DNA from: Thermodesulfovibrio sp. 3907-1M
GTDB lineage: Bacteria > Nitrospirota > Thermodesulfovibrionia > Thermodesulfovibrionales > Thermodesulfovibrionaceae
DNA: 64,000 nucleotides
NCBI RefSeq assembly: GCF_040450955.1
Contig: NZ_CP144373.1
Span: 372,001-436,000 of the forward strand
Reading direction: 5' to 3'
Part shown: positions 1-64,000 of the stretch, one piece after another
Position numbering within the stretch: position 1 is the stretch's first letter
How the letters are laid out: the number at the start of each line of letters is the position of its first letter
Translations under genes and position numbers: made by a program
The notes under the pieces: generated by a model
Told to the model about the DNA's origin: nothing
Databases searched by the model: none
The model's input: only the letters and a program-made list of their open reading frames with translations

Positions 1-19
1 ATTTTCAAGGCTTATAAAG

Positions 20-268
20 TTGATAATAAAAATAAAAGAGTCTGCTTCCGAGTCTGTATTAAATGAGATTAAGGATTTTCTAAAAAGTCATGTAACCGGA
101 GAAATTATGGGACCTACGAAAAATGAAAATGGTGAATTTGTTTTTATTCTGAGAGCAAAAGATAAAAAAAGGCTTATAGATGACTTCAATAAAGCTGCTC
201 AAAAATTAAAATTTTTTAAAGGCATTTCTTTTAAAGTTGAAGTTGACCCTGTAAATTTAAAAATCTAA
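20..268 (+). CDS. Hypothetical protein, 82 aa or longer (5' end uncertain)
   Basis: Small lysine-rich soluble protein with no family I recognise. The marked start is a TTG, with a weak AAGG about 10 nt upstream. The frame stays open to the left edge of the window, so the true start may lie outside it. The residues alternate like a small alpha/beta fold (IIKIKES..., EFVFILRAKDKK, ISFKVEVDPV), with no cysteines, signal peptide or membrane segment. Its 3' end overlaps the 3' end of the convergent ribF gene by 12 bp. That it is a real gene rests on an uninterrupted frame filling the gap up to ribF. Confidence 0.55.
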   Translation: MIIKIKESASESVLNEIKDFLKSHVTGEIMGPTKNENGEFVFILRAKDKKRLIDDFNKAAQKLKFFKGISFKVEVDPVNLKI

Positions 269-1207
269 AAACAACTTCGTTCTGTCTTTTTTAAAAATTT
301 TTTTCGCCTTTTCAATATCCCTGGCAATATTTTCCCTTAGTTCTTCGGGTGAATTAAATTTTCTTTCATCCCGAATTCTTTCAATAAAGTGAACCCTTAT
401 GGTCCTGCCAAGCAGATTTTCTTTAAAATCAAGGATGTGAACCTCATAACTCATATTTATATTGCCAAAAGTTGGATTTTTACCAATGTTTGCCACTCCA
501 TTACAGGTTTTTAACCCAGGTATTGTGACTTTAACTGCATATACTCCCTGTTTTGGAATAATCTCCTGCTCAGGAACAAAGTTTGCAGTAGGATATCCAA
601 GAATTGAAGAGCCTCTTGACATACCTTTTATTACTTTACCATCCACATGATAGGCTCTTCCAAGAAACTGATTTGCTTCTTTAATGTTGCCTTCAAAAAG
701 AGCATTTCTTACAGCTGTGCTGCTTAAAATTTTTCCTCCTTTTTTATAGGCTTTAAGCACAGTAACTTTAAATCCATAAATTTCACCAAGTTTTTTAAGT
801 AGTTCTCTATCTCCTTTTCTTGCTCTGCCAAATCTGTAATCATATCCTACGACAATCCATTTTGCATTGAATTTTTCAACAAGAATGTCTTTTACAAAAT
901 CCTCTGCCTCTATCTGAGCAAACTCATAAGTAAAAGGTATAGAAATTGTTAAATCTATCCCACATTTTTCAATTAGCTTTATTTTGTCTTCATTGGTTGT
1001 AATCAGTTTAAGGGGATGCTCTTTATAGAGAACTTTAATTGGATGGGGGTTAAAAGTTATGACCACTGAGGTTCCGTTAATCTCGGTTGCCTTTCTCTTT
1101 ACAAAATAAAAAATTTTCTGATGCCCGATGTGAACTCCGTCAAAGTTTCCTATTGTTATGACAGGGTTTGGATAATCAAGTTTTTCAATTTTTCTAATTA
1201 CCTGCAT
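257..1207 (-). CDS. ribF: Bifunctional riboflavin kinase / FAD synthetase
   Basis: Makes FMN from riboflavin with ATP, then adenylylates FMN to FAD, in the cytoplasm. The 316 aa length is normal for bacterial RibF. The N-terminal nucleotidyltransferase half carries GNFDGVHIGHQ (about residues 20-30), FNPHP and GYDYRFGR. The C-terminal kinase half carries GSSILGYPTANF (about 200-212) and a typical LGRTIRVHFIERIRDERKF ending. It is the last gene of a minus-strand run with coaE and mutS, and its start lies inside coaE (14 bp overlap), so translation is probably coupled. The neighbouring flavoproteins (SOD-linked WrbA, HdrA-like protein) would depend on its product. Confidence 0.96.
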   Translation of the reverse strand: MQVIRKIEKLDYPNPVITIGNFDGVHIGHQKIFYFVKRKATEINGTSVVITFNPHPIKVLYKEHPLKLITTNEDKIKLIEKCGIDLTISIPFTYEFAQIEAEDFVKDILVEKFNAKWIVVGYDYRFGRARKGDRELLKKLGEIYGFKVTVLKAYKKGGKILSSTAVRNALFEGNIKEANQFLGRAYHVDGKVIKGMSRGSSILGYPTANFVPEQEIIPKQGVYAVKVTIPGLKTCNGVANIGKNPTFGNINMSYEVHILDFKENLLGRTIRVHFIERIRDERKFNSPEELRENIARDIEKAKKIFKKDRTKLFLDF

Positions 1208-1805
1208 ATCTGTGCTCCAGTGCTGTTAATTTTTGAAATATCTCTTCCACCTGAGCTTTTGTTTTTTCCACACTCCCTGAATTATCTATTATATAATCTG
1301 ATTTTGATTTTTTCATCTCAATTGGAAACTGTGCTCTGAGTCTCTTAATTGCCTCCTGCTTTGAAATTCCTTTTTTCTGAAGCCTTTGTATTGCTATTTC
1401 ATCAGGAGTCCAAACAGTAATAATTACATCGAATCTGTTCTGATAGCCTCTTTCAAAAATAACAGGTGCTTCAATAACTACAATTTTAGGTTCTCCTCTT
1501 TCAGGAATTTTTTTTATTATTTCATCAATCTTTTCAAATACCTTTGGATGAAGAATATTCTCAAGATATATTCTCATAAGGGGGTTGTCAAAAACTATCT
1601 GAGCTATATATTTTTTGTTGAGTTTTCCCCCTGAAACAACATCCTGTCCAAAAAGTCTTTTAATTTCGTTTATTACTGAAGCTTCATTTAAGAGTTCCTC
1701 AACGATTTTATCAGTACTTATCACATAAGCACCAAGACTTCGGAAGATTTCAGCCACAGTGCTTTTACCCATTCCAAAGTTTCCTGTAAGTCCTACTTTA
1801 ATCAT
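1194..1805 (-). CDS. coaE: Dephospho-CoA kinase
   Basis: Catalyses the last step of coenzyme A synthesis, ATP-dependent phosphorylation of the ribose 3'-OH of dephospho-CoA. The 203 aa protein has the Walker A loop GNFGMGKST at residues 8-16 and DKIVEELL just after it. The conserved VVIEAPVIFERG segment lies mid-protein and VWTPDEIAIQRLQKK follows. The family usually has an alternative motif GLTGGIGSGKS; here two glycines are replaced by N and M (LTGNFGMGKST) but the P-loop itself is intact. It overlaps mutS by 8 bp and ribF by 14 bp, the tight packing expected of one operon. Confidence 0.94.
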   Translation of the reverse strand: MIKVGLTGNFGMGKSTVAEIFRSLGAYVISTDKIVEELLNEASVINEIKRLFGQDVVSGGKLNKKYIAQIVFDNPLMRIYLENILHPKVFEKIDEIIKKIPERGEPKIVVIEAPVIFERGYQNRFDVIITVWTPDEIAIQRLQKKGISKQEAIKRLRAQFPIEMKKSKSDYIIDNSGSVEKTKAQVEEIFQKLTALEHRYAGN

Positions 1806-4386
1806 TTTTCAGCATCTCCTTAAGCTCTTTAAGTTTTTTTAATGCTTTCTCGGGTGTGATATTTTCTATATCAATTTTTGCTATCTCGGCAACGATAGGG
1901 TCTCCCTGAAAAAATAAATCAAGCTGCTTTGCCTTTGGGCGAAAGGTCTGGAATTCTTTTTTCTCAAGTTTTTTTAATATATCCTTTGCCCTCAAGACAA
2001 CCTCCTGTGGAAGCCCTGCAAGACGGGCAACCTGAATTCCATAGCTTTTGTCAGCTCCACCTTTCTGTATCTTTCTCAAAAATATTATCTCATCGCCCCA
2101 TTCTTTAACCACTACAGTGTAATTTTTTATACAATCAAAGCTGAAGGCAAGGTCTGTTAATTCATGATAATGAGTGGCAAAAATAGTTCTTGCCTTGATT
2201 TTCTCTGCAATATACTCAACAACTGCCCAGGCAATGCTTATTCCATCAAAAGTGCTTGTTCCTCTTCCAACCTCATCAAGTATTATAAAACTTTTTTCTG
2301 TTGCATTATTAAGAATGTTAGCTACCTCTATCATCTCAACCATGAATGTGCTCTGCCCTTTACCGAGATAGTCAGAAGCACCTATGCGGGTAAAGATTCT
2401 ATCAACAATTCCGATTTTTGCCTGCCTTGCAGGAACAAAAGAGCCAATCTGTGCCATAAGAACAATTAAAGCATTCTGTCTCATGTATGTAGATTTTCCA
2501 GCCATATTTGGTCCTGTAAGAATGATAATTCTCTGGTCTTCTGAGCCAATGGATAAGTCATTGGGAATAAATCTCTGCTCGGGTAATTTCCCGAGCTGGA
2601 TAAGTCTTTCAATTACAGGATGTCTTCCCTCTACAATCTCTATTACTTTATCTTCTGTGATTTCAGGTCTTGTATATCTGTATTTTGATGCAACTTTTGC
2701 AAGACAGCAAAGAAAATCAATGTATCCGATTACTTCTGCGTTTTTAAATATCTGCTCTGTGTGTTGAGAAACTCTTTTAATTAATTCTCTAAATAATTCT
2801 TCTTCAAGAGTTTTAAGCTTTTCCTCTGCACTGAGTATTTTTTGTTCAAGTTCTTTAAGCTCTTTTGTTTCAAATCTCTCAGCATTTGAAAGGGTTTGTT
2901 TTCTTATGTAGTGCGGAGGAACGAGCTTTAAATTCGGCTTTGTTACTTCAATGTAATAACCAAAAACTCTGTTGTAGCCAATTTTAAGAGAATTAATTCC
3001 AGTTTTCATTCTTTCTTCAGCTTCCATGTTTAAAATATAGTTTTTGCTTTGATTTTTTAATACTCTCAGCTCATCTATAACTGAATTATAGCCATCTCTG
3101 AAAATTCCCCCTTCATTTACTGTGTTTGGAGGGTTATCTATGAGAGCATTCTCTATCAATGATACGAGCTCATTGAGTTCATAAAGGCGGTTTGATAAGT
3201 CCTGAATAACTGGTGAATCATTTATTGAAAGCGTTTTTTTAAGTTCTGGAATCCTATGCAATGCATCTTTCAATGCTTTGAGTTCTCTTGGATTTATGTT
3301 ATCCCTTTTAATCTTCAATCCAAGTCTTTCAATATCTGGAAAGTCTTTTAAGATTTTGTCAATGTTTTCTCTTAAAGCGTAATCTTTAAAAAATGCCTCT
3401 ACTCCGTCAAGTCTTTTTTCTATTTCAGCTTTGTTTAAAAGCGGACAGGAAAGAGCATTTCTTAAGAGACGGGTTCCCATTGGAGTATTTGTTTCGTCTA
3501 AAATCCACAAAAGTGAGCCTTCTTTATCCCCATCAAGGGATGATAAAATCTCAAGATTTTTTTTAGTTGAACCATCAAGAAGAATAAATTCTGAGAGATT
3601 CAAAACCTTTAATTGCTTAAACTGGGTTTGCTGTTTATTTTCTTCAAGGTATTTCAAGAGTGCTCCTGCTGCTTGCACTGCAGGATGAAACTCCTCTATT
3701 CCAAAACTTTTGAGAGAGGCTATTCTGAAGTGTTCAACAAGGGTTCTATAAGCAAGCATGTAGTCAAATTTCCAGTCATCAATGAAAGTAAAGATTTTTT
3801 GATTGATTAAGTTTTCAAATTTTAAGAGGTCTTCAAGAGACTTTGGAACTATTATTTCTTTTGGTTCAAATCTTTCAATTTCATCAAAAAGATTTTTCTC
3901 AGTTTCATAAACAATGAACTCAGCTGTAGAGATATCTGCCAAGGCAATTCCCTTTTTCCCCTGTTCATAGGATATTTTTTGCGGACACGCTGCCATTATG
4001 TAAACATTTTCTTTGATTCCTTCTGGAAGATATGTCCCTGGAGTTAAGACTTTTACAACTTCTCTCTCCACTATTCCTTTTGCTGTTTTTGGATCTCCAG
4101 TCTGTTCGCAAATAGCTACTTTATAACCTTCACGAAGTAGTTTTTCAATATAAGAATCCGCGGCAAAATAAGGAATTCCACACATTGGGAAAGATTCTTT
4201 TGATTTATCTCTTGATGTAAGTGTTAATCCCAAAATATTTGATGCAATTTTAGCATCCTCTCCAAACATTTCATAGAAATCGCCAAGTCTAAAAAAAACT
4301 ATAGTATCTTTATACTGCTGTTTTATTCTGAAGTATTGTTTCATAAGAGGAGTGAACTGTTCCTGTGAGATTTTCATGGAGTTCAT
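1798..4386 (-). CDS. mutS: DNA mismatch repair ATPase MutS
   Basis: Recognises mismatches and small loops and recruits MutL. The 862 aa length is full size. The N-terminal mismatch-binding domain shows the FFRLGDFYEMFGEDA segment with the Phe-X-Glu wedge. The C-terminal ABC ATPase carries TGPNMAGKST (about residue 625), DEVGRGTSTFDG (about 705) and the ATHYHEL switch. The chosen start, MNSMKISQEQF, gives the usual MutS N-terminus (LTPLMKQY). No Shine-Dalgarno sequence precedes it; instead a TATAAT lies exactly 6 nt upstream, so the mRNA may be leaderless. It is the first gene of the mutS-coaE-ribF run and is divergent from the activator gene at 4439. Confidence 0.97.
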   Translation of the reverse strand: MNSMKISQEQFTPLMKQYFRIKQQYKDTIVFFRLGDFYEMFGEDAKIASNILGLTLTSRDKSKESFPMCGIPYFAADSYIEKLLREGYKVAICEQTGDPKTAKGIVEREVVKVLTPGTYLPEGIKENVYIMAACPQKISYEQGKKGIALADISTAEFIVYETEKNLFDEIERFEPKEIIVPKSLEDLLKFENLINQKIFTFIDDWKFDYMLAYRTLVEHFRIASLKSFGIEEFHPAVQAAGALLKYLEENKQQTQFKQLKVLNLSEFILLDGSTKKNLEILSSLDGDKEGSLLWILDETNTPMGTRLLRNALSCPLLNKAEIEKRLDGVEAFFKDYALRENIDKILKDFPDIERLGLKIKRDNINPRELKALKDALHRIPELKKTLSINDSPVIQDLSNRLYELNELVSLIENALIDNPPNTVNEGGIFRDGYNSVIDELRVLKNQSKNYILNMEAEERMKTGINSLKIGYNRVFGYYIEVTKPNLKLVPPHYIRKQTLSNAERFETKELKELEQKILSAEEKLKTLEEELFRELIKRVSQHTEQIFKNAEVIGYIDFLCCLAKVASKYRYTRPEITEDKVIEIVEGRHPVIERLIQLGKLPEQRFIPNDLSIGSEDQRIIILTGPNMAGKSTYMRQNALIVLMAQIGSFVPARQAKIGIVDRIFTRIGASDYLGKGQSTFMVEMIEVANILNNATEKSFIILDEVGRGTSTFDGISIAWAVVEYIAEKIKARTIFATHYHELTDLAFSFDCIKNYTVVVKEWGDEIIFLRKIQKGGADKSYGIQVARLAGLPQEVVLRAKDILKKLEKKEFQTFRPKAKQLDLFFQGDPIVAEIAKIDIENITPEKALKKLKELKEMLKND

Positions 4387-4392
4387 TTAATT

Positions 4393-4398
4393 ATTATA
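4393..4398 (-). promoter_or_regulatory. -10 box of mutS promoter (predicted leaderless)
   Basis: On the minus strand TATAAT ends 6 nt before the mutS ATG, which places +1 on the A of the start codon. The -35 is weak (TTTAAT at 18 bp). No ribosome-binding site is visible. Confidence 0.55.
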
Positions 4399-4403
4399 CA
4401 GTA

Positions 4404-4433
4404 TTGACAACCCTGCATTAAATATTCTATTTT
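4404..4433 (+). promoter_or_regulatory. Sigma-70-type promoter of the sigma-54 activator gene
   Basis: TTGACA at 4404-4409, then an 18-bp gap to TATTTT at 4428-4433. The -10 ends 5 nt before the ATG at 4439, so the transcript would carry little or no leader. It overlaps the divergent mutS promoter in a 52-bp intergenic region, so the two may interfere with each other. Confidence 0.5.
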
Positions 4434-4438
4434 AGTTC

Positions 4439-5731
4439 ATGGTTTTTTTAAGGTCCTTCAGTGTTCTTGTTATTTCTGAAGAAGCAGAAAAACTTTACAG
4501 GATTTTTGATTCAATAGGGATTACATTAAAAAAATCTATTAAAACAAAAGCTTCTCTATCAACCAATCTTTCCATTTATGACATTGCCTTTCTTGATATT
4601 GATTCAGAGGGATGGCAAAAAAGACTTATGGAGCTTAAACAATACATGCCTGTAATTGCTTTTGGCAAGCCAGATATTGAAAAAGCTGTTGAGGCAATGA
4701 AGCTTGGTGCTACTGATTTTTTACAGAAGCCTTTGAAAAATGAAGCTGTTTCTGAAGTGTTTCAAAAATTTAAAGATAAACCCCAGGTTGAAGTACCAGG
4801 ATTAATTGGAATAAGCAGAAAAATGGAAGATGTTTACTGTGGTATCAGAAAGGCAGCCCTTACAGATAGCAATGTCCTTATTACAGGAGAGTCAGGCACG
4901 GGTAAAGAGCTTGTGGCAAGGGCAATTCACAATATGAGTGAAAGAAAAGACAACGCATTTATTGTGATAAACTGTTCAGCAATTCCTGATACATTGCTTG
5001 AATCTGAACTTTTTGGCTTTGAAAAAGGCTCTTTCACGGGAGCAAACTATACAAAAAAGGGACTTATTGAATGGGCTCACAATGGCACATTGTTTTTTGA
5101 TGAAATTGGTGATGTTTCTCCTCTCTTTCAGACGAAGATCTTAAGGGTTATTCAGGAAGGAGAGTTTATAAAAATTGGTGGAGCTCAACCAATCAGGGTG
5201 GATGTAAGATTCATCGCAGCCACAAATAAAGACTTAACAAAAGCATGCAAAGAGGGTGGTTTCAGAGAAGACCTGTTTTATAGGCTTAATGTAATTCACA
5301 TAGAACTTCCTCCATTAAGAGAAAGAAAAGAGGACATTCCCTCGCTTACAGAATTTTTTATTAAAAAGCATTCATCCAAGAGAAAGGATATTCATATTAA
5401 AGGAATTACAGAGGAAGCCCTTGACACATTAATGAACTATTCCTTTCCCGGAAATGTCCGTGAACTTGAAAATATTATAGAAAGGGCAATTGCCTTTACA
5501 AACTCAACGGAAATAACAGTTAAGGACCTGCCTTCTTACTTAATAAAAACTTCCCATTCTAAAAAAATCTCCCCTGGTAGCCTTAGAGAAGCTGTTGAAA
5601 ATTTTGAAAAAGAGCTCATATGGTCTGCTTTGCAAAAAAGCAGAGGCAATATTTCAAAGGCAGCTGAACTTCTCGGAATTCATCGCCAGCAGCTTCAGAG
5701 AAAACTGAAACAGTTTAAAATTGCTACATAA
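4439..5731 (+). CDS. Sigma-54-dependent transcriptional activator with degenerate receiver
   Basis: AAA+ enhancer-binding protein that would open RNA polymerase-sigma54 complexes. The 430 aa protein has an N-terminal receiver-like domain (1-110), an AAA+ domain (about 120-345) with GESGTGKE (about 150), GSFTGA (about 198, the sigma-54 contact loop) and FFDEIGD (about 219), and a C-terminal Fis-type helix-turn-helix (KAAELLGIHRQQLQRKLKQ). The receiver keeps an Asp in AFLDID and the Lys in FLQKPL. It lacks the paired acidic residues (SEEAE instead of DD) and the Thr/Ser switch residue, so phosphorylation is doubtful. It lies directly upstream of two palindromes and a -24/-12 promoter, which makes the downstream TauE operon its likely target. 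Confidence 0.93.
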   Translation: MVFLRSFSVLVISEEAEKLYRIFDSIGITLKKSIKTKASLSTNLSIYDIAFLDIDSEGWQKRLMELKQYMPVIAFGKPDIEKAVEAMKLGATDFLQKPLKNEAVSEVFQKFKDKPQVEVPGLIGISRKMEDVYCGIRKAALTDSNVLITGESGTGKELVARAIHNMSERKDNAFIVINCSAIPDTLLESELFGFEKGSFTGANYTKKGLIEWAHNGTLFFDEIGDVSPLFQTKILRVIQEGEFIKIGGAQPIRVDVRFIAATNKDLTKACKEGGFREDLFYRLNVIHIELPPLRERKEDIPSLTEFFIKKHSSKRKDIHIKGITEEALDTLMNYSFPGNVRELENIIERAIAFTNSTEITVKDLPSYLIKTSHSKKISPGSLREAVENFEKELIWSALQKSRGNISKAAELLGIHRQQLQRKLKQFKIAT

Positions 5732-5735
5732 TTTT

Positions 5736-5758
5736 TCATTGCAACATTTTGTTGCAAT
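5736..5758. promoter_or_regulatory. Palindromic activator site 1 (upstream activating sequence)
   Basis: A perfect inverted repeat with 10-bp arms (CATTGCAACA / TGTTGCAATG) and a 3-nt spacer. It is centred about 150 bp upstream of the predicted sigma-54 start site. A similar half-site, TTGCTACA, lies just upstream at the end of the activator gene. Confidence 0.7.
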
Positions 5759-5802
5759 GAACATCTTAAATTTAAACTAAAAACTTTTCAATAGACAACA
5801 AA

Positions 5803-5819
5803 ATGCAACAATATGTTGC
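5803..5819. promoter_or_regulatory. Palindromic activator site 2 (upstream activating sequence)
   Basis: TGCAACA-ATA-TGTTGCA shares the core of site 1 with the same 3-nt spacer. The centres of the two sites are 64 bp apart, roughly six helical turns, which suits cooperative binding of an enhancer-binding protein. It is about 86 bp upstream of the predicted start site. Confidence 0.7.
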
Positions 5820-5870
5820 AATACGATGTTTCTATCCATTTAAAAGCTTTGCCATTCTTTGTTTTCTATC

Positions 5871-5886
5871 TGGCATCTGTATTGCA
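5871..5886 (+). promoter_or_regulatory. Sigma-54 (-24/-12) promoter
   Basis: TGGCATCTGTATTGCA fits the TGGCAC-N5-TTGC consensus, with exactly 10 nt between the GG and the GC. Predicted +1 is near 5897, just ahead of the small ORF at 5900. Confidence 0.7.
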
Positions 5887-5899
5887 TTAATGATTATTA

Positions 5900-6043
5900 A
5901 TGAAAAAGGTCTGGAAAAAGGTAAAAGATTTGCTTGTGTTAATAACTTTTTCAAAGCCAAAGGAGTTTGACAGACTCTGTGAGAAGGAAAAACAAAAAAA
6001 GAAGGGAGGTGAAAAAAGAAAGATTTTAAAGTGTTTTGTTTAA
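5900..6043 (+). CDS. Small basic protein, 47 aa, first gene of the TauE operon
   Basis: The frame runs from ATG 5900 to TAA 6041-6043. It starts MKKVWKKVKDLLVLITF and continues SKPKEFDRLCEKEKQKK. This is an amphipathic N-terminal helix followed by a very basic tail, with no signal peptide. I recall similar very short proteins of the form K-x-DL-x-x-x-TF-x-x-x-x-E preceding TauE-like exporters in sulfate reducers, but cannot check this here. The predicted sigma-54 start site is only about 3 nt ahead of the ATG, so it would be read from a nearly leaderless mRNA. A 52-nt gap with a strong AGGAGGAGG separates it from tauE. An alternative ATG at 5890 gives only a 26-codon frame. Confidence 0.55.
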   Translation: MKKVWKKVKDLLVLITFSKPKEFDRLCEKEKQKKKGGEKRKILKCFV

Positions 6044-6095
6044 GAAATGATTTTTTTATTAAAAACCAAAAATCTTAAAAGGAGGAGGCTGTGGA

Positions 6096-7352
6096 ATGAA
6101 TAAGTTAAGGAAAATTTACGAACTTATGATGGCGGGTGCGATATACCAAGCCCGCTGGGAAAAGCAGATGTCCGATAACATCCTCAGAAACAAAAAGAGG
6201 TTGCTCATTTTGATTGCTTTTATCTCTCCGATACTTCTTGTATCTTTTCTTGGTGCAGCAGACATTTTAGGAGGCAAATCTGCCTATGCACCATCCTATT
6301 ACACAACAACCGTTTTCATTGCATCCATGGCAGTTGGAATGGCAGCAGGATTAATTACAGGATGTATTGGTGCAGGTGGAGGATTTATCATCGCACCTGC
6401 ACTTATGGCAGCAGGTGTTAAGGGAATTCTTGCAGTAGGAACAGACCAGTTTCACATCTTTGCAAAGGCAATTATGGGCACAGTCATTCACAGAAAACTC
6501 GGTAATGTATGCGTAGGTCTTGCAGTTGCCTTTGTTATTGGTTCAGTTTTAGGTGCTACAACAGGTGGTTACATACAGAGATATATCTATAACTGGAATC
6601 CAGTGGCAAGTGAGGCATTTATAAGCATCGTTTATGCTGTAATACTTGGTTTCCTCGGTTTTTATGGATTAAGAGACTATATAAAGCTAAGCAGGGCAAG
6701 AAAGAAAGGAGTGACTGCTGAAGCCGGAGCCCATGGAGGACCTCTAACAACAACACAGCTTGCAATTAATATTCAGAAGGTTAAAATTCCTCCTATGATT
6801 TACTTTGACGAAGACTTTGGTGGAAGAAGAATATCATGGCTTTTTGTTACAGTGTGCGGTTTCGTCGTAGGAATTCTTGCAGCAGTCATGGGAGTTGGTG
6901 GTGGCTTTGTGACATTTCCTCTTTTTGTCTATGTTCTTGGTGTATCAACTCCAACAACCGTTGGAACTGATATATTCCAGATAATATTTACTGCTGGTTA
7001 TTCCTCAATAACTCAGTATGCTATTTACGGTTATGTATTTTACACACTTGCAATGGGACTACTTCTTGGCTCACTTGTTGGAATTCAGATTGGAGCACTT
7101 ACAACAAAAGTTGTTCCTGGTATGGTAATAAGAGGATTCTGGGTATTGACAATCTTAGCAGGATTTGCAAACAGAGCAAGTGTTGTTCCTGACAAACTCA
7201 GAAGCCTTGAAATATGGGCAATTTCAAAGGAAGCCTGCGATATATTAATTCTCATAGGAAACATTGTATTCTGGGTAGCAATTGGTGGATTTGCAGTATG
7301 GGTATTGGGAAGCTTCTTTAAGAATTTAAAAGCCTTTAGAGAGGAGGTTTAA
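6096..7352 (+). CDS. TauE/SafE-family anion (sulfite/sulfoacetate-type) exporter
   Basis: Inner-membrane transporter; the family exports sulfite, sulfoacetate or related anions, or takes up organosulfonates. The 418 aa protein is longer than the usual 250-300. It has a cytoplasmic N-terminal tail of about 48 residues, then two homologous halves, each with a glycine-rich signature (ITGCIGAGGGFIIAPALMAAG near residue 87-107, cut here for length; AAVMGVGGGFVTFPLF near 265). About 8-9 membrane segments are visible, with a cytoplasmic loop at about 200-245 between the halves. AGGAGGAGG about 10 nt upstream supports the start. It is 1 nt from the next gene and shares its probable sigma-54 promoter. 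In a sulfur respirer sulfite is a plausible substrate, but substrate is inference. Confidence 0.85.
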   Translation: MNKLRKIYELMMAGAIYQARWEKQMSDNILRNKKRLLILIAFISPILLVSFLGAADILGGKSAYAPSYYTTTVFIASMAVGMAAGLITGCIGAGGGFIIAPALMAAGVKGILAVGTDQFHIFAKAIMGTVIHRKLGNVCVGLAVAFVIGSVLGATTGGYIQRYIYNWNPVASEAFISIVYAVILGFLGFYGLRDYIKLSRARKKGVTAEAGAHGGPLTTTQLAINIQKVKIPPMIYFDEDFGGRRISWLFVTVCGFVVGILAAVMGVGGGFVTFPLFVYVLGVSTPTTVGTDIFQIIFTAGYSSITQYAIYGYVFYTLAMGLLLGSLVGIQIGALTTKVVPGMVIRGFWVLTILAGFANRASVVPDKLRSLEIWAISKEACDILILIGNIVFWVAIGGFAVWVLGSFFKNLKAFREEV

Positions 7353-7353
7353 T

Positions 7354-8103
7354 ATGGCTAATGCACAGAAGAAACATTTAGCATGGGGATTGATTTTACT
7401 TGCAAGCTTTGTAGGTGTATTGATACTAATCTTTTCACCAATATACCCTGGAGGAATGAATGGACTTGAATACAGTGACGACCTTTTTAACAAGCTTGCA
7501 AAGGGTTCATGCTATCAGATTCCAAAACTGAAGAAGGATGTGGAAAAATACAGAGGTAAACTTTTGGATATGGTAATTGACGTAAAGAAGCCCACTGACA
7601 AACCAGGTGATGCAGAGAAGAGGGCTGAAAGAATTGCAAAAGTCTTCACAGTGAATGGAGCAAAGGCTGAGGTTCAGGGTTCGAAAGTTCGCATAACAGG
7701 GGATTTTGGAGCCATCATGGCTGCAGCTATTGAAGATGCTGACCAGATGTATCATAACAATGGTGATTACATTAAGAGAAAATATGAAGTCACCGATGAT
7801 GAAAAAATGAAACAGATGTTCAGACAGTGGCACAATGCCTTCAGTCTTATAGATAAGAAGCTTACACTTCAGAAAAAGGTTGAAGATGCCACCTTTGTTA
7901 AAAAGGTTATGACAGCAGCTATTGAGCCTGCATATAATTTTTACGGAATTCAGGCTGTTAAGATTTCAGAGAAAGCAGGTATAGCAACAGCTCTCTTAGC
8001 CTTTTATATATTGTATACTATCTGGTATGGATTTGGAGTTCTCTACCTGTTTGAAGGCTTAGGGCTTTCAACAAAAAAAGCAAAAGTAAAGAAGGAGGTA
8101 TAA
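7354..8103 (+). CDS. Membrane-anchored protein of the TauE operon, function unknown
   Basis: A 249 aa protein with a membrane helix near each end: residues 8-30 (LAWGLILLASFVGVLILIF) and about 208-232 (LLAFYILYTIWYGFGVLYLF). In between is a hydrophilic region of about 175 residues. It includes a stretch reading VTVNGAKAEVQGSKVRITGDFGAI-like, which resembles a small alpha/beta ligand or degenerate BON-like fold. The loop probably faces the periplasm if the first helix is an uncleaved anchor. It has a single Cys and no metal- or haem-binding motif. It lies 1 nt after tauE and 1 nt before the UspA gene, so it is probably an accessory subunit or sensor of the exporter. I do not recognise the family. 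Confidence 0.8.
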   Translation: MANAQKKHLAWGLILLASFVGVLILIFSPIYPGGMNGLEYSDDLFNKLAKGSCYQIPKLKKDVEKYRGKLLDMVIDVKKPTDKPGDAEKRAERIAKVFTVNGAKAEVQGSKVRITGDFGAIMAAAIEDADQMYHNNGDYIKRKYEVTDDEKMKQMFRQWHNAFSLIDKKLTLQKKVEDATFVKKVMTAAIEPAYNFYGIQAVKISEKAGIATALLAFYILYTIWYGFGVLYLFEGLGLSTKKAKVKKEV

Positions 8104-8104
8104 G

Positions 8105-8935
8105 ATGGCAATCGGTGCATGTCCATTAACAAAGGTAGATAAAATACTTATCGCAACAGATGGCTCAGAGGCAGCAAAGTTTGCAGCACAGGCAGCAGTT
8201 GAGCTTGCAAAGCCCTGTGGAAGCACAGTTTATGCCATATGCGTTGCTGAAGTGCCAATTTTTGCAGCAGAGTTTGTGGAGACGCTTCCACAACTGATAG
8301 ATGCAATAGAAAAAAGAGCAAAGCAGGCTCTTAATGATGTTAAGGCAGTGGCAGATAAAGTAGGTGTAAAATGCGAAACAATAAGCTATACAGGACCAGA
8401 GCCTTACAAATACATAGTTGATGAAGCAATAAAAAACAGCGTTGACTTAATAATACTTGGTAAAAAAGGAGTAATGCTCGGCGCGGTAGGTAAAAAAGTA
8501 ATTGGTAATGCTCCATGTAAGGTTTTAGTTGTCCCGGTCGGTGCTACACTTAATTTTGATAAAATACTTATCGCAACAGATGGCTCAGTTTACAGTCAGA
8601 TCGCAGCATCAGAGGCAATAGGAATAGCAAAAAGGTTTAACAGTGAGTTGATTGCTGTTTCTGTTGCTAAAAAGGATGAGAACATACCATACGCAGAGGA
8701 ATCTGTGAAGATGGTAAAAGAGGCAGCTGAGCGTGAAGGAGTTAAGATTCAGACTGTTGTTGCAAAGGGAGAGCCCTTTGAGCAGATAGTTGATGTGGCG
8801 AATAAAAATGCTGTTGGCTTAATAGTAATGGGGACATATGGAAGGACAGGGATAGAGAAGTTCTTCATGGGAAGCGTAACAGAGAGAGTTATTGGAACCT
8901 CAGCAAGACCAGTAATAGTTGTAAGAAAGAAGTAA
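8105..8935 (+). CDS. Tandem-domain universal stress protein (UspA family)
   Basis: Soluble 276 aa protein made of two UspA domains (about 10-145 and 150-276). The second domain keeps the nucleotide-binding signature G-x2-G-x9-G-S/T (GTYGRTGIEKFFMGSVTERV). The first has a looser copy (GKKGVMLGAVGKKVIG), so only the C-terminal half is a confident ATP binder. Each domain begins with the same DKILIATDGS, and at DNA level 31 nt are identical between the two starts (8138-8168 and 8558-8588). It is the last gene of the TauE operon, 1 nt after the membrane protein, with a GGAGGT ribosome-binding site inside that gene's end. Its role here is probably regulatory or stress-linked to the exporter. Confidence 0.92.
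   Translation: MAIGACPLTKVDKILIATDGSEAAKFAAQAAVELAKPCGSTVYAICVAEVPIFAAEFVETLPQLIDAIEKRAKQALNDVKAVADKVGVKCETISYTGPEPYKYIVDEAIKNSVDLIILGKKGVMLGAVGKKVIGNAPCKVLVVPVGATLNFDKILIATDGSVYSQIAASEAIGIAKRFNSELIAVSVAKKDENIPYAEESVKMVKEAAEREGVKIQTVVAKGEPFEQIVDVANKNAVGLIVMGTYGRTGIEKFFMGSVTERVIGTSARPVIVVRKK
8138..8588 (+). repeat. 31-bp direct repeat pair inside the UspA gene
   Basis: Positions 8138-8168 and 8558-8588 are identical over 31 nt, exactly 420 bp (140 codons) apart, at the start of each Usp domain. The rest of the two domains is well diverged. This suggests gene conversion or strong local constraint. Confidence 0.85.
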
Positions 8936-8944
8936 AAATAATTA

Positions 8945-9046
8945 GAGAGATTCTTCGGGGTCATTGAGATCCCTCAGAATGACAGAAGGCATTAATGCCA
9001 GATATGCTGTCATTCTGAGCCTGCCAAGGCAGGCGAAGAATCTCTT
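8945..9046. repeat. Nested inverted-repeat (MITE-like) intergenic element
   Basis: Outer arms AGAGATTCTTCG (8946-8957) and CGAAGAATCTCT (9034-9045) pair perfectly. Inner arms CTCAGAATGACAG (8973-8985) and CTGTCATTCTGAG (9007-9019) also pair perfectly. Smaller palindromes GGCATTAATGCC (8988-8999) and CCTGCC-AA-GGCAGG (9020-9033) lie inside. It has no coding capacity. It may act as a terminator-like structure after the UspA gene. A related but degraded element lies at 26903-27023. Confidence 0.8.
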
Positions 9047-9059
9047 CATTAAAGGATTT

Positions 9060-9088
9060 TTTACAATGTTTGTGTTTTACTTTATACA
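9060..9088 (+). promoter_or_regulatory. Possible sigma-70 promoter of the chemoreceptor gene
   Basis: TTTACA (9060-9065), a 17-bp spacer, TATACA (9083-9088). Start site would be near 9095, leaving a leader of about 100 nt that contains the C9A9 tract. Confidence 0.4.
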
Positions 9089-9137
9089 ATCAAATTTTTT
9101 CTCGGCTTTTTCAAGGGGCTTATCAACCATACTTTTA

Positions 9138-9155
9138 CCCCCCCCCAAAAAAAAA
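9138..9155 (+). repeat. C9A9 homopolymer tract in the chemoreceptor leader
   Basis: Nine C (9138-9146) directly followed by nine A (9147-9155), about 41 nt ahead of the ATG at 9197 and between the likely promoter and the ribosome-binding site. Such tracts change length easily by slippage. Confidence 0.85.
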
Positions 9156-9196
9156 TCAATAAATTCAATAATTAAAATCATAACGGAGGGATAATC

Positions 9197-10800
9197 ATGA
9201 CAATTATGAGGCTTATTCATCTTGTTAATGCCGTAACAGTAATAACTCTGCTTGGTTTGTTTGTTCTCTTTTACTTTACAGAAAAAAGCTCTGAAAACAC
9301 GATAAGAGAGATTATTGAAAGAGATTTTAAGCTGTTTTCCTCACTTCAGGAAATAAAAACAGATGCAACACAGATGATAGCATCGGTAAGGAATGTGATT
9401 ATAAATCCAAAGGATGAAAAATCAAAACAGAATGCTATTAAATACCATGAAGAAGCTTTAAAAGACATTAATGATGCAATAACCCTGAGCAAAGAAAATG
9501 CAGAAGAACTTAAAAAACTATCAAAGCAATGGCAGGATTTGCAGAAAGAGGTAAAAGAGATAATTTCTCTTACAGAACAGGGAAAAAAGATGAAGCTTTC
9601 AGAAAATCTGAAACCCTTACAGAACTCTGGAGAAACATAAGAGATGGTATTCTTTCAAAGATTATAAATGAAGAGGAAAAAAGATTTAACAAAACAAAGG
9701 AAAATGCCTTTTCCCTGATGAAAAGAAATTTTTATCTTTTTTCTGTGATATTCATCGCATCAGCCCTAACAATAAATCTGCTTCTGTTTTTTGTAAACAG
9801 GGCATTAAAAGCCTTACCGGACATGGCAGGCAAGCTTGATGAGGTTGCCAAGGGAGACTTTTCAGCAATAGGATTTGGAAAAGGTTACAGATTAAGAAAA
9901 GATGAAATAGGAGTTCTTGCAAGGGCAATAAGAAGTGTTGAAGAATTTACGCAGTCTCTTGTAAAAAACATAATTAATACAACCACTGTGATTCAATCAA
10001 CTGTTAACTCCCTTCATAAGAATGTTGAAACACTTAAGGAAAAATCAAATGAACAAACCTCTCAGGCTCATCAAATTGCGACTGCAGCAGAAGAGATGAG
10101 TCAGACAATAACAGACATTGCTAAGAACGCTGCTCAAGCATCTGAGCTGGCAACAGAATCTGAAAAGCTTGCATTTGAAGGAGTCAGCCTTTCTGATAAA
10201 GCCTCAAATATTGTGCAATCAGCAAATCACTCAACAATGGAGTTGAAAAAAACAATTGATTCATTAAACAATAGTGTTGAAGAAATTGGAGACATTGTTA
10301 CTGTGATAAAGGACATTGCAGACCAGACAAATCTTCTTGCATTGAATGCAGCAATAGAGGCTGCAAGGGCAGGAGAGCAGGGAAGAGGCTTTGCTGTTGT
10401 GGCAGATGAGGTGAGAAAGCTTGCAGAGAGAACAATTAAAGCTACTGAGGAGATAGCCCAGAAGATAACCCGTGTTCAGGCAGATTCCCGTGAATCAATA
10501 AAAAACATGGATAAGGCAGCAGAGCAGGTTTCTCAGGCTTTGAGTGCATTGAGCGAGGTTAAAGGATCCCTTAAGAGAATTGCCGAGCATTCTCAGAAAG
10601 TAAAGGATGCAATAACACAGATAGCAACAGCAACTGAAGAGCAGTCTTCAGCAAGCGATGAGGTTGCACACTCTGCAGAGCGCTCAAGCATTCTTGCTCA
10701 GGATGTAAAGACAGCAACAGAAGAGGTAACAAAGGAAGTGGAAAATCTGAATGATGTAATTAAAAAGCTTACAGAGGCTATAAAAGGAGTAAAAGTGTGA
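9197..10800 (+). CDS. Methyl-accepting chemotaxis protein, split by a -1 frameshift
   Basis: A transmembrane chemoreceptor that would signal to CheA/CheW. The reading frame from ATG 9197 (GGAGGG site upstream) ends at 9640 after 147 codons. The rest of the protein continues in the -1 frame to 10800. Joining them at 9583-9589 gives about 534 aa. The order is N-terminal membrane helix (about 12-30), helical ligand domain, second membrane helix ([17 protein letters not shown]), HAMP, and the cytoplasmic hairpin with the conserved tip ([32 protein letters not shown]). The break is either a recent indel in an A6 run or programmed frameshifting at A AAA AAG. Without the shift only the ligand domain would be made. 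The following kinase gene overlaps the stop. Confidence 0.85.
9583..9613 (+). other. Candidate -1 ribosomal frameshift site
   Basis: The heptamer A AAA AAG (9583-9589) is in the correct phase (zero frame GGA AAA AAG). Seven nt later comes a hairpin with 7-bp arms TTTCAGA (9597-9603) and TCTGAAA (9607-9613) and a 3-nt loop. Moving back one base restores the full receptor frame ([16 protein letters not shown]). The stem is AU-rich, so its strength is uncertain. Confidence 0.45.
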
Positions 10801-12224
10801 AAGAAAACATCTTAAAAAGGATAATAAGGCTATTGCCAGATGGGGTTTTTGCCATTGATTTAGATGGAAGAGTTTTATTATGGAACAGGGTAATGGAGGA
10901 AATTACAGGAGTTAAGGAAGCTGAGATAATTGGCAAGGGCAATTTTGAGTATTCACTGCCATTTTATGGTTGCAGAAGACCAATGCCAGTTGACTATGTT
11001 TTAAATCCTGAAATCAGCTATCCAGAAGACTTAAGCATAAAAGGAGAAACTGTTGAGATAGAAACATTTGCTCCAAAGCTTTATGATGGCAAAGGTGCAT
11101 GGATAAGAATGTCTGCTCATCCTTTACTGGATGAAGTCTGTGACATAATTGGAGCTGTTCAGATTGTAAGAGACATCACAGTCAGGAAGACTGCTGAGAT
11201 AGAGCTTAGAAAACTATTTAATATTATTGAGCATTCTCCTGTAGGAGTTGTGGTGCTGGAATTTTCAGGTGAAATCACTTACTGTAATGAGTCATTTCTG
11301 AAGTATACTCAACTTAAAACAGCGATAAAGAAAAACATCTTTGAGATATTTCCGCAGATATCTCTTTATGAGATTCATAATAGCTATTTAAAAGAGATAA
11401 AATCCGGTGGAAAAAATTTCCGTTTAAGGGGAATAAGACTTGAGGAGGAAAATGGCTATGCCCTTTTTCTGACAGATATAACAGAGCTGAGAAAATATGA
11501 AGAGCAGATTATAATTTCACATAAGATGGAGTCTGTAAGAAGGCTTACATCAAGTTATGCTCATGAAATAAAAAACATGCTTACAGGAGTAAAAGGTTTT
11601 GCCCAGCTTGCTTTACAAACAGAAAATACTGAGCAGGCAAAATCATACATGGAAAAACTTCTTTCAATAGTTGACTCTGTTTCAATGAATATAAAAGAGA
11701 TACTTGGATTTGGCAGAGAATTCGGGAAAAATCCTGAGATTATAGAATTAAAAGATGTGATTAAGAATCTATCTACATTTCTCAAAGCTTCATTAAGAGA
11801 AAACATTGATTTAATCCTGGATTTTGAAGGAAGACCTCTTACAGTATTTGCAGACAAAACAGATATAGAAAAAATAATTACAAATCTTGTTTTAAATGCA
11901 CAGGATGCAATGCCTGAAGGTGGTGAGATAAGGATTCAGGCTAAAGTAAAACAGATACCGGATAAATTTATAAGCCTCACTGGCGAAAAAGAGCTTGCAA
12001 AAGAATACATATGTCTGTCTGTAGAAGACACAGGGGTCGGGATGGATGAGCAGACAAGAGAGAAAATTTTTGAGCCCTTTTTCACAACGAAAGGAGAGAA
12101 AGGCTCTGGGCTTGGATTGACAACAGTATATCATATTGTTCAGATGTTGAATGGATTTATCTTTGTTGAAAGCGAACCTGGCAGAGGAACAAAATTTGAA
12201 ATTTACATTCCTTTAAAACAGTGA
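10797..12224 (+). CDS. PAS-domain sensor histidine kinase, soluble (NtrB-like)
   Basis: 475 aa with two PAS domains (about 1-130 and 135-235) and a HisKA dimerisation helix with the phospho-acceptor in [16 protein letters not shown] (about 255). It ends in a HATPase domain with [25 protein letters not shown] and [13 protein letters not shown] boxes. No membrane segment or signal peptide is present, so it should be cytoplasmic. The start is a GTG overlapping the receptor stop (GTGA), implying coupled translation with the chemoreceptor. No response regulator follows. The HEIKN box is the type that pairs with sigma-54 activators such as NtrC, so the activator at 4439 is a conceivable partner, though its receiver is degenerate. 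Confidence 0.92.
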
Positions 12225-12278
12225 AAGTATTGGATAATTTAAGAATAATTTTCCCATTCTTTAAAAGGAAGCGCATCT

Positions 12279-13004
12279 TTGTTGAGAATTGAGAGCATTG
12301 CTTTTATCTGTAGAGAGATTGAGGAAACTGCGAGGAAATCTGAAATGTATTTACAGAATTTAATCAGTTCCCGGATAAAAGATTTGCAAGAATTAAAAAC
12401 AGTTTGTGACCGTTGTTTAAACTCTCAGCGCTGGAGTGGAAATGTTTCGTTGATGATTCTTGATGCTGCATTCACATCCGTTGGAGTTAACTACTTTCAG
12501 GTTGTGGTTGCCAAAGTTAAAGCTTTTGAAGCTGAATTTGTAAAAACAGGAAGAATTAGCAGTCTTTCCTGTCTTGCTCATTTTGACTATAAAGAAGCTT
12601 TCCATATATGGAAAAACTCAAGATCGTGGAATGTGGTAAAGGAGATAGCAAAATACTTTTCAGAGCTTTCCAATAACGATAAAGAATCATTGAGAACATG
12701 GGCAAAAAACTCATCCCTTGCTGACTGGAAAAATGACCCAATCGGGAAAATTAAAGGTGTTGGACTGGTTACCTATCAGTATTTAAGGATGATGGGTGGC
12801 ATTGACACAGTAATGCCTGATAAAGTTGTAAAAAAAGTGATAAATGAAATACTTACAAAAGCAGGAAAGATGACTGTTTATGATGACATGGAGTTCATAA
12901 GAGAAGTTGAAACCCTTGCCAATAAAACAGGCTACAGACCCATAGAACTCTGCTTCATGGCATGGTTTACAGAAAACAGCGAAAAGATTGAACAGATGCC
13001 TTGA
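12279..13004 (+). CDS. Helix-hairpin-helix DNA-glycosylase-like protein
   Basis: 241 aa, soluble and largely helical. The segment GKIKGVGLVTYQYLRMMGG (about 160-178), followed by IDTVMPD, looks like the helix-hairpin-helix and trailing Asp of the HhH-GPD base-excision glycosylase superfamily. No C-terminal 4Fe-4S cysteine set is present. The conserved Lys of bifunctional enzymes is not obvious, so it may be a distant or non-catalytic member. The start is TTG with AAAGGAAG about 8 nt upstream. It sits alone between the kinase and the tmRNA gene, whose 3' end converges on it. Function is inferred from the hairpin only. Confidence 0.65.
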   Translation: MLRIESIAFICREIEETARKSEMYLQNLISSRIKDLQELKTVCDRCLNSQRWSGNVSLMILDAAFTSVGVNYFQVVVAKVKAFEAEFVKTGRISSLSCLAHFDYKEAFHIWKNSRSWNVVKEIAKYFSELSNNDKESLRTWAKNSSLADWKNDPIGKIKGVGLVTYQYLRMMGGIDTVMPDKVVKKVINEILTKAGKMTVYDDMEFIREVETLANKTGYRPIELCFMAWFTENSEKIEQMP

Positions 13005-13042
13005 TAACTGTTACAAAAGCTTATTGATTATAAACTATTTTT

Positions 13043-13394
13043 TGGTGGAGGCGGCGGGAATCGAACCCGCGTCCGAAGGTGCTACTTCTAAGCTTCTACA
13101 TGCTTAGTGGAAGTTTTAAGTTTCGGAACTAAGCCTGCCCTTCCACTGGCTAACTCAGTTCCTACAACCCTGAGAGTTCCCCTTAAGCATCGGGTTAAGT
13201 GCTTAAGAGTAGCTCTGATTTATGACGCCTTTCCTGAGCCTCAGAGCAGAACTCAGAAAGACGGCTGCTTTTAATTAAGCAGCGAGTGCCAATTCGTTGT
13301 TGGCAGTTGTGTTTTCCCTACCTGTTTTACGTGGTGGCAGGAACCACGGCATGCAGCTTAGCCCTCACTACCTCCGTCGAGTCCTTTCGCCCCC
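13043..13394 (-). ncRNA. ssrA: tmRNA
   Basis: Rescues stalled ribosomes by adding a degradation tag. On the minus strand the RNA starts GGGGGCGAAAGGACTCGACG (13394) and ends with the T-arm and acceptor GCCGCCTCCACCA (13043, CCA encoded), about 352 nt. The tag reading frame ends in codons for ANNELALAA followed by TAA (stop at 13275-13277). The resume codon lies a few codons further upstream and cannot be fixed by eye. Several pseudoknot-type inverted repeats are visible. smpB lies 10 nt upstream on the same strand, so the two partners are probably co-transcribed. Confidence 0.96.
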
Positions 13395-13404
13395 TTGTTA
13401 AAGA

Positions 13405-13854
13405 TCATTTGTTTTTAAGGGCACGCTCAATTTCTCTTTGAGCTTCTTTCTTTTTAATTATATCTCTTTTTTCATACTTTTTTCTACCCCTTGCAAGGGC
13501 TATCTCAACTTTCACATAGGGACCTTTGAAGTATAGCTTTAAAGGGATAAGCGTGTAGCCCTGTTGCTGGGTTTTGCCTCTCAGTCTTTCAATCTCTTTT
13601 TTATGAAGCAGTAATTTCCTCGTCCTCAAAGGGTCATGATTGTAAATGTTTCCATGGCTGTAAGGACTTATGTGACAGTTAAGAAGCCAGGCTTCTCCAT
13701 CCTTGATTATTACATAGCTGTCTTTTAAATTGGCTTTGCCTTCTCTTAAGGATTTTACTTCAGTTCCTGTAAGAACAACTCCAGCTTCAATTGTTTCTTC
13801 AATATTGTAGTCAGCGTAGGCTTTTTTATTCTGGCAAACGATTTTTATTGACAT
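13405..13854 (-). CDS. smpB: SsrA-binding protein SmpB
   Basis: Binds the tRNA-like part of tmRNA and is required for trans-translation. The 149 aa length is typical. It shows the OB-fold core ([47 protein letters not shown]). The basic C-terminal tail ([20 protein letters not shown]) enters the decoding site. It lies directly upstream of ssrA on the same strand. A small hypothetical gene is 33 bp upstream. Confidence 0.97.
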
Positions 13855-13887
13855 TTTTTGTTCTGCTTACAGCAGAGGATTTCTTCT

Positions 13888-14073
13888 TCAGGCAACTACC
13901 TTATTCGCCTCAAGAATACACTTTTCAGTAACAACTCCATGGGGTGTAAATATCTGGAATTTACTGTCTTCAATATATTCAGAAACCTTCAAGGCATGCA
14001 GCATCTCAATAAGTATTTTCTGAATTTTTTCTACCGGCAAATCTTTAAACTCTATTTCAACAATCGCTTTCAT
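13888..14073 (-). CDS. Hypothetical protein, 61 aa
   Basis: Short soluble protein, MKAIVEIEFKDLPVEKIQK..., with a beta-alpha-alpha-beta pattern like a small ACT- or ferredoxin-fold subunit. It has one Cys near the C-terminus and no signal peptide. It lies between the M29 aminopeptidase (9 nt downstream of that stop) and smpB, on the same strand, so it fits as a small gene in that run. The frame on the opposite strand is less credible because it crosses both gene ends. I do not recognise the family. Confidence 0.6.
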   Translation of the reverse strand: MKAIVEIEFKDLPVEKIQKILIEMLHALKVSEYIEDSKFQIFTPHGVVTEKCILEANKVVA

Positions 14074-14082
14074 AATAGTGTA

Positions 14083-15210
14083 TTATACCAGAAGATTGCC
14101 TTTTTCCAAAATTTTTATTTTTTCTCCATTCTCATCAATACAATATAAAGTGGGCTTGAAAAATATAAAATCCTGATGGAATGGTGTTCTTATCTTGCCA
14201 CCGAAGGATGAGTTATCGCCCAGAGCAATATGCACTGTTCCAAGAATTTTTTCTGACTCAAGGATGTTGTCAGGCTTGGTCGCTCTGTCATTAATTCCTA
14301 CGCCAAGCTCTGCTATATTTTTATTTTCAGCTGTTTTATTTAATTTTTCCTCAAGTTCTCTCCTATAAGGCTCATTCCCTTCTATGGAGGTAACTTTACC
14401 GTGCTTAACATTTAAAATCAAAGGTGAATTGAGCTTTCTCGTAGGTGCCCATTCTATGACAAGCTTTCCTTCTGCTGAACCTTCCACAGGAGCAAAAAAG
14501 ACTTCTCCTGCAGGTAAATTTCCAAAGGAACCCTTTCTGCTTAAGATTCCTGAATCAATATGAACTTTTCTTTTTCCTTTAAATAACACAACTTCTGTTC
14601 CATTTGGAGTTTCTAAGAGAAGTTTTGAAATGCTGTCAAGGATTTTCTTTATTGCAACTCCTTTTTTATTGAGTTTTATCCAGTCAGCACACATAGCTCC
14701 TTCAAGCATTGAAACATCAAAAAGCGGCATACTCGCATATCTTGCACCACAGAGTTTTGTAAGCAGGTCTCTAAAGTTCGTATGACTCGTTGAAAAATTA
14801 GAAAGAGCAATCACTGCATTGACAGCATTTCTGCAATGTTCTTTGAGTATTTTTTTAGCATCCAACAGTTGTTTTCTGGAAATATTTTTGTTAAGAAGTT
14901 TATCAAACAACTCTATTTTTTTAAGATTATCTATTGCTTTATCTCCGAAAGCAAGTCTCCATATTTTTTCTGGTGGTTCCATTCCATGAACTCCTGTTGC
15001 TGGATATTCTGCATAAAGAACTTCTTTACAAAAGGTTCTTCCAATTTCTTCAAGATTTTTTGCTACATCGGGTAAAGCATTTCTTCTTGACTTTTCACTC
15101 TCTGGGATAGCTTCATCTTCTCTTATAGTGTCAGTAAAAATCAGAACTCTCTCATATTTTTTGATTTTAAGATTTATCCTGTAAATGTTTACAAGAGGCT
15201 GTGTATTCAT
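14083..15210 (-). CDS. M29-family metallo-aminopeptidase
   Basis: Cytoplasmic peptidase removing N-terminal residues; the family (AmpS/PepS, thermophilic aminopeptidase T) uses two Co/Zn ions. The 375 aa protein keeps the ligand motifs in order. These are a Glu in [13 protein letters not shown] (about 230), a Glu in [10 protein letters not shown] (about 297), a His in [15 protein letters not shown] (about 325-340), and a His and an Asp in FHQDFIF (about 350). It ends with a short barrel strand region. Its ATG overlaps the purF stop (ATGA), indicating coupling. Substrate preference cannot be read from the sequence. Confidence 0.88.
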
Positions 15211-16619
15211 TGAAAAAGCTCCATCTGGCTTACTTTCCTGGATTCAAACTCAATGGGGTATTTGCAGTTAAAACATGCCATGCAGTAAAGCTCTGAATTG
15301 GGAATAATCTTTTTCAGCCCTTCAAGACTCAAATAACCGAGAGAGTCTGCGGTAATGTATTTTCTTATTTCTTCAATTTTATGGGAGGAAGCAATTAGTT
15401 CCTGCCTTGTTGGCGTGTCAATTCCATAAAAGCATGGTCCTACAGTGGGAGGTGAGCTTATTCTCATATGAACTTCCTTTGCTCCACCAAGTTCTCTTAT
15501 CATCTTTACGATTTTTTTTGAGGTTGTTCCTCTTACAATTGAGTCATCAACTACAACAACTTTTTTACCCTGTAAAACTTCTCTTACAGGATTGAGCTTT
15601 ATTTTAACGCCGAAATGTCTGATACTCTGTTTTGGCTCTATAAATGTTCTTCCCACATAGTGATTCCTGATCAAGCCAAATTCAAAGGGAATTCCACTTT
15701 CCTCAGCATATCCAAGTGCAGCAGGAACTCCTGAGTCAGGAACTGGAATAACTATATCAGCTCTGACAGGGTTTTCTCTTGCAAGCTGTCTGCCAAGCTC
15801 TTTTCTTATAGTATTCACACAAACATGGTCAAATATATAGCTGTCAGGCCTTGCAAAGTAAATAAACTCAAATACACAGTGAGCTTTCGGAGCAGAATTA
15901 AATATCTTTAAGGATTTTACGCCATCTTCACTGATTATCAGCATCTCTCCAGGTTCAATGTCTCTTATATATGTGGCACCAATTAAATCAAAAGCGCATG
16001 TCTCTGAAGCTATTACATAGGCATCTCTAAGCTGTCCCAATGATAGTGGTCTAATTCCATAGGGGTCTCTGATAGCGATTAATTCTTTTTCATTCATCAG
16101 AAGCAGTGAAAAAGCACCTCTTACCTGTCTTACTGCATTTGCAATTCTTTCGTGCACCTCACCATCCTTTGCTCTTGCAATAAGATGCAAAATTATTTCA
16201 CTGTCCGAGGTTGTTTGAAATATTGCTCCATCTTTTTCAAGTCTGCTTTTCAATCTATCTATGTCCACGAGATTTCCATTATGAGCAATTGCAATGCTTC
16301 CAAGAGAGTATGTTGCCATGAGTGGTTGAACATTTTCTATGGTGCTTGAACCTGTTGTTGAATATCTATTATGTCCGATTGCAATGTGTCCGGGTAGATT
16401 TTTTAAAACCTTTTCGTTGAATATTTCAGCAACAAGTCCCAGGGATTTTTCAAGGTATAGTTTTGTTCCATCAGAGGAACAAATTCCAGCACCTTCCTGT
16501 CCACGATGCTGAAGAGCATAAAGTCCTAAATAGGTAAGATTGGCAGCTTCAGGATGACCGAAGATACCAAAGACTCCGCATTCTTCATGGATTTCATAAA
16601 AGAGATTGTTTTTACTCAT
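15207..16619 (-). CDS. purF: Amidophosphoribosyltransferase
   Basis: First committed step of purine synthesis, PRPP + glutamine to 5-phosphoribosylamine. The 470 aa protein has the Ntn-hydrolase glutaminase at the N-terminus. A short propeptide precedes the catalytic Cys in [10 protein letters not shown] (about residue 14). The PRPP loop [14 protein letters not shown] lies at about 348-362. C-terminal cysteines in YCMACFNC suggest the [4Fe-4S] type, as in Bacillus. No ribosome-binding site precedes the start. An extended -10 (TGTTAAAAT, minus strand) about 21 nt upstream of the ATG is a possible promoter. It is the first gene of the purF-M29-hypothetical-smpB-ssrA run. Confidence 0.97.
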
Positions 16620-16656
16620 TTTATGTAGGGTTTTTATTATTTTAACATAGGAGTGC

Positions 16657-16685
16657 TTCTGATTACTATAAAATTTTGATATAAT
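16657..16685 (+). promoter_or_regulatory. Extended -10 promoter of the PPDK-like operon
   Basis: TGATATAAT at 16677-16685 (extended -10) with a weak TTCTGA 17 bp upstream. The box ends 10 nt before the ATG at 16696 and no ribosome-binding site is present, so a leader of about 4 nt is predicted. Confidence 0.6.
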
Positions 16686-16695
16686 TAAAATGTAA

Positions 16696-19600
16696 ATGAA
16701 GACGAGTGTGGAAAAAGATTTTGATAAAATAACTGCTGTTTTTTCCTCTTATCCTGGAATTTTTAAAAATGTTACTACCCTAGTTGAAAAACTGAGATAC
16801 TCTCCTTACGACTCAGAGATAGCTCAGGAAATAGAAACTCACTATACAAAATATGCAAACTACTATTTTAAGGACCCTCAAGGATGTGAGGCAACCTCTG
16901 TCTTAATTCACTACCTCATTGAAGGCTTTCAGCAGACTGAAGAAAAAAACGCATTTTTAAAGACTATTTTAAAAATTATCCTGAAAATTTTTGAAGAAGG
17001 TAAAGCTAATGAAAACTATTTCTATACAAACACTATTTCAGAGGTTTTTGAATACTTTAATGCAATCCCTCTTGACAGATACATTTCCCAGCTTGGAGTT
17101 CTGAAAAATATAGGAAGAGAAATTATAAAAAAAGACATTAAAGATACACAACTAATAAACTCCTTTACAGTTCTTTATCAGAAATATCTCTACGCATTTT
17201 ACTCGTCCTTTCTTTCAATTCAGAGACTTGATGAGTATTTTAAAAAATTCTTTCCCGATGGAGTAAAATTCATAAAGCATGCTTATGAAGATTTATTTAA
17301 TGAAGTAGAGATAATGGCGCAGGAAACTTCAAAAACATATGACATAAATAGACTGATGAGTATTCCTTCTGATACGGAATTTTTCAATAAATTGAGAGAA
17401 TTACCAAAAAATTTCTCTGATTCTGCTGATTTATGGATTAATCTGCAGGTCATGGTTTACTACCATTCCTGGATACTGGATACAGAAGATTTAAAAGAGC
17501 TTCATGAGTTTTCTCTACGAGAGCTCGGGCGTACTGTGAGGAATTTTTTATTGCAGTTCAAAAACATTGATGTTAAAAAATTCACACTGGTTTTAGATGC
17601 TGTCTTTTCTAAATTTGATAAATTCTTTTATCTTCTGCCTGCATCTGTAATGTTTTGTCTTGAGGAGATTGGCAGTGCTGTTTATAAATTGAAAACGCCA
17701 GAGATTTTAAATTCCTACATAGAGCATTTAATTCTGTTAGGTTTTCATGCTCCTCAGTTTAGAGGATTTTATAGAGATTATACGATAAATGTTAATCAAT
17801 ACCATGTAAGTAATCTCAGGTTATATTTTGATTTGATTTCAAAGAGTCCTTCAGAATCTAAAGAGCTTATTTCAGCACTCAGTATTTATCTATTTTTTGG
17901 AGGCATTCATATAAAGGATACTGATCTTTTTCAGAGAGACATAACAAAGCTTCTTAATTCTGACATTTCTCAAGTATTTTATCTTGTTAAGCCACTTCTC
18001 AAAAAAATACCTGTTTACTTCAATGAAATAAATGCAGAAGGTCAATTAAGAACAGTTTCCACTCAGGTTGATGAAATATTTAAGAGAAGAGACCCTCTTA
18101 TGCATTTTATAAGAAAACAGATTCATGTAGAAAGCAGCCCTCTCTTGCTTGAGCTACTGGAAAAAACAGTCCAATTCTGGATCTCTGCTGACAGGAAAAT
18201 TCTTGAGCCCTATCTGTCTGAAGAAATCCTGAAAGAGCTTGATTTAATTGAGGAACATCTGAAAGAGCTTCAATACTTATTTCAAAAGCTTTTAAATGAT
18301 TCCTCCTTACAGAGTATTCTTTCCACTCCATTAGATGTGCTGGTAAGTAAGATTGAATCCTGCCCTGTAAGCGAGATTGTAAAAAACAAGGCAATGTTAA
18401 CGATAAGGCTCTATCAACTACTTCATGCAAAATACAAAACAGAAATTGTTGAGATTGAAAGCTTTTTAAAAGAGGCTTTTTATCAGGGTTTGCCTGATGC
18501 AAGTTTTTTAATTGATGTTTTGCGGGATAGTTCTTTATCCAGAAAGGTTGAATCCCTTATAACATATCTTGAGAGTCTCAAAAAAATCATAGTTTCACCG
18601 GAAAAATATGAGGCTTTTGAAGATATAACACATAAAAGGCATATTGTTGCAGGAATTCCATCTGTATCAGGAAGATACAGTGAGAGAAAATTTAATGCTC
18701 TTTCTTTTTTCCTGAGACTTGAAAATTTGCTTAACAGCCTTCTTGATGAAATTGAACAATCCATAGACCTGAGTTTCATCACACGGGCAACTCTTTTCAG
18801 GATAGAGAAGTATCTTAAGCTTTTTGGCAGAATTCTTGAACTAAATGGGATTTCCTCGCAGAAATACATTAATACTCTGTCAATGCTTTCTGTTGCTCTG
18901 GAGATAAGAAGATTTACATTCTCACAGTATATGGATATTTTCAGAAATCTTGCAGAATCTGTAAGTGACATTGTAAACACATACTGCACAGCACCCTATA
19001 AGAGATGGCTAAAAAAAATAATAATGAAACTTTCAAATAATATTGAAGGCACGGAACTTAAAGACTTTGAACTTGTCAATGCTCTGTCAGAAAAATTTTT
19101 AAGGGAAATGGTTATTCAATATCCTGGATTAAGCCAGCTTGATAGACTAATCAGTAGAATTATCAAGGCTTCCTATAATCAGGCAGAAAAATTAACTTAC
19201 ACAGACCTTGACCTTTTAATGACCTATGACCCGAAAAAAATTCTGTGTGATATTTATCATCCAAGAGAAGAAATCAATGATAGGATTCATCTTGGAAATA
19301 AAGGGCACAATTTAATCAGACTTACAAATAAGGGGATCCCTGTTCCTCCTGGATTTATTTTAACGACAGAGGTCTTCCGTTGCAAAGAAGCAATAAATAA
19401 TTTTCAACCTGTTAAAGAACATTTGAACAGGGAAATTCATTCGGCAATGAAAAGGCTTGAATTGTTTACAAAGAAAACCTTTGGAGATTCAGCAAATCCT
19501 TTACTTGTTTCTGTAAGAAGTGGTGGAGCTTTATCAATGCCAGGTATGATGAATTCTTTTTTAAATGTTGGAATAAATGAAAAAATCATAGAGGGACTTA

Positions 19601-20772
19601 TAAAACAAACTGGCAAACCCTGGTTTGTCTGGGACAGTTACAGAAGATTTTTACAGTGCTGGGGAATGTCCTTTGGACTGGATAGAGATGAGTTTGACAG
19701 CATTATCAACGATTTTAAGAAAAAATATAAAGCAGAGCTTAAAATTCAGTTTACACCACTGCAGATGAAAGAAGTGGCAATGGCATATAAAGATTTTATA
19801 GTATCAAAAGGGATTTATATAGAGGAAGACCCGTGGAGGCAACTTGAGATAGCAATCTCACAGGTTTTCAATTCTTGGTATTCAGGTAAGGCAAAGGCTT
19901 ACAGAGAAATTCTTGGAATTTCTGAAGACTGGGGCACAGCTGCCATTGTTCAGAAGATGGTATTTGGAAATCTTGATGCAAATTCTGGTTCTGGTGTTCT
20001 GTTTACAAGAAATCCTAAAGAATCCACAGATACACTCATGTTGTGGGGTGATTATACTCCAGGAGCTCAGGGTGAAGACATTGTTTCTGGACTGGTAAAA
20101 ACTTATCCTATTTCAGTGGAGCAGAAAATTATTGAAGGAAGAGAGAGTGAAAAATCTCTTGAAGAAGCATTCCCTGAAATTTATGAATCTCTGCTGGAAA
20201 TTGCTGAGAAGTTGATTTACAAAGAAAGATGGGATCATCAGGAAATTGAGTTTACCTTTGAGGGAAGGGGTAGAAATGATTTATACATTCTTCAGACAAG
20301 GGAGATGAGTTATGCTAAAAGGCAGCTTATGAGTGTATTCATTCCCGGAGAATCTTTGACGGAAAGCAAAGTCGGGACAGGTATAGGTGTAAGTGGTGGA
20401 GCTCTCTCTGGTAGAATTGTTTTTGACATTGATGACATAAGGGAGTTTAAACAAAAAGACCCGCTTGTGCCTGTCATTCTTGTGAGAGCAGATACTGTTC
20501 CAGATGATATTGTTCACATCGCCTCAGCAGATGGAATACTTACTGCAAGAGGAGGCTCTACATCCCATGCCTCCATAATTGCCACAAAACTTGGTAAAAC
20601 CTGTGTTGTTGGTTTTTCAAGAATGATTGTTTATCAGAACGAGAAAAAATGTAGAATTGGGAAAAAGATACTCAAAAAGGGAGACTTTATAAGCATTGAC
20701 GGCAGAAATGGGCTGGTATATCTTGGAAAGCATCCAACGCAAACAATTTATCTTACAGGTGATTATTTTTAA
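16696..20772 (+). CDS. Giant PPDK-like phosphotransferase lacking the PEP/pyruvate domain
   Basis: A 1358 aa cytoplasmic protein. The first ~860 residues are helical, with no motif I recognise. Residues about 865-1200 are the ATP-grasp domain of pyruvate,phosphate dikinase ([52 protein letters not shown]). Residues about 1230-1340 are the swivelling phosphohistidine domain ([18 protein letters not shown], His near 1291). The protein ends there, so the ~360-residue PEP/pyruvate barrel of a true PPDK is missing. It cannot do the full dikinase reaction alone; it may phosphorylate another acceptor, or the long N-terminus may supply the second active site. It begins an operon with GAPDH (21 nt gap), which hints at a role in triose/pyruvate flux. 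Confidence 0.88.
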
Positions 20773-20793
20773 AACTAAAAAGGAGGTTTAAAA

Positions 20794-22011
20794 ATGATTC
20801 TGGGAATTAATGGTCTTGGAAGAATCGGTAAGCTTACTTTATGGCATCATGTGGGAAGAAAACAGTTTTCTCAGATTGTTGTTAATCTTGGCAGAAAAGT
20901 TGGACAATCTTTAAAAGATGTTGCTTTTTATATTGAGCATGATTCCACTTATGGCAGACTTCATAATTATCTTTACGGTTATCGTTCAAAATCAGTCATA
21001 GAAAAAATTGATGAAGCAAATTCTACAATTGTTATTGACGGAATCCCGGTAAAGATTCTTACTGAAAATAGAAATCCAAAAGAAATTGGATGGGAAAAAC
21101 ATGGTGCAAGGCTTGTTGTTGATACAACAGGAAAATTTCTTGATCCCACATTGCCCGCTGATGCAAAAGAGGGTTCAGTAAGAGGGCATCTTGAATCTGG
21201 AGCATACAAAGTGTTGGTTAGCGCTCCTTTTAAAATCAAAGACAAAGCTAAGGACATCCCAGAAGACTCTATTACAGTGATAATGGGAATTAATGAGGAG
21301 ATGTATGACAGCAAAAAACACATAATCATTTCTGGTGCATCTTGCACCACTACATGTTTAGCCCATATGATGAAACCTCTTCTTGATTATTTTGGTGCTG
21401 AAAGAATCCTGAGTGTGTCCATGGCAACTGTTCACGCAGTAACAGCCTCTCAACAGGTTCTTGACAGAGTTCCAAAAACAGACGCAAAAGATTTAAGAAA
21501 AATTCGTTCTGCCATGAATAACATAATTCTTACAAGCACAGGAGCAGCAAAAACCCTTGCACTTGTTTTACCGGAAATGAAAAATATAGGATTTATTGCT
21601 CAATCTGTAAGAGTGCCTGTTGTAACAGGGTCATTAATAATACTTGTTGTGGCTTTTAGAGATGAAGACAACAACATAATTGATGGAGAGCTTATAAACA
21701 AAATTTACAGGGAAGCTCAAGAAAGGGAAAAGAGAGGATATCTACTTTTCACAGAAGATCAGAAAGTATCCACTGATATAATTGGATTTTTTGGTCCTGC
21801 AGCAATAATTGAGGGAAGTGAAACTCACACAAGAACGGCGATGATCACTCTTGATATATCAAAGATGTGCAACATTGGTGCACCAGTTACTGACAAGTTG
21901 CAGATTCCTGTAACTCAGGCAGTTATTTATGGCTGGTATGACAATGAGCTTGGCAGTTACACAAACATGCTCGGTGACCTTACAGTAAAGGTTGCTGAAG
22001 ATGTTTATTGA
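20794..22011 (+). CDS. gap: Divergent glyceraldehyde-3-phosphate dehydrogenase
   Basis: Oxidises glyceraldehyde 3-phosphate to 1,3-bisphosphoglycerate, or the reverse, with NAD(P). It shows the Rossmann start INGLGRIGKL, the catalytic Cys in SGASCTTTCLAH (about residue 187), a His in TVHAVTASQQ, STGAAKTLALVLPE, and the C-terminal WYDNELGSYTNM. At 405 aa it is about 70 residues longer than the common enzyme. It carries T for N after the active-site Cys-Thr-Thr, and H for P in CLAP. These mark a separate subgroup, so cofactor and direction are open. GGAGG lies 8 nt upstream. It sits between the PPDK-like gene and a thiamine-binding protein. Confidence 0.9.
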   Translation: MILGINGLGRIGKLTLWHHVGRKQFSQIVVNLGRKVGQSLKDVAFYIEHDSTYGRLHNYLYGYRSKSVIEKIDEANSTIVIDGIPVKILTENRNPKEIGWEKHGARLVVDTTGKFLDPTLPADAKEGSVRGHLESGAYKVLVSAPFKIKDKAKDIPEDSITVIMGINEEMYDSKKHIIISGASCTTTCLAHMMKPLLDYFGAERILSVSMATVHAVTASQQVLDRVPKTDAKDLRKIRSAMNNIILTSTGAAKTLALVLPEMKNIGFIAQSVRVPVVTGSLIILVVAFRDEDNNIIDGELINKIYREAQEREKRGYLLFTEDQKVSTDIIGFFGPAAIIEGSETHTRTAMITLDISKMCNIGAPVTDKLQIPVTQAVIYGWYDNELGSYTNMLGDLTVKVAEDVY

Positions 22012-22024
22012 TAGGAGGTAGAAC

Positions 22025-22330
22025 ATGCTCGCACAATTCAGCATAGTTCCCTTAGGAGCAGGCGTAAGTGTAAGTGAATATGTGGCAAAGGTAATCAAAA
22101 TTGTTGATAACAGCGGAATTCCCTATAAACTTCACGCAATGGGAACAATTTTAGAGGGAGAATGGGATGAAGTAATGGATCTTATAAAAAGATGTAGAGA
22201 CGCACTAATGGAAGAAGTAGAAAGAGTAGTAATTGATATTAAGATTGATGACAGAAAAGGCGCTAAAGGAAGAATTGAGGCAAAGATTAAGTCTGTTGAA
22301 GAAAAACTTGGAAAAATGGTGAAAAAATGA
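22025..22330 (+). CDS. MTH1187/YqgV-family thiamine-binding protein
   Basis: 101 aa single-domain protein of the DUF77 fold. It has MLAQFSIVPLGAGVSVSEYVAKV at the start (cited in part) and GIPYKLHAMGTILEGEWDEVM mid-protein. It ends in an amphipathic helix and a Lys-rich tail. Family members bind thiamine-like ligands and usually form tetramers; they are thought to sense or buffer the vitamin. It follows gap by 13 nt with AGGAGGT ahead of the ATG, and overlaps the next gene by 4 bp. A thiamine sensor near pyruvate-type enzymes is sensible, but the link is inference. Confidence 0.85.
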   Translation: MLAQFSIVPLGAGVSVSEYVAKVIKIVDNSGIPYKLHAMGTILEGEWDEVMDLIKRCRDALMEEVERVVIDIKIDDRKGAKGRIEAKIKSVEEKLGKMVKK

Positions 22331-23163
22331 ATCCAGAGAAAATTTATGTTGCTATAGATTTTAAACCTGCTACCCGGAGCGTGCTTTCATATGCAGTCTG
22401 GCTTAAGGATACTTTTGATTGTGAAAGCCTCTGCCTCTTTCATATAATGGAGTATACCCTTACTCCACCTGCTTATTTAATGCCTTATATTAGCAAAGAA
22501 AAAAAGAAGATTGAAGAGAAACTGAAATCACTGGCTGAAGAGCTTGGCAGAATGCAGGTAAATGTGGAGTTTAAAGTTGCTTTTGGAAGGCTAATTGAAA
22601 GCATAAAAGAAGTTATAAAAGATGAAAAAGCCTTTGCAGTAATGGGATTTAAGACACACATAACAAGACCTTCCACTTCTGAAAGAATTCTTAAGGGATT
22701 GAAGGTGCCTGTTTTGATTGTGAAGGGAGAGGAGTTTAAAGAGATCAGTCCTGAGGCTATAAAAATAAAAAAAATTCTATGCCCTTTAGATTTTTCTACT
22801 TATTCATTAAAAGCTTTAGAGATTGCCCGGAAAATAGCAAAAAAATGGAGTTCTGAATTAAAAATTTTACATGTTGTGCCAGAGCAGAAGATAAGAGGGA
22901 TTATTGAAGAACCTTCAGAGATAGAGAAATATATTGGCAATCTGAAAGAAGAAGCTCATCAGCAGATTCAAAAAATTGATAAAACCCTTCATTATGAAGT
23001 TATATCAGGCAGTCCAGCAGAAGAGATTCTTAAAAAATCAAAAGAGGTAGATTTGATTGTATTGGGTTCTAAGGGAAGATCCTATACAGAGGCAGTAATA
23101 ATTGGAAGTGTTGCTGAGAGTGTTATAAAAAATTCTGTGAAACCTGTTTTGCTTATTCCTTAA
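22327..23163 (+). CDS. Tandem-domain universal stress protein
   Basis: 278 aa, two UspA domains (about 3-135 and 150-278). The second keeps the ATP-binding signature GSKGRSYTEAVIIGSVAESV. The first has MGFKTHITRPSTSERIL, with the glycines lost, so it is probably not a nucleotide binder. It overlaps the thiamine-binding gene by 4 bp (ATGA) and ends the PPDK-like operon. It is not a close copy of the UspA protein at 8105: the two share the domain plan but few identical stretches. Confidence 0.9.
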   Translation: MNPEKIYVAIDFKPATRSVLSYAVWLKDTFDCESLCLFHIMEYTLTPPAYLMPYISKEKKKIEEKLKSLAEELGRMQVNVEFKVAFGRLIESIKEVIKDEKAFAVMGFKTHITRPSTSERILKGLKVPVLIVKGEEFKEISPEAIKIKKILCPLDFSTYSLKALEIARKIAKKWSSELKILHVVPEQKIRGIIEEPSEIEKYIGNLKEEAHQQIQKIDKTLHYEVISGSPAEEILKKSKEVDLIVLGSKGRSYTEAVIIGSVAESVIKNSVKPVLLIP

Positions 23164-23177
23164 ATTTGTTTTATAAT
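23149..23177 (+). promoter_or_regulatory. Promoter of the MOSC-mogA-ccdA run (predicted leaderless)
   Basis: TTGCTT (23149-23154), 17-bp spacer, TATAAT (23172-23177). Six nt separate the -10 from the ATG at 23184, placing +1 on the start codon. The -35 lies within the end of the stress-protein gene. Confidence 0.6.
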
Positions 23178-23183
23178 GCTATT

Positions 23184-23618
23184 ATGACTGGTAAGGTGGT
23201 TTCAATAAACATAAGCAAAAACAAAGGGACAACAAAAAAAGCTGTTTCAGAGGCAATGGTTATTGAAAACTCTGGAATTGAAGGAGATGCTCATGCAGGC
23301 TCCCACTGGCACAGACAGATCAGTCTGCTATCCATTGAAAGCATTGAGAAAATGAGGTCAAAAGGTTTAAATCTCAACTATGGAGATTTTGCAGAAAACA
23401 TCACCACTGAAGGAGTTGATTTACTAAGCCTTCCTGTGGGAACAAAGCTAAAGGTTGGAGAATGTATCCTTGAGATTACTCAGCACGGTAAAAGCTGTCA
23501 TAGTAAATGTGAGATTTTTAAAACTATTGGTGACTGCATCATGCCAAAAGAGGGAGTTTTTGCAAGAGTTTTGAAGGGAGGAAAAATTAAAGTTGGAGAT
23601 GAAATATTAATGCTATGA
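23184..23618 (+). CDS. MOSC-domain protein
   Basis: 144 aa protein with the beta-rich MOSC fold found in molybdenum cofactor sulfurases and hydroxylaminopurine-resistance proteins. It has MTGKVVSINISKNKGTTKK at the start, GIEGDAHAGSHWHRQISLL, and the conserved Cys in GKSCHSKCEIF. I take ATG 23184 rather than the upstream TTG at 23166, because family members begin at this point and the TATAAT lies 6 nt ahead. It overlaps mogA by 4 bp, a common pair in molybdoenzyme-containing anaerobes. A role in molybdenum or sulfur-carrier chemistry for the Psr-type enzyme at 36114 is plausible. Confidence 0.88.
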   Translation: MTGKVVSINISKNKGTTKKAVSEAMVIENSGIEGDAHAGSHWHRQISLLSIESIEKMRSKGLNLNYGDFAENITTEGVDLLSLPVGTKLKVGECILEITQHGKSCHSKCEIFKTIGDCIMPKEGVFARVLKGGKIKVGDEILML

Positions 23619-24097
23619 AATACAAAGTTGCCATAATTACTGTTTCTGATAAAGGTTCAAAGGGTGAAAGGGAAGACATGAGTGGAAAAGTTATTGAGGA
23701 GATGGTTTCTTCATGGGCAGATGTTGTTTTTTACAGAATAGTTCCAGATGAAAAGGAAGAAATAAAGCGAGCAATTCTTGAAGCTTCATCCACAGCAGAT
23801 TTAGTTTTCACAAATGGTGGAACAGGGCTTTATCCAAGGGATGTAACCCCTGATGCAACCCGTGAAGTTATTGAAAAGGAAGTTCCTGGAATTGCAGAGG
23901 CTATGAGATGGGAAGGATACAAGAAAACAAAGACCGCAATTTTATCAAGAGCAATTGCCGGTATAAGAGGAAAAACCTTAATAGTAAATCTTCCTGGAAG
24001 CCCGAAAGCTGTAAGAGAATCCTTAGAAACAATAATGGATGCACTTCCCCATGCAATGGACAAACTCATGGGAGATCCTTCTGACTGCGGTAGATGA
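23615..24097 (+). CDS. mogA: Molybdopterin adenylyltransferase (MogA/MoaB family)
   Basis: Adenylylates molybdopterin before metal insertion. The 160 aa length is normal. It shows VAIITVSDKGSKGEREDMSG, TNGGTGLYPRDVTPDATREV (the GGTG nucleotide loop) and VNLPGSPKAVRESLE. MogA and MoaB cannot be separated safely by eye. It overlaps the MOSC gene upstream and the ccdA gene downstream by 4 bp each. Together with the MOSC gene it would serve the molybdopterin oxidoreductase encoded at 36114. Confidence 0.92.
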   Translation: MKYKVAIITVSDKGSKGEREDMSGKVIEEMVSSWADVVFYRIVPDEKEEIKRAILEASSTADLVFTNGGTGLYPRDVTPDATREVIEKEVPGIAEAMRWEGYKKTKTAILSRAIAGIRGKTLIVNLPGSPKAVRESLETIMDALPHAMDKLMGDPSDCGR

Positions 24098-24771
24098 ATG
24101 AGATAACACTGACTGCAGCTTTTGCAGGTGGATTTTTAAGCTTTTTTTCTCCCTGTATCTTACCTTTACTTCCCGTATATGTTTCACTATTTTCAGGACT
24201 CTCAATAACTGAAATTTCTCAGGGTAGTTCTAAACTCCGTATTTTGTTTCACACTCTTTTGTTTATTGCTGGCTTTTCAACTGTATATCTTGCTTTGGGC
24301 GCTGGAAGTTCACTTATTGGAAGTATTTTCTTTGATTATCAGGATTATCTGAGAACAATTGGTGGAGTTTTCTTAATTTTATTTGGTTTGCTTCTTATTG
24401 GACTTATAAAAAAAGGTTTACTGATGAGAGAATTCAGGCTCAACATAAAACTGCAAAAATTTGGCACACCACTTGGAGCATTCCTTATTGGAGTTGGTTT
24501 TGCAGCAGGATGGTCACCCTGTATAGGACCTGTGCTTGGAAGTATTTTAATCTATTCAGGCATGAGTGGAAGCGTGATTACAGGATTAAAAATGCTCGGA
24601 GCATACTCACTTGGAATTGCTATACCTTTTATGCTGTCTTCTTTATTGATTGATACAGCCATGCGATATCTGAGAAAATTCATGAAGCTTTTCAAATGGC
24701 TCAATTACATCATTGGATTTTTATTAATAATTTTAGGACTAATAATGATTTTTGGAATAGCAACAGTTTGA
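24094..24771 (+). CDS. ccdA: CcdA-type thiol/disulfide transmembrane transporter
   Basis: Carries reducing equivalents across the membrane to keep apocytochrome c haem-binding cysteines reduced. The 225 aa protein has six membrane helices. The redox cysteines sit in FFSPCILPLLPVY (helix 1) and AGWSPCIGPVLG (helix 4), the standard pair. It overlaps mogA by 4 bp. It lies directly upstream of nrfHA, whose products need nine haem attachments, so the location fits a cytochrome c maturation job. Confidence 0.93.
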   Translation: MNEITLTAAFAGGFLSFFSPCILPLLPVYVSLFSGLSITEISQGSSKLRILFHTLLFIAGFSTVYLALGAGSSLIGSIFFDYQDYLRTIGGVFLILFGLLLIGLIKKGLLMREFRLNIKLQKFGTPLGAFLIGVGFAAGWSPCIGPVLGSILIYSGMSGSVITGLKMLGAYSLGIAIPFMLSSLLIDTAMRYLRKFMKLFKWLNYIIGFLLIILGLIMIFGIATV

Positions 24772-24796
24772 GTTTTGGCGGCAGGTTAGGTATAAT
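24768..24796 (+). promoter_or_regulatory. Sigma-70 promoter of nrfHA
   Basis: TTGAGT (24768-24773), 17-bp spacer, TATAAT (24791-24796). Start site near 24803, giving a leader of about 45 nt. Confidence 0.65.
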
Positions 24797-24826
24797 TTAA
24801 CTGTGAAGATTTGAACAGCCTAAAAC

Positions 24827-24841
24827 AAAAAAAAAGGGGGG
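24827..24841 (+). repeat. A9G6 tract forming the nrfH ribosome-binding site
   Basis: Nine A then six G, followed by TGAATTATG. The G run is itself the Shine-Dalgarno element, so slippage would change its strength or spacing. Confidence 0.75.
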
Positions 24842-24847
24842 TGAATT

Positions 24848-25285
24848 ATGGGGAGGGGCTGGATAATTATTTCAGTAACAATTTTTCTTATAATTGTAGC
24901 TATCCTTTCTCCTCGGATTCTTGCAAAAACCAACTCTTCAGAATTTTGTGCTAAATGCCATGTCATGGAGGAACAATACATAACCTTAATGAAAGGAGGA
25001 CTGCATAATACACTTAAATGTGTTGATTGTCATCTACCCAATGATTCAAAGGTTAATTTCTATGTATGGAAGGGTATTGATGGAACAAAGGATATAGTGC
25101 ATTTTTATTCAGGAAGCGTTCCTGATAGAATAACAATCTCTGCTCATGGAACAAAAACAATTCAGCAGAACTGCATCAGATGTCATGAAGGAATGGTTTC
25201 CCGAATTGATGTGTCAGATAGAAAATGCTGGGATTGTCATAGAAGAATATCCCACAGACAGGCAGGTTTTAGAGAAACCCTTTAA
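24848..25285 (+). CDS. nrfH: Tetrahaem cytochrome c NrfH, quinol oxidase of nitrite reductase
   Basis: Takes electrons from membrane quinols and passes them to NrfA. 145 aa with an N-terminal membrane anchor (about 4-22, IIISVTIFLIIVAILSP). Four CxxCH haem sites follow: CAKCH, CVDCH, CIRCH and CWDCH. The size and haem count match NrfH of the NapC/NirT family. It is followed 12 nt later by nrfA with AAGGAGG between, so the pair is co-transcribed. Confidence 0.95.
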   Translation: MGRGWIIISVTIFLIIVAILSPRILAKTNSSEFCAKCHVMEEQYITLMKGGLHNTLKCVDCHLPNDSKVNFYVWKGIDGTKDIVHFYSGSVPDRITISAHGTKTIQQNCIRCHEGMVSRIDVSDRKCWDCHRRISHRQAGFRETL

Positions 25286-25297
25286 GGAGGTGTTTTG

Positions 25298-26761
25298 ATG
25301 AAAAGATTTAGCTTCATTTTATGGTGTTTAGCTTTGTTTATTCTGTTTGCATGTTCTCCTGAAAAAGCAAAGGAATTTAAAGCAACAACCATCCCAGAAA
25401 ATGAAGTTGATCCTGAAGTATGGGGAAAGGTTTATCCAATTCACTATGAGATGTATAAGCAATCACAGGAACCAACGCCAGCTGGAAAGAGTAAGTACAA
25501 GAGGGGGTGGGATGCGGATAAGGTTATCTACGATAAACTCTCGGAGTATCCTTTTATGGCATTGCTTTACAATGGATGGGGATTTGGCATTGAATATAAT
25601 GAACCAAGGTCGCATTTTTACAGAGTAATTGACCAGCTTGAAATTGATCCTTCAAGACTTAAGCCAGGCGGAGTTTGCCTTACCTGTAAAACCTCATATG
25701 CACCTGAGCTTGAAGCAAAATACGGACTTGCCTATTATAACAGACCCTATAAAGAAGTATGGAGCTGGATACCTGAAAAACACAGAAGACTCGGAGATTC
25801 ATGTATTGACTGCCACAATCCAAAGGATGCTTCATTACAGATAAGAAGAGGATTTACTCTTGTTAAAGCTTTGCAGACAATGGGAGTTGATACCAACAAT
25901 ATTACTCATCAGCAGATGCGCAGCATCATCTGTGCTCAGTGCCATGTAACTTATGTTGTTCCAAGAGATAAAGATATGAAACCAACAGGAGTTTTCTTCC
26001 CATGGCAGGGAAGCAAACTTGGAGGAATTTCTATTGAAAACATTATAAAAGTTCTAAAAAGTGATCCAGCTTACGCTGAGTGGAAACAGGCTGTCACGGG
26101 ATTTAAGCTTGCCTATATAAGACATCCTGAATTTGAATTTTTCTCAAATAACTCTATTCACTGGAATGCTGGAGTTTCCTGTGCAGACTGTCATATGCCC
26201 TATAAGAAAATGGGAGGCTTTAAAGTTTCTGAGCATAGAATTATGAGCCCGCTAAAGTCTGACATGAAAGCATGTCTGCAATGTCATGGCGAAACACCTG
26301 AATGGCTAAAACAGCAGGTAATTGCAATTCAGGACAGAACAATGAGTTTGCTACTCAGGGCAGGATATCAGACAGCAGTTACTGCAAAGTTATTTGAAAT
26401 CGCAAATAAAGCACAGGAAAGCGGAAAAAAGCTTGATCAGGGTCTTTACAATAAGGCAAAAGACTTATATCTTGAGGCACTCTACAGAGTTATTTTTATT
26501 GGTGCTGAAAATTCTATTGGTTTCCATAATCCTACTGAAGCTGGAAGAATTCTTGCTGATGCTACTGCCTATGCATCAAAGTCTGAGGCGATTTTAAGAA
26601 CAATGCTTGCAAAGGCTGGAGAGCAGGTTCCTGTAAATATAGATCTTGAACTTAAGAAATATCTTAACAATCGTGGAGAAAAGAAACTTAACTTTAAGCC
26701 TGAACAGGAATTTAGAGATCCATACGGAACGCAGCAAAATATAGAAGCATTACTTAAGTAA
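25298..26761 (+). CDS. nrfA: Cytochrome c nitrite reductase, catalytic subunit
   Basis: Six-electron reduction of nitrite to ammonium; family members also reduce sulfite slowly. 487 aa from ATG 25298 (the TTG at 25295 is less likely, as AAGGAGG sits 7 nt ahead of this ATG). The N-terminus carries a lipoprotein signal with lipobox LFAC, so it is probably outer-face membrane-anchored. Haem sites are CLTCK (the Lys-ligated catalytic haem, about residue 127), CIDCH, CAQCH, CADCH and CLQCH. All five are present. A strong terminator follows at 26771. A second, decayed copy of its last 24 codons lies after leuS at 29694. Confidence 0.96.
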   Translation: MKRFSFILWCLALFILFACSPEKAKEFKATTIPENEVDPEVWGKVYPIHYEMYKQSQEPTPAGKSKYKRGWDADKVIYDKLSEYPFMALLYNGWGFGIEYNEPRSHFYRVIDQLEIDPSRLKPGGVCLTCKTSYAPELEAKYGLAYYNRPYKEVWSWIPEKHRRLGDSCIDCHNPKDASLQIRRGFTLVKALQTMGVDTNNITHQQMRSIICAQCHVTYVVPRDKDMKPTGVFFPWQGSKLGGISIENIIKVLKSDPAYAEWKQAVTGFKLAYIRHPEFEFFSNNSIHWNAGVSCADCHMPYKKMGGFKVSEHRIMSPLKSDMKACLQCHGETPEWLKQQVIAIQDRTMSLLLRAGYQTAVTAKLFEIANKAQESGKKLDQGLYNKAKDLYLEALYRVIFIGAENSIGFHNPTEAGRILADATAYASKSEAILRTMLAKAGEQVPVNIDLELKKYLNNRGEKKLNFKPEQEFRDPYGTQQNIEALLK

Positions 26762-26770
26762 TTCATTAGA

Positions 26771-26811
26771 AAGCCTCTGTTCTTGTTTTTTTGAGAACAG
26801 AGGCTTTTTTA
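26771..26811 (+). terminator. Intrinsic terminator of nrfHA
   Basis: A 13-bp stem (AAGCCTCTGTTCT / AGAACAGAGGCTT) with a 10-nt T-rich loop, followed by a T run. Starts 10 nt after the nrfA stop. Confidence 0.9.
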
Positions 26812-26902
26812 TTAATTTTCATTAAATTTATCTATGCTTCTTAACGCCCTTTCTGTCCTCCCTTCTCCTCGTGTATGATCTAATATACGATGACAACTCA
26901 AA

Positions 26903-27023
26903 TGTCATCCAGAGGCGAAGACAGTGTCTCCTCTTTTCTGTCATTGCGAGCCCGACAGAGTCAGGCGTGGCAATCCCTTCTTTTTTTAGTAAGAGAAGAT
27001 TCCTCACTTCGTTCGGAATGACC
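26903..27023. repeat. Degraded repeat element related to the 8945 family
   Basis: Contains GTCATTGCGAGCCC...GGCGTGGCAATCCC and GAGAAGATTCCTCACTTCG then CGGAATGAC, similar in words to the GTCATTCTGAG and GAGATTCTTCG arms at 8945-9046. The stem is imperfect. It accounts for most of the non-coding 26812-27085 stretch; I see nothing else there. Confidence 0.5.
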
Positions 27024-27085
27024 TATCACTCTGTTATACCGAGCTTAAGCAGTGTCTACTTAATGTAATAATGTAAAATGCAATA

Positions 27086-27094
27086 TGTTATAAT
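27086..27094 (+). promoter_or_regulatory. Extended -10 promoter of leuS
   Basis: TGTTATAAT (extended -10). No clear -35. Start site near 27101, then AAGGAGG at 27112-27118, 13 nt ahead of the ATG. Confidence 0.5.
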
Positions 27095-27131
27095 TAACCA
27101 TAAAAACTCACAAGGAGGCAGATAAGGCAGT

Positions 27132-29684
27132 ATGAATCAAAACTATGATTTCAAAAGCGTAGAGGCAAAATGGCAGAATGAGTGGCTTAAAAACAGAGTT
27201 TTTGAAGTAAATGAAGACACTTCAAAGAAGAAGTTTTACTGCCTTGAGATGTTTCCCTATCCATCAGGAAGAATTCATATGGGACATGTCCGGAACTATG
27301 CAATTGGCGATGTTATTGCAAGATACAAGAGGATGAAAGGTTTCAGTGTGCTTCATCCAATGGGCTGGGATGCCTTCGGACTTCCTGCTGAAAACGCAGC
27401 AATAAAGCACGGAGTGCATCCTGCAAAATGGACCTATGAGAATATAGACCACATGAAATCTCAGCTAATAAAGCTTGGTTTGAGCTATGACTGGCGGCGT
27501 GAGGTAACCACATGCTCTCCTGAATACTACAGATGGAATCAATGGATATTCCTTAAACTTTACGAAAAAGGGCTTGCCTACAGAAAATCATCTTTTGTTA
27601 ACTGGTGTCCTTCCTGTGCCACAGTTCTTGCCAATGAGCAGGTAATTGACGGAGCCTGCTGGAGATGTGAGTCTCAGGTTGAACAGAAAGAGCTTGAGCA
27701 GTGGTTTTTAAGAATTACTGCCTATGCTGAAGAGCTGCTTAAGGACTGTGACAGACTCACTGGCTGGCCTGAAAAGGTTCTCACAATGCAGCGTAACTGG
27801 ATTGGAAAAAGTGAAGGCGTTGAGGTTGATTTTCCCATTGATGGAATGAATGAGGCATTAAGAATCTTTACAACCCGTCCAGATACAATATTTGGAGTAA
27901 CATTCATGTGTATCTCACCAGAGCATCCCCTTGCAGAAAGGCTCTGTGAGGACAGGGAGGCTTTAAAGAGAATAAGAAAGCTTCAGCGTGAGCCTGAGAT
28001 TAAAGAAGGCATATTCACAGGAAAATATGCAATAAATCCCCTTAACGGAGAAAAAGTTCCCATATGGATTGCTAACTTTGTCCTTATAGAATACGGAACA
28101 GGCGCAATAATGAGCGTTCCAGCCCATGACCAGAGGGATTTTGAGTTTGCCGTAAGATATGGGCTTCCTATAAAAGTCGTCATAAAACCTTTTGAAAAGG
28201 ATTTACCCGTACCCATCAAAGAGGCATACGAAGAAGAAGGAGTTATGGTTAATTCAGGAGCATTTTCAGGGCTTACATCCCGAGAGGGCAAAAAAGCAGT
28301 GGCAGATTACATTGAGGAAAAAGGACTTGGCAAGAAAACAGTCAATTACAGGCTTCGTGATTGGGGAATCTCAAGACAGCGCTACTGGGGAACACCAATT
28401 CCCATAATCTATTGCAACCACTGCGGTATTGTTCCAGTGCCTGAGAAGGATTTACCGGTGATACTTCCTGAAAATGTAAGCTTAACAGGTAAAGGTGAGT
28501 CTCCGCTTAAATATGTTGACGAGTTTTATAGAACAAAATGCCCTCTATGCGGTGGTGATGCCAGAAGAGAGACAGACACAATGGATACCTTTGTGGATTC
28601 CTCATGGTATTTTGTGAGATACTGCTCACTTCATGATGAAGAGGCATTTCATAGGGAGAAAATTAAATACTGGATGCCAGTTGATCAGTACATTGGCGGG
28701 ATTGAGCATGCGGTGCTACATCTTCTTTATGCGAGATTTTTTACAAAGGTGCTTCGTGACTTAGGAATTCTTCCCTTTGATGAACCCTTTGAGAGGCTCC
28801 TTACACAGGGAATGGTCTGCATGGAAAGCTACCGATGCTTAGAGCATGATTGGCTCTTTCCAAAGGAAGTCAAAGATGGCAGATGCATTCACTGTGGAAA
28901 GCCTGTGCAGACTGGAAGAGTGGAGAAGATGTCCAAGTCAAAGAAAAACATAGTTGATCCCGATGAGATGATTGAAACTTACGGAACAGACACAGTAAGG
29001 GTTTTCACTCTTTTTGCAGCACCACCTGAAAAAGACCTTGAATGGTCATCTCAGGGTGTTGAAGGTGCACACAGATTTTTAAAGAGAGTTTATGCCCTTT
29101 TTTATAAACATCATGGGTGGCTTAAAAATACATCTATTGATGATTCAGAAGCGAGATCCCTCGGGGTTTTGTCCATCGGGATGACAGGAGAATCTAATAT
29201 ATTAAGCCTTATTCACCGCACAATAAAGCGTGTTACCCTTGACATAGAAAAGGAATACCAGTTTAACACAGCCATTGCAAGGCTTATGGAGTTTGTAAAT
29301 GAAGTTTACAGTTATGAACCTAAAACCGATGAAGAACGCAAACTATTCAAATTCGCCCTTAAAAACTTCCTTCTTCTTCTGAGCCCTTTTGCACCACACA
29401 TTGCTGAAGAACTCTGGCATGAAATCGGCGAACAAGGCTTTATTCTCAACGAACCATGGCCCTCTTACGATGAAGAACTTGCAAAAGAGCAGATGATAGA
29501 GCTTGTTGTACAGATAAATGGCAAAGTTCGTTCAAAGATAATGATTCCACAGGGATTGAGCGATGAAGATGTTGTAAAAATTGCCCTTGATGACGAAAAA
29601 GTAAAGCAGTGGATAGACGGTAAAGAAATCCTTAAAGTAATCCCTGTCAAAGGCAAGTTGGTAAACATTGTGGTGAAAGGATAG
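27132..29684 (+). CDS. leuS: Leucyl-tRNA synthetase
   Basis: Charges tRNA-Leu. The 850 aa length is full bacterial size. It shows the class I HIGH motif in [13 protein letters not shown] (about residue 43), the Cys4 zinc-type segments (CPSC, CWRC) and the CP1 editing domain ([27 protein letters not shown]). KMSKS appears in [14 protein letters not shown] (about 598), followed by the anticodon-binding and C-terminal domains ([10 protein letters not shown]). The gene is intact and carries its own promoter. It is oddly placed between nrfA and a decayed nrfA tail at 29694. Confidence 0.98.
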
Positions 29685-29693
29685 GGTATCAGA

Positions 29694-29766
29694 TACTTCA
29701 AGCCAGAGCAGGAATTCAAAGATCCCTTTTGAACTCAAAAAAAATATGGAAGCTTTTCTTAATTAA
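29694..29766 (+). pseudogene. Remnant of the 3' end of a second nrfA gene
   Basis: Reads Y-F-KPEQEFKDPF, then a stop where nrfA has Gly, then TQ-K, and after one extra base in an A8 run N-MEAFLN-stop. This matches the end of NrfA at 26690-26761 (FKPEQEFRDPY, TQQ, NIEALLK) over about 24 codons. One nonsense change and one frameshift separate them. A terminator follows, as it does after nrfA. It shows that a paralogous nrfA once ended here and that leuS now occupies most of its place, or that the 3' end was duplicated with leuS in between. Confidence 0.8.
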
Positions 29767-29777
29767 ACTAATCCTTC

Positions 29778-29830
29778 AAAGAACCTCTTTGGTAAGTCTT
29801 TCTAAAGGCACTGAAGAGGTTCTTTTTATT
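29778..29830 (+). terminator. Intrinsic terminator after leuS and the nrfA remnant
   Basis: 12-bp arms AAAGAACCTCTT (29778-29789) and AAGAGGTTCTTT (29814-29825) with a 24-nt loop, then TTATT. Confidence 0.75.
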
Positions 29831-29836
29831 GTTAAA

Positions 29837-29845
29837 TGATATAAT
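29837..29845 (+). promoter_or_regulatory. Extended -10 promoter of the MFS gene (predicted leaderless)
   Basis: TGATATAAT ending 5 nt before the ATG at 29851; only A residues lie between and there is no ribosome-binding site. Confidence 0.6.
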
Positions 29846-29850
29846 AAAAA

Positions 29851-31050
29851 ATGTCCCATCCTTTGAAAATTAAAGAGTTTAGAGCCTACTGGATAGGTCA
29901 GGTCATATCTCTAAGTGGCACATGGATGCAGCAGATAGCACAGAGCTGGCTTGTTTATGTTCTCACAAAATCTGCCTTTTATCTCGGTCTGATTTCCTTT
30001 ATTACTTCATTTCCCACATTGCTTTTTAGTTTATTTGGAGGTGTGGTAGCTGATAGATATCCAAGAAGGAACATCTTAATTGCTACTCAGATTCTCTCAT
30101 CTCTGCCGGCTGTGGTAATCGGAGTGCTAATTTATTTAAACCTCATAAACATCTGGCACATTGCCATTGCTTCTTTTGTTCTCGGAATAGCTACATCTTT
30201 TGACATGCCGGCAAGGCAGGCTTTTATAACTGAGATAGTGCATCAGGACATGATTACTTCTGCTATAGCAATGCAGTCTATATCTTTTAATATTGCAAGA
30301 ATCTTGGGACCAATGCTTGCAGGATTTATTGTAGCTCATTTAAGTTTTTATATGTGTTTTTATCTCAATGCATTAAGCTTTCTGCCACTTATTTTTATTC
30401 TTTTCAGCATTAAACTAAATTTTTCAACTTCCTCAAGCCATGTTTCTTTTAAAGAGAGCCTGAAAGAGGGATGGCAGTTCATTCTTAAAAACAGACAGAT
30501 CTTAAATATAATTTGCTCTGTGGGAATTTTTACATTATTCGGAGTTTCTTTTATGACAATTCTTCCGATAATAGCTGGAGAAATATTAAAGGTAGAAGCA
30601 GAGGGATTTAGCATGATAGTCTCATCCGTTGGATTAGGTTCGCTTCTGTCAGGTATTTTTATAGCTTTAAAGAGAGATATACAGGAGAAATTGAATCATA
30701 TTTTCAGAGCTTCTCTTTTGTTTCCCGTAGGACTTTCTGGAGTTGCCCTCTCTCACAATATTTATTTAACAATGGGATTTGCATTTTTACTTGGCATTGC
30801 GTTTGTTAATTTTTTTACTGTAAGTAACAGTTTTATTCAAAATCTAACAGAGCAAAGACTTAGAGGAAGAGTAATGAGTTTTTTTGCCTTTGTTTTTCTT
30901 GGTTTTACACCAATAGGCAATCTTGTTGTTGGAGCATTAGTACAAAAATTTGGTGTTAAGACAGTGCTTGAATTATATTCTTTAATATGTCTCGCGGGAG
31001 GAATAATCTTTCTTAAAATCTTGCCTGCCACTAAAAGAAAAGCTCTGTGA
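29851..31050 (+). CDS. MFS efflux transporter (EntS-like)
   Basis: Inner-membrane proton-driven exporter, 399 aa, with about 12 membrane helices. It starts FRAYWIGQVISLSGTWMQQIAQSW, the typical opening of the MFS_3/enterobactin-exporter-like group (cited partly), and shows the motif A sequence GGVVADRYPRRN (about 69-80). A second conserved piece is RILGPMLAGFIV. The substrate is unknown; relatives move siderophores or drugs. The start follows directly after TGATATAAT. The HD-domain gene begins 13 nt after the stop with its own -10 box. Confidence 0.9.
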   Translation: MSHPLKIKEFRAYWIGQVISLSGTWMQQIAQSWLVYVLTKSAFYLGLISFITSFPTLLFSLFGGVVADRYPRRNILIATQILSSLPAVVIGVLIYLNLINIWHIAIASFVLGIATSFDMPARQAFITEIVHQDMITSAIAMQSISFNIARILGPMLAGFIVAHLSFYMCFYLNALSFLPLIFILFSIKLNFSTSSSHVSFKESLKEGWQFILKNRQILNIICSVGIFTLFGVSFMTILPIIAGEILKVEAEGFSMIVSSVGLGSLLSGIFIALKRDIQEKLNHIFRASLLFPVGLSGVALSHNIYLTMGFAFLLGIAFVNFFTVSNSFIQNLTEQRLRGRVMSFFAFVFLGFTPIGNLVVGALVQKFGVKTVLELYSLICLAGGIIFLKILPATKRKAL

Positions 31051-31056
31051 TATAAT
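31048..31056 (+). promoter_or_regulatory. Extended -10 promoter of the HD-domain gene (predicted leaderless)
   Basis: TGATATAAT overlapping the MFS stop codon, ending exactly 6 nt before ATG 31063. No ribosome-binding site. Confidence 0.6.
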
Positions 31057-31062
31057 GAATTT

Positions 31063-31605
31063 ATGAACCCCCTTGAAATCATAAAAAAACATTACAATCC
31101 TCAGAGCATAGCATATAAAATCCTTATAAATCACTCTCAAGCAGTTGCAGAGAAAGCTTTAAAAATCGCAGAAAAGTTTGATGTGGACAGGCAGTTTATT
31201 TATGAAGCAGCAATGCTGCATGATATTGGCATTTTTCTAACGAACACTCCAAAACTTGACTGTCATGGCAAATTTCCCTATATTGCCCATGGATATCTCG
31301 GACGGGAAATTCTTGAAAAAGAGGGATTTCCCCAGCATGCTCTTGTCTGTGAAAGACATACAGGAGTTGGAATAACAAAGGAAGAGATAATAAAAAACAA
31401 ACTTCCTTTGCCTCAGCGAGATATGTTACCCATTAGTATGGAGGAAAAAATAATTGCCTATGCAGACAAGTTTTTCTCAAAAGAGTCTGACGGCTCTGTA
31501 AGAGTAAGAACTGTTGAGGAAATAATAAAGGACCTTTCAAGACACGGTGAGGAAAAGGTAAAAATCTTTAGAGAATGGCTTAATCTGTTTAAGGGAGCTG
31601 ACTAA
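31063..31605 (+). CDS. HD-domain phosphohydrolase
   Basis: 180 aa soluble protein with the metal-dependent HD fold. It has a His in NHSQAVAEKALKIAEKF (about 24), the His-Asp pair in EAAMLHDIGIFLT (about 52), a further His in IAHGYLGREIL, and a late Asp in IIAYADKFFSK (about 130). These fit nucleotide or cyclic-nucleotide hydrolysis; substrate unknown. It converges on the rrf2 gene, overlapping by 4 bp, with a hairpin across the join. Confidence 0.88.
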   Translation: MNPLEIIKKHYNPQSIAYKILINHSQAVAEKALKIAEKFDVDRQFIYEAAMLHDIGIFLTNTPKLDCHGKFPYIAHGYLGREILEKEGFPQHALVCERHTGVGITKEEIIKNKLPLPQRDMLPISMEEKIIAYADKFFSKESDGSVRVRTVEEIIKDLSRHGEEKVKIFREWLNLFKGAD

Positions 31606-31614
31606 GCAGCTCCC
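31593..31614. terminator. Hairpin at the junction of two convergent genes
   Basis: GGGAGCTG / CAGCTCCC with a 6-nt loop, spanning both stop codons (HD gene and rrf2). No strong T tract follows on either side, so it may be a weak bidirectional terminator. Confidence 0.5.
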
Positions 31615-32009
31615 TGAGTTAGTAGCACTGAAAAATTAATCTCTTTCAATATCTGAATTAATCTGTCTCTTACCCTGAACCATACTGGATGAACAGGACA
31701 ACGTGAAGAAAGTCCACAGATTTTTTTATTAACAACGCATCTGTTAAGTGCTACTGTCTTCTCCATTGCCACAATTACATCATAGAGAGTTATATTATTA
31801 GGCTTTTTTTGTAATTCTACTCCACCACTTACTCCTCTTTTCAGGGAAAGAATCCCCGCATTCTCAAGCTTTTTCAGTATTTTCATGAGAAAACTCTTTG
31901 GGATCTCCATCTCCCTTGAAATCTCCTCAGCTTTTGCTGTGAGTCCAACTTTTCCTGAGAGATAAAGTACAGTTCTTATTGCATAGTCTGTTTCCCTTGT
32001 AATCTGCAA
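31602..32009 (-). CDS. Rrf2-family transcriptional regulator with Fe-S-type cysteines
   Basis: DNA-binding regulator, 135 aa from the TTG at 32009. I prefer this start because family members begin QITRETDYAIR, and the longer frame reads back through the cydB stop region. It has a winged helix in the first 80 residues (EISREMEIPKSFLMKILKKL) and three cysteines in CVVNKKIC and SSRCPVHPVW. The C-x6-C-x5-C spacing is close to the Fe-S ligands of IscR and NsrR. It lies 4 nt after cydB in the same operon, so it probably controls the bd oxidase in response to O2, NO or Fe-S status. Confidence 0.88.
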   Translation of the reverse strand: MQITRETDYAIRTVLYLSGKVGLTAKAEEISREMEIPKSFLMKILKKLENAGILSLKRGVSGGVELQKKPNNITLYDVIVAMEKTVALNRCVVNKKICGLSSRCPVHPVWFRVRDRLIQILKEINFSVLLTQGAA

Positions 32010-32013
32010 TCCC

Positions 32014-33036
32014 TTAATAGCCTTCCTCCTTAAGCTCTTTTTCTGTGATTTTGTACATGAATGTTTTATATGTCCACGCCTGATAAAAAAGAACAATGGG
32101 AACGAAGATTATTACCACAATTGTCATCACCTTCAGAGTATAGGGGCTTGAAGACGAGTTAAATATTGTGAGACTGTATTTCGGATCAATGGCTGAGGGA
32201 ATAAGATTTGGATAAAGTCCGATGACTCCACTGAATACAACAGTTATGATAAACAAAACGGATGATATAAAAGCTTTACCTCTTTTATTTTTCATTAGAT
32301 AAAATCCTGTTGCAAGCAGACACGCCACAGCAATTGCAGGAACGACAAACCAATATGGAAGTTTAAGATAGTTATCGTAAAGATTTGTAAAGACTGCTGT
32401 TAAAATCAAAAAGAGCACTGCACATATAGCCTGCAGATACCAGAATTTTTTAGCTTTTAAAGCAGCTTTTTCTGCCAACGTATCTGGAACTCTGAGTGCT
32501 GTCCACAATCCTCCATGTACTATAAAGGTAAATAAAAACAATAAACCAACAATCAAGCCATACGGATTAAGAAGACTGAATACTGTTGCATAGTATCCAG
32601 AGTCATCAAAGGGAAGTCCCATAAATATGTTTCCAAAGGCAACACCAAAAAGCAGAGCAGGAATAAAACTTCCAGCAAATACCCAGAAATCCCAGAACTT
32701 TTTCATCTGCTCTGAAGTTGCTTTGCCTCTCAATTCAACAGCTACTCCCCTGAATATTAGTGCAAAAAGAATTATCAAAAGCGGAGTATAAAGATAGCTG
32801 AACATATAGGCATAGGTTGTAGGAAAGGCAGCAAAAGTAGCGCCACCTGCGGTAATAAGCCAAACTTCATTCCCATTCCAAACAGGACCAATTGCATGAA
32901 GCATTGCTTTTTTATCCATCTCATTTTTTGCAATGAAGGGATAGAGAACTCCAGCACCAAGATCAAATCCGTCAAGGGCAAAATAAACTGCCCATAACAG
33001 TCCCCATAAAATAAACCATATAGTTTGAAACTCCAT
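32014..33036 (-). CDS. cydB: Cytochrome bd quinol oxidase subunit II
   Basis: Structural partner of CydA in the bd oxidase. The 340 aa protein has about eight to nine membrane helices and starts WFILWGLLWAVYFALDGFDL, the conserved opening of CydB (cited partly). It shows GPVWNGNEVWLI at about 50. It follows cydA by 2 nt and precedes rrf2. In an anaerobe the complex is likely a protective O2 scavenger, matching the SOD at 62900. Confidence 0.96.
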   Translation of the reverse strand: MEFQTIWFILWGLLWAVYFALDGFDLGAGVLYPFIAKNEMDKKAMLHAIGPVWNGNEVWLITAGGATFAAFPTTYAYMFSYLYTPLLIILFALIFRGVAVELRGKATSEQMKKFWDFWVFAGSFIPALLFGVAFGNIFMGLPFDDSGYYATVFSLLNPYGLIVGLLFLFTFIVHGGLWTALRVPDTLAEKAALKAKKFWYLQAICAVLFLILTAVFTNLYDNYLKLPYWFVVPAIAVACLLATGFYLMKNKRGKAFISSVLFIITVVFSGVIGLYPNLIPSAIDPKYSLTIFNSSSSPYTLKVMTIVVIIFVPIVLFYQAWTYKTFMYKITEKELKEEGY

Positions 33037-33038
33037 AA

Positions 33039-34343
33039 CTACACCTCCTTTGGTTCAGGACCTTTTCTTGCATATTTTGCAAGAAGGTAAATATCAATTA
33101 TTCCAAGAGCACCATAAAAGAGTGTAAATCCTACTAAAGAAGCCACTACCTGAGCAGGTTCAACTGCCTTTGATACAGCATCAGCTGTTTTAAGCAATCC
33201 ATAAACAATCCAGGGCTGTCGTCCCACCTCTGCCACAATCCATCCAAGCTGTGCTGCAATATAAGGAAGAGGGATTGACCAAAGAAGTAATCTTAGAAGC
33301 GTGGTAGCATTTTCAATGGTTTTAAATTTAAGCAATGCCCATAGAGCAAGTATTATAAAGAGAAAACCCAGTCCTACCATGAGTCTGAAGCTGAGAAAAG
33401 TAATGGTTACGGGAGGTCTTTCAGAAGGTGGAAACTCTTTTAATCCCTTTATTTCTTTCTGTCCTGCAAGGATGCTTAACAGGGAAGGAATTCCGATAGC
33501 TTCAACAGCGTTTCTCTCATTCTTAGGATCTGGCACAAGAATTAGATACATTGGGGCATCATTAGTGGTTTCCCATAGAGATTCCATTGCGGCAAGCTTT
33601 GTTGGCTGAGTGCGAGATACTTCTTTTGCATGGAAGTCACCCACTGCAGCAACAAGAATTGAGCTTACAAGTGCAAAGGTTGCTCCAATTTTTAAAGCTT
33701 TTTTGAAAAATTCAGTCTCGTTTTTTCTTAAAAGATGATATGCAGAGATCCCTAAAACGAAAAATCCTGCAACAATCCAGCCAGAAAGAACTGTATGAGC
33801 AAACTTAAGTAACCCATAAGGATTTGTTACAACTGCCCAGAAATCAACCATCTCTGCCCTTCCATTCCTCAAGACATAACCAACAGGATGCTGCATCCAT
33901 CCATTGGCAATTAAAATCCAAAGAGCAGAAAGATTTGTTGCCAGTGCCACAAGCCATATGGAGAGAGCGTGCAGTTTTGGAGAGATTCTATTCCAGCCGA
34001 AAATCCACACACCAATGAATGTTGACTCAAGGAAGAATGCCAGAGTTGCTTCAATTGCCAGAGGAGAACCAAATATATCTCCCACATACCGCGAATACTC
34101 AGCCCAGTTCATTCCAAACTGAAATTCCAGCGTAATTCCTGTAACAACTCCCAGTGCAAAATTAATTAAGAAAAGCTTTCCCCAGAACTTTGCCATCCTT
34201 AAATAATCCCTATCACCTGTTGCCACATACCTGCTTTCCATGTAAGCTACAAGAATTGAAAGTCCGAGTGTAAGGGGAACAAAGATAAAATGGAAGGCTG
34301 CAGTTATGGCAAACTGTAGCCTACTTAATAATACTGTATCCAT
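33039..34343 (-). CDS. cydA: Cytochrome bd quinol oxidase subunit I
   Basis: Carries haems b558, b595 and d and reduces O2 to water with quinol. The 434 aa protein is of the short-Q-loop type. It has the N-terminal His in AITAAFHFIFVPLTLG (about 18), WNRISPKLHALSIW, KFAHTVLSGWIVAGFF and the signature GWIVAEVGRQPWIVYGLL (about 360). It is the first gene of cydA-cydB-rrf2. GGAGGGAGG precedes the start, and a strong promoter lies upstream at 34373-34401. Confidence 0.97.
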   Translation of the reverse strand: MDTVLLSRLQFAITAAFHFIFVPLTLGLSILVAYMESRYVATGDRDYLRMAKFWGKLFLINFALGVVTGITLEFQFGMNWAEYSRYVGDIFGSPLAIEATLAFFLESTFIGVWIFGWNRISPKLHALSIWLVALATNLSALWILIANGWMQHPVGYVLRNGRAEMVDFWAVVTNPYGLLKFAHTVLSGWIVAGFFVLGISAYHLLRKNETEFFKKALKIGATFALVSSILVAAVGDFHAKEVSRTQPTKLAAMESLWETTNDAPMYLILVPDPKNERNAVEAIGIPSLLSILAGQKEIKGLKEFPPSERPPVTITFLSFRLMVGLGFLFIILALWALLKFKTIENATTLLRLLLWSIPLPYIAAQLGWIVAEVGRQPWIVYGLLKTADAVSKAVEPAQVVASLVGFTLFYGALGIIDIYLLAKYARKGPEPKEV

Positions 34344-34372
34344 ACCTCCCTCCTTAAATTTATTGTTGACTA

Positions 34373-34401
34373 ATTTTATCCACTTTTAAAAATTTTGTCA
34401 A
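34373..34401 (-). promoter_or_regulatory. Sigma-70 promoter of cydAB-rrf2
   Basis: On the minus strand TTGACA, a 17-bp spacer and TAAAAT. Start site near 34366. It lies between the small membrane-protein gene and cydA, so cydA is not dependent on the Rieske operon. Confidence 0.75.
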
Positions 34402-34418
34402 GAGATATTTTTTTCATA

Positions 34419-34553
34419 TCATTCCTCCACACAAATCTGTTTTTTGGTAAGAGCAATCACTGTTTTAATCAGGACAAAACTTATAACTATGGTGGTTATG
34501 ATTGCAAAGAAATAGCTTAAAAATTCATACTTTATACCCATATGGGCTATCAT
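34419..34553 (-). CDS. 44-residue single-helix membrane protein of the b/Rieske operon
   Basis: The frame starts with an ATG overlapping the petD-like stop (ATGA) and ends at TGA 34419-34421. It has one membrane helix (FLSYFFAIITTIVISFVLI), then a basic turn TKKQ and an acidic end. Its position and size are like the one-helix subunits (PetG/L/N/M) of cytochrome b6f complexes. Sequence homology cannot be judged at this length. The stop-start coupling is the strongest sign that it is real. Confidence 0.65.
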   Translation of the reverse strand: MIAHMGIKYEFLSYFFAIITTIVISFVLIKTVIALTKKQICVEE

Positions 34554-34909
34554 GATAAGGCTTCAATTATGGTGGTTATGATAAATAGAAGTAGAAAAAT
34601 TAGTCCAATGATTGCTGTTAACATCCATCCAATTTTTTTCTCAATCCACGGAATAAAAAGGAGAAAGGCTATTAATGTAAAGGGCAACAAAACTCCACCT
34701 ATAAAAACTTGATCAGTTGAGAAAAATCTCAACAGATAAAAGAGCCAGAGATAATACCACTCAGGACGGGGTTGATAGGCTGCTGTGAAGTCAATTTCTT
34801 TTCCAATAACAGGAGGAAATAGAAAAGCCAGTATGAGAATTATTTCAAAAGTAGTGATTGCAAAAAACAAAACTTCAATAAGATAATCTGGGTAAAACTT
34901 CTTTTTCAT
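34550..34909 (-). CDS. Cytochrome b C-terminal half (subunit IV-like)
   Basis: 119 aa with three membrane helices and the Qo-site motif PEWY in PRPEWYYLWLFYLLR (about 48-62). This corresponds to subunit IV (PetD) of b6f-type complexes, where cytochrome b is split into two genes. It starts MKKKFYPDYLIEV, overlapping the upstream cytochrome b gene by 4 bp. It would form the quinol-oxidising site together with the Rieske protein encoded two genes upstream. Confidence 0.92.
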   Translation of the reverse strand: MKKKFYPDYLIEVLFFAITTFEIILILAFLFPPVIGKEIDFTAAYQPRPEWYYLWLFYLLRFFSTDQVFIGGVLLPFTLIAFLLFIPWIEKKIGWMLTAIIGLIFLLLFIITTIIEALS

Positions 34910-35550
34910 AGGGGTTTTGATATGCCAAGCTTTTTAATCATATGAAAATGTGCCCATAAAAGAATAACTATAATCAAGGGAAACCACAGCACATGGAAAC
35001 TGTAAAATCTTGAGAGAGTAATTCCAGTTACCTCATATCCGCCTCTTACGATCAGTAAAAGAGTTTCGCCCAATATCGGTATGCTTCCGATAATATTTGT
35101 TCCAACAACAGTTGCCCAGTAAGCTTTTTGATCCCATGGAAGAAGATATCCAGTAAAGCCCTCAAACATCACAATTACGAATATAGTAACTCCAACAATC
35201 CAGTTTAATTCCCGTGGAGGTCTGTAACTTCTGGTAATAAAAACTCTTATTGAGTGAATTATAAGGCTTACAATCAGTAGATTGGCAGACCATTTGTGAA
35301 TTCCTCGCATTAGTTTTCCAAGATATACTTCTTCATGAATTTTCTGAATGCTTAAATAAGCTTCTTTTTCAGAAGGAGTATAATAAAATGACAGAAAAAG
35401 CCCGGAGAGCAGACATATTAAAAATGCGGTAAAAGCAATTCCACCAAAACAATAGAAGTAATTTATGCCCTCTGGAATGTCTCTTTCAAAAATTCCTCTA
35501 TGAGCGGATTTTAATCTGAATCTGTCAAGAAACCAATCAATGAGTTTCAT
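34906..35550 (-). CDS. Cytochrome b N-terminal half (b6-like)
   Basis: 214 aa, four membrane helices, binding two b haems. Haem ligands are the His pairs in GIHKWSANLLIVSLIIH (13 residues between) and SFHVLWFPLIIVILLWAH (14 residues between). The 13/14 spacing is that of the b6f type. GYLLPWDQKAYWA is the conserved Qo loop. It is coupled by 4-bp overlaps to the Rieske gene upstream and the subunit IV-like gene downstream. No cytochrome c1 or f gene lies nearby, so the electron acceptor is not evident. Confidence 0.95.
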   Translation of the reverse strand: MKLIDWFLDRFRLKSAHRGIFERDIPEGINYFYCFGGIAFTAFLICLLSGLFLSFYYTPSEKEAYLSIQKIHEEVYLGKLMRGIHKWSANLLIVSLIIHSIRVFITRSYRPPRELNWIVGVTIFVIVMFEGFTGYLLPWDQKAYWATVVGTNIIGSIPILGETLLLIVRGGYEVTGITLSRFYSFHVLWFPLIIVILLWAHFHMIKKLGISKPL

Positions 35551-36020
35551 AGTTTTATCCCTATCAAAATTCTGCCATTTTCCATCTTAACGGGGAGTCT
35601 GTGAAGAGCCTCTTTAGGCGGACCATCAATTACTTTCCCATCTGTATCATATCTGCCACCATGGCATGGACATATGAATTCATTTACGGTTCTGTCAAAG
35701 TTTACAAAACAGCCAAGGTGGGTGCATACAGGTGAAAGAGCAATTATTGAATTTTTTTGATTTACAAGAAATATTTTCATGGATTTTTTTTCTTCAATGG
35801 CTATATCAACTTTTTTTACACCTTCCTTGGGAATTTTATCCTCTGAGACTTCAAAAAATTTATACGGTTTGTTTTTAGGTTTTTTAGGTACTAAAAAGAT
35901 TAAACCAGTAATTACAAATAAAAATCCTGCAGTTAAAAATAGAAAATTAATTATCTTTTTTAAAAAAAGTCTTCTTTTCTGGTTATGCAAATTATTATCA
36001 TTTAAACTAATTTTTTTCAT
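35547..36020 (-). CDS. Rieske [2Fe-2S] protein
   Basis: 157 aa. It has a basic N-terminus, a membrane anchor (about 20-44, FLFLTAGFLFVITGLIFLV) and a Rieske domain with CTHLGC and CPCHGGRYDTDG clusters. GGPPKEAL is replaced by DGPPKEALHRLP, the usual proline loop. GGGGGT lies just ahead of the ATG. It is the first gene of the Rieske-cytochrome b-subunit IV-small protein operon and is divergent from the psr operon, so the two respiratory modules share one control region. Confidence 0.94.
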   Translation of the reverse strand: MKKISLNDNNLHNQKRRLFLKKIINFLFLTAGFLFVITGLIFLVPKKPKNKPYKFFEVSEDKIPKEGVKKVDIAIEEKKSMKIFLVNQKNSIIALSPVCTHLGCFVNFDRTVNEFICPCHGGRYDTDGKVIDGPPKEALHRLPVKMENGRILIGIKL

Positions 36021-36047
36021 ACCCCCATATCCTATTGTAAAAATTTA

Positions 36048-36093
36048 TTGACAAAAAAATTTTTTTTGGATACCATTTTATATATAGTATAAC
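36048..36093. promoter_or_regulatory. Divergent control region between Rieske and psr operons
   Basis: A 93-bp gap that is very AT-rich. On the plus strand TTTGGA/TTGGAT (36065-36071) with TATAAC (36088-36093) is a possible promoter. A TTGACA also lies at 36048-36053 without a good -10. I cannot choose between them. Confidence 0.35.
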
Positions 36094-36113
36094 AAAAGCA
36101 AGGGGGTGAGGGT

Positions 36114-38306
36114 ATGACCATTACCCGAAGAGATTTTCTCAAAATTGCAGCTGCAACAGGTGGAGTAGCTGTAGCTGGAACTTCAGTTGTAACCTCTGTT
36201 TTAGGTCTTGGTAAAAAGCCTGTCTCATTACCTCAATATGTTCCCACTACATGCGAGATGTGTTTCTGGCGGTGTGGCGTAATTGCTAAGGTTGTGGATG
36301 GTAAAGTAGTAAAACTTGATGGAAACCCTCTTCATCCAAACTCTCGGGGGAAATTATGTGCAAGAGGTCATGGTGGAATAGGGCTCCTTTATGATCCAGA
36401 CAGATTAAAAACACCTCTTATCAACACAGGCAAAAGAGGAGAGGCAAAGTTTAAAAAGGTTTCATGGGATGAAGCACTTGGATTTGTGGCAGATAAAATG
36501 CAGAAAATTAAAGAACAGTATGGAGCAGAATCAATAGCCTTACTTACACATGGAACAGTATCAACTTACTTTATGCATCTTCTTCAGGCTTTTGGCTCTC
36601 CTAATTTTGCAATGCCTTCCTTTGCACTTTGCAGAGGTGCTCGTGGTGTAGCCTTTGAAGTTACCTTTGGAGAAGATGTTGGCAATCCTGAAAGACTTGA
36701 TCTAAAGAACAGCAAAGTAGTTGTCTTGATAGGTAGCCATCTTGGTGAGAACGCTCATAACTCCCAGTGTCAGGAATTTGCAGAAGCAGTTGGTAGAGGT
36801 GCTACTGTTATAGTTGTTGATCCGAGATTTTCAACAGCAGCTGGTAAGGCAAAATACTGGTTACCAATAAAGCCTGGTACTGATCTGGCTCTTTTACTTT
36901 CATGGATAAACTTAATAATTCAGGAAGAACTTTATGATAAAGAGTATGTAGCAAAATACACTGTAGGTTTTAATGAAGTTGCCAGTTCAGTAAAACAGTA
37001 TACGCCAGAATGGGCTGAAAAGGAAACGGAGATTCCAACCAGTTTAATTGTTGAAACAGCAAGAATAATTGGGAAAAATAAACCTCATGTTTTGATACAT
37101 CCTGGAAGACACACTGCTTGGTATTCAGACAACGTTCAGCGTCAGCGTGCTGTTGCCATATTAACAGCACTTCTTGGAGCTTATGGAAGACCTGGTGGAA
37201 TTTATCTCACTCCAAAGAAAAAGCTTGAGCCGGTGTTTCTCTCAGAGAATAATTATCCAGAGCCGCAAAAGCCTGCAATAAACAAGGGCAATTATCCTTT
37301 TGCAGGTGAAGAAGGAGTAACCCACGAAATTGTTAGAGCTACCTTGACAGAACAACCATATCCAATCAAAGCATGGTTTATAACAGGAACTAACATAATG
37401 AAAGCAATGCCAGATCAAAGACAGACACTGCAAGCTGTTCAAAAACTTGATCTTCTTGTGGCTGTTGACATGATGCCCTATGATGGAGTGATGCTTGCTG
37501 ATGTAGTGTTACCTGAATGCACCTATCTTGAGCGACATGATGATTTATTCACTGTTAAGGAAAGAGCCTTTGGAGTTTCAATTCGCCAGCCTGTCATTCA
37601 GCCCATGTATGATACCAAGCCAGGATGGTGGATAGCTAAAGAACTCGGTAAAAAGCTCGATCTTGAGAATTACTTTCCGTGGAATACCTTTGAGGATTTT
37701 TTAAAAATCAAGGCTCAAGCCTGGGGAATTGATTATTCTGAACTTGCTAAAAAGGGATATATTGATTTTCCAGAGAGTGCTAAACCCTACATCTTACCGG
37801 GTGAGGACTTTAAATTTAAAACACCCTCAGGCAAGATAGAGCTTTACAGTAAAGAGCTTAAGGAAAATGGTTTTGACCCTGTCCCGAGATACACAAAGCA
37901 TGAACAGCCACCAGAAGGATGGTTCAGACTTATCTATGGAAGGGCACCAGTTCATACTTTTTCAAGGACAACCAATAATCCTTCTTTATGGGAACTCATG
38001 GAAGAAAATGTTGCATGGATTAATGCAAAGGTGGCAAAAAGGCTTGGAGTTAAACAGGGTGACTACATTGTTCTTGTAAATCAGGACGGAGTAAAGAGTA
38101 ATAAAGTAAGAGCAAAAGTAACAGAACGAATAAGACCAGACTGTATCTATCTTGTCCATGGATTTGGTTCAACATCTAAACTTTTAAGGAAAGCATACCT
38201 CAGAGGAGCTGATGATCAGCAGTTAATTACAAGGTATGCCATAGACCAGATTTCAGGAAGTGTTGGGATGAGGGTTAATTTTGTGAAGATTACAAAGGAG
38301 GTTTAG
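36114..38306 (+). CDS. Molybdopterin oxidoreductase, polysulfide/thiosulfate reductase type, catalytic subunit
   Basis: Periplasmic Mo/W-bisPGD enzyme of the DMSO-reductase family. 730 aa. A Tat signal (TRRDFLKIAAATGG) is followed by a [4Fe-4S] site (TTCEMCFWRCGV...GKLCARG, about 45-85). A Cys in SFALCRGARG (about 178) is in the place of the Mo ligand of PsrA/PhsA. C-terminal dinucleotide-binding segments (YGRAPVHTFSRTTNN) are intact. It is followed by B and C subunits in one operon. Polysulfide, thiosulfate or tetrathionate as substrate cannot be separated by sequence reading alone. Confidence 0.92.
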   Translation: MTITRRDFLKIAAATGGVAVAGTSVVTSVLGLGKKPVSLPQYVPTTCEMCFWRCGVIAKVVDGKVVKLDGNPLHPNSRGKLCARGHGGIGLLYDPDRLKTPLINTGKRGEAKFKKVSWDEALGFVADKMQKIKEQYGAESIALLTHGTVSTYFMHLLQAFGSPNFAMPSFALCRGARGVAFEVTFGEDVGNPERLDLKNSKVVVLIGSHLGENAHNSQCQEFAEAVGRGATVIVVDPRFSTAAGKAKYWLPIKPGTDLALLLSWINLIIQEELYDKEYVAKYTVGFNEVASSVKQYTPEWAEKETEIPTSLIVETARIIGKNKPHVLIHPGRHTAWYSDNVQRQRAVAILTALLGAYGRPGGIYLTPKKKLEPVFLSENNYPEPQKPAINKGNYPFAGEEGVTHEIVRATLTEQPYPIKAWFITGTNIMKAMPDQRQTLQAVQKLDLLVAVDMMPYDGVMLADVVLPECTYLERHDDLFTVKERAFGVSIRQPVIQPMYDTKPGWWIAKELGKKLDLENYFPWNTFEDFLKIKAQAWGIDYSELAKKGYIDFPESAKPYILPGEDFKFKTPSGKIELYSKELKENGFDPVPRYTKHEQPPEGWFRLIYGRAPVHTFSRTTNNPSLWELMEENVAWINAKVAKRLGVKQGDYIVLVNQDGVKSNKVRAKVTERIRPDCIYLVHGFGSTSKLLRKAYLRGADDQQLITRYAIDQISGSVGMRVNFVKITKEV

Positions 38307-38308
38307 AC

Positions 38309-38866
38309 ATGCCAAAATATGTAATGGTTATAGATGTGGAAAGATGTATTGGATGTATGGCATGTGTGATTGCCTGTAAAAAGGAAAACGGTGTTGCAGA
38401 TGGATATTTTAGAACACGGGTGGTTGAAGAAGTGAGAGGCGAATTCCCGAATTTAAGAATGGAACTGAGGTCAGAGCTTTGCAATCACTGCGAAAATGCA
38501 CCATGCATAGATGCCTGCCCTACAAGAGCATCCCACAGAGCAAAGGATGGAACAGTTCAGATTGACAAAAAAAAATGCATTGGCTGCAAGGCATGCATTT
38601 TAGCCTGTCCCTATGATGCAAGATACTCAACTCCTGAAGGAGTGGCTGATAAATGTACGTTTTGTGAGCACAGACTTAAAGAAGGCAGAAAACCAGCCTG
38701 TGTTGAAACCTGCCTTGGAAAATCAAGAATCTTTGGAGACCTTGATGATCCAAATAGTGAGGTATCACAGCTTTTAAAAAAACATGAAGCTACTGTCAGG
38801 CTTGAATTTGCTGGCACATCACCAAGGGTGTTTTACATTAATAAAAAATTTGCAGGAGGTTTATGA
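38309..38866 (+). CDS. Four-cluster ferredoxin-like electron-transfer subunit (PsrB type)
   Basis: 185 aa. It carries four [4Fe-4S] motifs: CIGCMACVIACKKENG, CNHCENAPCIDACP, CIGCKACILACPYDAR and CTFCEHRL...PACVETC. This is the standard B subunit passing electrons from the membrane subunit to the molybdoenzyme. It lacks its own signal peptide and is presumably exported with the Tat-signalled A subunit. It is 2 nt from the A gene and overlaps the C gene by 4 bp. Confidence 0.95.
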   Translation: MPKYVMVIDVERCIGCMACVIACKKENGVADGYFRTRVVEEVRGEFPNLRMELRSELCNHCENAPCIDACPTRASHRAKDGTVQIDKKKCIGCKACILACPYDARYSTPEGVADKCTFCEHRLKEGRKPACVETCLGKSRIFGDLDDPNSEVSQLLKKHEATVRLEFAGTSPRVFYINKKFAGGL

Positions 38867-39852
38867 TGATAGAGTTGAGCATTACAGGAACAAACGCAAT
38901 AACATTTCCCCATCTGGAGGTCTGGGACTGGAGAATTGTTTTTTATCTTTTTCTTGGAGGTCTTTCTGCTGGAATACTTGTAATGTGTTCAATTGCAAAC
39001 CTCAGAATTCCAAAGCAACCTGTGGAAGAGCTTGCGCAATGCGTTAGAGCTCCTTTAATTGCATTTATTGTGCTTGCAGTTGGTGCTTTATTCATAATTC
39101 TTGACCTTGGTTCACCCTTGCATCTTGTATGGGGCTATTTAACCTTTCAGCCTCTCTCTTTAATGTCCTGGGGTACATGGGGAGTACCAGCTGTGCTTTT
39201 TGCCAATGCTCTTTATATACTGGCTGTGATTCCTAAAGAGCAAAGACATAGACTTAAACTTCCATTACTTATTAAGCTTTCTGAAAAACTTGCTCTTAGA
39301 ATGAGACCCATAGCAAAATTAAATTTTGCTTTAGGAATATTTCTTGGAATATACACCGGTGTGCTTTTAAGCTCCTTTGCAGCAATTCCTTTATGGAATA
39401 ATGCAACACTGCCGATTCTGTTTCTCGTATCAGCTCTCTCTTCTGGTGCAGCAATGGTTGTTATAATAGCTAAAAAGGCTGAGATAAAATTTTTATTTAC
39501 GAAGATTGATATATGGTTAATAGTTGCAGAACTTGTTGTGATAGCTTTGTTTTTCTATGGACTTTATACTTCCACTGCACCTTATAAAAAAGCTATTGCG
39601 CCATTTTTCTCTCTTACAAGTGAACACTTTATCTTTACACTTGCCTTGATCGCCATATTTTTACTGCTTCCTTTAGCATTAAGAATTAAACTTGGTGAGT
39701 TAAAGGAGTTTGAAGATGGTTTGCATGCAGAGTTTACAAAAGCTCAGATTTTCAGGATGAACTTTGCAGCTATTCTCGTGATCGCTGGGACATTGATTTT
39801 AAGGGCAGCAATAGTATATGCTGGACAGTTAACAAAACTGTCAGCTTATTGA
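38863..39852 (+). CDS. NrfD/PsrC-type quinone-interacting membrane subunit
   Basis: 329 aa with about eight to nine membrane helices. It starts with a conserved stretch reading EVWDWRIVFYLFLGGLSAG (about 19-37), as in PsrC/NrfD. It lacks haem ligands and would exchange electrons with menaquinone. Coupled to the B gene by an ATGATG overlap. It completes the psrABC set. Confidence 0.93.
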   Translation: MMIELSITGTNAITFPHLEVWDWRIVFYLFLGGLSAGILVMCSIANLRIPKQPVEELAQCVRAPLIAFIVLAVGALFIILDLGSPLHLVWGYLTFQPLSLMSWGTWGVPAVLFANALYILAVIPKEQRHRLKLPLLIKLSEKLALRMRPIAKLNFALGIFLGIYTGVLLSSFAAIPLWNNATLPILFLVSALSSGAAMVVIIAKKAEIKFLFTKIDIWLIVAELVVIALFFYGLYTSTAPYKKAIAPFFSLTSEHFIFTLALIAIFLLLPLALRIKLGELKEFEDGLHAEFTKAQIFRMNFAAILVIAGTLILRAAIVYAGQLTKLSAY

Positions 39853-39891
39853 TATAATTTAACAAATTCTGAAAAGAAAGGAGGTGACAGA

Positions 39892-40188
39892 ATGAAAAAA
39901 GCAATAGCATTACTGATTGTTTTAACATTTGTATTTGCAGTAGCTTTTGTATCGTTTGCTGCAGATACTAAGAAAACTGAGGTGGTACAGGGGACGATTA
40001 CAAAAATTGAAGGGAAAAAACTTACAATCAAGCAGGCTGATGGCAAAGAAGTTACAGTAGAAGTTAAAAATGTAAAAGGTATTAAAGTGGGAGACAAAGT
40101 TACAGTAAAAGATGGTGTGGTAACAAAAGAAAAAGGTAAAGAAGCCACACCAACACCGAAGAAGAAAAAAGCTGTTGAAGGTTGTTAA
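39892..40188 (+). CDS. Small secreted protein, 98 aa
   Basis: A signal peptide (KKAIALLIVLTFVFAVAFVSFA, cleaved near AAD) is followed by a short beta domain (VVQGTITKIEGKKLTIKQADG). It ends in a Lys/Thr/Pro-rich tail with a terminal Cys. The beta domain resembles the small OB-like repeats of the DUF5666 type, in which a residue pattern G-x-I-x-x-I-x-x-x-x-L repeats. AAAGGAGG lies 8 nt ahead of the ATG, and TGATATAAT at 39850-39858 may give it its own promoter after psrC. A long perfect hairpin follows. Function unknown. Confidence 0.8.
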   Translation: MKKAIALLIVLTFVFAVAFVSFAADTKKTEVVQGTITKIEGKKLTIKQADGKEVTVEVKNVKGIKVGDKVTVKDGVVTKEKGKEATPTPKKKKAVEGC

Positions 40189-40191
40189 TTA

Positions 40192-40233
40192 AAACTATGG
40201 AGGAAGGAGATTTGTATCCTTCCTCCATAGTTT
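40192..40233 (+). terminator. Long perfect hairpin after the secreted-protein gene
   Basis: 17-bp arms (AAACTATGGAGGAAGGA and its complement) with an 8-nt loop, 4 nt after the stop. Only a weak T-rich tail follows. Probable terminator or mRNA 3' stabiliser. Confidence 0.7.
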
Positions 40234-40268
40234 GACTTTAAAACATTAAAACATTTAAAATTAAGTCT

Positions 40269-40493
40269 ATGCAAACAAAGGCGAGAGGTTTAATTGTTAT
40301 TGACACAGAAAGATGTAAAGGATGCAAATACTGTGTATTAACATGCCCTAAGGGATGTATTGAACTTTCCTCGGAGTTTAATTCCTCTGGTTTTTTCCCT
40401 GCAAGATTTTCCAATCCTGACAGCTGCACAGGATGTGCGATGTGTGCAGTTGTATGCCCTGAAATTGCCATAGAGGTATTCGTAGAAGATTGA
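40269..40493 (+). CDS. 2x[4Fe-4S] ferredoxin, KorD-like
   Basis: 74 aa with two cluster motifs, CKGCKYCVLTCPKG and CTGCAMCAVVCPE, and a short N-terminal strand GLIVIDTERC. The pattern is that of the delta subunit of 2-oxoacid:ferredoxin oxidoreductases. The alpha and beta subunits lie 20 kb away (59723-62267), so it may be their missing delta chain or a partner of the HdrA-like protein that follows 47 nt later. Confidence 0.85.
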   Translation: MQTKARGLIVIDTERCKGCKYCVLTCPKGCIELSSEFNSSGFFPARFSNPDSCTGCAMCAVVCPEIAIEVFVED

Positions 40494-40539
40494 GTCTTTT
40501 GTGGTAAAATAGTCTTAAATTTATCTCAGTAAGAGGGCA

Positions 40540-42366
40540 GTGTTGAAAATCGGGGTTATTTTTTGTGCCTGTGCTGGGCAGATAACTGAAAAGATTGATT
40601 TTGAAAAACTTAAAGCTTTAATAACTGACAAAGTTGCATGGTTTGAAAAATTTGAATTAGCCTGCTCTGAGGAGACACAAAAAGAAATTATAGATTTACT
40701 CATCTCAAGAAAACCTGACGGATTAATTATTCTTGCCTGCTCGCCCAAAAATAAAGAGTCTGTATTTCAGAGTATTGCTCAAAAAGCAGGGATTAATCCA
40801 TATATGATCAATATTGTTAATATCAGAGAACAGGTTGTATGGGTTACTAAAGATAAACAGGAAGCACTGAAAAAAATATATGCACTTTTCAAGGGAGCAT
40901 TGGAAAGACTGAAAAAACAAAAACCTCTTTTTGAAAAAGAATTTCCAGTTTCAGATAATATAATGGTTGTTGGAGGAGGTATAGCAGGACTCAAGGCAGC
41001 ACTCGCTCTTTCAAGGGCTGGTCGGAAAGTTTATCTTATTGAAAGGGAAAACTCACTTGGTGGTAAAATTACCAGATATGAAAAACTCTTTCCAGACCTT
41101 TCCTGCGGACCCTGCGTGGTACATCCAATGATTGAGGAGGTTTTAAGTTCTGATATAGAACTGAGATTAAATTCGGAATTAAAAGAATTAAAAGGATTTT
41201 TCGGAAGCCTTTTTGCAAAGGTTTTATCAAAGCCAGTTTATGTTAATCCTGGAAAATGTATTGGTTGCTCTCAATGTGAAGAAGTCTGTCCAGTAAATGC
41301 TATCAGAGTAGAATCGATGAAACTTCCAGCAGTGGCAAGAATAAATCCTGAGCTGTGTCTTGCTCTTAAAGGAAAGGAGTGTAATTTATGCATAAAGGAG
41401 TGTCCTGTGCCAGATGCAATAAATTTCAATGAATCAGAGAATGAAGAAACTATAAAAGTCAATGCCATACTCTGGGCAACAGGATTTGAGCTTATTGATT
41501 GTAAAGCCTTTGCTGAGCTTGGATATGGAAAATTTAAAGATGTCTATAATGCGCTGGAATTTGAAGAAATTTTAAACTCTGAGGGACCTGCCAAAGGAGA
41601 AATAATAACCAGTTCAGGAAGTGTTCCCCATAGGATTGCAATTATTCATTGTGTTGGAAGCCTTGATGAAGATTACTATCCCTACTGCAGTAAAATATGC
41701 TGTCAGTATGCTTTTAAGTTTAACAGAGTAATCAGACAGATTCAGCCAGATGTTGAAATAATTCACTTTGTTAAGGAAATAGTGCTTCCAGGTAAAAAGG
41801 CATACAAACTTTATTCACAGGCAATTAAAGACCCTCTGACAAAAGTTTTAAGATATGAAAACTTAAAGGAGTTAAAGATTGAAAGAGAAGATTCATTGAT
41901 TATTTCTTTTAAAAACGATAAAATTCCCTGTGACATTGTTGTTCTATGTCCTGCAATTGTGTCAGATAAAAAAATAGAGGAAGTCTCAGGAGTATTTTTT
42001 ACAGGCTCTGTCAAAGAGCCTATGACAATACAGGAAACAATAACTGATGTAATGGCTCAGGTTGGAGAACTTCTCAGCTCATTTAAGGAGAAAATAATAA
42101 GGCAACCATTTATAGCAAAAATAGACTATAATAAATGCAGCCGTTGTGGCATATGTTTATCTCAATGTCCCTATAGAGCAATTGAGAGTGTAATGGGAAA
42201 ACCAGAGATTATTGAAGTTCTTTGCGAAGGATGCGGGATATGCGTGGCTTCATGTCCTTCAAAGGCAATTGATATTGATGGCTACACTGATGAGGAAATT
42301 TTATCTGAGATAGAGGGAATAGTTGATGCAATTGAGGAGGTAAGTTATGGCAGTGATTTTACTTGA
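40540..42366 (+). CDS. HdrA-like FAD/iron-sulfur electron-transfer protein
   Basis: 608 aa soluble flavoprotein. It has an N-terminal Cys pair (FCACAGQ), a FAD-binding fold VVGGGIAGLKAAL (about 143), a Cys pair of the HdrA type in SCGPCVVHPMIEE, and the HdrA signature CVGSLDEDYYPYCSKICC. Ferredoxin motifs are CIGCSQCEEVCP, CNLCIKECP, CSRCGICLSQCP and CEGCGICVASCP. In relatives HdrA bifurcates or transfers electrons between ferredoxin and disulfide or sulfur carriers. The start is GTG at 40540 or TTG at 40543, with AGAGGG just upstream. The end overlaps tusA by 20 bp, so a sulfur-carrier link is likely. Confidence 0.9.
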   Translation: MLKIGVIFCACAGQITEKIDFEKLKALITDKVAWFEKFELACSEETQKEIIDLLISRKPDGLIILACSPKNKESVFQSIAQKAGINPYMINIVNIREQVVWVTKDKQEALKKIYALFKGALERLKKQKPLFEKEFPVSDNIMVVGGGIAGLKAALALSRAGRKVYLIERENSLGGKITRYEKLFPDLSCGPCVVHPMIEEVLSSDIELRLNSELKELKGFFGSLFAKVLSKPVYVNPGKCIGCSQCEEVCPVNAIRVESMKLPAVARINPELCLALKGKECNLCIKECPVPDAINFNESENEETIKVNAILWATGFELIDCKAFAELGYGKFKDVYNALEFEEILNSEGPAKGEIITSSGSVPHRIAIIHCVGSLDEDYYPYCSKICCQYAFKFNRVIRQIQPDVEIIHFVKEIVLPGKKAYKLYSQAIKDPLTKVLRYENLKELKIEREDSLIISFKNDKIPCDIVVLCPAIVSDKKIEEVSGVFFTGSVKEPMTIQETITDVMAQVGELLSSFKEKIIRQPFIAKIDYNKCSRCGICLSQCPYRAIESVMGKPEIIEVLCEGCGICVASCPSKAIDIDGYTDEEILSEIEGIVDAIEEVSYGSDFT

Positions 42367-42571
42367 TGCTCGTGGCTTAAAATGTCCACAACCAACAATT
42401 CAGATGACAATCAAAGCATTAAAAATGAAAAAGGGAGATATTCTTGAAGTTATTGCAGACTGTCCAACCTTTGAAAACGATGTTAAAAACTGGTGCAGAA
42501 GAAACAATAAAACTCTTCTTTGGATAAAGGATGAAGGCAATGGAGTGAAAAGATGTCAGGTTCAGTTTTAA
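42347..42571 (+). CDS. tusA: TusA-family sulfur carrier
   Basis: 74 aa with the signature LDARGLKCPQPTIQM near the N-terminus, where the Cys of CPxP carries a persulfide. It has a compact alpha/beta fold and no signal. It overlaps both the HdrA-like gene (20 bp) and the next gene (19 bp). A TusA next to an HdrA-like protein suggests intracellular sulfane-sulfur transfer tied to the Psr module upstream. Confidence 0.93.
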   Translation: MAVILLDARGLKCPQPTIQMTIKALKMKKGDILEVIADCPTFENDVKNWCRRNNKTLLWIKDEGNGVKRCQVQF

Positions 42572-43797
42572 AGATTTTTTTAATCATCACTCTTTTTTTA
42601 TTAATTCCCTCCTTCATATATGCCACACAATACAATGATACCATAGTTCTTGGTATGTCAGCAGCCTTTAAGGGTCCAACAAGAGGACTTGGAATAGAGC
42701 TTTACAGAGGAGCAATGGCATACTTTGATTACATTAACCGAAATGGTGGCATTTACGGAAAAAAAATCGTTATTAAAGCTTACGATGACGGTTATAATCC
42801 GATTCCCACAATAAAAAACACCATAAAGCTCGTTGAAGAAGACAGAGTTTTTACCCTGTTTAACTATGTTGGAACTCCTACTGTAACAAGAATACTGCCA
42901 ATACTGAAAAGTTACAGCAATAGGAATATTTATTTATTTTTCCCTTTTACAGGAGCTCTACCTCACAGAAAGCCTCCTTATGATGAATATGTATTTAATT
43001 TAAGAGCATCCTATGAACAGGAAACAGGTGGGCTTGTGGAGAATTTCATAAAAATTGGAAGAAAAAAAATAGGAATCTTTTATCAGGCTGATGCCTATGG
43101 AAGAAGTGGATGGGATGGCGTAAGAAAAACACTTGCAAAATACGGTTCTAAAATAGTAGCAGAGGCAACATATAAAAGAGGTGCTAAATATTCAGAGAGT
43201 TTTAAAAAACAGGTTGAGATTCTAAAAAACGCTGGAGCAGATGCTGTTATATCCGTTGGTGCTTATGCAGCCTGTGCAGGATTTATAAGAGATGCAAGAG
43301 ACATGGGATGGGATGTTCCTATTGCAAATGTATCTTTTGTAGGTAGTGAATTTATGATAAATCTTCTTCTTGAAGAAGAGAAAAAAACTGGTAAAAAATA
43401 TACCCACAATCTGATAAACTCTCAGGTTGTACCAAGCTATGAAGACATGAGTTTACCGGCAGTAAGGCAGTATAGAGCTTTTATGGATAAGTATAATCCC
43501 ATGCCACCTCCAGAGTTGATGGAGGCAGACTATAAACCCCTTAAATACAGTTTTGTAAGCTTTGAAGGCTTTCTTAATGCAAAAGTTATTGTTGAAGTTC
43601 TTAAAAGACTTGGCAAAGAACCAAAAAGAGAAAATATTAAAAAAGTGGTGGAACATATTAAAAATCTTGATATAGGCATTGATGAAAAAATTAGTTTCTC
43701 TCCGCTGAAACATCAGGCATTGGATAGAGTTTATTATACAACTTACAAAAATGGCAAATTTGTTCCAATAAAAGACTGGAGCGAGTGGAAAAAATGA
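42553..43797 (+). CDS. Periplasmic ABC-type ligand-binding protein (LivJ family)
   Basis: 414 aa. A signal peptide (KIFLIITLFLLIPSFIYA) is followed by the two-lobe type I periplasmic fold (IVLGMSAAFKGPTRGLGIE, RNGGIYGKKIVIKAYDD). No permease or ATPase gene is nearby. Instead the stop overlaps a histidine kinase gene by 13 bp. It is therefore probably the ligand-recognition part of a signalling system rather than a transporter. The ligand could be an amino acid, amide or small organic acid. Confidence 0.88.
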   Translation: MSGSVLKIFLIITLFLLIPSFIYATQYNDTIVLGMSAAFKGPTRGLGIELYRGAMAYFDYINRNGGIYGKKIVIKAYDDGYNPIPTIKNTIKLVEEDRVFTLFNYVGTPTVTRILPILKSYSNRNIYLFFPFTGALPHRKPPYDEYVFNLRASYEQETGGLVENFIKIGRKKIGIFYQADAYGRSGWDGVRKTLAKYGSKIVAEATYKRGAKYSESFKKQVEILKNAGADAVISVGAYAACAGFIRDARDMGWDVPIANVSFVGSEFMINLLLEEEKKTGKKYTHNLINSQVVPSYEDMSLPAVRQYRAFMDKYNPMPPPELMEADYKPLKYSFVSFEGFLNAKVIVEVLKRLGKEPKRENIKKVVEHIKNLDIGIDEKISFSPLKHQALDRVYYTTYKNGKFVPIKDWSEWKK

Positions 43798-45659
43798 GGA
43801 TGTCAAAGCTTTTTCAGAAAACACTGCTTGGAATAATATTTCTCTTTGCTATTATATTCGTAACAATAAGTGTTTTTTCTGGATGGCATCTCTATAATAA
43901 TCTGGCTGAAGAATACAAATCAAAAGGAACTGCTATTGCAAGTAGCATTGCCTCATCTTCTGCAGAAACAATTCTCAATCTTGATTCTGCCACTGTTCAG
44001 GCAATGATAGATCAGTTTCTTGAAATTGAAGGAGTTTCCTATGTTTTTGTTGTTGACTCCACAGGTGAGATAATCTCACATACATTTATTCCCACAATTC
44101 CTGAAGAGATTAAGGAAATTGCCCAGATACATAAAAGTGGCATAAAAGATGTAAGTATTCAGGGAGCAGGAGATTTTTTGGACATAGTTTCTCCAATTAC
44201 AGAAGGAGCTGTAGGTTACGTTCACGTGGGAATGAATAAAAACAACATCAATCAAAAAATGTGGGCTGTGCTTGGTAAACAGCTTACACTTCTTTGTCTA
44301 ATCTTTATTTTTAGTGTGCTTCTTGCATACTTTATGGTTAATAGAATATCCCAGCCCCTTAATCAGTTGACTGAATATGCTAAAAAGCTTCTTGCCCATG
44401 ACTTTGATGCTAAAGTGGAGATTAAATCAAAGGATGAAATAGGACTTCTTGCCAATACAATGCAATCAATGGCAAATAACATAAATGAAGTATTTGACAG
44501 ATACGAGTTTGCTCTTAAAGATGCTGTTGTAGAGCTTCAGGATACTCTTGCCTATCTGACCACCATAATTGATAACATGGCTGATGGACTCATTGTTGTT
44601 GATAAAGACGGAGTAATAAATCACATTAATCCAGCTGCTTCAGAAATGTTTGGTAAGGCAGAGTTTGAAATGATAGGGAAAAATATTGATATTCTTGGAA
44701 AGGAACTAAATAAACTGGTAGAAAAATCTCTTAATACTGAAGAAGTTGTTTCTACTGAGATAAATCTTGTTAATAAAAGGATTGGAAAGGCTGTTGCAAA
44801 AAGCATTAAAAAAGAGTATTTTTCTGAAGAATCAGAGGCAAAAGGAATTCTTGGTTCTGTTATCTTAATAAGAGACATTACTCAGGAAAAAGAAGTTGAC
44901 AGACTTAAAACTGAGTTTATCACTGTGGTAAGTCATGAATTAAGAACGCCGCTTACTTCAATACTTGGATTTGTTGAGATGATAAATAAGAAGTTCGTTG
45001 AAAATATTCTTCCCCATCTTGACCTTAACGATTCAAAGTTATCCAAAGCAGTAAGCAAGATTAATAAAAATTTTAACATCATTTTTTCTGAAGGAGAGAG
45101 GATTACATCTTTGATAAATGATGTTCTTGACATTTCAAAACTTGAGTCAGGTAAGACAGTATGGAATTTCGCAGAGATTTCACTAAATGAAGTCATAACA
45201 GATGCATACAAGGCTCTTTCATCGCTTTTTGAACAGAAAGGGCTTCCCTGCTACATAGAGATTCAACCAGATTTGCCAGTTATTAACGCTGATAGAGAAA
45301 GACTCATTCAGGTGGTAATTAATCTGCTATCAAATGCTTTAAAGTTTACTGAAAGAGGATATGTAAAATGCAAAGCACAGCTTAATGGAGATGAAATACT
45401 CGTATCTGTGGAAGACACTGGTATAGGAATTCCTGAAGAAGAAAAAGACAGGATTTTTGAGAAATTTAAACAGGTTGGAGACCTTATAAGGGGTAAACCA
45501 AGGGGCACAGGATTGGGGCTTCCAATTTCAAAGCAGATTGTTGAAGCTCATGGAGGAAAAATCTGGGTTGAAAGCATATTGGGCAGAGGAAGCACATTTT
45601 ATTTCACGATTCCTTTAAAAAGAAAATGGGAGGGAGTTAATGAAAATATTAATAGTTGA
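43785..45659 (+). CDS. Membrane histidine kinase with periplasmic sensor, HAMP and PAS
   Basis: 624 aa. First membrane helix about 10-32, a periplasmic domain of about 130 residues (Cache-like, VEGVSYVFVVDSTGEIISHTF), and a second helix about 165-185. HAMP, a coiled linker and PAS (about 260-370) follow, then HisKA with SHELRTPLTSILGF (about 383) and HATPase with NLLSNALKFTERG, VEDTGIGIPEE and RGTGLGLPISKQI. It is coupled by overlap to the binding protein upstream and the response regulator downstream (20 bp). Signal is inferred to come through the binding protein. Confidence 0.94.
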   Translation: MEKMRMSKLFQKTLLGIIFLFAIIFVTISVFSGWHLYNNLAEEYKSKGTAIASSIASSSAETILNLDSATVQAMIDQFLEIEGVSYVFVVDSTGEIISHTFIPTIPEEIKEIAQIHKSGIKDVSIQGAGDFLDIVSPITEGAVGYVHVGMNKNNINQKMWAVLGKQLTLLCLIFIFSVLLAYFMVNRISQPLNQLTEYAKKLLAHDFDAKVEIKSKDEIGLLANTMQSMANNINEVFDRYEFALKDAVVELQDTLAYLTTIIDNMADGLIVVDKDGVINHINPAASEMFGKAEFEMIGKNIDILGKELNKLVEKSLNTEEVVSTEINLVNKRIGKAVAKSIKKEYFSEESEAKGILGSVILIRDITQEKEVDRLKTEFITVVSHELRTPLTSILGFVEMINKKFVENILPHLDLNDSKLSKAVSKINKNFNIIFSEGERITSLINDVLDISKLESGKTVWNFAEISLNEVITDAYKALSSLFEQKGLPCYIEIQPDLPVINADRERLIQVVINLLSNALKFTERGYVKCKAQLNGDEILVSVEDTGIGIPEEEKDRIFEKFKQVGDLIRGKPRGTGLGLPISKQIVEAHGGKIWVESILGRGSTFYFTIPLKRKWEGVNENINS

Positions 45660-46014
45660 TGATGAGCCTCTCATAAGAGAGCTAATTTTACAGATAATTG
45701 AAGAGATAGAGGATATGCAGATTCAGGCAGTTGAAGCATGCGATGGCGTTGAAGGTCTTGAGTTAATTAGAAAGGAAAAACCTGACATAGTTTTACTGGA
45801 CATAATGATGCCCAAAATGAGTGGATTTGAGATTTGTAGAATTCTACAGAAAGAGCCACCTTCGTGGAAGATGAAAGTTGTTATGCTTACAGCAAAGGGA
45901 CAGGAAATAGACAAACAGACTGCCAGGGAACTGGGAGTAAAATGGTATGTTACAAAACCATTTAAAATAGATGATATAATAAAACTTTTAAGAGAACTTG
46001 CAGAGGAGGAATAA
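45640..46014 (+). CDS. Single-domain response regulator (CheY-like)
   Basis: 124 aa receiver with all key residues. The acidic pair is in LIVDDEP, the phospho-acceptor Asp in IVLLDIMMPKMSGFE (about 54), the Thr in VVMLTAKG and the Lys in YVTKPFK. No output domain follows, so it acts by protein-protein contact, perhaps on chemotaxis or on another kinase. It directly follows its kinase and is directly followed by the isochorismatase gene. Confidence 0.94.
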   Translation: MKILIVDDEPLIRELILQIIEEIEDMQIQAVEACDGVEGLELIRKEKPDIVLLDIMMPKMSGFEICRILQKEPPSWKMKVVMLTAKGQEIDKQTARELGVKWYVTKPFKIDDIIKLLRELAEEE

Positions 46015-46575
46015 ATGAGCTTTGAAAAGTTTTTTATAAGCCCTGAAAATGCTCTGTTTGTAATAATTGATATGCAGGAAAAACTTGCTAAGGCAATGAA
46101 AGAGGATATTCTTGAGAAAACAGTAAAAAATATCATTACATTTGTTGAACTTTGCAAAATTTATCAAATTCCCATTATCTTTACCGAACAGTATCCAAAA
46201 GGATTGGGAAAAACTCTTGAGGAGATAAAGAGCTTGATCAATGATGAAGCCATTGAAAAAATAAGTTTTAGCTCAGCGGGAGAGGAAAAATTCATCAGCA
46301 AAATTCGAGAGCTTAACAGGCAAAAAATCATTCTTACAGGAATGGAAACCCATGTATGTGTATGGCAGACAGCACTTGACCTGCTTCAAAGGGGCTACCA
46401 TGTTTTTGTTCCTTCTGATGCTGTATGCAGCCGTAAAAAACAGGACTGGAAAATAGGGATTGAACTCATGAAAAATGCTGGTGCAGTTATAACATGCACG
46501 GAAACACTGGTATTTCAACTGCTTAAAAAAGCAGGAACAGCTGAGTTTAAAAAAATGCTGGAGTTTATAAAGTGA
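46015..46575 (+). CDS. Isochorismatase-family hydrolase
   Basis: 186 aa cysteine hydrolase. Its catalytic triad is recognisable: Asp in FVIIDMQEKLAKAM (about 20), Lys in the EQYPKGLG region, and Cys in GMETHVCVWQTALDL (about 115). The family covers nicotinamidase-, YcaC- and ureidoacrylate-type amidases; the substrate is open. It begins at the base after the response-regulator stop and overlaps the PHP gene by 4 bp. Confidence 0.9.
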   Translation: MSFEKFFISPENALFVIIDMQEKLAKAMKEDILEKTVKNIITFVELCKIYQIPIIFTEQYPKGLGKTLEEIKSLINDEAIEKISFSSAGEEKFISKIRELNRQKIILTGMETHVCVWQTALDLLQRGYHVFVPSDAVCSRKKQDWKIGIELMKNAGAVITCTETLVFQLLKKAGTAEFKKMLEFIK

Positions 46576-47219
46576 TAGACTTTCACATTCACAGTGTTTT
46601 CAGCGATGGAGAATTGATTCCTGCAGAGATTATCAGAAGAGCCGAGGCAATTGGTTATAAAGCCCTTGCAATAACTGACCATGCAGATCAGTCAAACATT
46701 GAGTTAATTATTCCAAGAATTGTAAAAGCAATGAAGGATATTCAGCCTTTTACCAGTGTTGTTTTACTTCCAGGAATAGAGCTAACCCATGTTCCTCCAT
46801 ATACAATTCCAGAAATGGCAAAAGAAGCACGAAGGCTTGGTGCAAAAATAGTTATTGTTCATGGTGAAACCCTTGTTGAGCCAGTTAAAGAAGGAACAAA
46901 TAGAATGGCTCTGCAGTCAGACATTGACATTCTTGCTCATCCAGGATTGATAACTGAGGAAGAAGCATCATGGGCAGCAGAGCGAAAAATATATCTTGAG
47001 ATTACATCAAGAAGGGGTCACAGCCTCAGCAATGGTCATGTTGCCAGCATGGCTTTAAAACATGGGGCAAAACTTGTTATTAACACTGATTCCCATTCAC
47101 CTGGAGATTTTATCTCAAAGGATTTTGCCATAAAAGTATTAAGAGGTGCCGGGCTATCTCAGGTAGAGATCAATAAAGTATTTCAGAATATGGAAGAAAT
47201 TGTAAGGAGGAAGGCTTAA
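46572..47219 (+). CDS. PHP-domain metal-dependent phosphoesterase
   Basis: 215 aa. Metal ligands typical of the PHP fold are visible: HIHSVFSDGE at the N-terminus, ALAITDHADQ (about 38), GIELTH, VHGETL, a His in LAHPGLI, and the closing TDSHSP (about 180). It is likely a phosphatase or nuclease, such as a histidinol-phosphatase-like or nucleoside 3',5'-bisphosphatase relative. Overlaps the isochorismatase gene and abuts the TPR gene. Confidence 0.9.
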   Translation: MIDFHIHSVFSDGELIPAEIIRRAEAIGYKALAITDHADQSNIELIIPRIVKAMKDIQPFTSVVLLPGIELTHVPPYTIPEMAKEARRLGAKIVIVHGETLVEPVKEGTNRMALQSDIDILAHPGLITEEEASWAAERKIYLEITSRRGHSLSNGHVASMALKHGAKLVINTDSHSPGDFISKDFAIKVLRGAGLSQVEINKVFQNMEEIVRRKA

Positions 47220-47821
47220 TGAAACATAAGGCAGAAGATGTTGTAACCATTAAAGAAAAATTAATTGCTCAAAAAAAGAAGCTGGTGATAGGAATTTTTA
47301 TATTTCTAAGCATAGTTTTTCTCATAACAGGCTTTTATATTTACAATCTTAAACAGGAAAGCGATGCAAAAGAAATTGAATATGAAGCCTATAAGGCAAT
47401 GTTGCAGAAGAAATTTTCTCAGGCAGGTGATCTATTTGCAAAAGCTTATGAAAAAAAGAAAAAAATTATTTATCTTATAAATGCTGGATATTCATACTCT
47501 TTAGCTGAAGATAACAAGAAAGCTATTGAATACTTAAATAAGGTGGCAAGTATGGATGATGAAACTTTTTCAAATCTTGCAAAATTTAAAATTGCCATGA
47601 TTTATCTTAAGAACAATGATAAAGAGCGGACAATCAAATCGTTAAAGGAAATCATAAATGGAAAATCTATTGTTATGAAAGATGCTGCTTTATTTGAGCT
47701 GGCAAAAGTCACTGATAACAGAGAGGAGTCCAGAAAATATTATGAAGAGCTTATTAATAAGTTTCCTTATTCTACAATGGTTGAACCAGCAAAAGTTGAG
47801 TTAGAAAAGTTAAATCATTAA
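47219..47821 (+). CDS. Membrane-anchored TPR protein
   Basis: 200 aa. A short basic cytoplasmic tail, one membrane helix ([21 protein letters not shown]) and then about three to four TPR-type helix pairs ([40 protein letters not shown]; partial). It is probably a scaffold facing the periplasm, like the YfgM family. It ends the six-gene run starting with the binding protein and converges on the lytic transglycosylase gene with a 4-bp overlap. Confidence 0.85.
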
Positions 47822-49038
47822 GCCTTTTTATTTTTTTTCACTCTTTTAGTTTTGCTGTGTTGAGAGGTTTTTTTGTTTTTTGAAATGATTTTCTTTTTTG
47901 CAATTTTCTTTTCATAGAATTTATCTTCCTTTAAAGGAGTAAATTTTTCATGGGGAGGAATCATAATTTTTGTGCCGGGTTGTAAATTTTTGAATAACTC
48001 CGCTCCGTTCATCTCATAAAGCACTGTGATGGAATAACCTGTTTTTTTAGCAATTTTATAAACTGTATCACCTTTTTTTGTGATATATGTATCATGGCTG
48101 AATCTTTTTTCAGCTGGTATTTTTTCAAAGTTTAAAAGAAAAGTGTCTTTTCTGCCTTCAGGGATCCTGATAATGTATTCTTTAACGTTCATTGGAGTAG
48201 ACCACCTTTTTAGCTCAGGATTTAATTCTTTAATAGCGTTAACATCAACCCCTGCGCATCTGGCAATTACATCAAGATCAGTAGGAGATGGGATAACAAC
48301 TTCTTCATAACTTAAACTTTCATGTTCCTTTATATTTCCAAAACCAAAATTTTCAGGTTGTTTTGCAATTGTTATTGCAGCAATGTATTTTGGAACATAA
48401 TTTTTTGTTTCCTTTGGAAGATACTTAGTATTTAAAAGCATCCAGTAATCATTTTCACCAACCCTGTTCATGGCTTTATAGATTCTTCCTTCACCAGCAT
48501 TGTAAGCTGCCAGGGCAAGCGACCAGTCTCCAAACATTTGATAAAGATCTTTCAGATAGTTTGCAGCAGCAATGGTTGATTTAATAGGGTCTTTTCTTTC
48601 ATCTCTCCACCAGTCAACTACTAAACCATATCTTTTAGCAGTGCTTTCAATAAACTGCCATGGGCCAACAGCCTTTGCCCTTGAACGAGCATTAACATTA
48701 AATCCGCTTTCTATTAAAGGTAAATAAACAAGGTCTTCCGGCAATCCCTTTTCTATCAGTATCTCCTTCATTTTTTCCATATACTTTGTTGAACGGCTCA
48801 GCCAAAGGGCAAATTTCTCTCTTAATTTTTCTGAGAATAAATTGATATGCTTCTCTATTTTTCCGATAAAGCTTTCATTTGTATCAGGCAGAAGTTTAAA
48901 ATCCTCATTCCCTGAGAATATCACTTCTTTTTTCTCATCCTGCTTGAGAGAGGGAGTAGTATCTTTGTTGTCTTCAGAATAGCATGGAGTTGAGAGAGTA
49001 AAGATGAGAAAAATGATTAAGCTTACCAGTTTTTTCAT
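47818..49038 (-). CDS. Membrane-bound lytic murein transglycosylase (MltD-like) with LysM
   Basis: 406 aa exported enzyme cleaving peptidoglycan glycan strands. It has a signal peptide ([19 protein letters not shown]) and an SLT domain with catalytic Glu in [20 protein letters not shown] (about 110). [17 protein letters not shown] lies at about 185. A LysM repeat ([20 protein letters not shown], about 320-365) and an unusually Lys-rich tail of about 40 residues complete it. The tail would bind acidic wall polymers. A single LysM is fewer than in E. coli MltD. Confidence 0.93.
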
Positions 49039-49095
49039 AACTATTTTTTATACCCTAAAACATGTTAATTTTTCAACCCCTTTTCTTTCTGAAAT

Positions 49096-49125
49096 TTGGC
49101 AGTTTTATTTAGTTTTTGCTATAAT
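49096..49125 (+). promoter_or_regulatory. Promoter of tRNA-Arg
   Basis: TTGGCA (49096-49101), 18-bp spacer, TATAAT (49120-49125) with an extended TGC ahead. Start site falls at or just before the tRNA 5' end. Confidence 0.7.
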
Positions 49126-49132
49126 TTTTTTA

Positions 49133-49206
49133 GCCCCCTTAGCTCAGTAGGATAGAGCACAGGTTTCCTAAACCTGGTGTCGCAGGTTCGATCCCTGCAG
49201 GGGGCA
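49133..49206 (+). tRNA. tRNA-Arg (anticodon CCT)
   Basis: Acceptor GCCCCCT pairs with AGGGGGC. The D-arm AGCTCAGTAGGATAGAGC, the anticodon stem CAGGT/ACCTG with loop TTCCTAA, and the T-arm GCAGG TTCGATC CCTGC are all regular. The 3' CCA is not encoded. A broken gene starts directly at its 3' end. Confidence 0.96.
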
Positions 49207-49541
49207 TTTGTCCTGAAGATAAACCCAGAGGTTATAATATATCAATAAATCTTTTTGAAAAGCATGATAAAGTCCTTGCCCAGAAAGAGACACTTTCAAT
49301 TTTTTTCAATAATGAAAAATTTTCAGATTCATTCAGGGAATTTTTTAATCCTCAAAAATTTGACTCCATAGAGGTTGTAACCTATGTTTCTTCTGCAAGA
49401 TTCTTTTTTGAAACTTTAAAGGACTTTAAAAAAATTCTTTTGATTCTTGGAATTGAGGATGATACAATCCTTACAAATTTTTCTCCTGAGTTGCAGGAAA
49501 AATTTTTAAAGGAACCTGATGAGGAACTGGTATCAACTTAG
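49207..49541 (+). pseudogene. Fragment of a PLD-like / helicase-associated protein
   Basis: An open frame with no start codon runs from the tRNA 3' end to TAG 49539-49541 (about 111 codons). It reads CPEDKPRGYNISINLFEKH..., then FREFFNPQKFDSIEVVTYVSS and LKDFKKILLILGIED. This resembles the N-terminal part of phospholipase-D-like proteins often fused to helicases; the call is from memory and needs a search. The frame is cut at the front by the tRNA and at the back by the ATPase gene, whose ATG lies inside it at 49519. It is probably non-functional. Confidence 0.55.
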
Positions 49542-52037
49542 CATAAGAGATATTTATCAAAAACTTAACACTAATGAAAAAGGCTTAACCTCTGAAGAAG
49601 TCCGGAAAAGGCTTGTTAAATACGGTTATAACAGGCTTCAGGAAGAAGACAGAGTCAAAAAATTTAAGATTTTCCTTCATCAGTTTACAAGCCCTCTTAT
49701 TTATATTCTTCTAATCGCCGGAACTATCTCCATAGTTCTTAAAGAATACATTGATGCAGCAGTAATCTTTGCAGTGGTCATACTTAATGCAATTATTGGT
49801 TATTTTCAGGAATACAAGGCTGAGCAGAGTGTTAGAGCGCTGAAGAAAATGCTCGTTCCAAAGGCAAAGGTGCTGAGGGATGCAGTGGAAAGGGAAATCA
49901 GCAGTGAAGAGCTTGTTCCTGGAGATATTGTTCTTCTTTACTCTGGAATTCGTGTTCCTGCGGACATAAGACTTATTCACACTGTTGAACTTAAGATTGA
50001 TGAATCCATACTTACTGGAGAATCTCTTCCTGTGGAAAAACATCATCACACAATAAAAGAGGAAAATCTCACCTATGGAGACCAGAAAAATATGGCATTC
50101 ATGGGAACCGTTGTGGTAAGCGGAAGAGCAAAGGGTGTGGTTGTTGAAACAGGAATGAATACAGTATTTGGTAAGATTGCAAAGCACATAAAAGAAGCAG
50201 AGGCAGTAAGAGCACCACTTCAGGATAAGATAACAAAATTTGCAAATGCCATTGGAATTCTTGTGCTTTCAGCATCTGTAATGCTTTTCATTGCTGGATT
50301 GATTGTGGGTGAGTCAATTAAAGAGATGTTTATGACAGCGGTTGCTGCTGCAGTGGCTGCCATTCCTGAAGGCTTACCCGTTGTTGTAACAATAGTTCTT
50401 GCAGTTGGCGTGGCAAGAATGGCAAGGCACAATGCGATTGTAAGAAAGCTTCACGCAGTGGAAACACTTGGTAGCACCACAGTTATTGGCTCAGACAAGA
50501 CAGGAACACTGACAAAGAATGAGATGACAGTAAAAGTTATTTACGATGGAAAAGAAGTTTATGAAGTAGAAGGAAGTGGATACGAGCCAACTGGCAGGAT
50601 ACTTCATGAAGGCTTGTCCATAAATGCAGCTGAAAGAAAACATCTCATGGATTTATTAAGAATCGGCTTACTTTGCAATGAATCCTCTGTTTATCTGGAT
50701 AATGGAGATTACAGGATTGAGGGAGATCCAACAGAGGCTGCTTTAATTGTTTCAGCTATGAAAGCAGGACTTAATCCTGAGGAAGAAAAGGAAAAATACA
50801 GACAGTTTGCCATAATTCCCTTTGAATCTGAAAGAGGCTATATGGCAACCTTAAACATTCATAAAGGTAAAAGATTCATATTTGTCAAGGGAGCACCTGA
50901 AAAAGTTATTGATATGTGTGTGAAGGATTCCTATGGAAATGAAATAGATAGAGAAAAGGTTCTTCATCTTGCCAGTGAGTTTGCAAAGAAAGGGCTCAGA
51001 GTTCTTGCATTTGCTTACAGAGAAGTGAGAGAGGAAATTGAAGAAATAAGTTGCAGGGAATTGGAAAAGTGTGATGCTGTCTCAGGTTTAGTTTTTGCTG
51101 GATTACAGGGAATGATTGACCCTCCAAGACCTGAAGCAATTGAGGCTATAAAGGGATGTAAAAAGGCAGGTATCAGGGTAGTAATGATTACAGGAGATCA
51201 TGCAGTTACTGCGAAGGCAATCGGAGAGATGCTTGGAATTTCAGACAGCAAGTCAAAGGTTATTACTGGAAAGGAACTTGAAAATATGAGCGATGAAGAG
51301 CTTTTTCATAAAGTAAAGGAAGTCTCAGTTTATGCAAGGGTATCCCCTGAACATAAATTAAGAATTGTTGAGCAGTTCAAGCGTCACGGAGAGATTGTGG
51401 CGGTAACAGGTGATGGTGTAAATGATGCACCGGCATTGAAGTCTGCCCATATAGGTATTGCCATGGGCAAAAGCGGAACAGATGTAGCAAAGGAAGCCTC
51501 GTCCCCATTCCCTATGTGCCAGCACAGATTTTATGGATAAATCTTGTAACAAATGGACTTCAGGATGTAGCTCTTGCCTTTGAGCCAGGAGAAAAGGGAG
51601 TTCTTGAAAGACCTCCAAGGGACCCAAAAGAGGGTATAATGTCAAAGCTTTTGATTGAAAGGACAATAATTGTGGGAGTACTAATATCAGCGGGAATAGT
51701 TTTTAACTTTATGAATGCACTGGAAAACGGTGCATCTATTGAGAAAGCCCGCACAGTGGCAGTTACCACAATGGTTTTCTTCCAGTTTTTTCAAGCATGG
51801 AACAGTCGCTCTGAGTATGAATCCATATTTAAAATCCCTCTGCTCAGCAATCCATTCCTTTTCTTCAGTCTAATTGCATCCTTTCTTGCTCAACTTGCTT
51901 TTATATATCTTCCAGCATTTCAGTGGATTTTCAGAACACAGCCAATCTCAATGGCTGACTGGCAGAATATTCTTCTCGTCTCTCTTTCAGTCATAGTGGT
52001 TGTTGAAATTGATAAGTGGTTTAGAAGGAAAAGATGA
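49519..52037 (+). pseudogene. P-type cation-transporting ATPase with an internal deletion
   Basis: P2-type pump (Ca2+ or similar). Most motifs are intact: TGESLPVEKH, PEGLPVVVTIVLAVG (helix M4), SDKTGTLTKNEM (phosphorylated Asp), KGAPEK, ITGDHAVTAKAIG and VTGDGVNDAPALKSA. At about 51497-51501 the frame jumps from DVAKEAS to LVPIPYVPAQILWINLVTNG in another frame. The segment between them in family members, about 50-60 residues covering the hinge, M5 and the start of M6, is missing. The first frame ends at 51540 and the rest runs to 52037. Loss of M5 removes cation-site residues, so the pump should be dead. It continues by ATGA overlap into the next gene. Confidence 0.85.
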
Positions 52038-53212
52038 AACTATCAGAAAGGGAAAACATCTGGTCAGAATCGTTAGAGTTAATCTCAAAAGAAGGCATTT
52101 TTACAAAGGATGTAAAAATAATTTTCCTTTTGCTAATCCTTGTTATTGTTGAACTACCCATATTCTTGATTTTGATAGAAAAATTATTAGTAGAGAAGAA
52201 AGAATTACTCTTGTTTACCTTTATAATGGTTTTTCTTGTAATAGTGATCTTAATTTTTATTTCAGCTCCCCCTAAACTCTTTCTGATAAGCGTACAAAGT
52301 TCTAATAGATTCATGGAGCTTGGTTGGATAAAGTATAGGATTTTCAGAAAAAAAGAAAAAATCCCCTTTGAATCTTTATTAAAAATCAATGTTTCTTTAT
52401 ATAAAATTGGTAAGGAAAAAAGGATAAGAATGGAAATGGAGACAAATTATAAGAAAATTACTGCATTTTTTGAAATAGATGAAGTTGAAAACAATGAAGA
52501 TATAGCAAAAATTTTCCTTAATCTCGCTCTAATATCGGGATTTCAAACTTATACAGCCTATCGTAAAGTTGATGGTTTCAGAATAAACTTCAGTAAAGGC
52601 TTTGATGAAAGAAGAAAAATCACTGATTCAGGCGAGTTGTTTTTTGAAGAAGAAAAACTTGAGATTGACAGAAACAGTATAAATATACCCTATCTCATTA
52701 TTGAAGAATTAGGTCACTCAAGAATAAAACTCTACAGGAAGCCTAATACATATGACATATTGAGATTGCTTCTTGTTTTTGTGGTATTTCCTATTTTGCT
52801 GATTATGCTTTTATTTTTTAAATCATTAAAAAATCCTCTCTCTCTTGTTCTTCCATTCCTGTTTTATTTTTTAATTTTCAATGTCATGAGAAAAATGATA
52901 GCTCCAATCAATGTCACTATTGACAGGTTAAGAGGAGTTATTACTGTAAAGAAGCTAATTATCTCAGTTATTATTCCCATTTCCCAGATTAAACAAATAG
53001 AGATTAGAGATCAGATTTCAAGCAGAACAGGCACATTTCTATTCTATGTTGATGCAAGAACGACTAGTGGCAAAAAATACCAGCTATTTTTTACAGAATT
53101 TCCAAGACAGACCGAAAAAATATACAGAACATTTGAAGACTTAACCCTCTTACTTGATTATATATCAAAGGGTCTGAAAATTCCTGTGATAAATCTTTGT
53201 AATAAAATTTAG
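52034..53212 (+). CDS. Hypothetical membrane protein, 392 aa
   Basis: Two helices near the N-terminus (about 35-55 and 62-82) and two more at about 240-290 (LLLVFVVFPILLIMLLFF, PLSLVLPFLFYFLIF). The soluble parts resemble PH-like beta domains (RLRGVITVKKLIISVIIPISQI, cited partly), as in bacterial membrane PH-domain proteins. I do not recognise a family with confidence. Its ATG overlaps the stop of the broken ATPase gene, so it may have been co-transcribed with the pump. It is intact. Confidence 0.7.
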   Translation: MKLSERENIWSESLELISKEGIFTKDVKIIFLLLILVIVELPIFLILIEKLLVEKKELLLFTFIMVFLVIVILIFISAPPKLFLISVQSSNRFMELGWIKYRIFRKKEKIPFESLLKINVSLYKIGKEKRIRMEMETNYKKITAFFEIDEVENNEDIAKIFLNLALISGFQTYTAYRKVDGFRINFSKGFDERRKITDSGELFFEEEKLEIDRNSINIPYLIIEELGHSRIKLYRKPNTYDILRLLLVFVVFPILLIMLLFFKSLKNPLSLVLPFLFYFLIFNVMRKMIAPINVTIDRLRGVITVKKLIISVIIPISQIKQIEIRDQISSRTGTFLFYVDARTTSGKKYQLFFTEFPRQTEKIYRTFEDLTLLLDYISKGLKIPVINLCNKI

Positions 53213-53330
53213 GGAGATTTTCTGATATATCTTAAATACTGAAATTTTGAATCCAATGAGGTCTGGCGCGGTAATCTCAACTTTTTACTGCAAATGCCTG
53301 AAAGGGAAATGGCAGTCTTTAGTCCGTAAA

Positions 53331-54257
53331 TTAAAGAGGCATTTCATAGGACAGGTATAGTTTAATCCCCTTTTCCTCTGCATACTTTCTTACAGGCGGT
53401 GATGCCTGATAGGTGACTGTAACAAGTATCTTTTCTCCTTTGAGATAGGGTTCAACTCTTCTTACTTTACTGAGAAAGCTGTCTATGTCTGTCTTTTTAA
53501 GCTGGGCTTTGCATTCTCCAAGTATCCATTGCTCTTTATCATTAGTTTTTGCTTTGCCAAAGATGTTTATCTCTTCATATCTGTTGGGAGAGATTTCAAT
53601 GTAGTCTCTTCTTATGAATTCAATGCTTTCTACTGCAAAGTCTCTTTTAAGGAGAGCGGGAAGCCCTTTGTAGGCTCTGTCTTCAAGAACATATCCAATT
53701 GCATGAGAGAGTCCTCCAAGCTGTTCCCTTGTTTTTCTGTGTTCTCCTATAAGTTGCCTGAGTTCTTCCTCAGTGCGTTTTTGAGCCTCAGCGAGTTCGT
53801 TGAGTCTTTCCTCAGTGCGTTTTTGAGCCTCAGCGAGTTCGTTGAGTCTTTCCTCAGTGCGTTTTTGAGCCTCAGCGAGTTCTGCAACAACTGTTTCAAG
53901 TCGTGTCAGTCTTTGTTCAGTGCGTTTTTGAGCCTCAGCGAGTTCTGCAACAACTGTTTCAAGTCGTGTCAGTCTTTGTTCAGTGCGTTTTTGAGCCTCA
54001 GCGAGTTCTGCAACAACTGTTTCAAGTCGTGTCAGTCTTTGTTCAGTGCGTTTTTGAGCCTCAGCGAGCTCTGCAACAGCCTTTGCCAGTCGTTCAACTT
54101 CTCTTTTTAGTTCAAGGAAGTCTTCACGCTTTACTACTTCACCTATTGCCTTCTCTATAAGTTTGAGAATTTTCAGAAAAGCAGACCTGACCTGTGGATC
54201 AAGATTTTCTAGTTCTTCAATGAGCTCAACGCTGAATAGCATAAAATAGTTTAACAC
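53331..54257 (-). CDS. Coiled-coil protein with C-terminal PD-(D/E)XK-like domain
   Basis: 308 aa. An N-terminal helical stretch precedes a long repeat coiled coil (about 60-165). It has three 21-residue units AELAEAQKRTEQRLTRLETVV (cited in part elsewhere) followed by three 14-residue units NELAEAQKRTEERL. The C-terminal domain (about 190-308) has a Glu in RYEEINIFGK and the pair E-C-K in WILGECKAQL, then TVTYQASPPVRKYAEEKGI, a nuclease-like alpha/beta pattern as in DUF3782-type proteins. The repeat units are nearly identical at DNA level, so their number can change. No partner gene is adjacent. Confidence 0.82.
   Translation of the reverse strand: MLNYFMLFSVELIEELENLDPQVRSAFLKILKLIEKAIGEVVKREDFLELKREVERLAKAVAELAEAQKRTEQRLTRLETVVAELAEAQKRTEQRLTRLETVVAELAEAQKRTEQRLTRLETVVAELAEAQKRTEERLNELAEAQKRTEERLNELAEAQKRTEEELRQLIGEHRKTREQLGGLSHAIGYVLEDRAYKGLPALLKRDFAVESIEFIRRDYIEISPNRYEEINIFGKAKTNDKEQWILGECKAQLKKTDIDSFLSKVRRVEPYLKGEKILVTVTYQASPPVRKYAEEKGIKLYLSYEMPL
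53765..54080 (-). repeat. Tandem in-frame repeats: 42-bp and 63-bp units
   Basis: About three near-identical 42-bp units and about three 63-bp units, sharing a common 21-nt core. Unit lengths equal 2 and 3 heptads, so gain or loss keeps the coiled coil in register. Confidence 0.9.
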
Positions 54258-54296
54258 TTTTTTAAGGAAGAATTAAATATCAAAAATTAGCAGGGA

Positions 54297-56198
54297 ATGA
54301 CACATCTCTTAATGCAGGAGACTTCTTGCTATGGCTTGATACATCTCCTTTTTGTCTTTTCTCTCACAGGCACTGCTTTAATGTTTGTATCTCTCGCAGG
54401 AATGACTGACGATGGAAGAGTTGTAAATTACGCTGGCATAGTTAGAGGTGGAACGCAGAGACTGATAAAACTTGAACTTGCGGGAAAACCATCTGATGAG
54501 CTTATTGCAAATCTTGATAAAATTATCACAGGACTTTCCGAAGGAAGCAAGGAGTTAAACCTTCCAAAGGTAACTGATGAGAGGTTTACCTCAAAACTTA
54601 ATGAGCTTAAAACAAAATGGGCATCTTTAAAGAATTTAATTAAAAACTTCAGACAGGACAAGACCCTTTCAGGAAAGCTTCTTGAGGACTCGGAAGACTA
54701 TTTCAAACTTACAAACGAAGTTGTCTTTGCAGCAGAGAATTACTCCAGAAAAAAAGTAGTTACCTCAAAAGTTATTCAGATCACAATATTTGCAGTCAAT
54801 GTTGCTCTTTTGGCACTTATCTTTATTATGACTCAGAAAAAGATAATTAAGCCCATTTATAATTTTTCTAATCTGATAGAAAGAGTCTCTAAGGATGATT
54901 TAACCACAAAGGTTGAAACCAAAGGCAAAGATGAAATATCTCAGCTTGGAAGTCATCTTAATGGAATGGTTCAATCTTTTTCAGGAATTATAGATAAAAT
55001 CCTTCAGACAGTGGTTGGTGTAATAGATTCAACGGATAAGTTAAGGGAACGGGCTGAGAGAGCTTCTGATGGTTCTCGCAATCAGTCCTCACAGGCATCT
55101 CAGATTGCAACAGCTGCTGAAGAGATGAGTCAGACAATAACTGACATTGCGAAAAATGCCTCTCAGGCAGCGGAAAGCGCAGAGGAAGCAATGAAAACAG
55201 CCAGTGAAGGCAAAGCACTATCAAATGATGCTATAAAGGTTGTGGAGGAAGTTTATCAATCCACTGCAGAACTTTCTCAGGTTGTTCAAAGTCTTAATCG
55301 GAGAGCAGAAGAAATAGGTGAGATTGTAACAGTAATAAAAGACATAGCTGACCAGACCAATCTTCTTGCTCTCAATGCAGCAATAGAGGCAGCAAGAGCG
55401 GGTGAACAGGGAAGAGGTTTTGCAGTAGTAGCTGATGAGGTTCGTAAATTGGCAGAGCGGACAATAAAGGCAACCGATGAAATATCAGAAAAAATTAGAA
55501 ACATCCAGAACGAGGCTGAGGCAACAAGCAGATCAATGGATATTTCTCTTAAAAATGTCACAAAGGCAAATGAATTTATCAAGGAACTTGGAAACTCTCT
55601 CCTACACATTGTTGATTCAGTAAACAGAGTGAAAGATCAGATTACACAGATTGCAACAGCAGTGGATGAACAGTCTGCAGCAAGTGAGGAGGTGGCAAAG
55701 AATATAGAAAAAACATCGGAGATTGCAAAGGAGATGGAAAGGATTGCCTCGGAAGTCATGACAAGCGTAAATGAACTTACAAAGATCGTGGAAGATTTAA
55801 GAAATGCCACATCAGGCTTTAAAACAGAGGCAAGTAGGTTTTTAGTCATTGACCTTGCAAAGACAGACCACAGAGTATTTGTAGGAAAAATTGGAGCCTG
55901 CCTTACTGGTTCACTTTCTCTTTCTGCAGAGCAGCTTCCAGACCATAGAAACTGTAGATTTGGTAAATGGTATCTTGATGAAGGTCAGAGACTCTGTGGA
56001 CACCTTGCAAGTTTTAAAGCAATAGATGAGCCCCATGCAAGAATTCACTCTCTGGCAAAAGAGGCAATCTCTGCCTGCAATCGTGGAGATACAAAGCGAG
56101 CTGAAGAACTATACAGACAGATAGAAACCCTATCACACAATCTTGTGAATTTGCTTGATAATCTGAAAAGAGATTGCCAGCAAAACATGAGGGTTTAA
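54297..56198 (+). CDS. Methyl-accepting chemotaxis protein with C-terminal CZB domain
   Basis: 633 aa chemoreceptor. Its N-terminal membrane helix (about 15-36) is followed by a PilJ-like periplasmic helical domain, a second helix about 160-182, and HAMP. The signalling hairpin ([20 protein letters not shown]) precedes a C-terminal CZB zinc-binding domain with its His/Cys set ([36 protein letters not shown]). CZB domains sense zinc or oxidants such as HOCl in other bacteria. The start is uncertain: ATG 54297 has only GCAGGGA close by, and MQETSC lies five codons on. The hairpin is very like that of the receptor at 9197. Confidence 0.92.
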
Positions 56199-56269
56199 GC
56201 AGACTGATTCCCGAAAACTTCCCTTTACTGTTTTAGCATGCAAAAAGAATGGGAATTTGGATTTACCCT

Positions 56270-56640
56270 GATAATAAAGTAATCCTAAAAAATAAAGGGG
56301 TATCTTATTCCTTATTGGCAGATCTATTCCGTCATTTAAGAAGCAAACTACTGCTTCCACTGACCCAGATATATGCATCGGGAAAAGAATCGTATAATGC
56401 TTTAATCTGAACCGACCAATTTCTTGCATATTGAATTTCATCAAAGACAATACCCTGATAACCTGCTCTGGAAGCCATCTCTTCAAGCTCATATATATAT
56501 TGATGTCCACGACCAGCGGATGGTCAACAGATATATAAAAGATATATAAAGAAAGGCTTATTCAAGGTCTTTGAAAGCAGAAAAGTTGTTTTGCCAACTC
56601 CCCTTTGCCCATAGACTAATAAACCCCTGTTTAATTTCAT
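56270..56640 (-). pseudogene. Decayed AAA-type ATPase (DUF4143-like)
   Basis: The gene begins MKLNRGLLVYGQRGVGKTTF (Walker A) at 56640 and stops after about 38 codons. In shifted frames the Walker B region follows (GIVFDEIQYARNWSVQIKAL, ALYDSFPDAYIWVSGSSSLL), then further stops. Archaeal- and bacterial-type ATPases with this layout are about 400 aa, so most of the protein is missing. Its ATG overlaps the methyltransferase stop (ATGA), with GGAGGAGG just upstream, so the two were once coupled. This explains the otherwise empty stretch between 56199 and 56640. Confidence 0.7.
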
Positions 56641-57329
56641 ACTCCCCTCCTCCAGTAAAATATATTTACTACTGCAAAATCTTTGAGCCAGTAATGTCCC
56701 TTTTCGTAAGTAATTGATTTTAAAAGCTTTTGTTTTTCCCAGCTGAAAAGCTCTCTTTTGTATTTAAACTCCCAATGTTCAAAAATCTCATCAAGGCTGT
56801 GATAGGCAAAGGAGCTTTCTGAGATGTAGGAGTGGTTAAAAATCAGTGTGTATTCAGGATAAATTAAGTTAAAATCATCAGGACAGAAGGCTCTCTCAGT
56901 AACAAGAAAAATACTTTGCACCTGAGAGCTAAAAAGCTTGAACATTGAGCCTTCAATTCCATATTCAGTAAGGTGAAGACTGTTACAGGCTAAAGCAAAA
57001 TCAAACTCTCTGATTTCATAGCATTCTAATTCTTCAAATCTTCTTGGTTCAATTTTTAGTTTGATGCCATGAGCAAGAGAGTTTTCATAAAGATAGTTTT
57101 GCATTGCCAGAGCAGGTTCAAGAGCTGTTACATTACAACCTTTTTTTATTAAAGGAAAGCTTAATACTCCATCTCCAGCACCGATATCAAGGATTTTTAA
57201 TCCGGGCTGAGTGAATTTAAAAAGGAAGTTTTTAATGGGCTCATGGTATGAGTTGTGCTCACGCCATAGCCTGTACCATTTTGCATTCTCATTCCAGTAT
57301 GAGATTTTCTTTATTTCCGTTGCTATCAT
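56637..57329 (-). CDS. SAM-dependent methyltransferase, class I
   Basis: 230 aa from the ATG at 57329 (MIATEIKKISYW). I reject the longer frame from 57389 because its first 20 codons run through an intrinsic terminator hairpin. The SAM-binding motif I is LKILDIGAGDGVLSFPL (about 60), followed by an acidic ALEPALAMQNYL and a motif IV-like FDFALACNSLHLTEYG. The acceptor is unknown. No ribosome-binding site is visible, and the terminator just upstream may restrict its expression. The start of the decayed ATPase gene overlaps its stop. Confidence 0.83.
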   Translation of the reverse strand: MIATEIKKISYWNENAKWYRLWREHNSYHEPIKNFLFKFTQPGLKILDIGAGDGVLSFPLIKKGCNVTALEPALAMQNYLYENSLAHGIKLKIEPRRFEELECYEIREFDFALACNSLHLTEYGIEGSMFKLFSSQVQSIFLVTERAFCPDDFNLIYPEYTLIFNHSYISESSFAYHSLDEIFEHWEFKYKRELFSWEKQKLLKSITYEKGHYWLKDFAVVNIFYWRRGV

Positions 57330-57332
57330 AAT

Positions 57333-57377
57333 CAAATAAAAAAGCCACAGCTTCAGGCTTCTGCCCGAAACTGTGGC
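57333..57377 (-). terminator. Strong intrinsic terminator 4-48 nt upstream of the methyltransferase start
   Basis: On the minus strand a 15-bp stem (GCCACAGTTTCGGGC / GCCTGAAGCTGTGGC, with wobble pairs) with a 4-nt loop AGAA, followed by TTTTTT. It ends 4 nt before ATG 57329. Confidence 0.85.
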
Positions 57378-57434
57378 CTTCATGACCACTTATTATTTTT
57401 TAAATCAGGTTACAACAGTCTTCAGACCGAAATT
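57337..57434 (-). ncRNA. Candidate small RNA or attenuated leader
   Basis: A near-consensus promoter (57441-57469) and a strong terminator (57333-57377) on the same strand bracket about 98 nt without a convincing ORF. It holds a further small hairpin, GTC-TGAA-GAC. It could be an independent small RNA, or a leader in which termination is relieved to express the methyltransferase. Confidence 0.4.
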
Positions 57435-57440
57435 TCATCA

Positions 57441-57469
57441 ATTTTATATGATTTTTATAACTTTGTCAA
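57441..57469 (-). promoter_or_regulatory. Sigma-70 promoter, minus strand
   Basis: TTGACA, 17-bp spacer, TAAAAT (on the minus strand). Start site near 57434. One of the best promoter matches in the window. Confidence 0.75.
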
Positions 57470-57603
57470 TAACCTGAAATACCTGTGTGGTTACAATATT
57501 GAAATATCATGAAAAAATAAAATATCACTATATCAATATTTTAAAAAACGGTTCTGGGGCTTCCTCTTTTTCAATTGAAAATTTTTCGTCATGAAAAGAA
57601 TAA

Positions 57604-57747
57604 GGTGTTGCACTTACTGTATGGAATAGAACTATTGAAAAAGCAAAGGATCTCGGAGTAAAAATAGCAAAAGACTCTGCTGAGCTTGTATCTGAAGGAG
57701 TTTTAAATAAACTAAATTTTTTCAAAATAACTTTGCCCGGAACATAA
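57604..57747 (+). pseudogene. Fragment of a 3-hydroxyisobutyrate dehydrogenase-like NAD-binding domain
   Basis: One frame reads ALTVWNRTIEKAKDLGVKIA then KDSAELVSEG. This matches the second strand and helix of the 6-phosphogluconate/3-hydroxyisobutyrate dehydrogenase Rossmann fold (pattern L-T-V-x-N-R-T-x-x-K-A). The glycine loop before it and the rest of the enzyme are absent. Its 3' end overlaps the end of the FmdE-like gene on the other strand. Confidence 0.5.
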
Positions 57748-58092
57748 TTGGCATAGAATTTTTCCATTTACAGTGGCTGTAAAGTTATTCGGCTGAAGCT
57801 CTTCACATTCAGTACATTCAACAATCTCCTGCTGTTCATCCCGAGTAGGAAGTTTCACCCTGATTTTTTCAATCTTGAAATATTTTTCATCAAGGTTTAA
57901 AAAATCTTCAATCAGTTTATCTCTTTCCTCATGACTGAGTTTACCCTCTCTTAGTAAAAATTTTTTTATTCTCTCACTGGCATTTATAGCCTCTTTTTTT
58001 AATGATGCTCTGTAGCCCTCTCCATTTTCACGAAGGACGATTGAAAGAGCAAGTTTTCCGTAATTGTGAACAATAAGATTTTTATTACCCAT
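57712..58092 (-). CDS. FmdE-like zinc-ribbon protein, apparently N-terminally truncated
   Basis: 126 aa. Residues 1-80 resemble the second half of the FmdE domain (NLIVHNYGKLALSIVL). The end is a zinc ribbon, CTECEELQPNNF and KILCQLCSGQSYFEKI, as in formylmethanofuran dehydrogenase subunit E relatives of bacteria. The usual N-terminal part with the conserved HGH-x-CPG-type motif is missing and no upstream frame supplies it. It is either a short variant or a truncated gene. Nearby broken genes favour truncation. Bacterial FmdE proteins often accompany molybdenum enzymes, but nothing here ties it to one. Confidence 0.65.
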   Translation of the reverse strand: MGNKNLIVHNYGKLALSIVLRENGEGYRASLKKEAINASERIKKFLLREGKLSHEERDKLIEDFLNLDEKYFKIEKIRVKLPTRDEQQEIVECTECEELQPNNFTATVNGKILCQLCSGQSYFEKI

Positions 58093-58159
58093 GGGGATTA
58101 AGCAAAATTTTGTGTAAAAAATTTATGATAGAGATAAAATTAAACTTAAGGGGGTGCAA

Positions 58160-58753
58160 ATGGTTAAAAAAAGTTTTGCTCTGAAGTTCTTCAAAATCTA
58201 ATTTCAAGAGGACTAAGTAAAGTTACTATTTTTGTCACTGATCACTTCACTGGACTTGATAAACTCATTGCTAAGCTCTTTCCACTTGCAGATCACCAGT
58301 TCTGTTTTGTTCAGTTTTATAGAAACTAAAAAAATAAACTTAATCTTAAAAATACTCAAGAAATTTACCGTCTCTGGAAAGCAATAAAACAAGCTACATC
58401 TTTAGAAGAAGGAAAGGAGGTTTTCAAGAAATTACTTGAACTGGTTAAGAAAGTAAATCCAAATTATGGTAAATATCTTGAGAAGTATAGCAAAAAACCT
58501 TTTAGCTTTTTTGGATTATCCTGCTGAATCTCTTAATGCAGGGCTTGAGTATATGAGAATGGAATATGGAGGATATTTTGCAGGCTTTAAGATGCTTGAG
58601 ATAAACTTATTTATCCAGATGATTAATTTACATGATAAATGGTTAGATAAACTTGTACCACATTTAGTAGCAAATAGTTATAGATTAAGACAGCTTTTTG
58701 CTCTTAAATATCTTGATGAAAATGCTAAATTTGTAGAATTAAAAATAAGTTAA
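58160..58753 (+). mobile_element. Broken IS256/Mutator-type transposase
   Basis: Three pieces in different frames: a start region; EVLQNLISRGLSKVTIFVTD and KLIAKLFPLADHQFCFVQFY (the central catalytic region, with the Asp of VTD); then a stop. After that come YRLWKAIKQATSLEEGKE and, in the frame 58466-58753, NLLAFLDYPAESLNAGLEYM, MRMEYGGYFAGFKMLEINLF and LRQLFALKY. These are the recognisable blocks of IS256-family transposases in order, with an internal deletion between them. Terminal inverted repeats are not evident. It lies against the truncated end of a sensor gene on the other strand. Confidence 0.75.
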
Positions 58754-58868
58754 GTCTCCTTTTTTCCTGTTGAATAATAAACCATGTACAAACTATAGTT
58801 ACAAGTAAAATTACAGTAGTAACAGTAGCTGAAATCTTAAAAATTATACTGTCAAAAAATTTTTTCAT
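58750..58868 (-). pseudogene. N-terminal stub of a membrane sensor (kinase or cyclase)
   Basis: Starting at the ATG that overlaps the PhnD-like stop (ATGA), about 40 codons read MKKFFDSIIFKISATVTTV, then ILLVTIVCTWFIIQQEKRRL: a cytoplasmic tail, one membrane helix and the start of a linker. The frame then enters the transposase remnant and stops. This is how histidine kinases or GGDEF proteins paired with PhnD-like binding proteins begin. The insertion or a linked deletion removed the rest. Confidence 0.65.
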
Positions 58869-59707
58869 TCTCTAACTTTTTGATATATTTTGTGTGCAGA
58901 AAAATAAATATGTGACTCAGGATATACAAATCTATCTATTCCAATCAGATCAAGAATTTTCTTGCCTAATTTATCTTTATGCATGGTGATTAAAATTTTT
59001 AAAAGTTGCTTTTTTTCTTTCTCTGACAACATTGGAGACACAACAAATGGTGGATTGCCGAAGTCTGGTGATTTCATAATAATTTTTACTTCATTTATAG
59101 TAGTTTCCTTTCTTTTCTTCATCTCATCAAAAACAATACTGTGTACAGCAGCTCCATCTGCAAGTCCCTTTACCACTGCTTCTATGGAGTTTTCATGACC
59201 TCCAGTATAAAAGGTTCTGGAGAAATAATTTTTTGTTAAATAACCCTTTTCATTAATTAATGCGGTCATAAATAATTTTCCAGTTAAAGAAAGAGGGTCT
59301 GTAAATGCGAAAATTTTACCTTTTAATTGGGCAATATCTTTAATTCTGCTGTTTTTCCTCACAATTATATAAGAATTATATGTTAATTTATTTCGTATCA
59401 TTGGCGTTACAAGAATTTCAAGTCCAAACTGTTGTCTTCCAGCAAGATATCCACCAGTGCATAAATAAGCAAAATGAGCCTGTCCATTTTTTAAAAGTTC
59501 ATTAATCTCATCATAACTTCTGCGTTGCTTTAAAATAATTTTTTTCCCTGTCCTTTTTTCAAGATATTTTACAAATTCAGAAAAGTTTGATATTGTAGCT
59601 ACAGGTGAAACCATTGGAGAGACCAAAAAGATTAAATAATTTTCTTTAGCTGATGCCGAAGAAACAATTAAAAAAACAATTAAAATAATACTTGTTAAAA
59701 CTTTCAT
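58865..59707 (-). CDS. PhnD-like periplasmic binding protein
   Basis: 280 aa. A signal peptide (LTSIILIVFLIVSSASA) is followed by the type II periplasmic fold of phosphate/phosphite/phosphonate-type binding proteins (FVKYLEKRTGKKIILKQRRS, GQAHFAYLCTGGYL, LKGKIFAFTDPLSLTG). No ABC transporter genes follow. The next gene is a beheaded membrane sensor, so this protein probably was the sensory input of a two-component pair and may now be an orphan. Ligand unknown. Confidence 0.88.
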   Translation of the reverse strand: MKVLTSIILIVFLIVSSASAKENYLIFLVSPMVSPVATISNFSEFVKYLEKRTGKKIILKQRRSYDEINELLKNGQAHFAYLCTGGYLAGRQQFGLEILVTPMIRNKLTYNSYIIVRKNSRIKDIAQLKGKIFAFTDPLSLTGKLFMTALINEKGYLTKNYFSRTFYTGGHENSIEAVVKGLADGAAVHSIVFDEMKKRKETTINEVKIIMKSPDFGNPPFVVSPMLSEKEKKQLLKILITMHKDKLGKKILDLIGIDRFVYPESHIYFSAHKIYQKVRE

Positions 59708-59722
59708 TAAACAACTTTTTAA

Positions 59723-60571
59723 TTATAAAAATTTTTCAATTAATTTTTTAACATTAAACTGAACATTCTGTTCCACAAGAGATTTTTCTCTAATTACAGG
59801 AATCTGCTCCTCAAAGGTGAGTCTTTCTGCTTTATAGATAACGCCTATAGGAATTCTTTCACCCCACTCAAGAGCCTTTTCAAAGGCTCTGGTTCTATCA
59901 GATGGGTCATAATCCTTTTCAAGTTTATAAACTCTCTGACGATACCATTCAAAGGTGTTAATTTTATTAAAGCTCACACATGGCTGAAGAATATCAACAA
60001 GGGCAAAGCCTTTGTGATTGACAGCTTCTTTTATTACTGATTTCAGATGCTCTATGTCACCTGCAAAGGCTCTTGCAACAAAACTACAGTTTAAAGCTAT
60101 TGCCATGGCAAGGGGATTAAACTGCTCTGAGAATACTCCAAATGGCTGAGTCTTTGTTACCACTCCCTTCATTGTGGTTGGCGATGCCTGTCCCTTTGTA
60201 AGCCCATAAATTTGATTGTCATGGACAAAGAGTTTCACATCTATGTTTCGCCTTATGGCATGAATGAGATGATTCCCTCCTTCACCGTAACAGTCTCCAT
60301 CACCTGCCACTGCAAAGACTTTCAGCCTGTGATTGACAAGCTTTATTCCTGTTGCAACAGGAAGAGTTCTTCCGTGAAGTCCATTAAAGGTATGACACCT
60401 TGTATAATGGGGAAACTTTCCAGCCTGTCCAATTCCTGAGACGATTACAAATTCGTGAGGATTTAGTCCCAGTTCAACCATTGCCTCATTGAAGGCTTTT
60501 AAAATCATAAAGTTTCCACAGCCAGGGCACCAGGCAGGCTTTCTTCCTTTATAATCTTCCAATGCAGGCAT
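59723..60571 (-). CDS. korB: 2-oxoacid:ferredoxin oxidoreductase, beta subunit
   Basis: Thiamine diphosphate subunit, 282 aa. It has the CPGCGNFMILKAF start, the TPP/Mg motif GDGDCYGEGGNHLIHAIRRN (about 95) and NQIYGLTKGQASPTT. It oxidises 2-oxoglutarate or a related 2-oxoacid to acyl-CoA and CO2, reducing ferredoxin, or runs in reverse for CO2 fixation. It overlaps the alpha gene by 23 bp. Specificity (Kor vs Por vs Vor) is a best guess from the gamma-alpha fusion type. Confidence 0.9.
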   Translation of the reverse strand: MPALEDYKGRKPAWCPGCGNFMILKAFNEAMVELGLNPHEFVIVSGIGQAGKFPHYTRCHTFNGLHGRTLPVATGIKLVNHRLKVFAVAGDGDCYGEGGNHLIHAIRRNIDVKLFVHDNQIYGLTKGQASPTTMKGVVTKTQPFGVFSEQFNPLAMAIALNCSFVARAFAGDIEHLKSVIKEAVNHKGFALVDILQPCVSFNKINTFEWYRQRVYKLEKDYDPSDRTRAFEKALEWGERIPIGVIYKAERLTFEEQIPVIREKSLVEQNVQFNVKKLIEKFL

Positions 60572-62267
60572 ATACCTTCTCCTTTAGTTCATCCACTGTA
60601 AATGCTCTTCCATCAAAGCGATTTATATGCTTTTCAATGCTAAAGCCTGTTTCCATCTTAAGAAGTCTGGCAAACTGACCTGTTGCATTCTGCTCAATGT
60701 TTATGCATAGTTTTGCATTTTTTAAGATTTCAAGCCAGCCCATATCTTCAGGCATTGGATAAAGTTCGCTGAAATGAAGCATGGCGATTTTATATTTCTC
60801 AGAAAGTTTATCTACCACTTCCTTTACTATTCCATACATTGAACCCCAGCATAAAAGCACAATCTGAGGAGAACTTTCTCCATAAAGTATTGGTGGTTCA
60901 ATCTCTCTCTTTATGAGCGGCATTTTTCTGAAGAGTCTTTTTTCAACCATCTTTATCCTTGTCTCTGCATCCTCAATAATGTGTCCTTCTTCATCGTGTT
61001 CATCAGAGTCTGTTACAACAAGATGCACTGAGTCACCAGGGACCAAAAGAGGAGAAACGCCTGTTTCTGTAAATGAATGCCTGGCATAGTAGTTTAGTCT
61101 TCTAAATTTATCGCCTCTTAAGCGATAGTCATTGTATTTGAGCTTGCTCAAGTCAAATCCTTCATAACTCCACTGACTGTCTGCAAGATATTGATCCGTA
61201 AGAATTATGGCGGTGATCTGATATTTTTCAGCCAGGTCAAAGGCTTTGTTTGTAAGATAAACTGCCTGTTCAGGACTTCCAGGAGCAAATATTACCTTTG
61301 GAAACTCTCCATGACCTGCATAAAGGGCAAAAAGTAAGTCAGCTTGCTCTGTTCTTGTTGGAAGTCCTGTGGCAGGTCCTGGTCTCTGGGCAAGTGCGAT
61401 TACAAGAGGAGTTTCTGTCATCCCTGCAAGTGAGATACCTTCAACCATAAGCGCAAAACCACCTCCAGATGTACCTGTCATTGCTCTTACTCCTGCAAAG
61501 GAAGCACCTATTGCCATATTGACTGCTGCTATTTCATCCTCTGCCTGCTCAACCACTATACCGAAGTCCCTTGCATTTTCAGCTACAAAATTAAATATAC
61601 CCGTTGATGGAGTCATTGGATAGGCAGAGTAAAACTTTAATCCAGAGGCAATTGCACCAAAACCTATGGCTTCGTTACCTGTAATAAGAAGCTTTGGTGA
61701 GGCAAATCCTGATACCATAAAAGAACAGGTAAGACACTGCTTACGGGCATACTCATAGCCAGCTTTTGAAGATTTCAGGTTTGCATCTATAACTTCCTCA
61801 CCCTTTTTCTTAAAAGTTTTTCTTAAAGTTTCATACATAATCTCAGGATTCATACCAAGCATTCCAATAACAGCACCCACTGCCACGGTGTTTGCCATTA
61901 TTTTGCTTCCACCGTGAGTTTGAGCAAGCTCAAAAAGAGGAACATCGAGGAAATGTGGTTTATCATACTTTTCTTTAAGAAAAGTAGAGTCATAAAGAAC
62001 ATGCCCCTGAGGGCTAAGTTCCTTTTCATGCTCCGTAATGCTTTCTTTATCAAGGGCAACTATTATGTCAACCTTGCTTCGTGAGGCTGTTACAGGTTTG
62101 TCGGAGATTCTAATCTGATAAAAATTGTGTCCGCCTCTTATGCGGGATTCATAGTCCTGATGGGTGAATACATGATAGCCTGCACGGGCAAATATATGGG
62201 AGAGGATATCCCCGACTGTCTGGATACCCTGTCCTGCTTCACCACCAATTTTTATTGTGTAATCCAT
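60549..62267 (-). CDS. korA: 2-oxoacid:ferredoxin oxidoreductase, fused gamma-alpha subunit
   Basis: 572 aa. The N-terminal gamma domain (1-180) has GGEAGQGIQTVGDILSH and YESRIRGGHNFYQIRIS. The alpha domain follows, with GNEAIGFGAIASGLKFYSAY, PMTPSTGIFNFVAE, QAEDEIAAVNMAIGASFAG and TGTSGGGFALMVEG. The gamma-alpha fusion is common in two-subunit bacterial enzymes. Its start overlaps the stop of the DsrC-like gene (TAATG). The ferredoxin at 40269 could be its electron acceptor. Confidence 0.93.
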   Translation of the reverse strand: MDYTIKIGGEAGQGIQTVGDILSHIFARAGYHVFTHQDYESRIRGGHNFYQIRISDKPVTASRSKVDIIVALDKESITEHEKELSPQGHVLYDSTFLKEKYDKPHFLDVPLFELAQTHGGSKIMANTVAVGAVIGMLGMNPEIMYETLRKTFKKKGEEVIDANLKSSKAGYEYARKQCLTCSFMVSGFASPKLLITGNEAIGFGAIASGLKFYSAYPMTPSTGIFNFVAENARDFGIVVEQAEDEIAAVNMAIGASFAGVRAMTGTSGGGFALMVEGISLAGMTETPLVIALAQRPGPATGLPTRTEQADLLFALYAGHGEFPKVIFAPGSPEQAVYLTNKAFDLAEKYQITAIILTDQYLADSQWSYEGFDLSKLKYNDYRLRGDKFRRLNYYARHSFTETGVSPLLVPGDSVHLVVTDSDEHDEEGHIIEDAETRIKMVEKRLFRKMPLIKREIEPPILYGESSPQIVLLCWGSMYGIVKEVVDKLSEKYKIAMLHFSELYPMPEDMGWLEILKNAKLCINIEQNATGQFARLLKMETGFSIEKHINRFDGRAFTVDELKEKVYACIGRL

Positions 62268-62890
62268 TATGTTGGAGTTACGCCATATTTTACTATGTTT
62301 ACCAAAGTATCATCAGGCTTTGGAAGTCCTGCAATCTTCCATGCTAAAAGTGGGTCTATTAATTTTTCCGCTATGCAGTCTTTTGGCTGATTAACATTTT
62401 TACAAACTGCATTAAGCACGGGAAAGTAGTTGTATTTTTTGTAGTATTCGTTTATGAATTTTACAATCTCAAGCTGATCTTTTGATAGTATTCCGAGTCC
62501 TTCTCTGAGAGCAATTGCCTGGGCTACTTTTTCATTCCAGTCATTTATGTTTTTTAAATACCCCTCTTCGTCAAATGCAACGGATTTTTCAACTGCTTTG
62601 TATTCTGAAACCTTTTCAGGCTTTTCTCTCTCAAATCTTTCTCTTTCAGTGAAATTCTTGATGAACTGTCCTATCTGAACTCCAAGATAAACGCATTTTA
62701 CATTGTTTATGCAATCATCGGCATCCTGTTTGTCAAGATGGGTTATGAGTTCAGAAGTGCCTTTCTGGAATCTGATTATGTATGCCTGTTTTTCTTCGCT
62801 GTAGTAAATATTTACATTGAAACCGTGTTCCTTTACTTCAGGATACATTTCAAGAATTTTGTTTTTTAATTCATCAACTGTATAAGCCAT
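62267..62890 (-). CDS. DsrC/TusE-like protein lacking the redox cysteines, with extra N-terminal domain
   Basis: 207 aa. The N-terminal ~90 residues are an unrecognised alpha/beta domain with two Cys (DDCINNVKCVYLGVQIG). Residues about 110-207 match the DsrC/TusE fold: DWNEKVAQAIALREGLGILS, EIVKFINEYYKKYNYFPVLN and AWKIAGLPKPDDTLV. In DsrC the last block reads K-x-A-C-x-I-A-G-L-P-K-P-x-G-C-V. Here both cysteines are replaced (Trp and Thr positions), so it cannot form the DsrC trisulfide. It sits between sodB and korA in one run, which suggests a regulatory or structural role. Confidence 0.8.
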   Translation of the reverse strand: MAYTVDELKNKILEMYPEVKEHGFNVNIYYSEEKQAYIIRFQKGTSELITHLDKQDADDCINNVKCVYLGVQIGQFIKNFTERERFEREKPEKVSEYKAVEKSVAFDEEGYLKNINDWNEKVAQAIALREGLGILSKDQLEIVKFINEYYKKYNYFPVLNAVCKNVNQPKDCIAEKLIDPLLAWKIAGLPKPDDTLVNIVKYGVTPT

Positions 62891-62899
62891 ATACTCCTC

Positions 62900-63478
62900 C
62901 TATTTTACTCTTTTTTCTACTTCATGCCAGTTAATGTTTTTAAAGAATGCTTCAATGTAATCAGCACGCTTAAGTCCGTAATCAATCATAAAGGCATGCT
63001 CAAAAACATCCATTATAAGAAGAGGATTACAACCTGAGGGATGTCCCACATCATGCTCATTAATCCAGAAATTCATAAGTTTGCCTGTTAGAGTATCCTG
63101 ATAGAGAATTACCCATCCGATTCCGCGCATTGTGCCTGTTGCCTTGAAGTCCTTTAACCAGTTTTCAAAGCTACCAAAGTTTTCATTAATCAGCTTTGCC
63201 AGTTTACCATCCTGAGGAAAAACGCCATCACCGCCAAGATTTTCAAAGTAAAGCTCATGAAGTCTTACGCCATTCCACTCCCATCCAAGCCTTCTTTTCA
63301 GCTCTGCATACTCAGGTGTGCTCTGTTTACCTTCATTGAGCATTGCTTTAAGGGTGTCAAGAAGTTTATTTGTATTTGTCACATAGCCCTGATACAGAGT
63401 AAAGTGATTTTTAAGAAGTGTTTCACTGAATCCCTGCATTCCAATTAATTTTGAGTAATCATTTGCCTGATAAGACAT
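62900..63478 (-). CDS. sodB: Superoxide dismutase, Fe/Mn family
   Basis: 192 aa cytoplasmic enzyme. Metal ligands are visible: His in LLKNHFTLYQGYV (about 25), His in NGVRLHELYFENLGG (about 75), and Asp and His in LIMDVFEHAFMIDYG (about 158-162). It has no signal peptide. The residues that separate Fe from Mn use are not decisive by eye. GGAGGT lies ahead of the ATG. It is the first gene of the sodB-dsrC-like-korA-korB run, with a promoter at 63515-63541. Confidence 0.95.
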   Translation of the reverse strand: MSYQANDYSKLIGMQGFSETLLKNHFTLYQGYVTNTNKLLDTLKAMLNEGKQSTPEYAELKRRLGWEWNGVRLHELYFENLGGDGVFPQDGKLAKLINENFGSFENWLKDFKATGTMRGIGWVILYQDTLTGKLMNFWINEHDVGHPSGCNPLLIMDVFEHAFMIDYGLKRADYIEAFFKNINWHEVEKRVK

Positions 63479-63514
63479 ATTTAACCTCCTGCGAAAAAGT
63501 TTTCTTGAATAAAG

Positions 63515-63541
63515 ATTATCAAATAAAAATTAAAATGTCAA
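63515..63541 (-). promoter_or_regulatory. Possible promoter of the sodB operon
   Basis: On the minus strand TTGACA (63536-63541) and GATAAT (63515-63520) with a short 15-bp spacer. TAATCT at 17 bp is the alternative. A partial palindrome around the -10 could be a Fur/PerR-type operator, but the match is weak. Confidence 0.4.
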
Positions 63542-63685
63542 GCTATTTTCTTAATTTGGCGATAAAAATGTTATTCCTCATATGCAACTTGAGATGACAT
63601 TTTTTTATCCCGAGCTAAAGCAAGTGATTTTTAAATTCAGGCTGCAGGAGCACTCTAAAAATTTTAAGACCTTCTGTGCGCAAAT

Positions 63686-64000
63686 TTATCTTTTAAGTTT
63701 TTTAGCTATTTCAGTAAGTCTTCTACCAAAGGCTTTACAGATATTTGCTTCGTTTTCATCAATTTCTCTTTTGTTTTCAGCTTCTGCTACATGACCTGGT
63801 CCATAGGGAGAGCCTCCACCTTTTGTAAGATAAAGATCAGCAACAGAGTAAGGCACACCTACAATAACAAATCCAAGATGAAGCAAAACAGTCATAAATG
63901 TCAAAATTGTGCTTTCCTGTCCTCCATGCATTGTTCCTGTTGAAACAAAAACTCCTGCTGGTTTGCCTTCAAAAATTCTCTGTATCCACAAGGGACCAAG
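63686..64000 (-). CDS. wrbA: WrbA-type NAD(P)H:quinone oxidoreductase (partial, 5' end beyond the window)
   Basis: C-terminal ~105 residues of a flavodoxin-fold quinone reductase. It shows the FMN-binding VFVSTGTMHGGQESTILTFM, LHLGFVIVGVPYS and GGGSPYGPGHVA. The reading frame continues past 64000 (GPLWIQ), so the first half lies outside. The enzyme reduces quinones by two electrons and avoids superoxide, which matches the neighbouring sodB. It is separated from sodB by about 200 bp, in which I see only the sodB promoter. Confidence 0.9.
   Translation of the reverse strand, partial: LGPLWIQRIFEGKPAGVFVSTGTMHGGQESTILTFMTVLLHLGFVIVGVPYSVADLYLTKGGGSPYGPGHVAEAENKREIDENEANICKAFGRRLTEIAKKLKR

Follow-up and report, generated by a model that had tools for sequence, protein, structure and literature searches.

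We consider it probable that, in Thermodesulfovibrio sp. 3907-1M, an octaheme cytochrome c is the partner of a b6-type Rieske/cytochrome b complex, that the 44-aa open reading frame (ORF) closing the row of complex genes is the relic of a transporter gene, and that the adjoining cydAB genes are independent of them. The complex is encoded in a 64,000-nucleotide stretch of DNA (hereafter the window). The window comes from a 1.94-Mb genome in a single contig, most closely related to Thermodesulfovibrio. We found no naming of a Rieske complex of Thermodesulfovibrio in the literature searched, and neither a Rieske protein nor bc1 or b6f is mentioned in the genome reconstruction that was published for Thermodesulfovibrio sp. 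N1.

Four ORFs follow each other on the minus strand with a 4-bp overlap at every junction, the last of which is an ATGA joint, just as the initial annotation had described. The first encodes a Rieske [2Fe-2S] subunit of 157 aa with an N-terminal anchor and the boxes CTHLGC and CPCHGGRYD (35547..36020; Pfam PF00355), the second a b6-type cytochrome b of 214 aa with four helices (34906..35550; Pfam Cytochrome_B, PF00033, 4e-52) and the third a subunit IV-like protein of 119 aa with three helices and a PEWY motif (34550..34909; Pfam Cytochrom_B_C, PF00032, 2e-5). The fourth is the 44-aa ORF. The genome contains a single Rieske gene and a single b6 gene. In the b6 protein, His85, His99, His186 and His201 (bis-His hemes) and Cys34 (the site of covalent heme cn) are invariant over 46 aligned sequences; the PEWY motif of subunit IV is invariant over 34, and the cluster-ligand Cys and His of the Rieske protein are conserved in 45/45 aligned relatives. 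The closest relatives of b6 among solved structures are cytochromes b6 (best match E 3e-58), and the Rieske subunit comes closest to the Rieske proteins of b6f and to those of Kuenenia (9rk4/9rk3). The best NCBIfam match of b6 is ExtP (245 bits, below the 290-bit cut-off). A split b6/IV pair with PEWY, the heme ligands and the Rieske boxes, all features of a b6-type Rieske/cytochrome b complex, are thus present, and judged by sequence the three genes are predicted to encode such a complex, menaquinol-oxidising and made from three genes, in an anaerobe. The b6f-like architecture first proposed for this locus therefore stands as regards the split b6/IV and the Rieske subunit, but not as regards small subunits, for which the only candidate is the transporter relic.

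The lack of a cytochrome c1/f gene, first noticed in the neighbourhood of the complex, extends to the whole genome. The Cytochrom_C1 model (PF02167) had zero matches over the 1.94 Mb, and cytochrome f had no convincing match anywhere in the genome; the two best hits (16.6 and 16.5 bits vs a cut-off of 30.4) share a single open frame of 1372 codons and appear fortuitous. With no convincing profile match, a c1/f gene encoded elsewhere in the genome was rejected. Membership of the bc1 complexes was also rejected, since cytochrome c1 is missing and cytochrome b is split instead of being a fused protein of 7-8 helices, as was a b6f complex sensu stricto, since neither cytochrome f nor the one-helix subunits PetG/L/M/N are found.

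Most probably, an octaheme cytochrome c of about 633 aa, membrane-anchored and with eight CxxCH motifs, stands in for c1/f; its gene lies outside the window, 59 kb from the Rieske operon (G000:C1:466319-468208). In four further Nitrospirota loci, an N-terminally anchored protein of 640-662 aa that carries eight CxxCH motifs is encoded beside the complex. One of these (L010) has the order octaheme, Rieske, b6 and subunit IV, the first two joints being 4-bp overlaps and the third depending on the start codon of subunit IV; in the other three (L011, L013 and L020), the octaheme gene is directly 3' of b6. In most congeners the octaheme gene comes just past subunit IV or the transporter gene (48-78% identity), and in eight of them it is at most about 6 kb from the Rieske operon. 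The octaheme cytochrome of the genome studied here (68% identity in this comparison) is unlinked to the Rieske operon. The eight CxxCH motifs are invariant over 30 octaheme sequences.

Co-occurrence was assessed in 61 genomes of the order, 36 with this type of b6 and 25 without b6. A close octaheme cytochrome was present in 35/36 genomes with b6 and in 0/25 without it (Fisher 3e-16, uncorrected for phylogeny), and the b6-bearing exception, G037, carries an octaheme that is less closely related (44%). Joint presence or absence varies within three families only (f1, f5 and f7), and in f1, 3/4 genomes without both b6 and octaheme are drafts of 63-68% completeness. In most other families, the octaheme gene is on another contig than b6. 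From this co-occurrence and linkage we infer that the octaheme cytochrome would receive electrons from the Rieske centre.

In the near-complete congener G013 (L126, G013:C20:1-5000), an intact SLAC1 gene stands between a decayed PsrA gene and a decayed octaheme gene, and Rieske, b6 and subunit IV are missing: the whole electron-transfer set has been lost jointly.

Among family models, the octaheme cytochrome matched only the short cytochrome c7/c3 ones, and its profile, run against PDB sequences, found only a short NrfH-like stretch (E 0.0017). Its AlphaFold2 model (mean pLDDT 62.7) had no Foldseek match at E <= 0.001 and reached a best VIA-align Z of 4.2, to unrelated receptors. One draft genome has its octaheme gene broken across two frames (L147, G008:C10:8812-10708), either by a sequencing error or by a recent frameshift. 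ORFs near the octaheme gene of another locus (L145:3120-6762 and 16279-16566) carry recurring CHSERSE / RNDKKKMECHPRND-like peptides, which suggests a family of short interspersed DNA repeats.

The genome is rich in other c-type cytochromes, so that the acceptor may be a different one. Electrons might pass from the Rieske centre to soluble mono- or multiheme cytochromes, with the octaheme acting as a downstream carrier and not as the direct Rieske partner. The many CxxCH proteins of the genome are compatible with such a route, as is the usual lack of linkage of the octaheme gene outside the genus, but the near-perfect co-occurrence of octaheme and b6 and the operon with 4-bp overlaps in L010 argue for a direct partnership, and we regard soluble acceptors as rather unlikely.

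With the octaheme cytochrome as partner, the complex would, by homology, run a Q-cycle. Oxidation of menaquinol at the PEWY/Rieske site would send its two electrons along separate routes: one would reach the octaheme cytochrome by way of the cluster in the Rieske head, and the second would cross both b hemes and the covalent heme cn on its way to the inner quinone site. The octaheme cytochrome may then deliver electrons to periplasmic or extracellular acceptors. The second Rieske box reads CPCHGG rather than CPCHGS. Loss of that serine makes the potential about 130 mV lower in yeast (literature discussed in PMC12954380), and a lowered potential would be in keeping with menaquinone. Members of the genus Thermodesulfovibrio use sulfate and thiosulfate; sulfite, Fe(III) or nitrate are used by some of them (PMC5165239).

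A Psr-type enzyme encoded divergently to the Rieske gene had been put forward as a candidate acceptor in the initial annotation. Its genes, all on the plus strand, encode a PsrA/PhsA-like molybdopterin subunit with a TAT signal (36114..38306), a PsrB-like FeS subunit with four clusters (38309..38866) and a PsrC/NrfD-type membrane subunit (38863..39852; PF03916). The nearest model of PsrA is PhsA (573 bits vs a 694-bit cut-off). The divergent arrangement proved general in the genus, where PsrABC and the Rieske gene are paired in 12/12 loci with the complex, and inside the genus the two may plausibly be linked in regulation or metabolism. Across the order, however, only 13/36 b6-bearing genomes have a close PsrA, vs 35/36 for the octaheme cytochrome. 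This count weakens the proposal, and we rejected Psr as a general Rieske acceptor. PsrABC is followed in the window by genes for a 74-aa two-cluster ferredoxin (40269-40493) and an HdrA-like protein of 608 aa (40540-42366), also present in two other loci (L116 and L117). Further along, a P-type ATPase-like ORF of 673 aa (49519-51540) has an abrupt frame end after GTDVAKEASS and is possibly a frameshifted gene.

The 44-aa ORF (34419..34553, minus strand) has one hydrophobic stretch, a predicted helix, and no Pfam or NCBIfam match. We compared the region 3' of subunit IV across 11 congeners. Three of them (L005, L007 and L008) have a SLAC1/TehA gene of 315-319 aa (PF03595, E 2e-53 to 4e-58) directly after subunit IV on the same strand. 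Residues 9-44 of the ORF align gap-free with the last 36 residues of this transporter, at 47-58% identity, and the C-terminal end is near-identical, with QICVEE in both the ORF and the L007 transporter. A profile of the three transporters gave the ORF 29.6 bits (E 3e-11), and 2000 shuffles of its residues reached a maximum of 9.3 bits (best E 4.5e-5). Among 446 helix-bearing ORFs tested with this profile, no unrelated one beat the shuffles, the exceptions being transporters and a transporter fragment in locus L115. At the DNA level, the ORF is a two-piece chimera. Its 5' portion agrees in 30/34 bases (88%) with the end of subunit IV and the adjoining spacer in the closest relative, whereas its 3' portion agrees in 38/51 bases (75%) with the 3' end of the transporter gene in L007. 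The first ~8 codons correspond to former intergenic spacer and the last 36 to the C-terminal helix of the transporter; between the two pieces, a segment of ~0.9 kb, as estimated from gene lengths and comprising both transporter and spacer sequence, is gone.

We conclude that the 44-aa ORF, as identified by homology, represents the 3' end, still in frame, of a mostly deleted SLAC1/TehA-type transporter gene, a deletion scar butted against subunit IV, and no subunit of the complex. It matches the C-terminal helix of the SLAC1/TehA family (TDT, PF03595) and has its syntenic position, although Pfam alone misses the 44-aa piece; lacking about 280 codons, it is no functional transporter. No other SLAC1 gene was found in the genome. 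A short 3' remnant of the transporter follows subunit IV in one congener (L002), another (G014) has the SLAC1 gene ~18 kb away, and G013 keeps it intact though the Rieske operon is lost. Transporter and complex can therefore occur independently, which argues against the transporter as a subunit too. The SLAC1 gene of a further genome (2,003,803 bp), which we take to be T. yellowstonii-like, persists as an N-terminal and a C-terminal fragment after subunit IV (L115:10770-11206), a case of ongoing decay.

The initial annotation had read the 44-aa ORF as a small subunit, had proposed looking for it in related genomes and had named its absence from orthologous operons as evidence against that reading. 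No homologous small ORF was present in any of the orthologous loci with readable sequence 3' of subunit IV (0/35), and the small subunit is not borne out. The ORF is missing even in the closest relative (94% b6 identity), which has TAATAG vs TGATAG here, so that one base is all that separates the two genomes in having or lacking the ATGA joint. No Shine-Dalgarno sequence was found upstream of its ATG. The frame is still open, with no stop acquired, and translation by coupling is possible in this one genome. An analogue of PetG/L/M/N and a split-off helix H of cytochrome b were both rejected, given the homology to the SLAC1 C-terminus and the absence in orthologues.

A genuine one-helix, b6f-like subunit (a PetG/L/M/N analogue), in a complex whose Rieske centre reduces the neighbouring Psr enzyme, would account for the ATGA overlap with subunit IV, the predicted helix, the divergent PsrABC genes in all 12 genus loci and the decay of PsrA in G013, where b6 was lost. 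We consider it very unlikely, since the ORF is missing from 35/35 orthologous loci and is homologous to the last helix of a transporter, and since no more than 13/36 b6-bearing genomes of the order have a close PsrA. Exaptation of that last helix in this species only, as a new small subunit of the b6-type complex arising de novo through the ATGA joint, would be consistent with an open frame that has acquired no stop yet, with translational coupling and with one complete helix. It appears highly improbable to us, because the ORF is missing in the closest relative, has no ribosome binding site and derives from a gene that is merely decaying in other congeners. We therefore retain the reading of the 44-aa ORF as a transporter relic.

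On the same strand, cydA starts 75 bp past the 44-aa ORF. It encodes cytochrome bd subunit I (33039..34343), lies outside the b6-type complex and is followed by cydB for subunit II (32014..33036, minus strand). It has its own sigma70-type promoter, TTGACA-17-TAAAAT (34373..34401, minus strand; 11/12 consensus matches). The identical type of promoter and leader precedes cydA in 4/4 congeners, at other genomic sites, and no ORF like the 44-aa one was found upstream of cydA in those four. Among the genomes inspected, cydA adjoins the b6 operon in this one only. We conclude that cydAB is an independent transcription unit. A block formed by the ~60-bp leader, the cydA promoter (window 34343-34404) and cydAB appears to be mobile, as it occupies unrelated sites in the four congeners. 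One-helix subunits are known in bd oxidases, and the 44-aa ORF lies just upstream of cydA on the same strand, but with a cydA promoter of its own that is conserved in four congeners without such an ORF, an adjacency unique to this genome among those inspected, and homology to SLAC1, we rejected a CydX/CydS-like small subunit of the bd oxidase as extremely improbable.

These results remove a false lead, a small b6f subunit presumed to occur in a sulfate reducer, and highlight that short ATGA-chained ORFs can be gene relics. They also put forward a concrete candidate, open to testing, for the missing c-type protein that partners b6-type complexes in Thermodesulfovibrio and related Nitrospirota.

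Compared with known systems, the complex shares with photosynthetic cytochrome b6f the split b6/IV, the four His ligands, the heme cn Cys, PEWY and the Rieske subunit, but it is without cytochrome f and without PetG/L/M/N, to which the one-helix ORF is unrelated. The Ext cluster of Geobacter comprises the Rieske protein ExtO, the cytochrome b ExtP, ExtQ and multiheme cytochromes (PMC5877670). It resembles our system in combining the b6-like ExtP with a Rieske protein and multiheme cytochromes; however, the heme counts of the Ext cytochromes are different, the octaheme cytochrome here scores <= 29 bits to ExtN/ExtO, and no ExtI porin cluster was seen beside the loci inspected.

Nitrospina gracilis has a b6-type Rieske operon with an octaheme protein as its only cytochrome c, and the same operon structure occurs in Kuenenia (PMC3578206; PMC12954380). 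With N. gracilis and Kuenenia stuttgartiensis, our system shares a Rieske subunit, a split b6/IV and, most likely, a multiheme cytochrome c (octaheme or hexaheme in those two) in the place of c1/f. The Kuenenia complexes have NAD(P) oxidoreductase subunits and a five-helix subunit IV, whereas the subunit IV described here is a three-helix protein and no NAD(P) module adjoins the genes. In the Nitrospirota studied here, the octaheme is usually encoded elsewhere, and the likeness is one of heme count and genetic tie rather than of compared octaheme sequences. That tie to Rieske, b6 and subunit IV is of the Nitrospina/Kuenenia kind, the octaheme cytochrome being present but unlinked in Thermodesulfovibrio sp. 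3907-1M itself. A b6-type complex with an octaheme cytochrome in place of c1/f is thus already known from Nitrospina and Kuenenia, and by analogy the complex described here would work like these.
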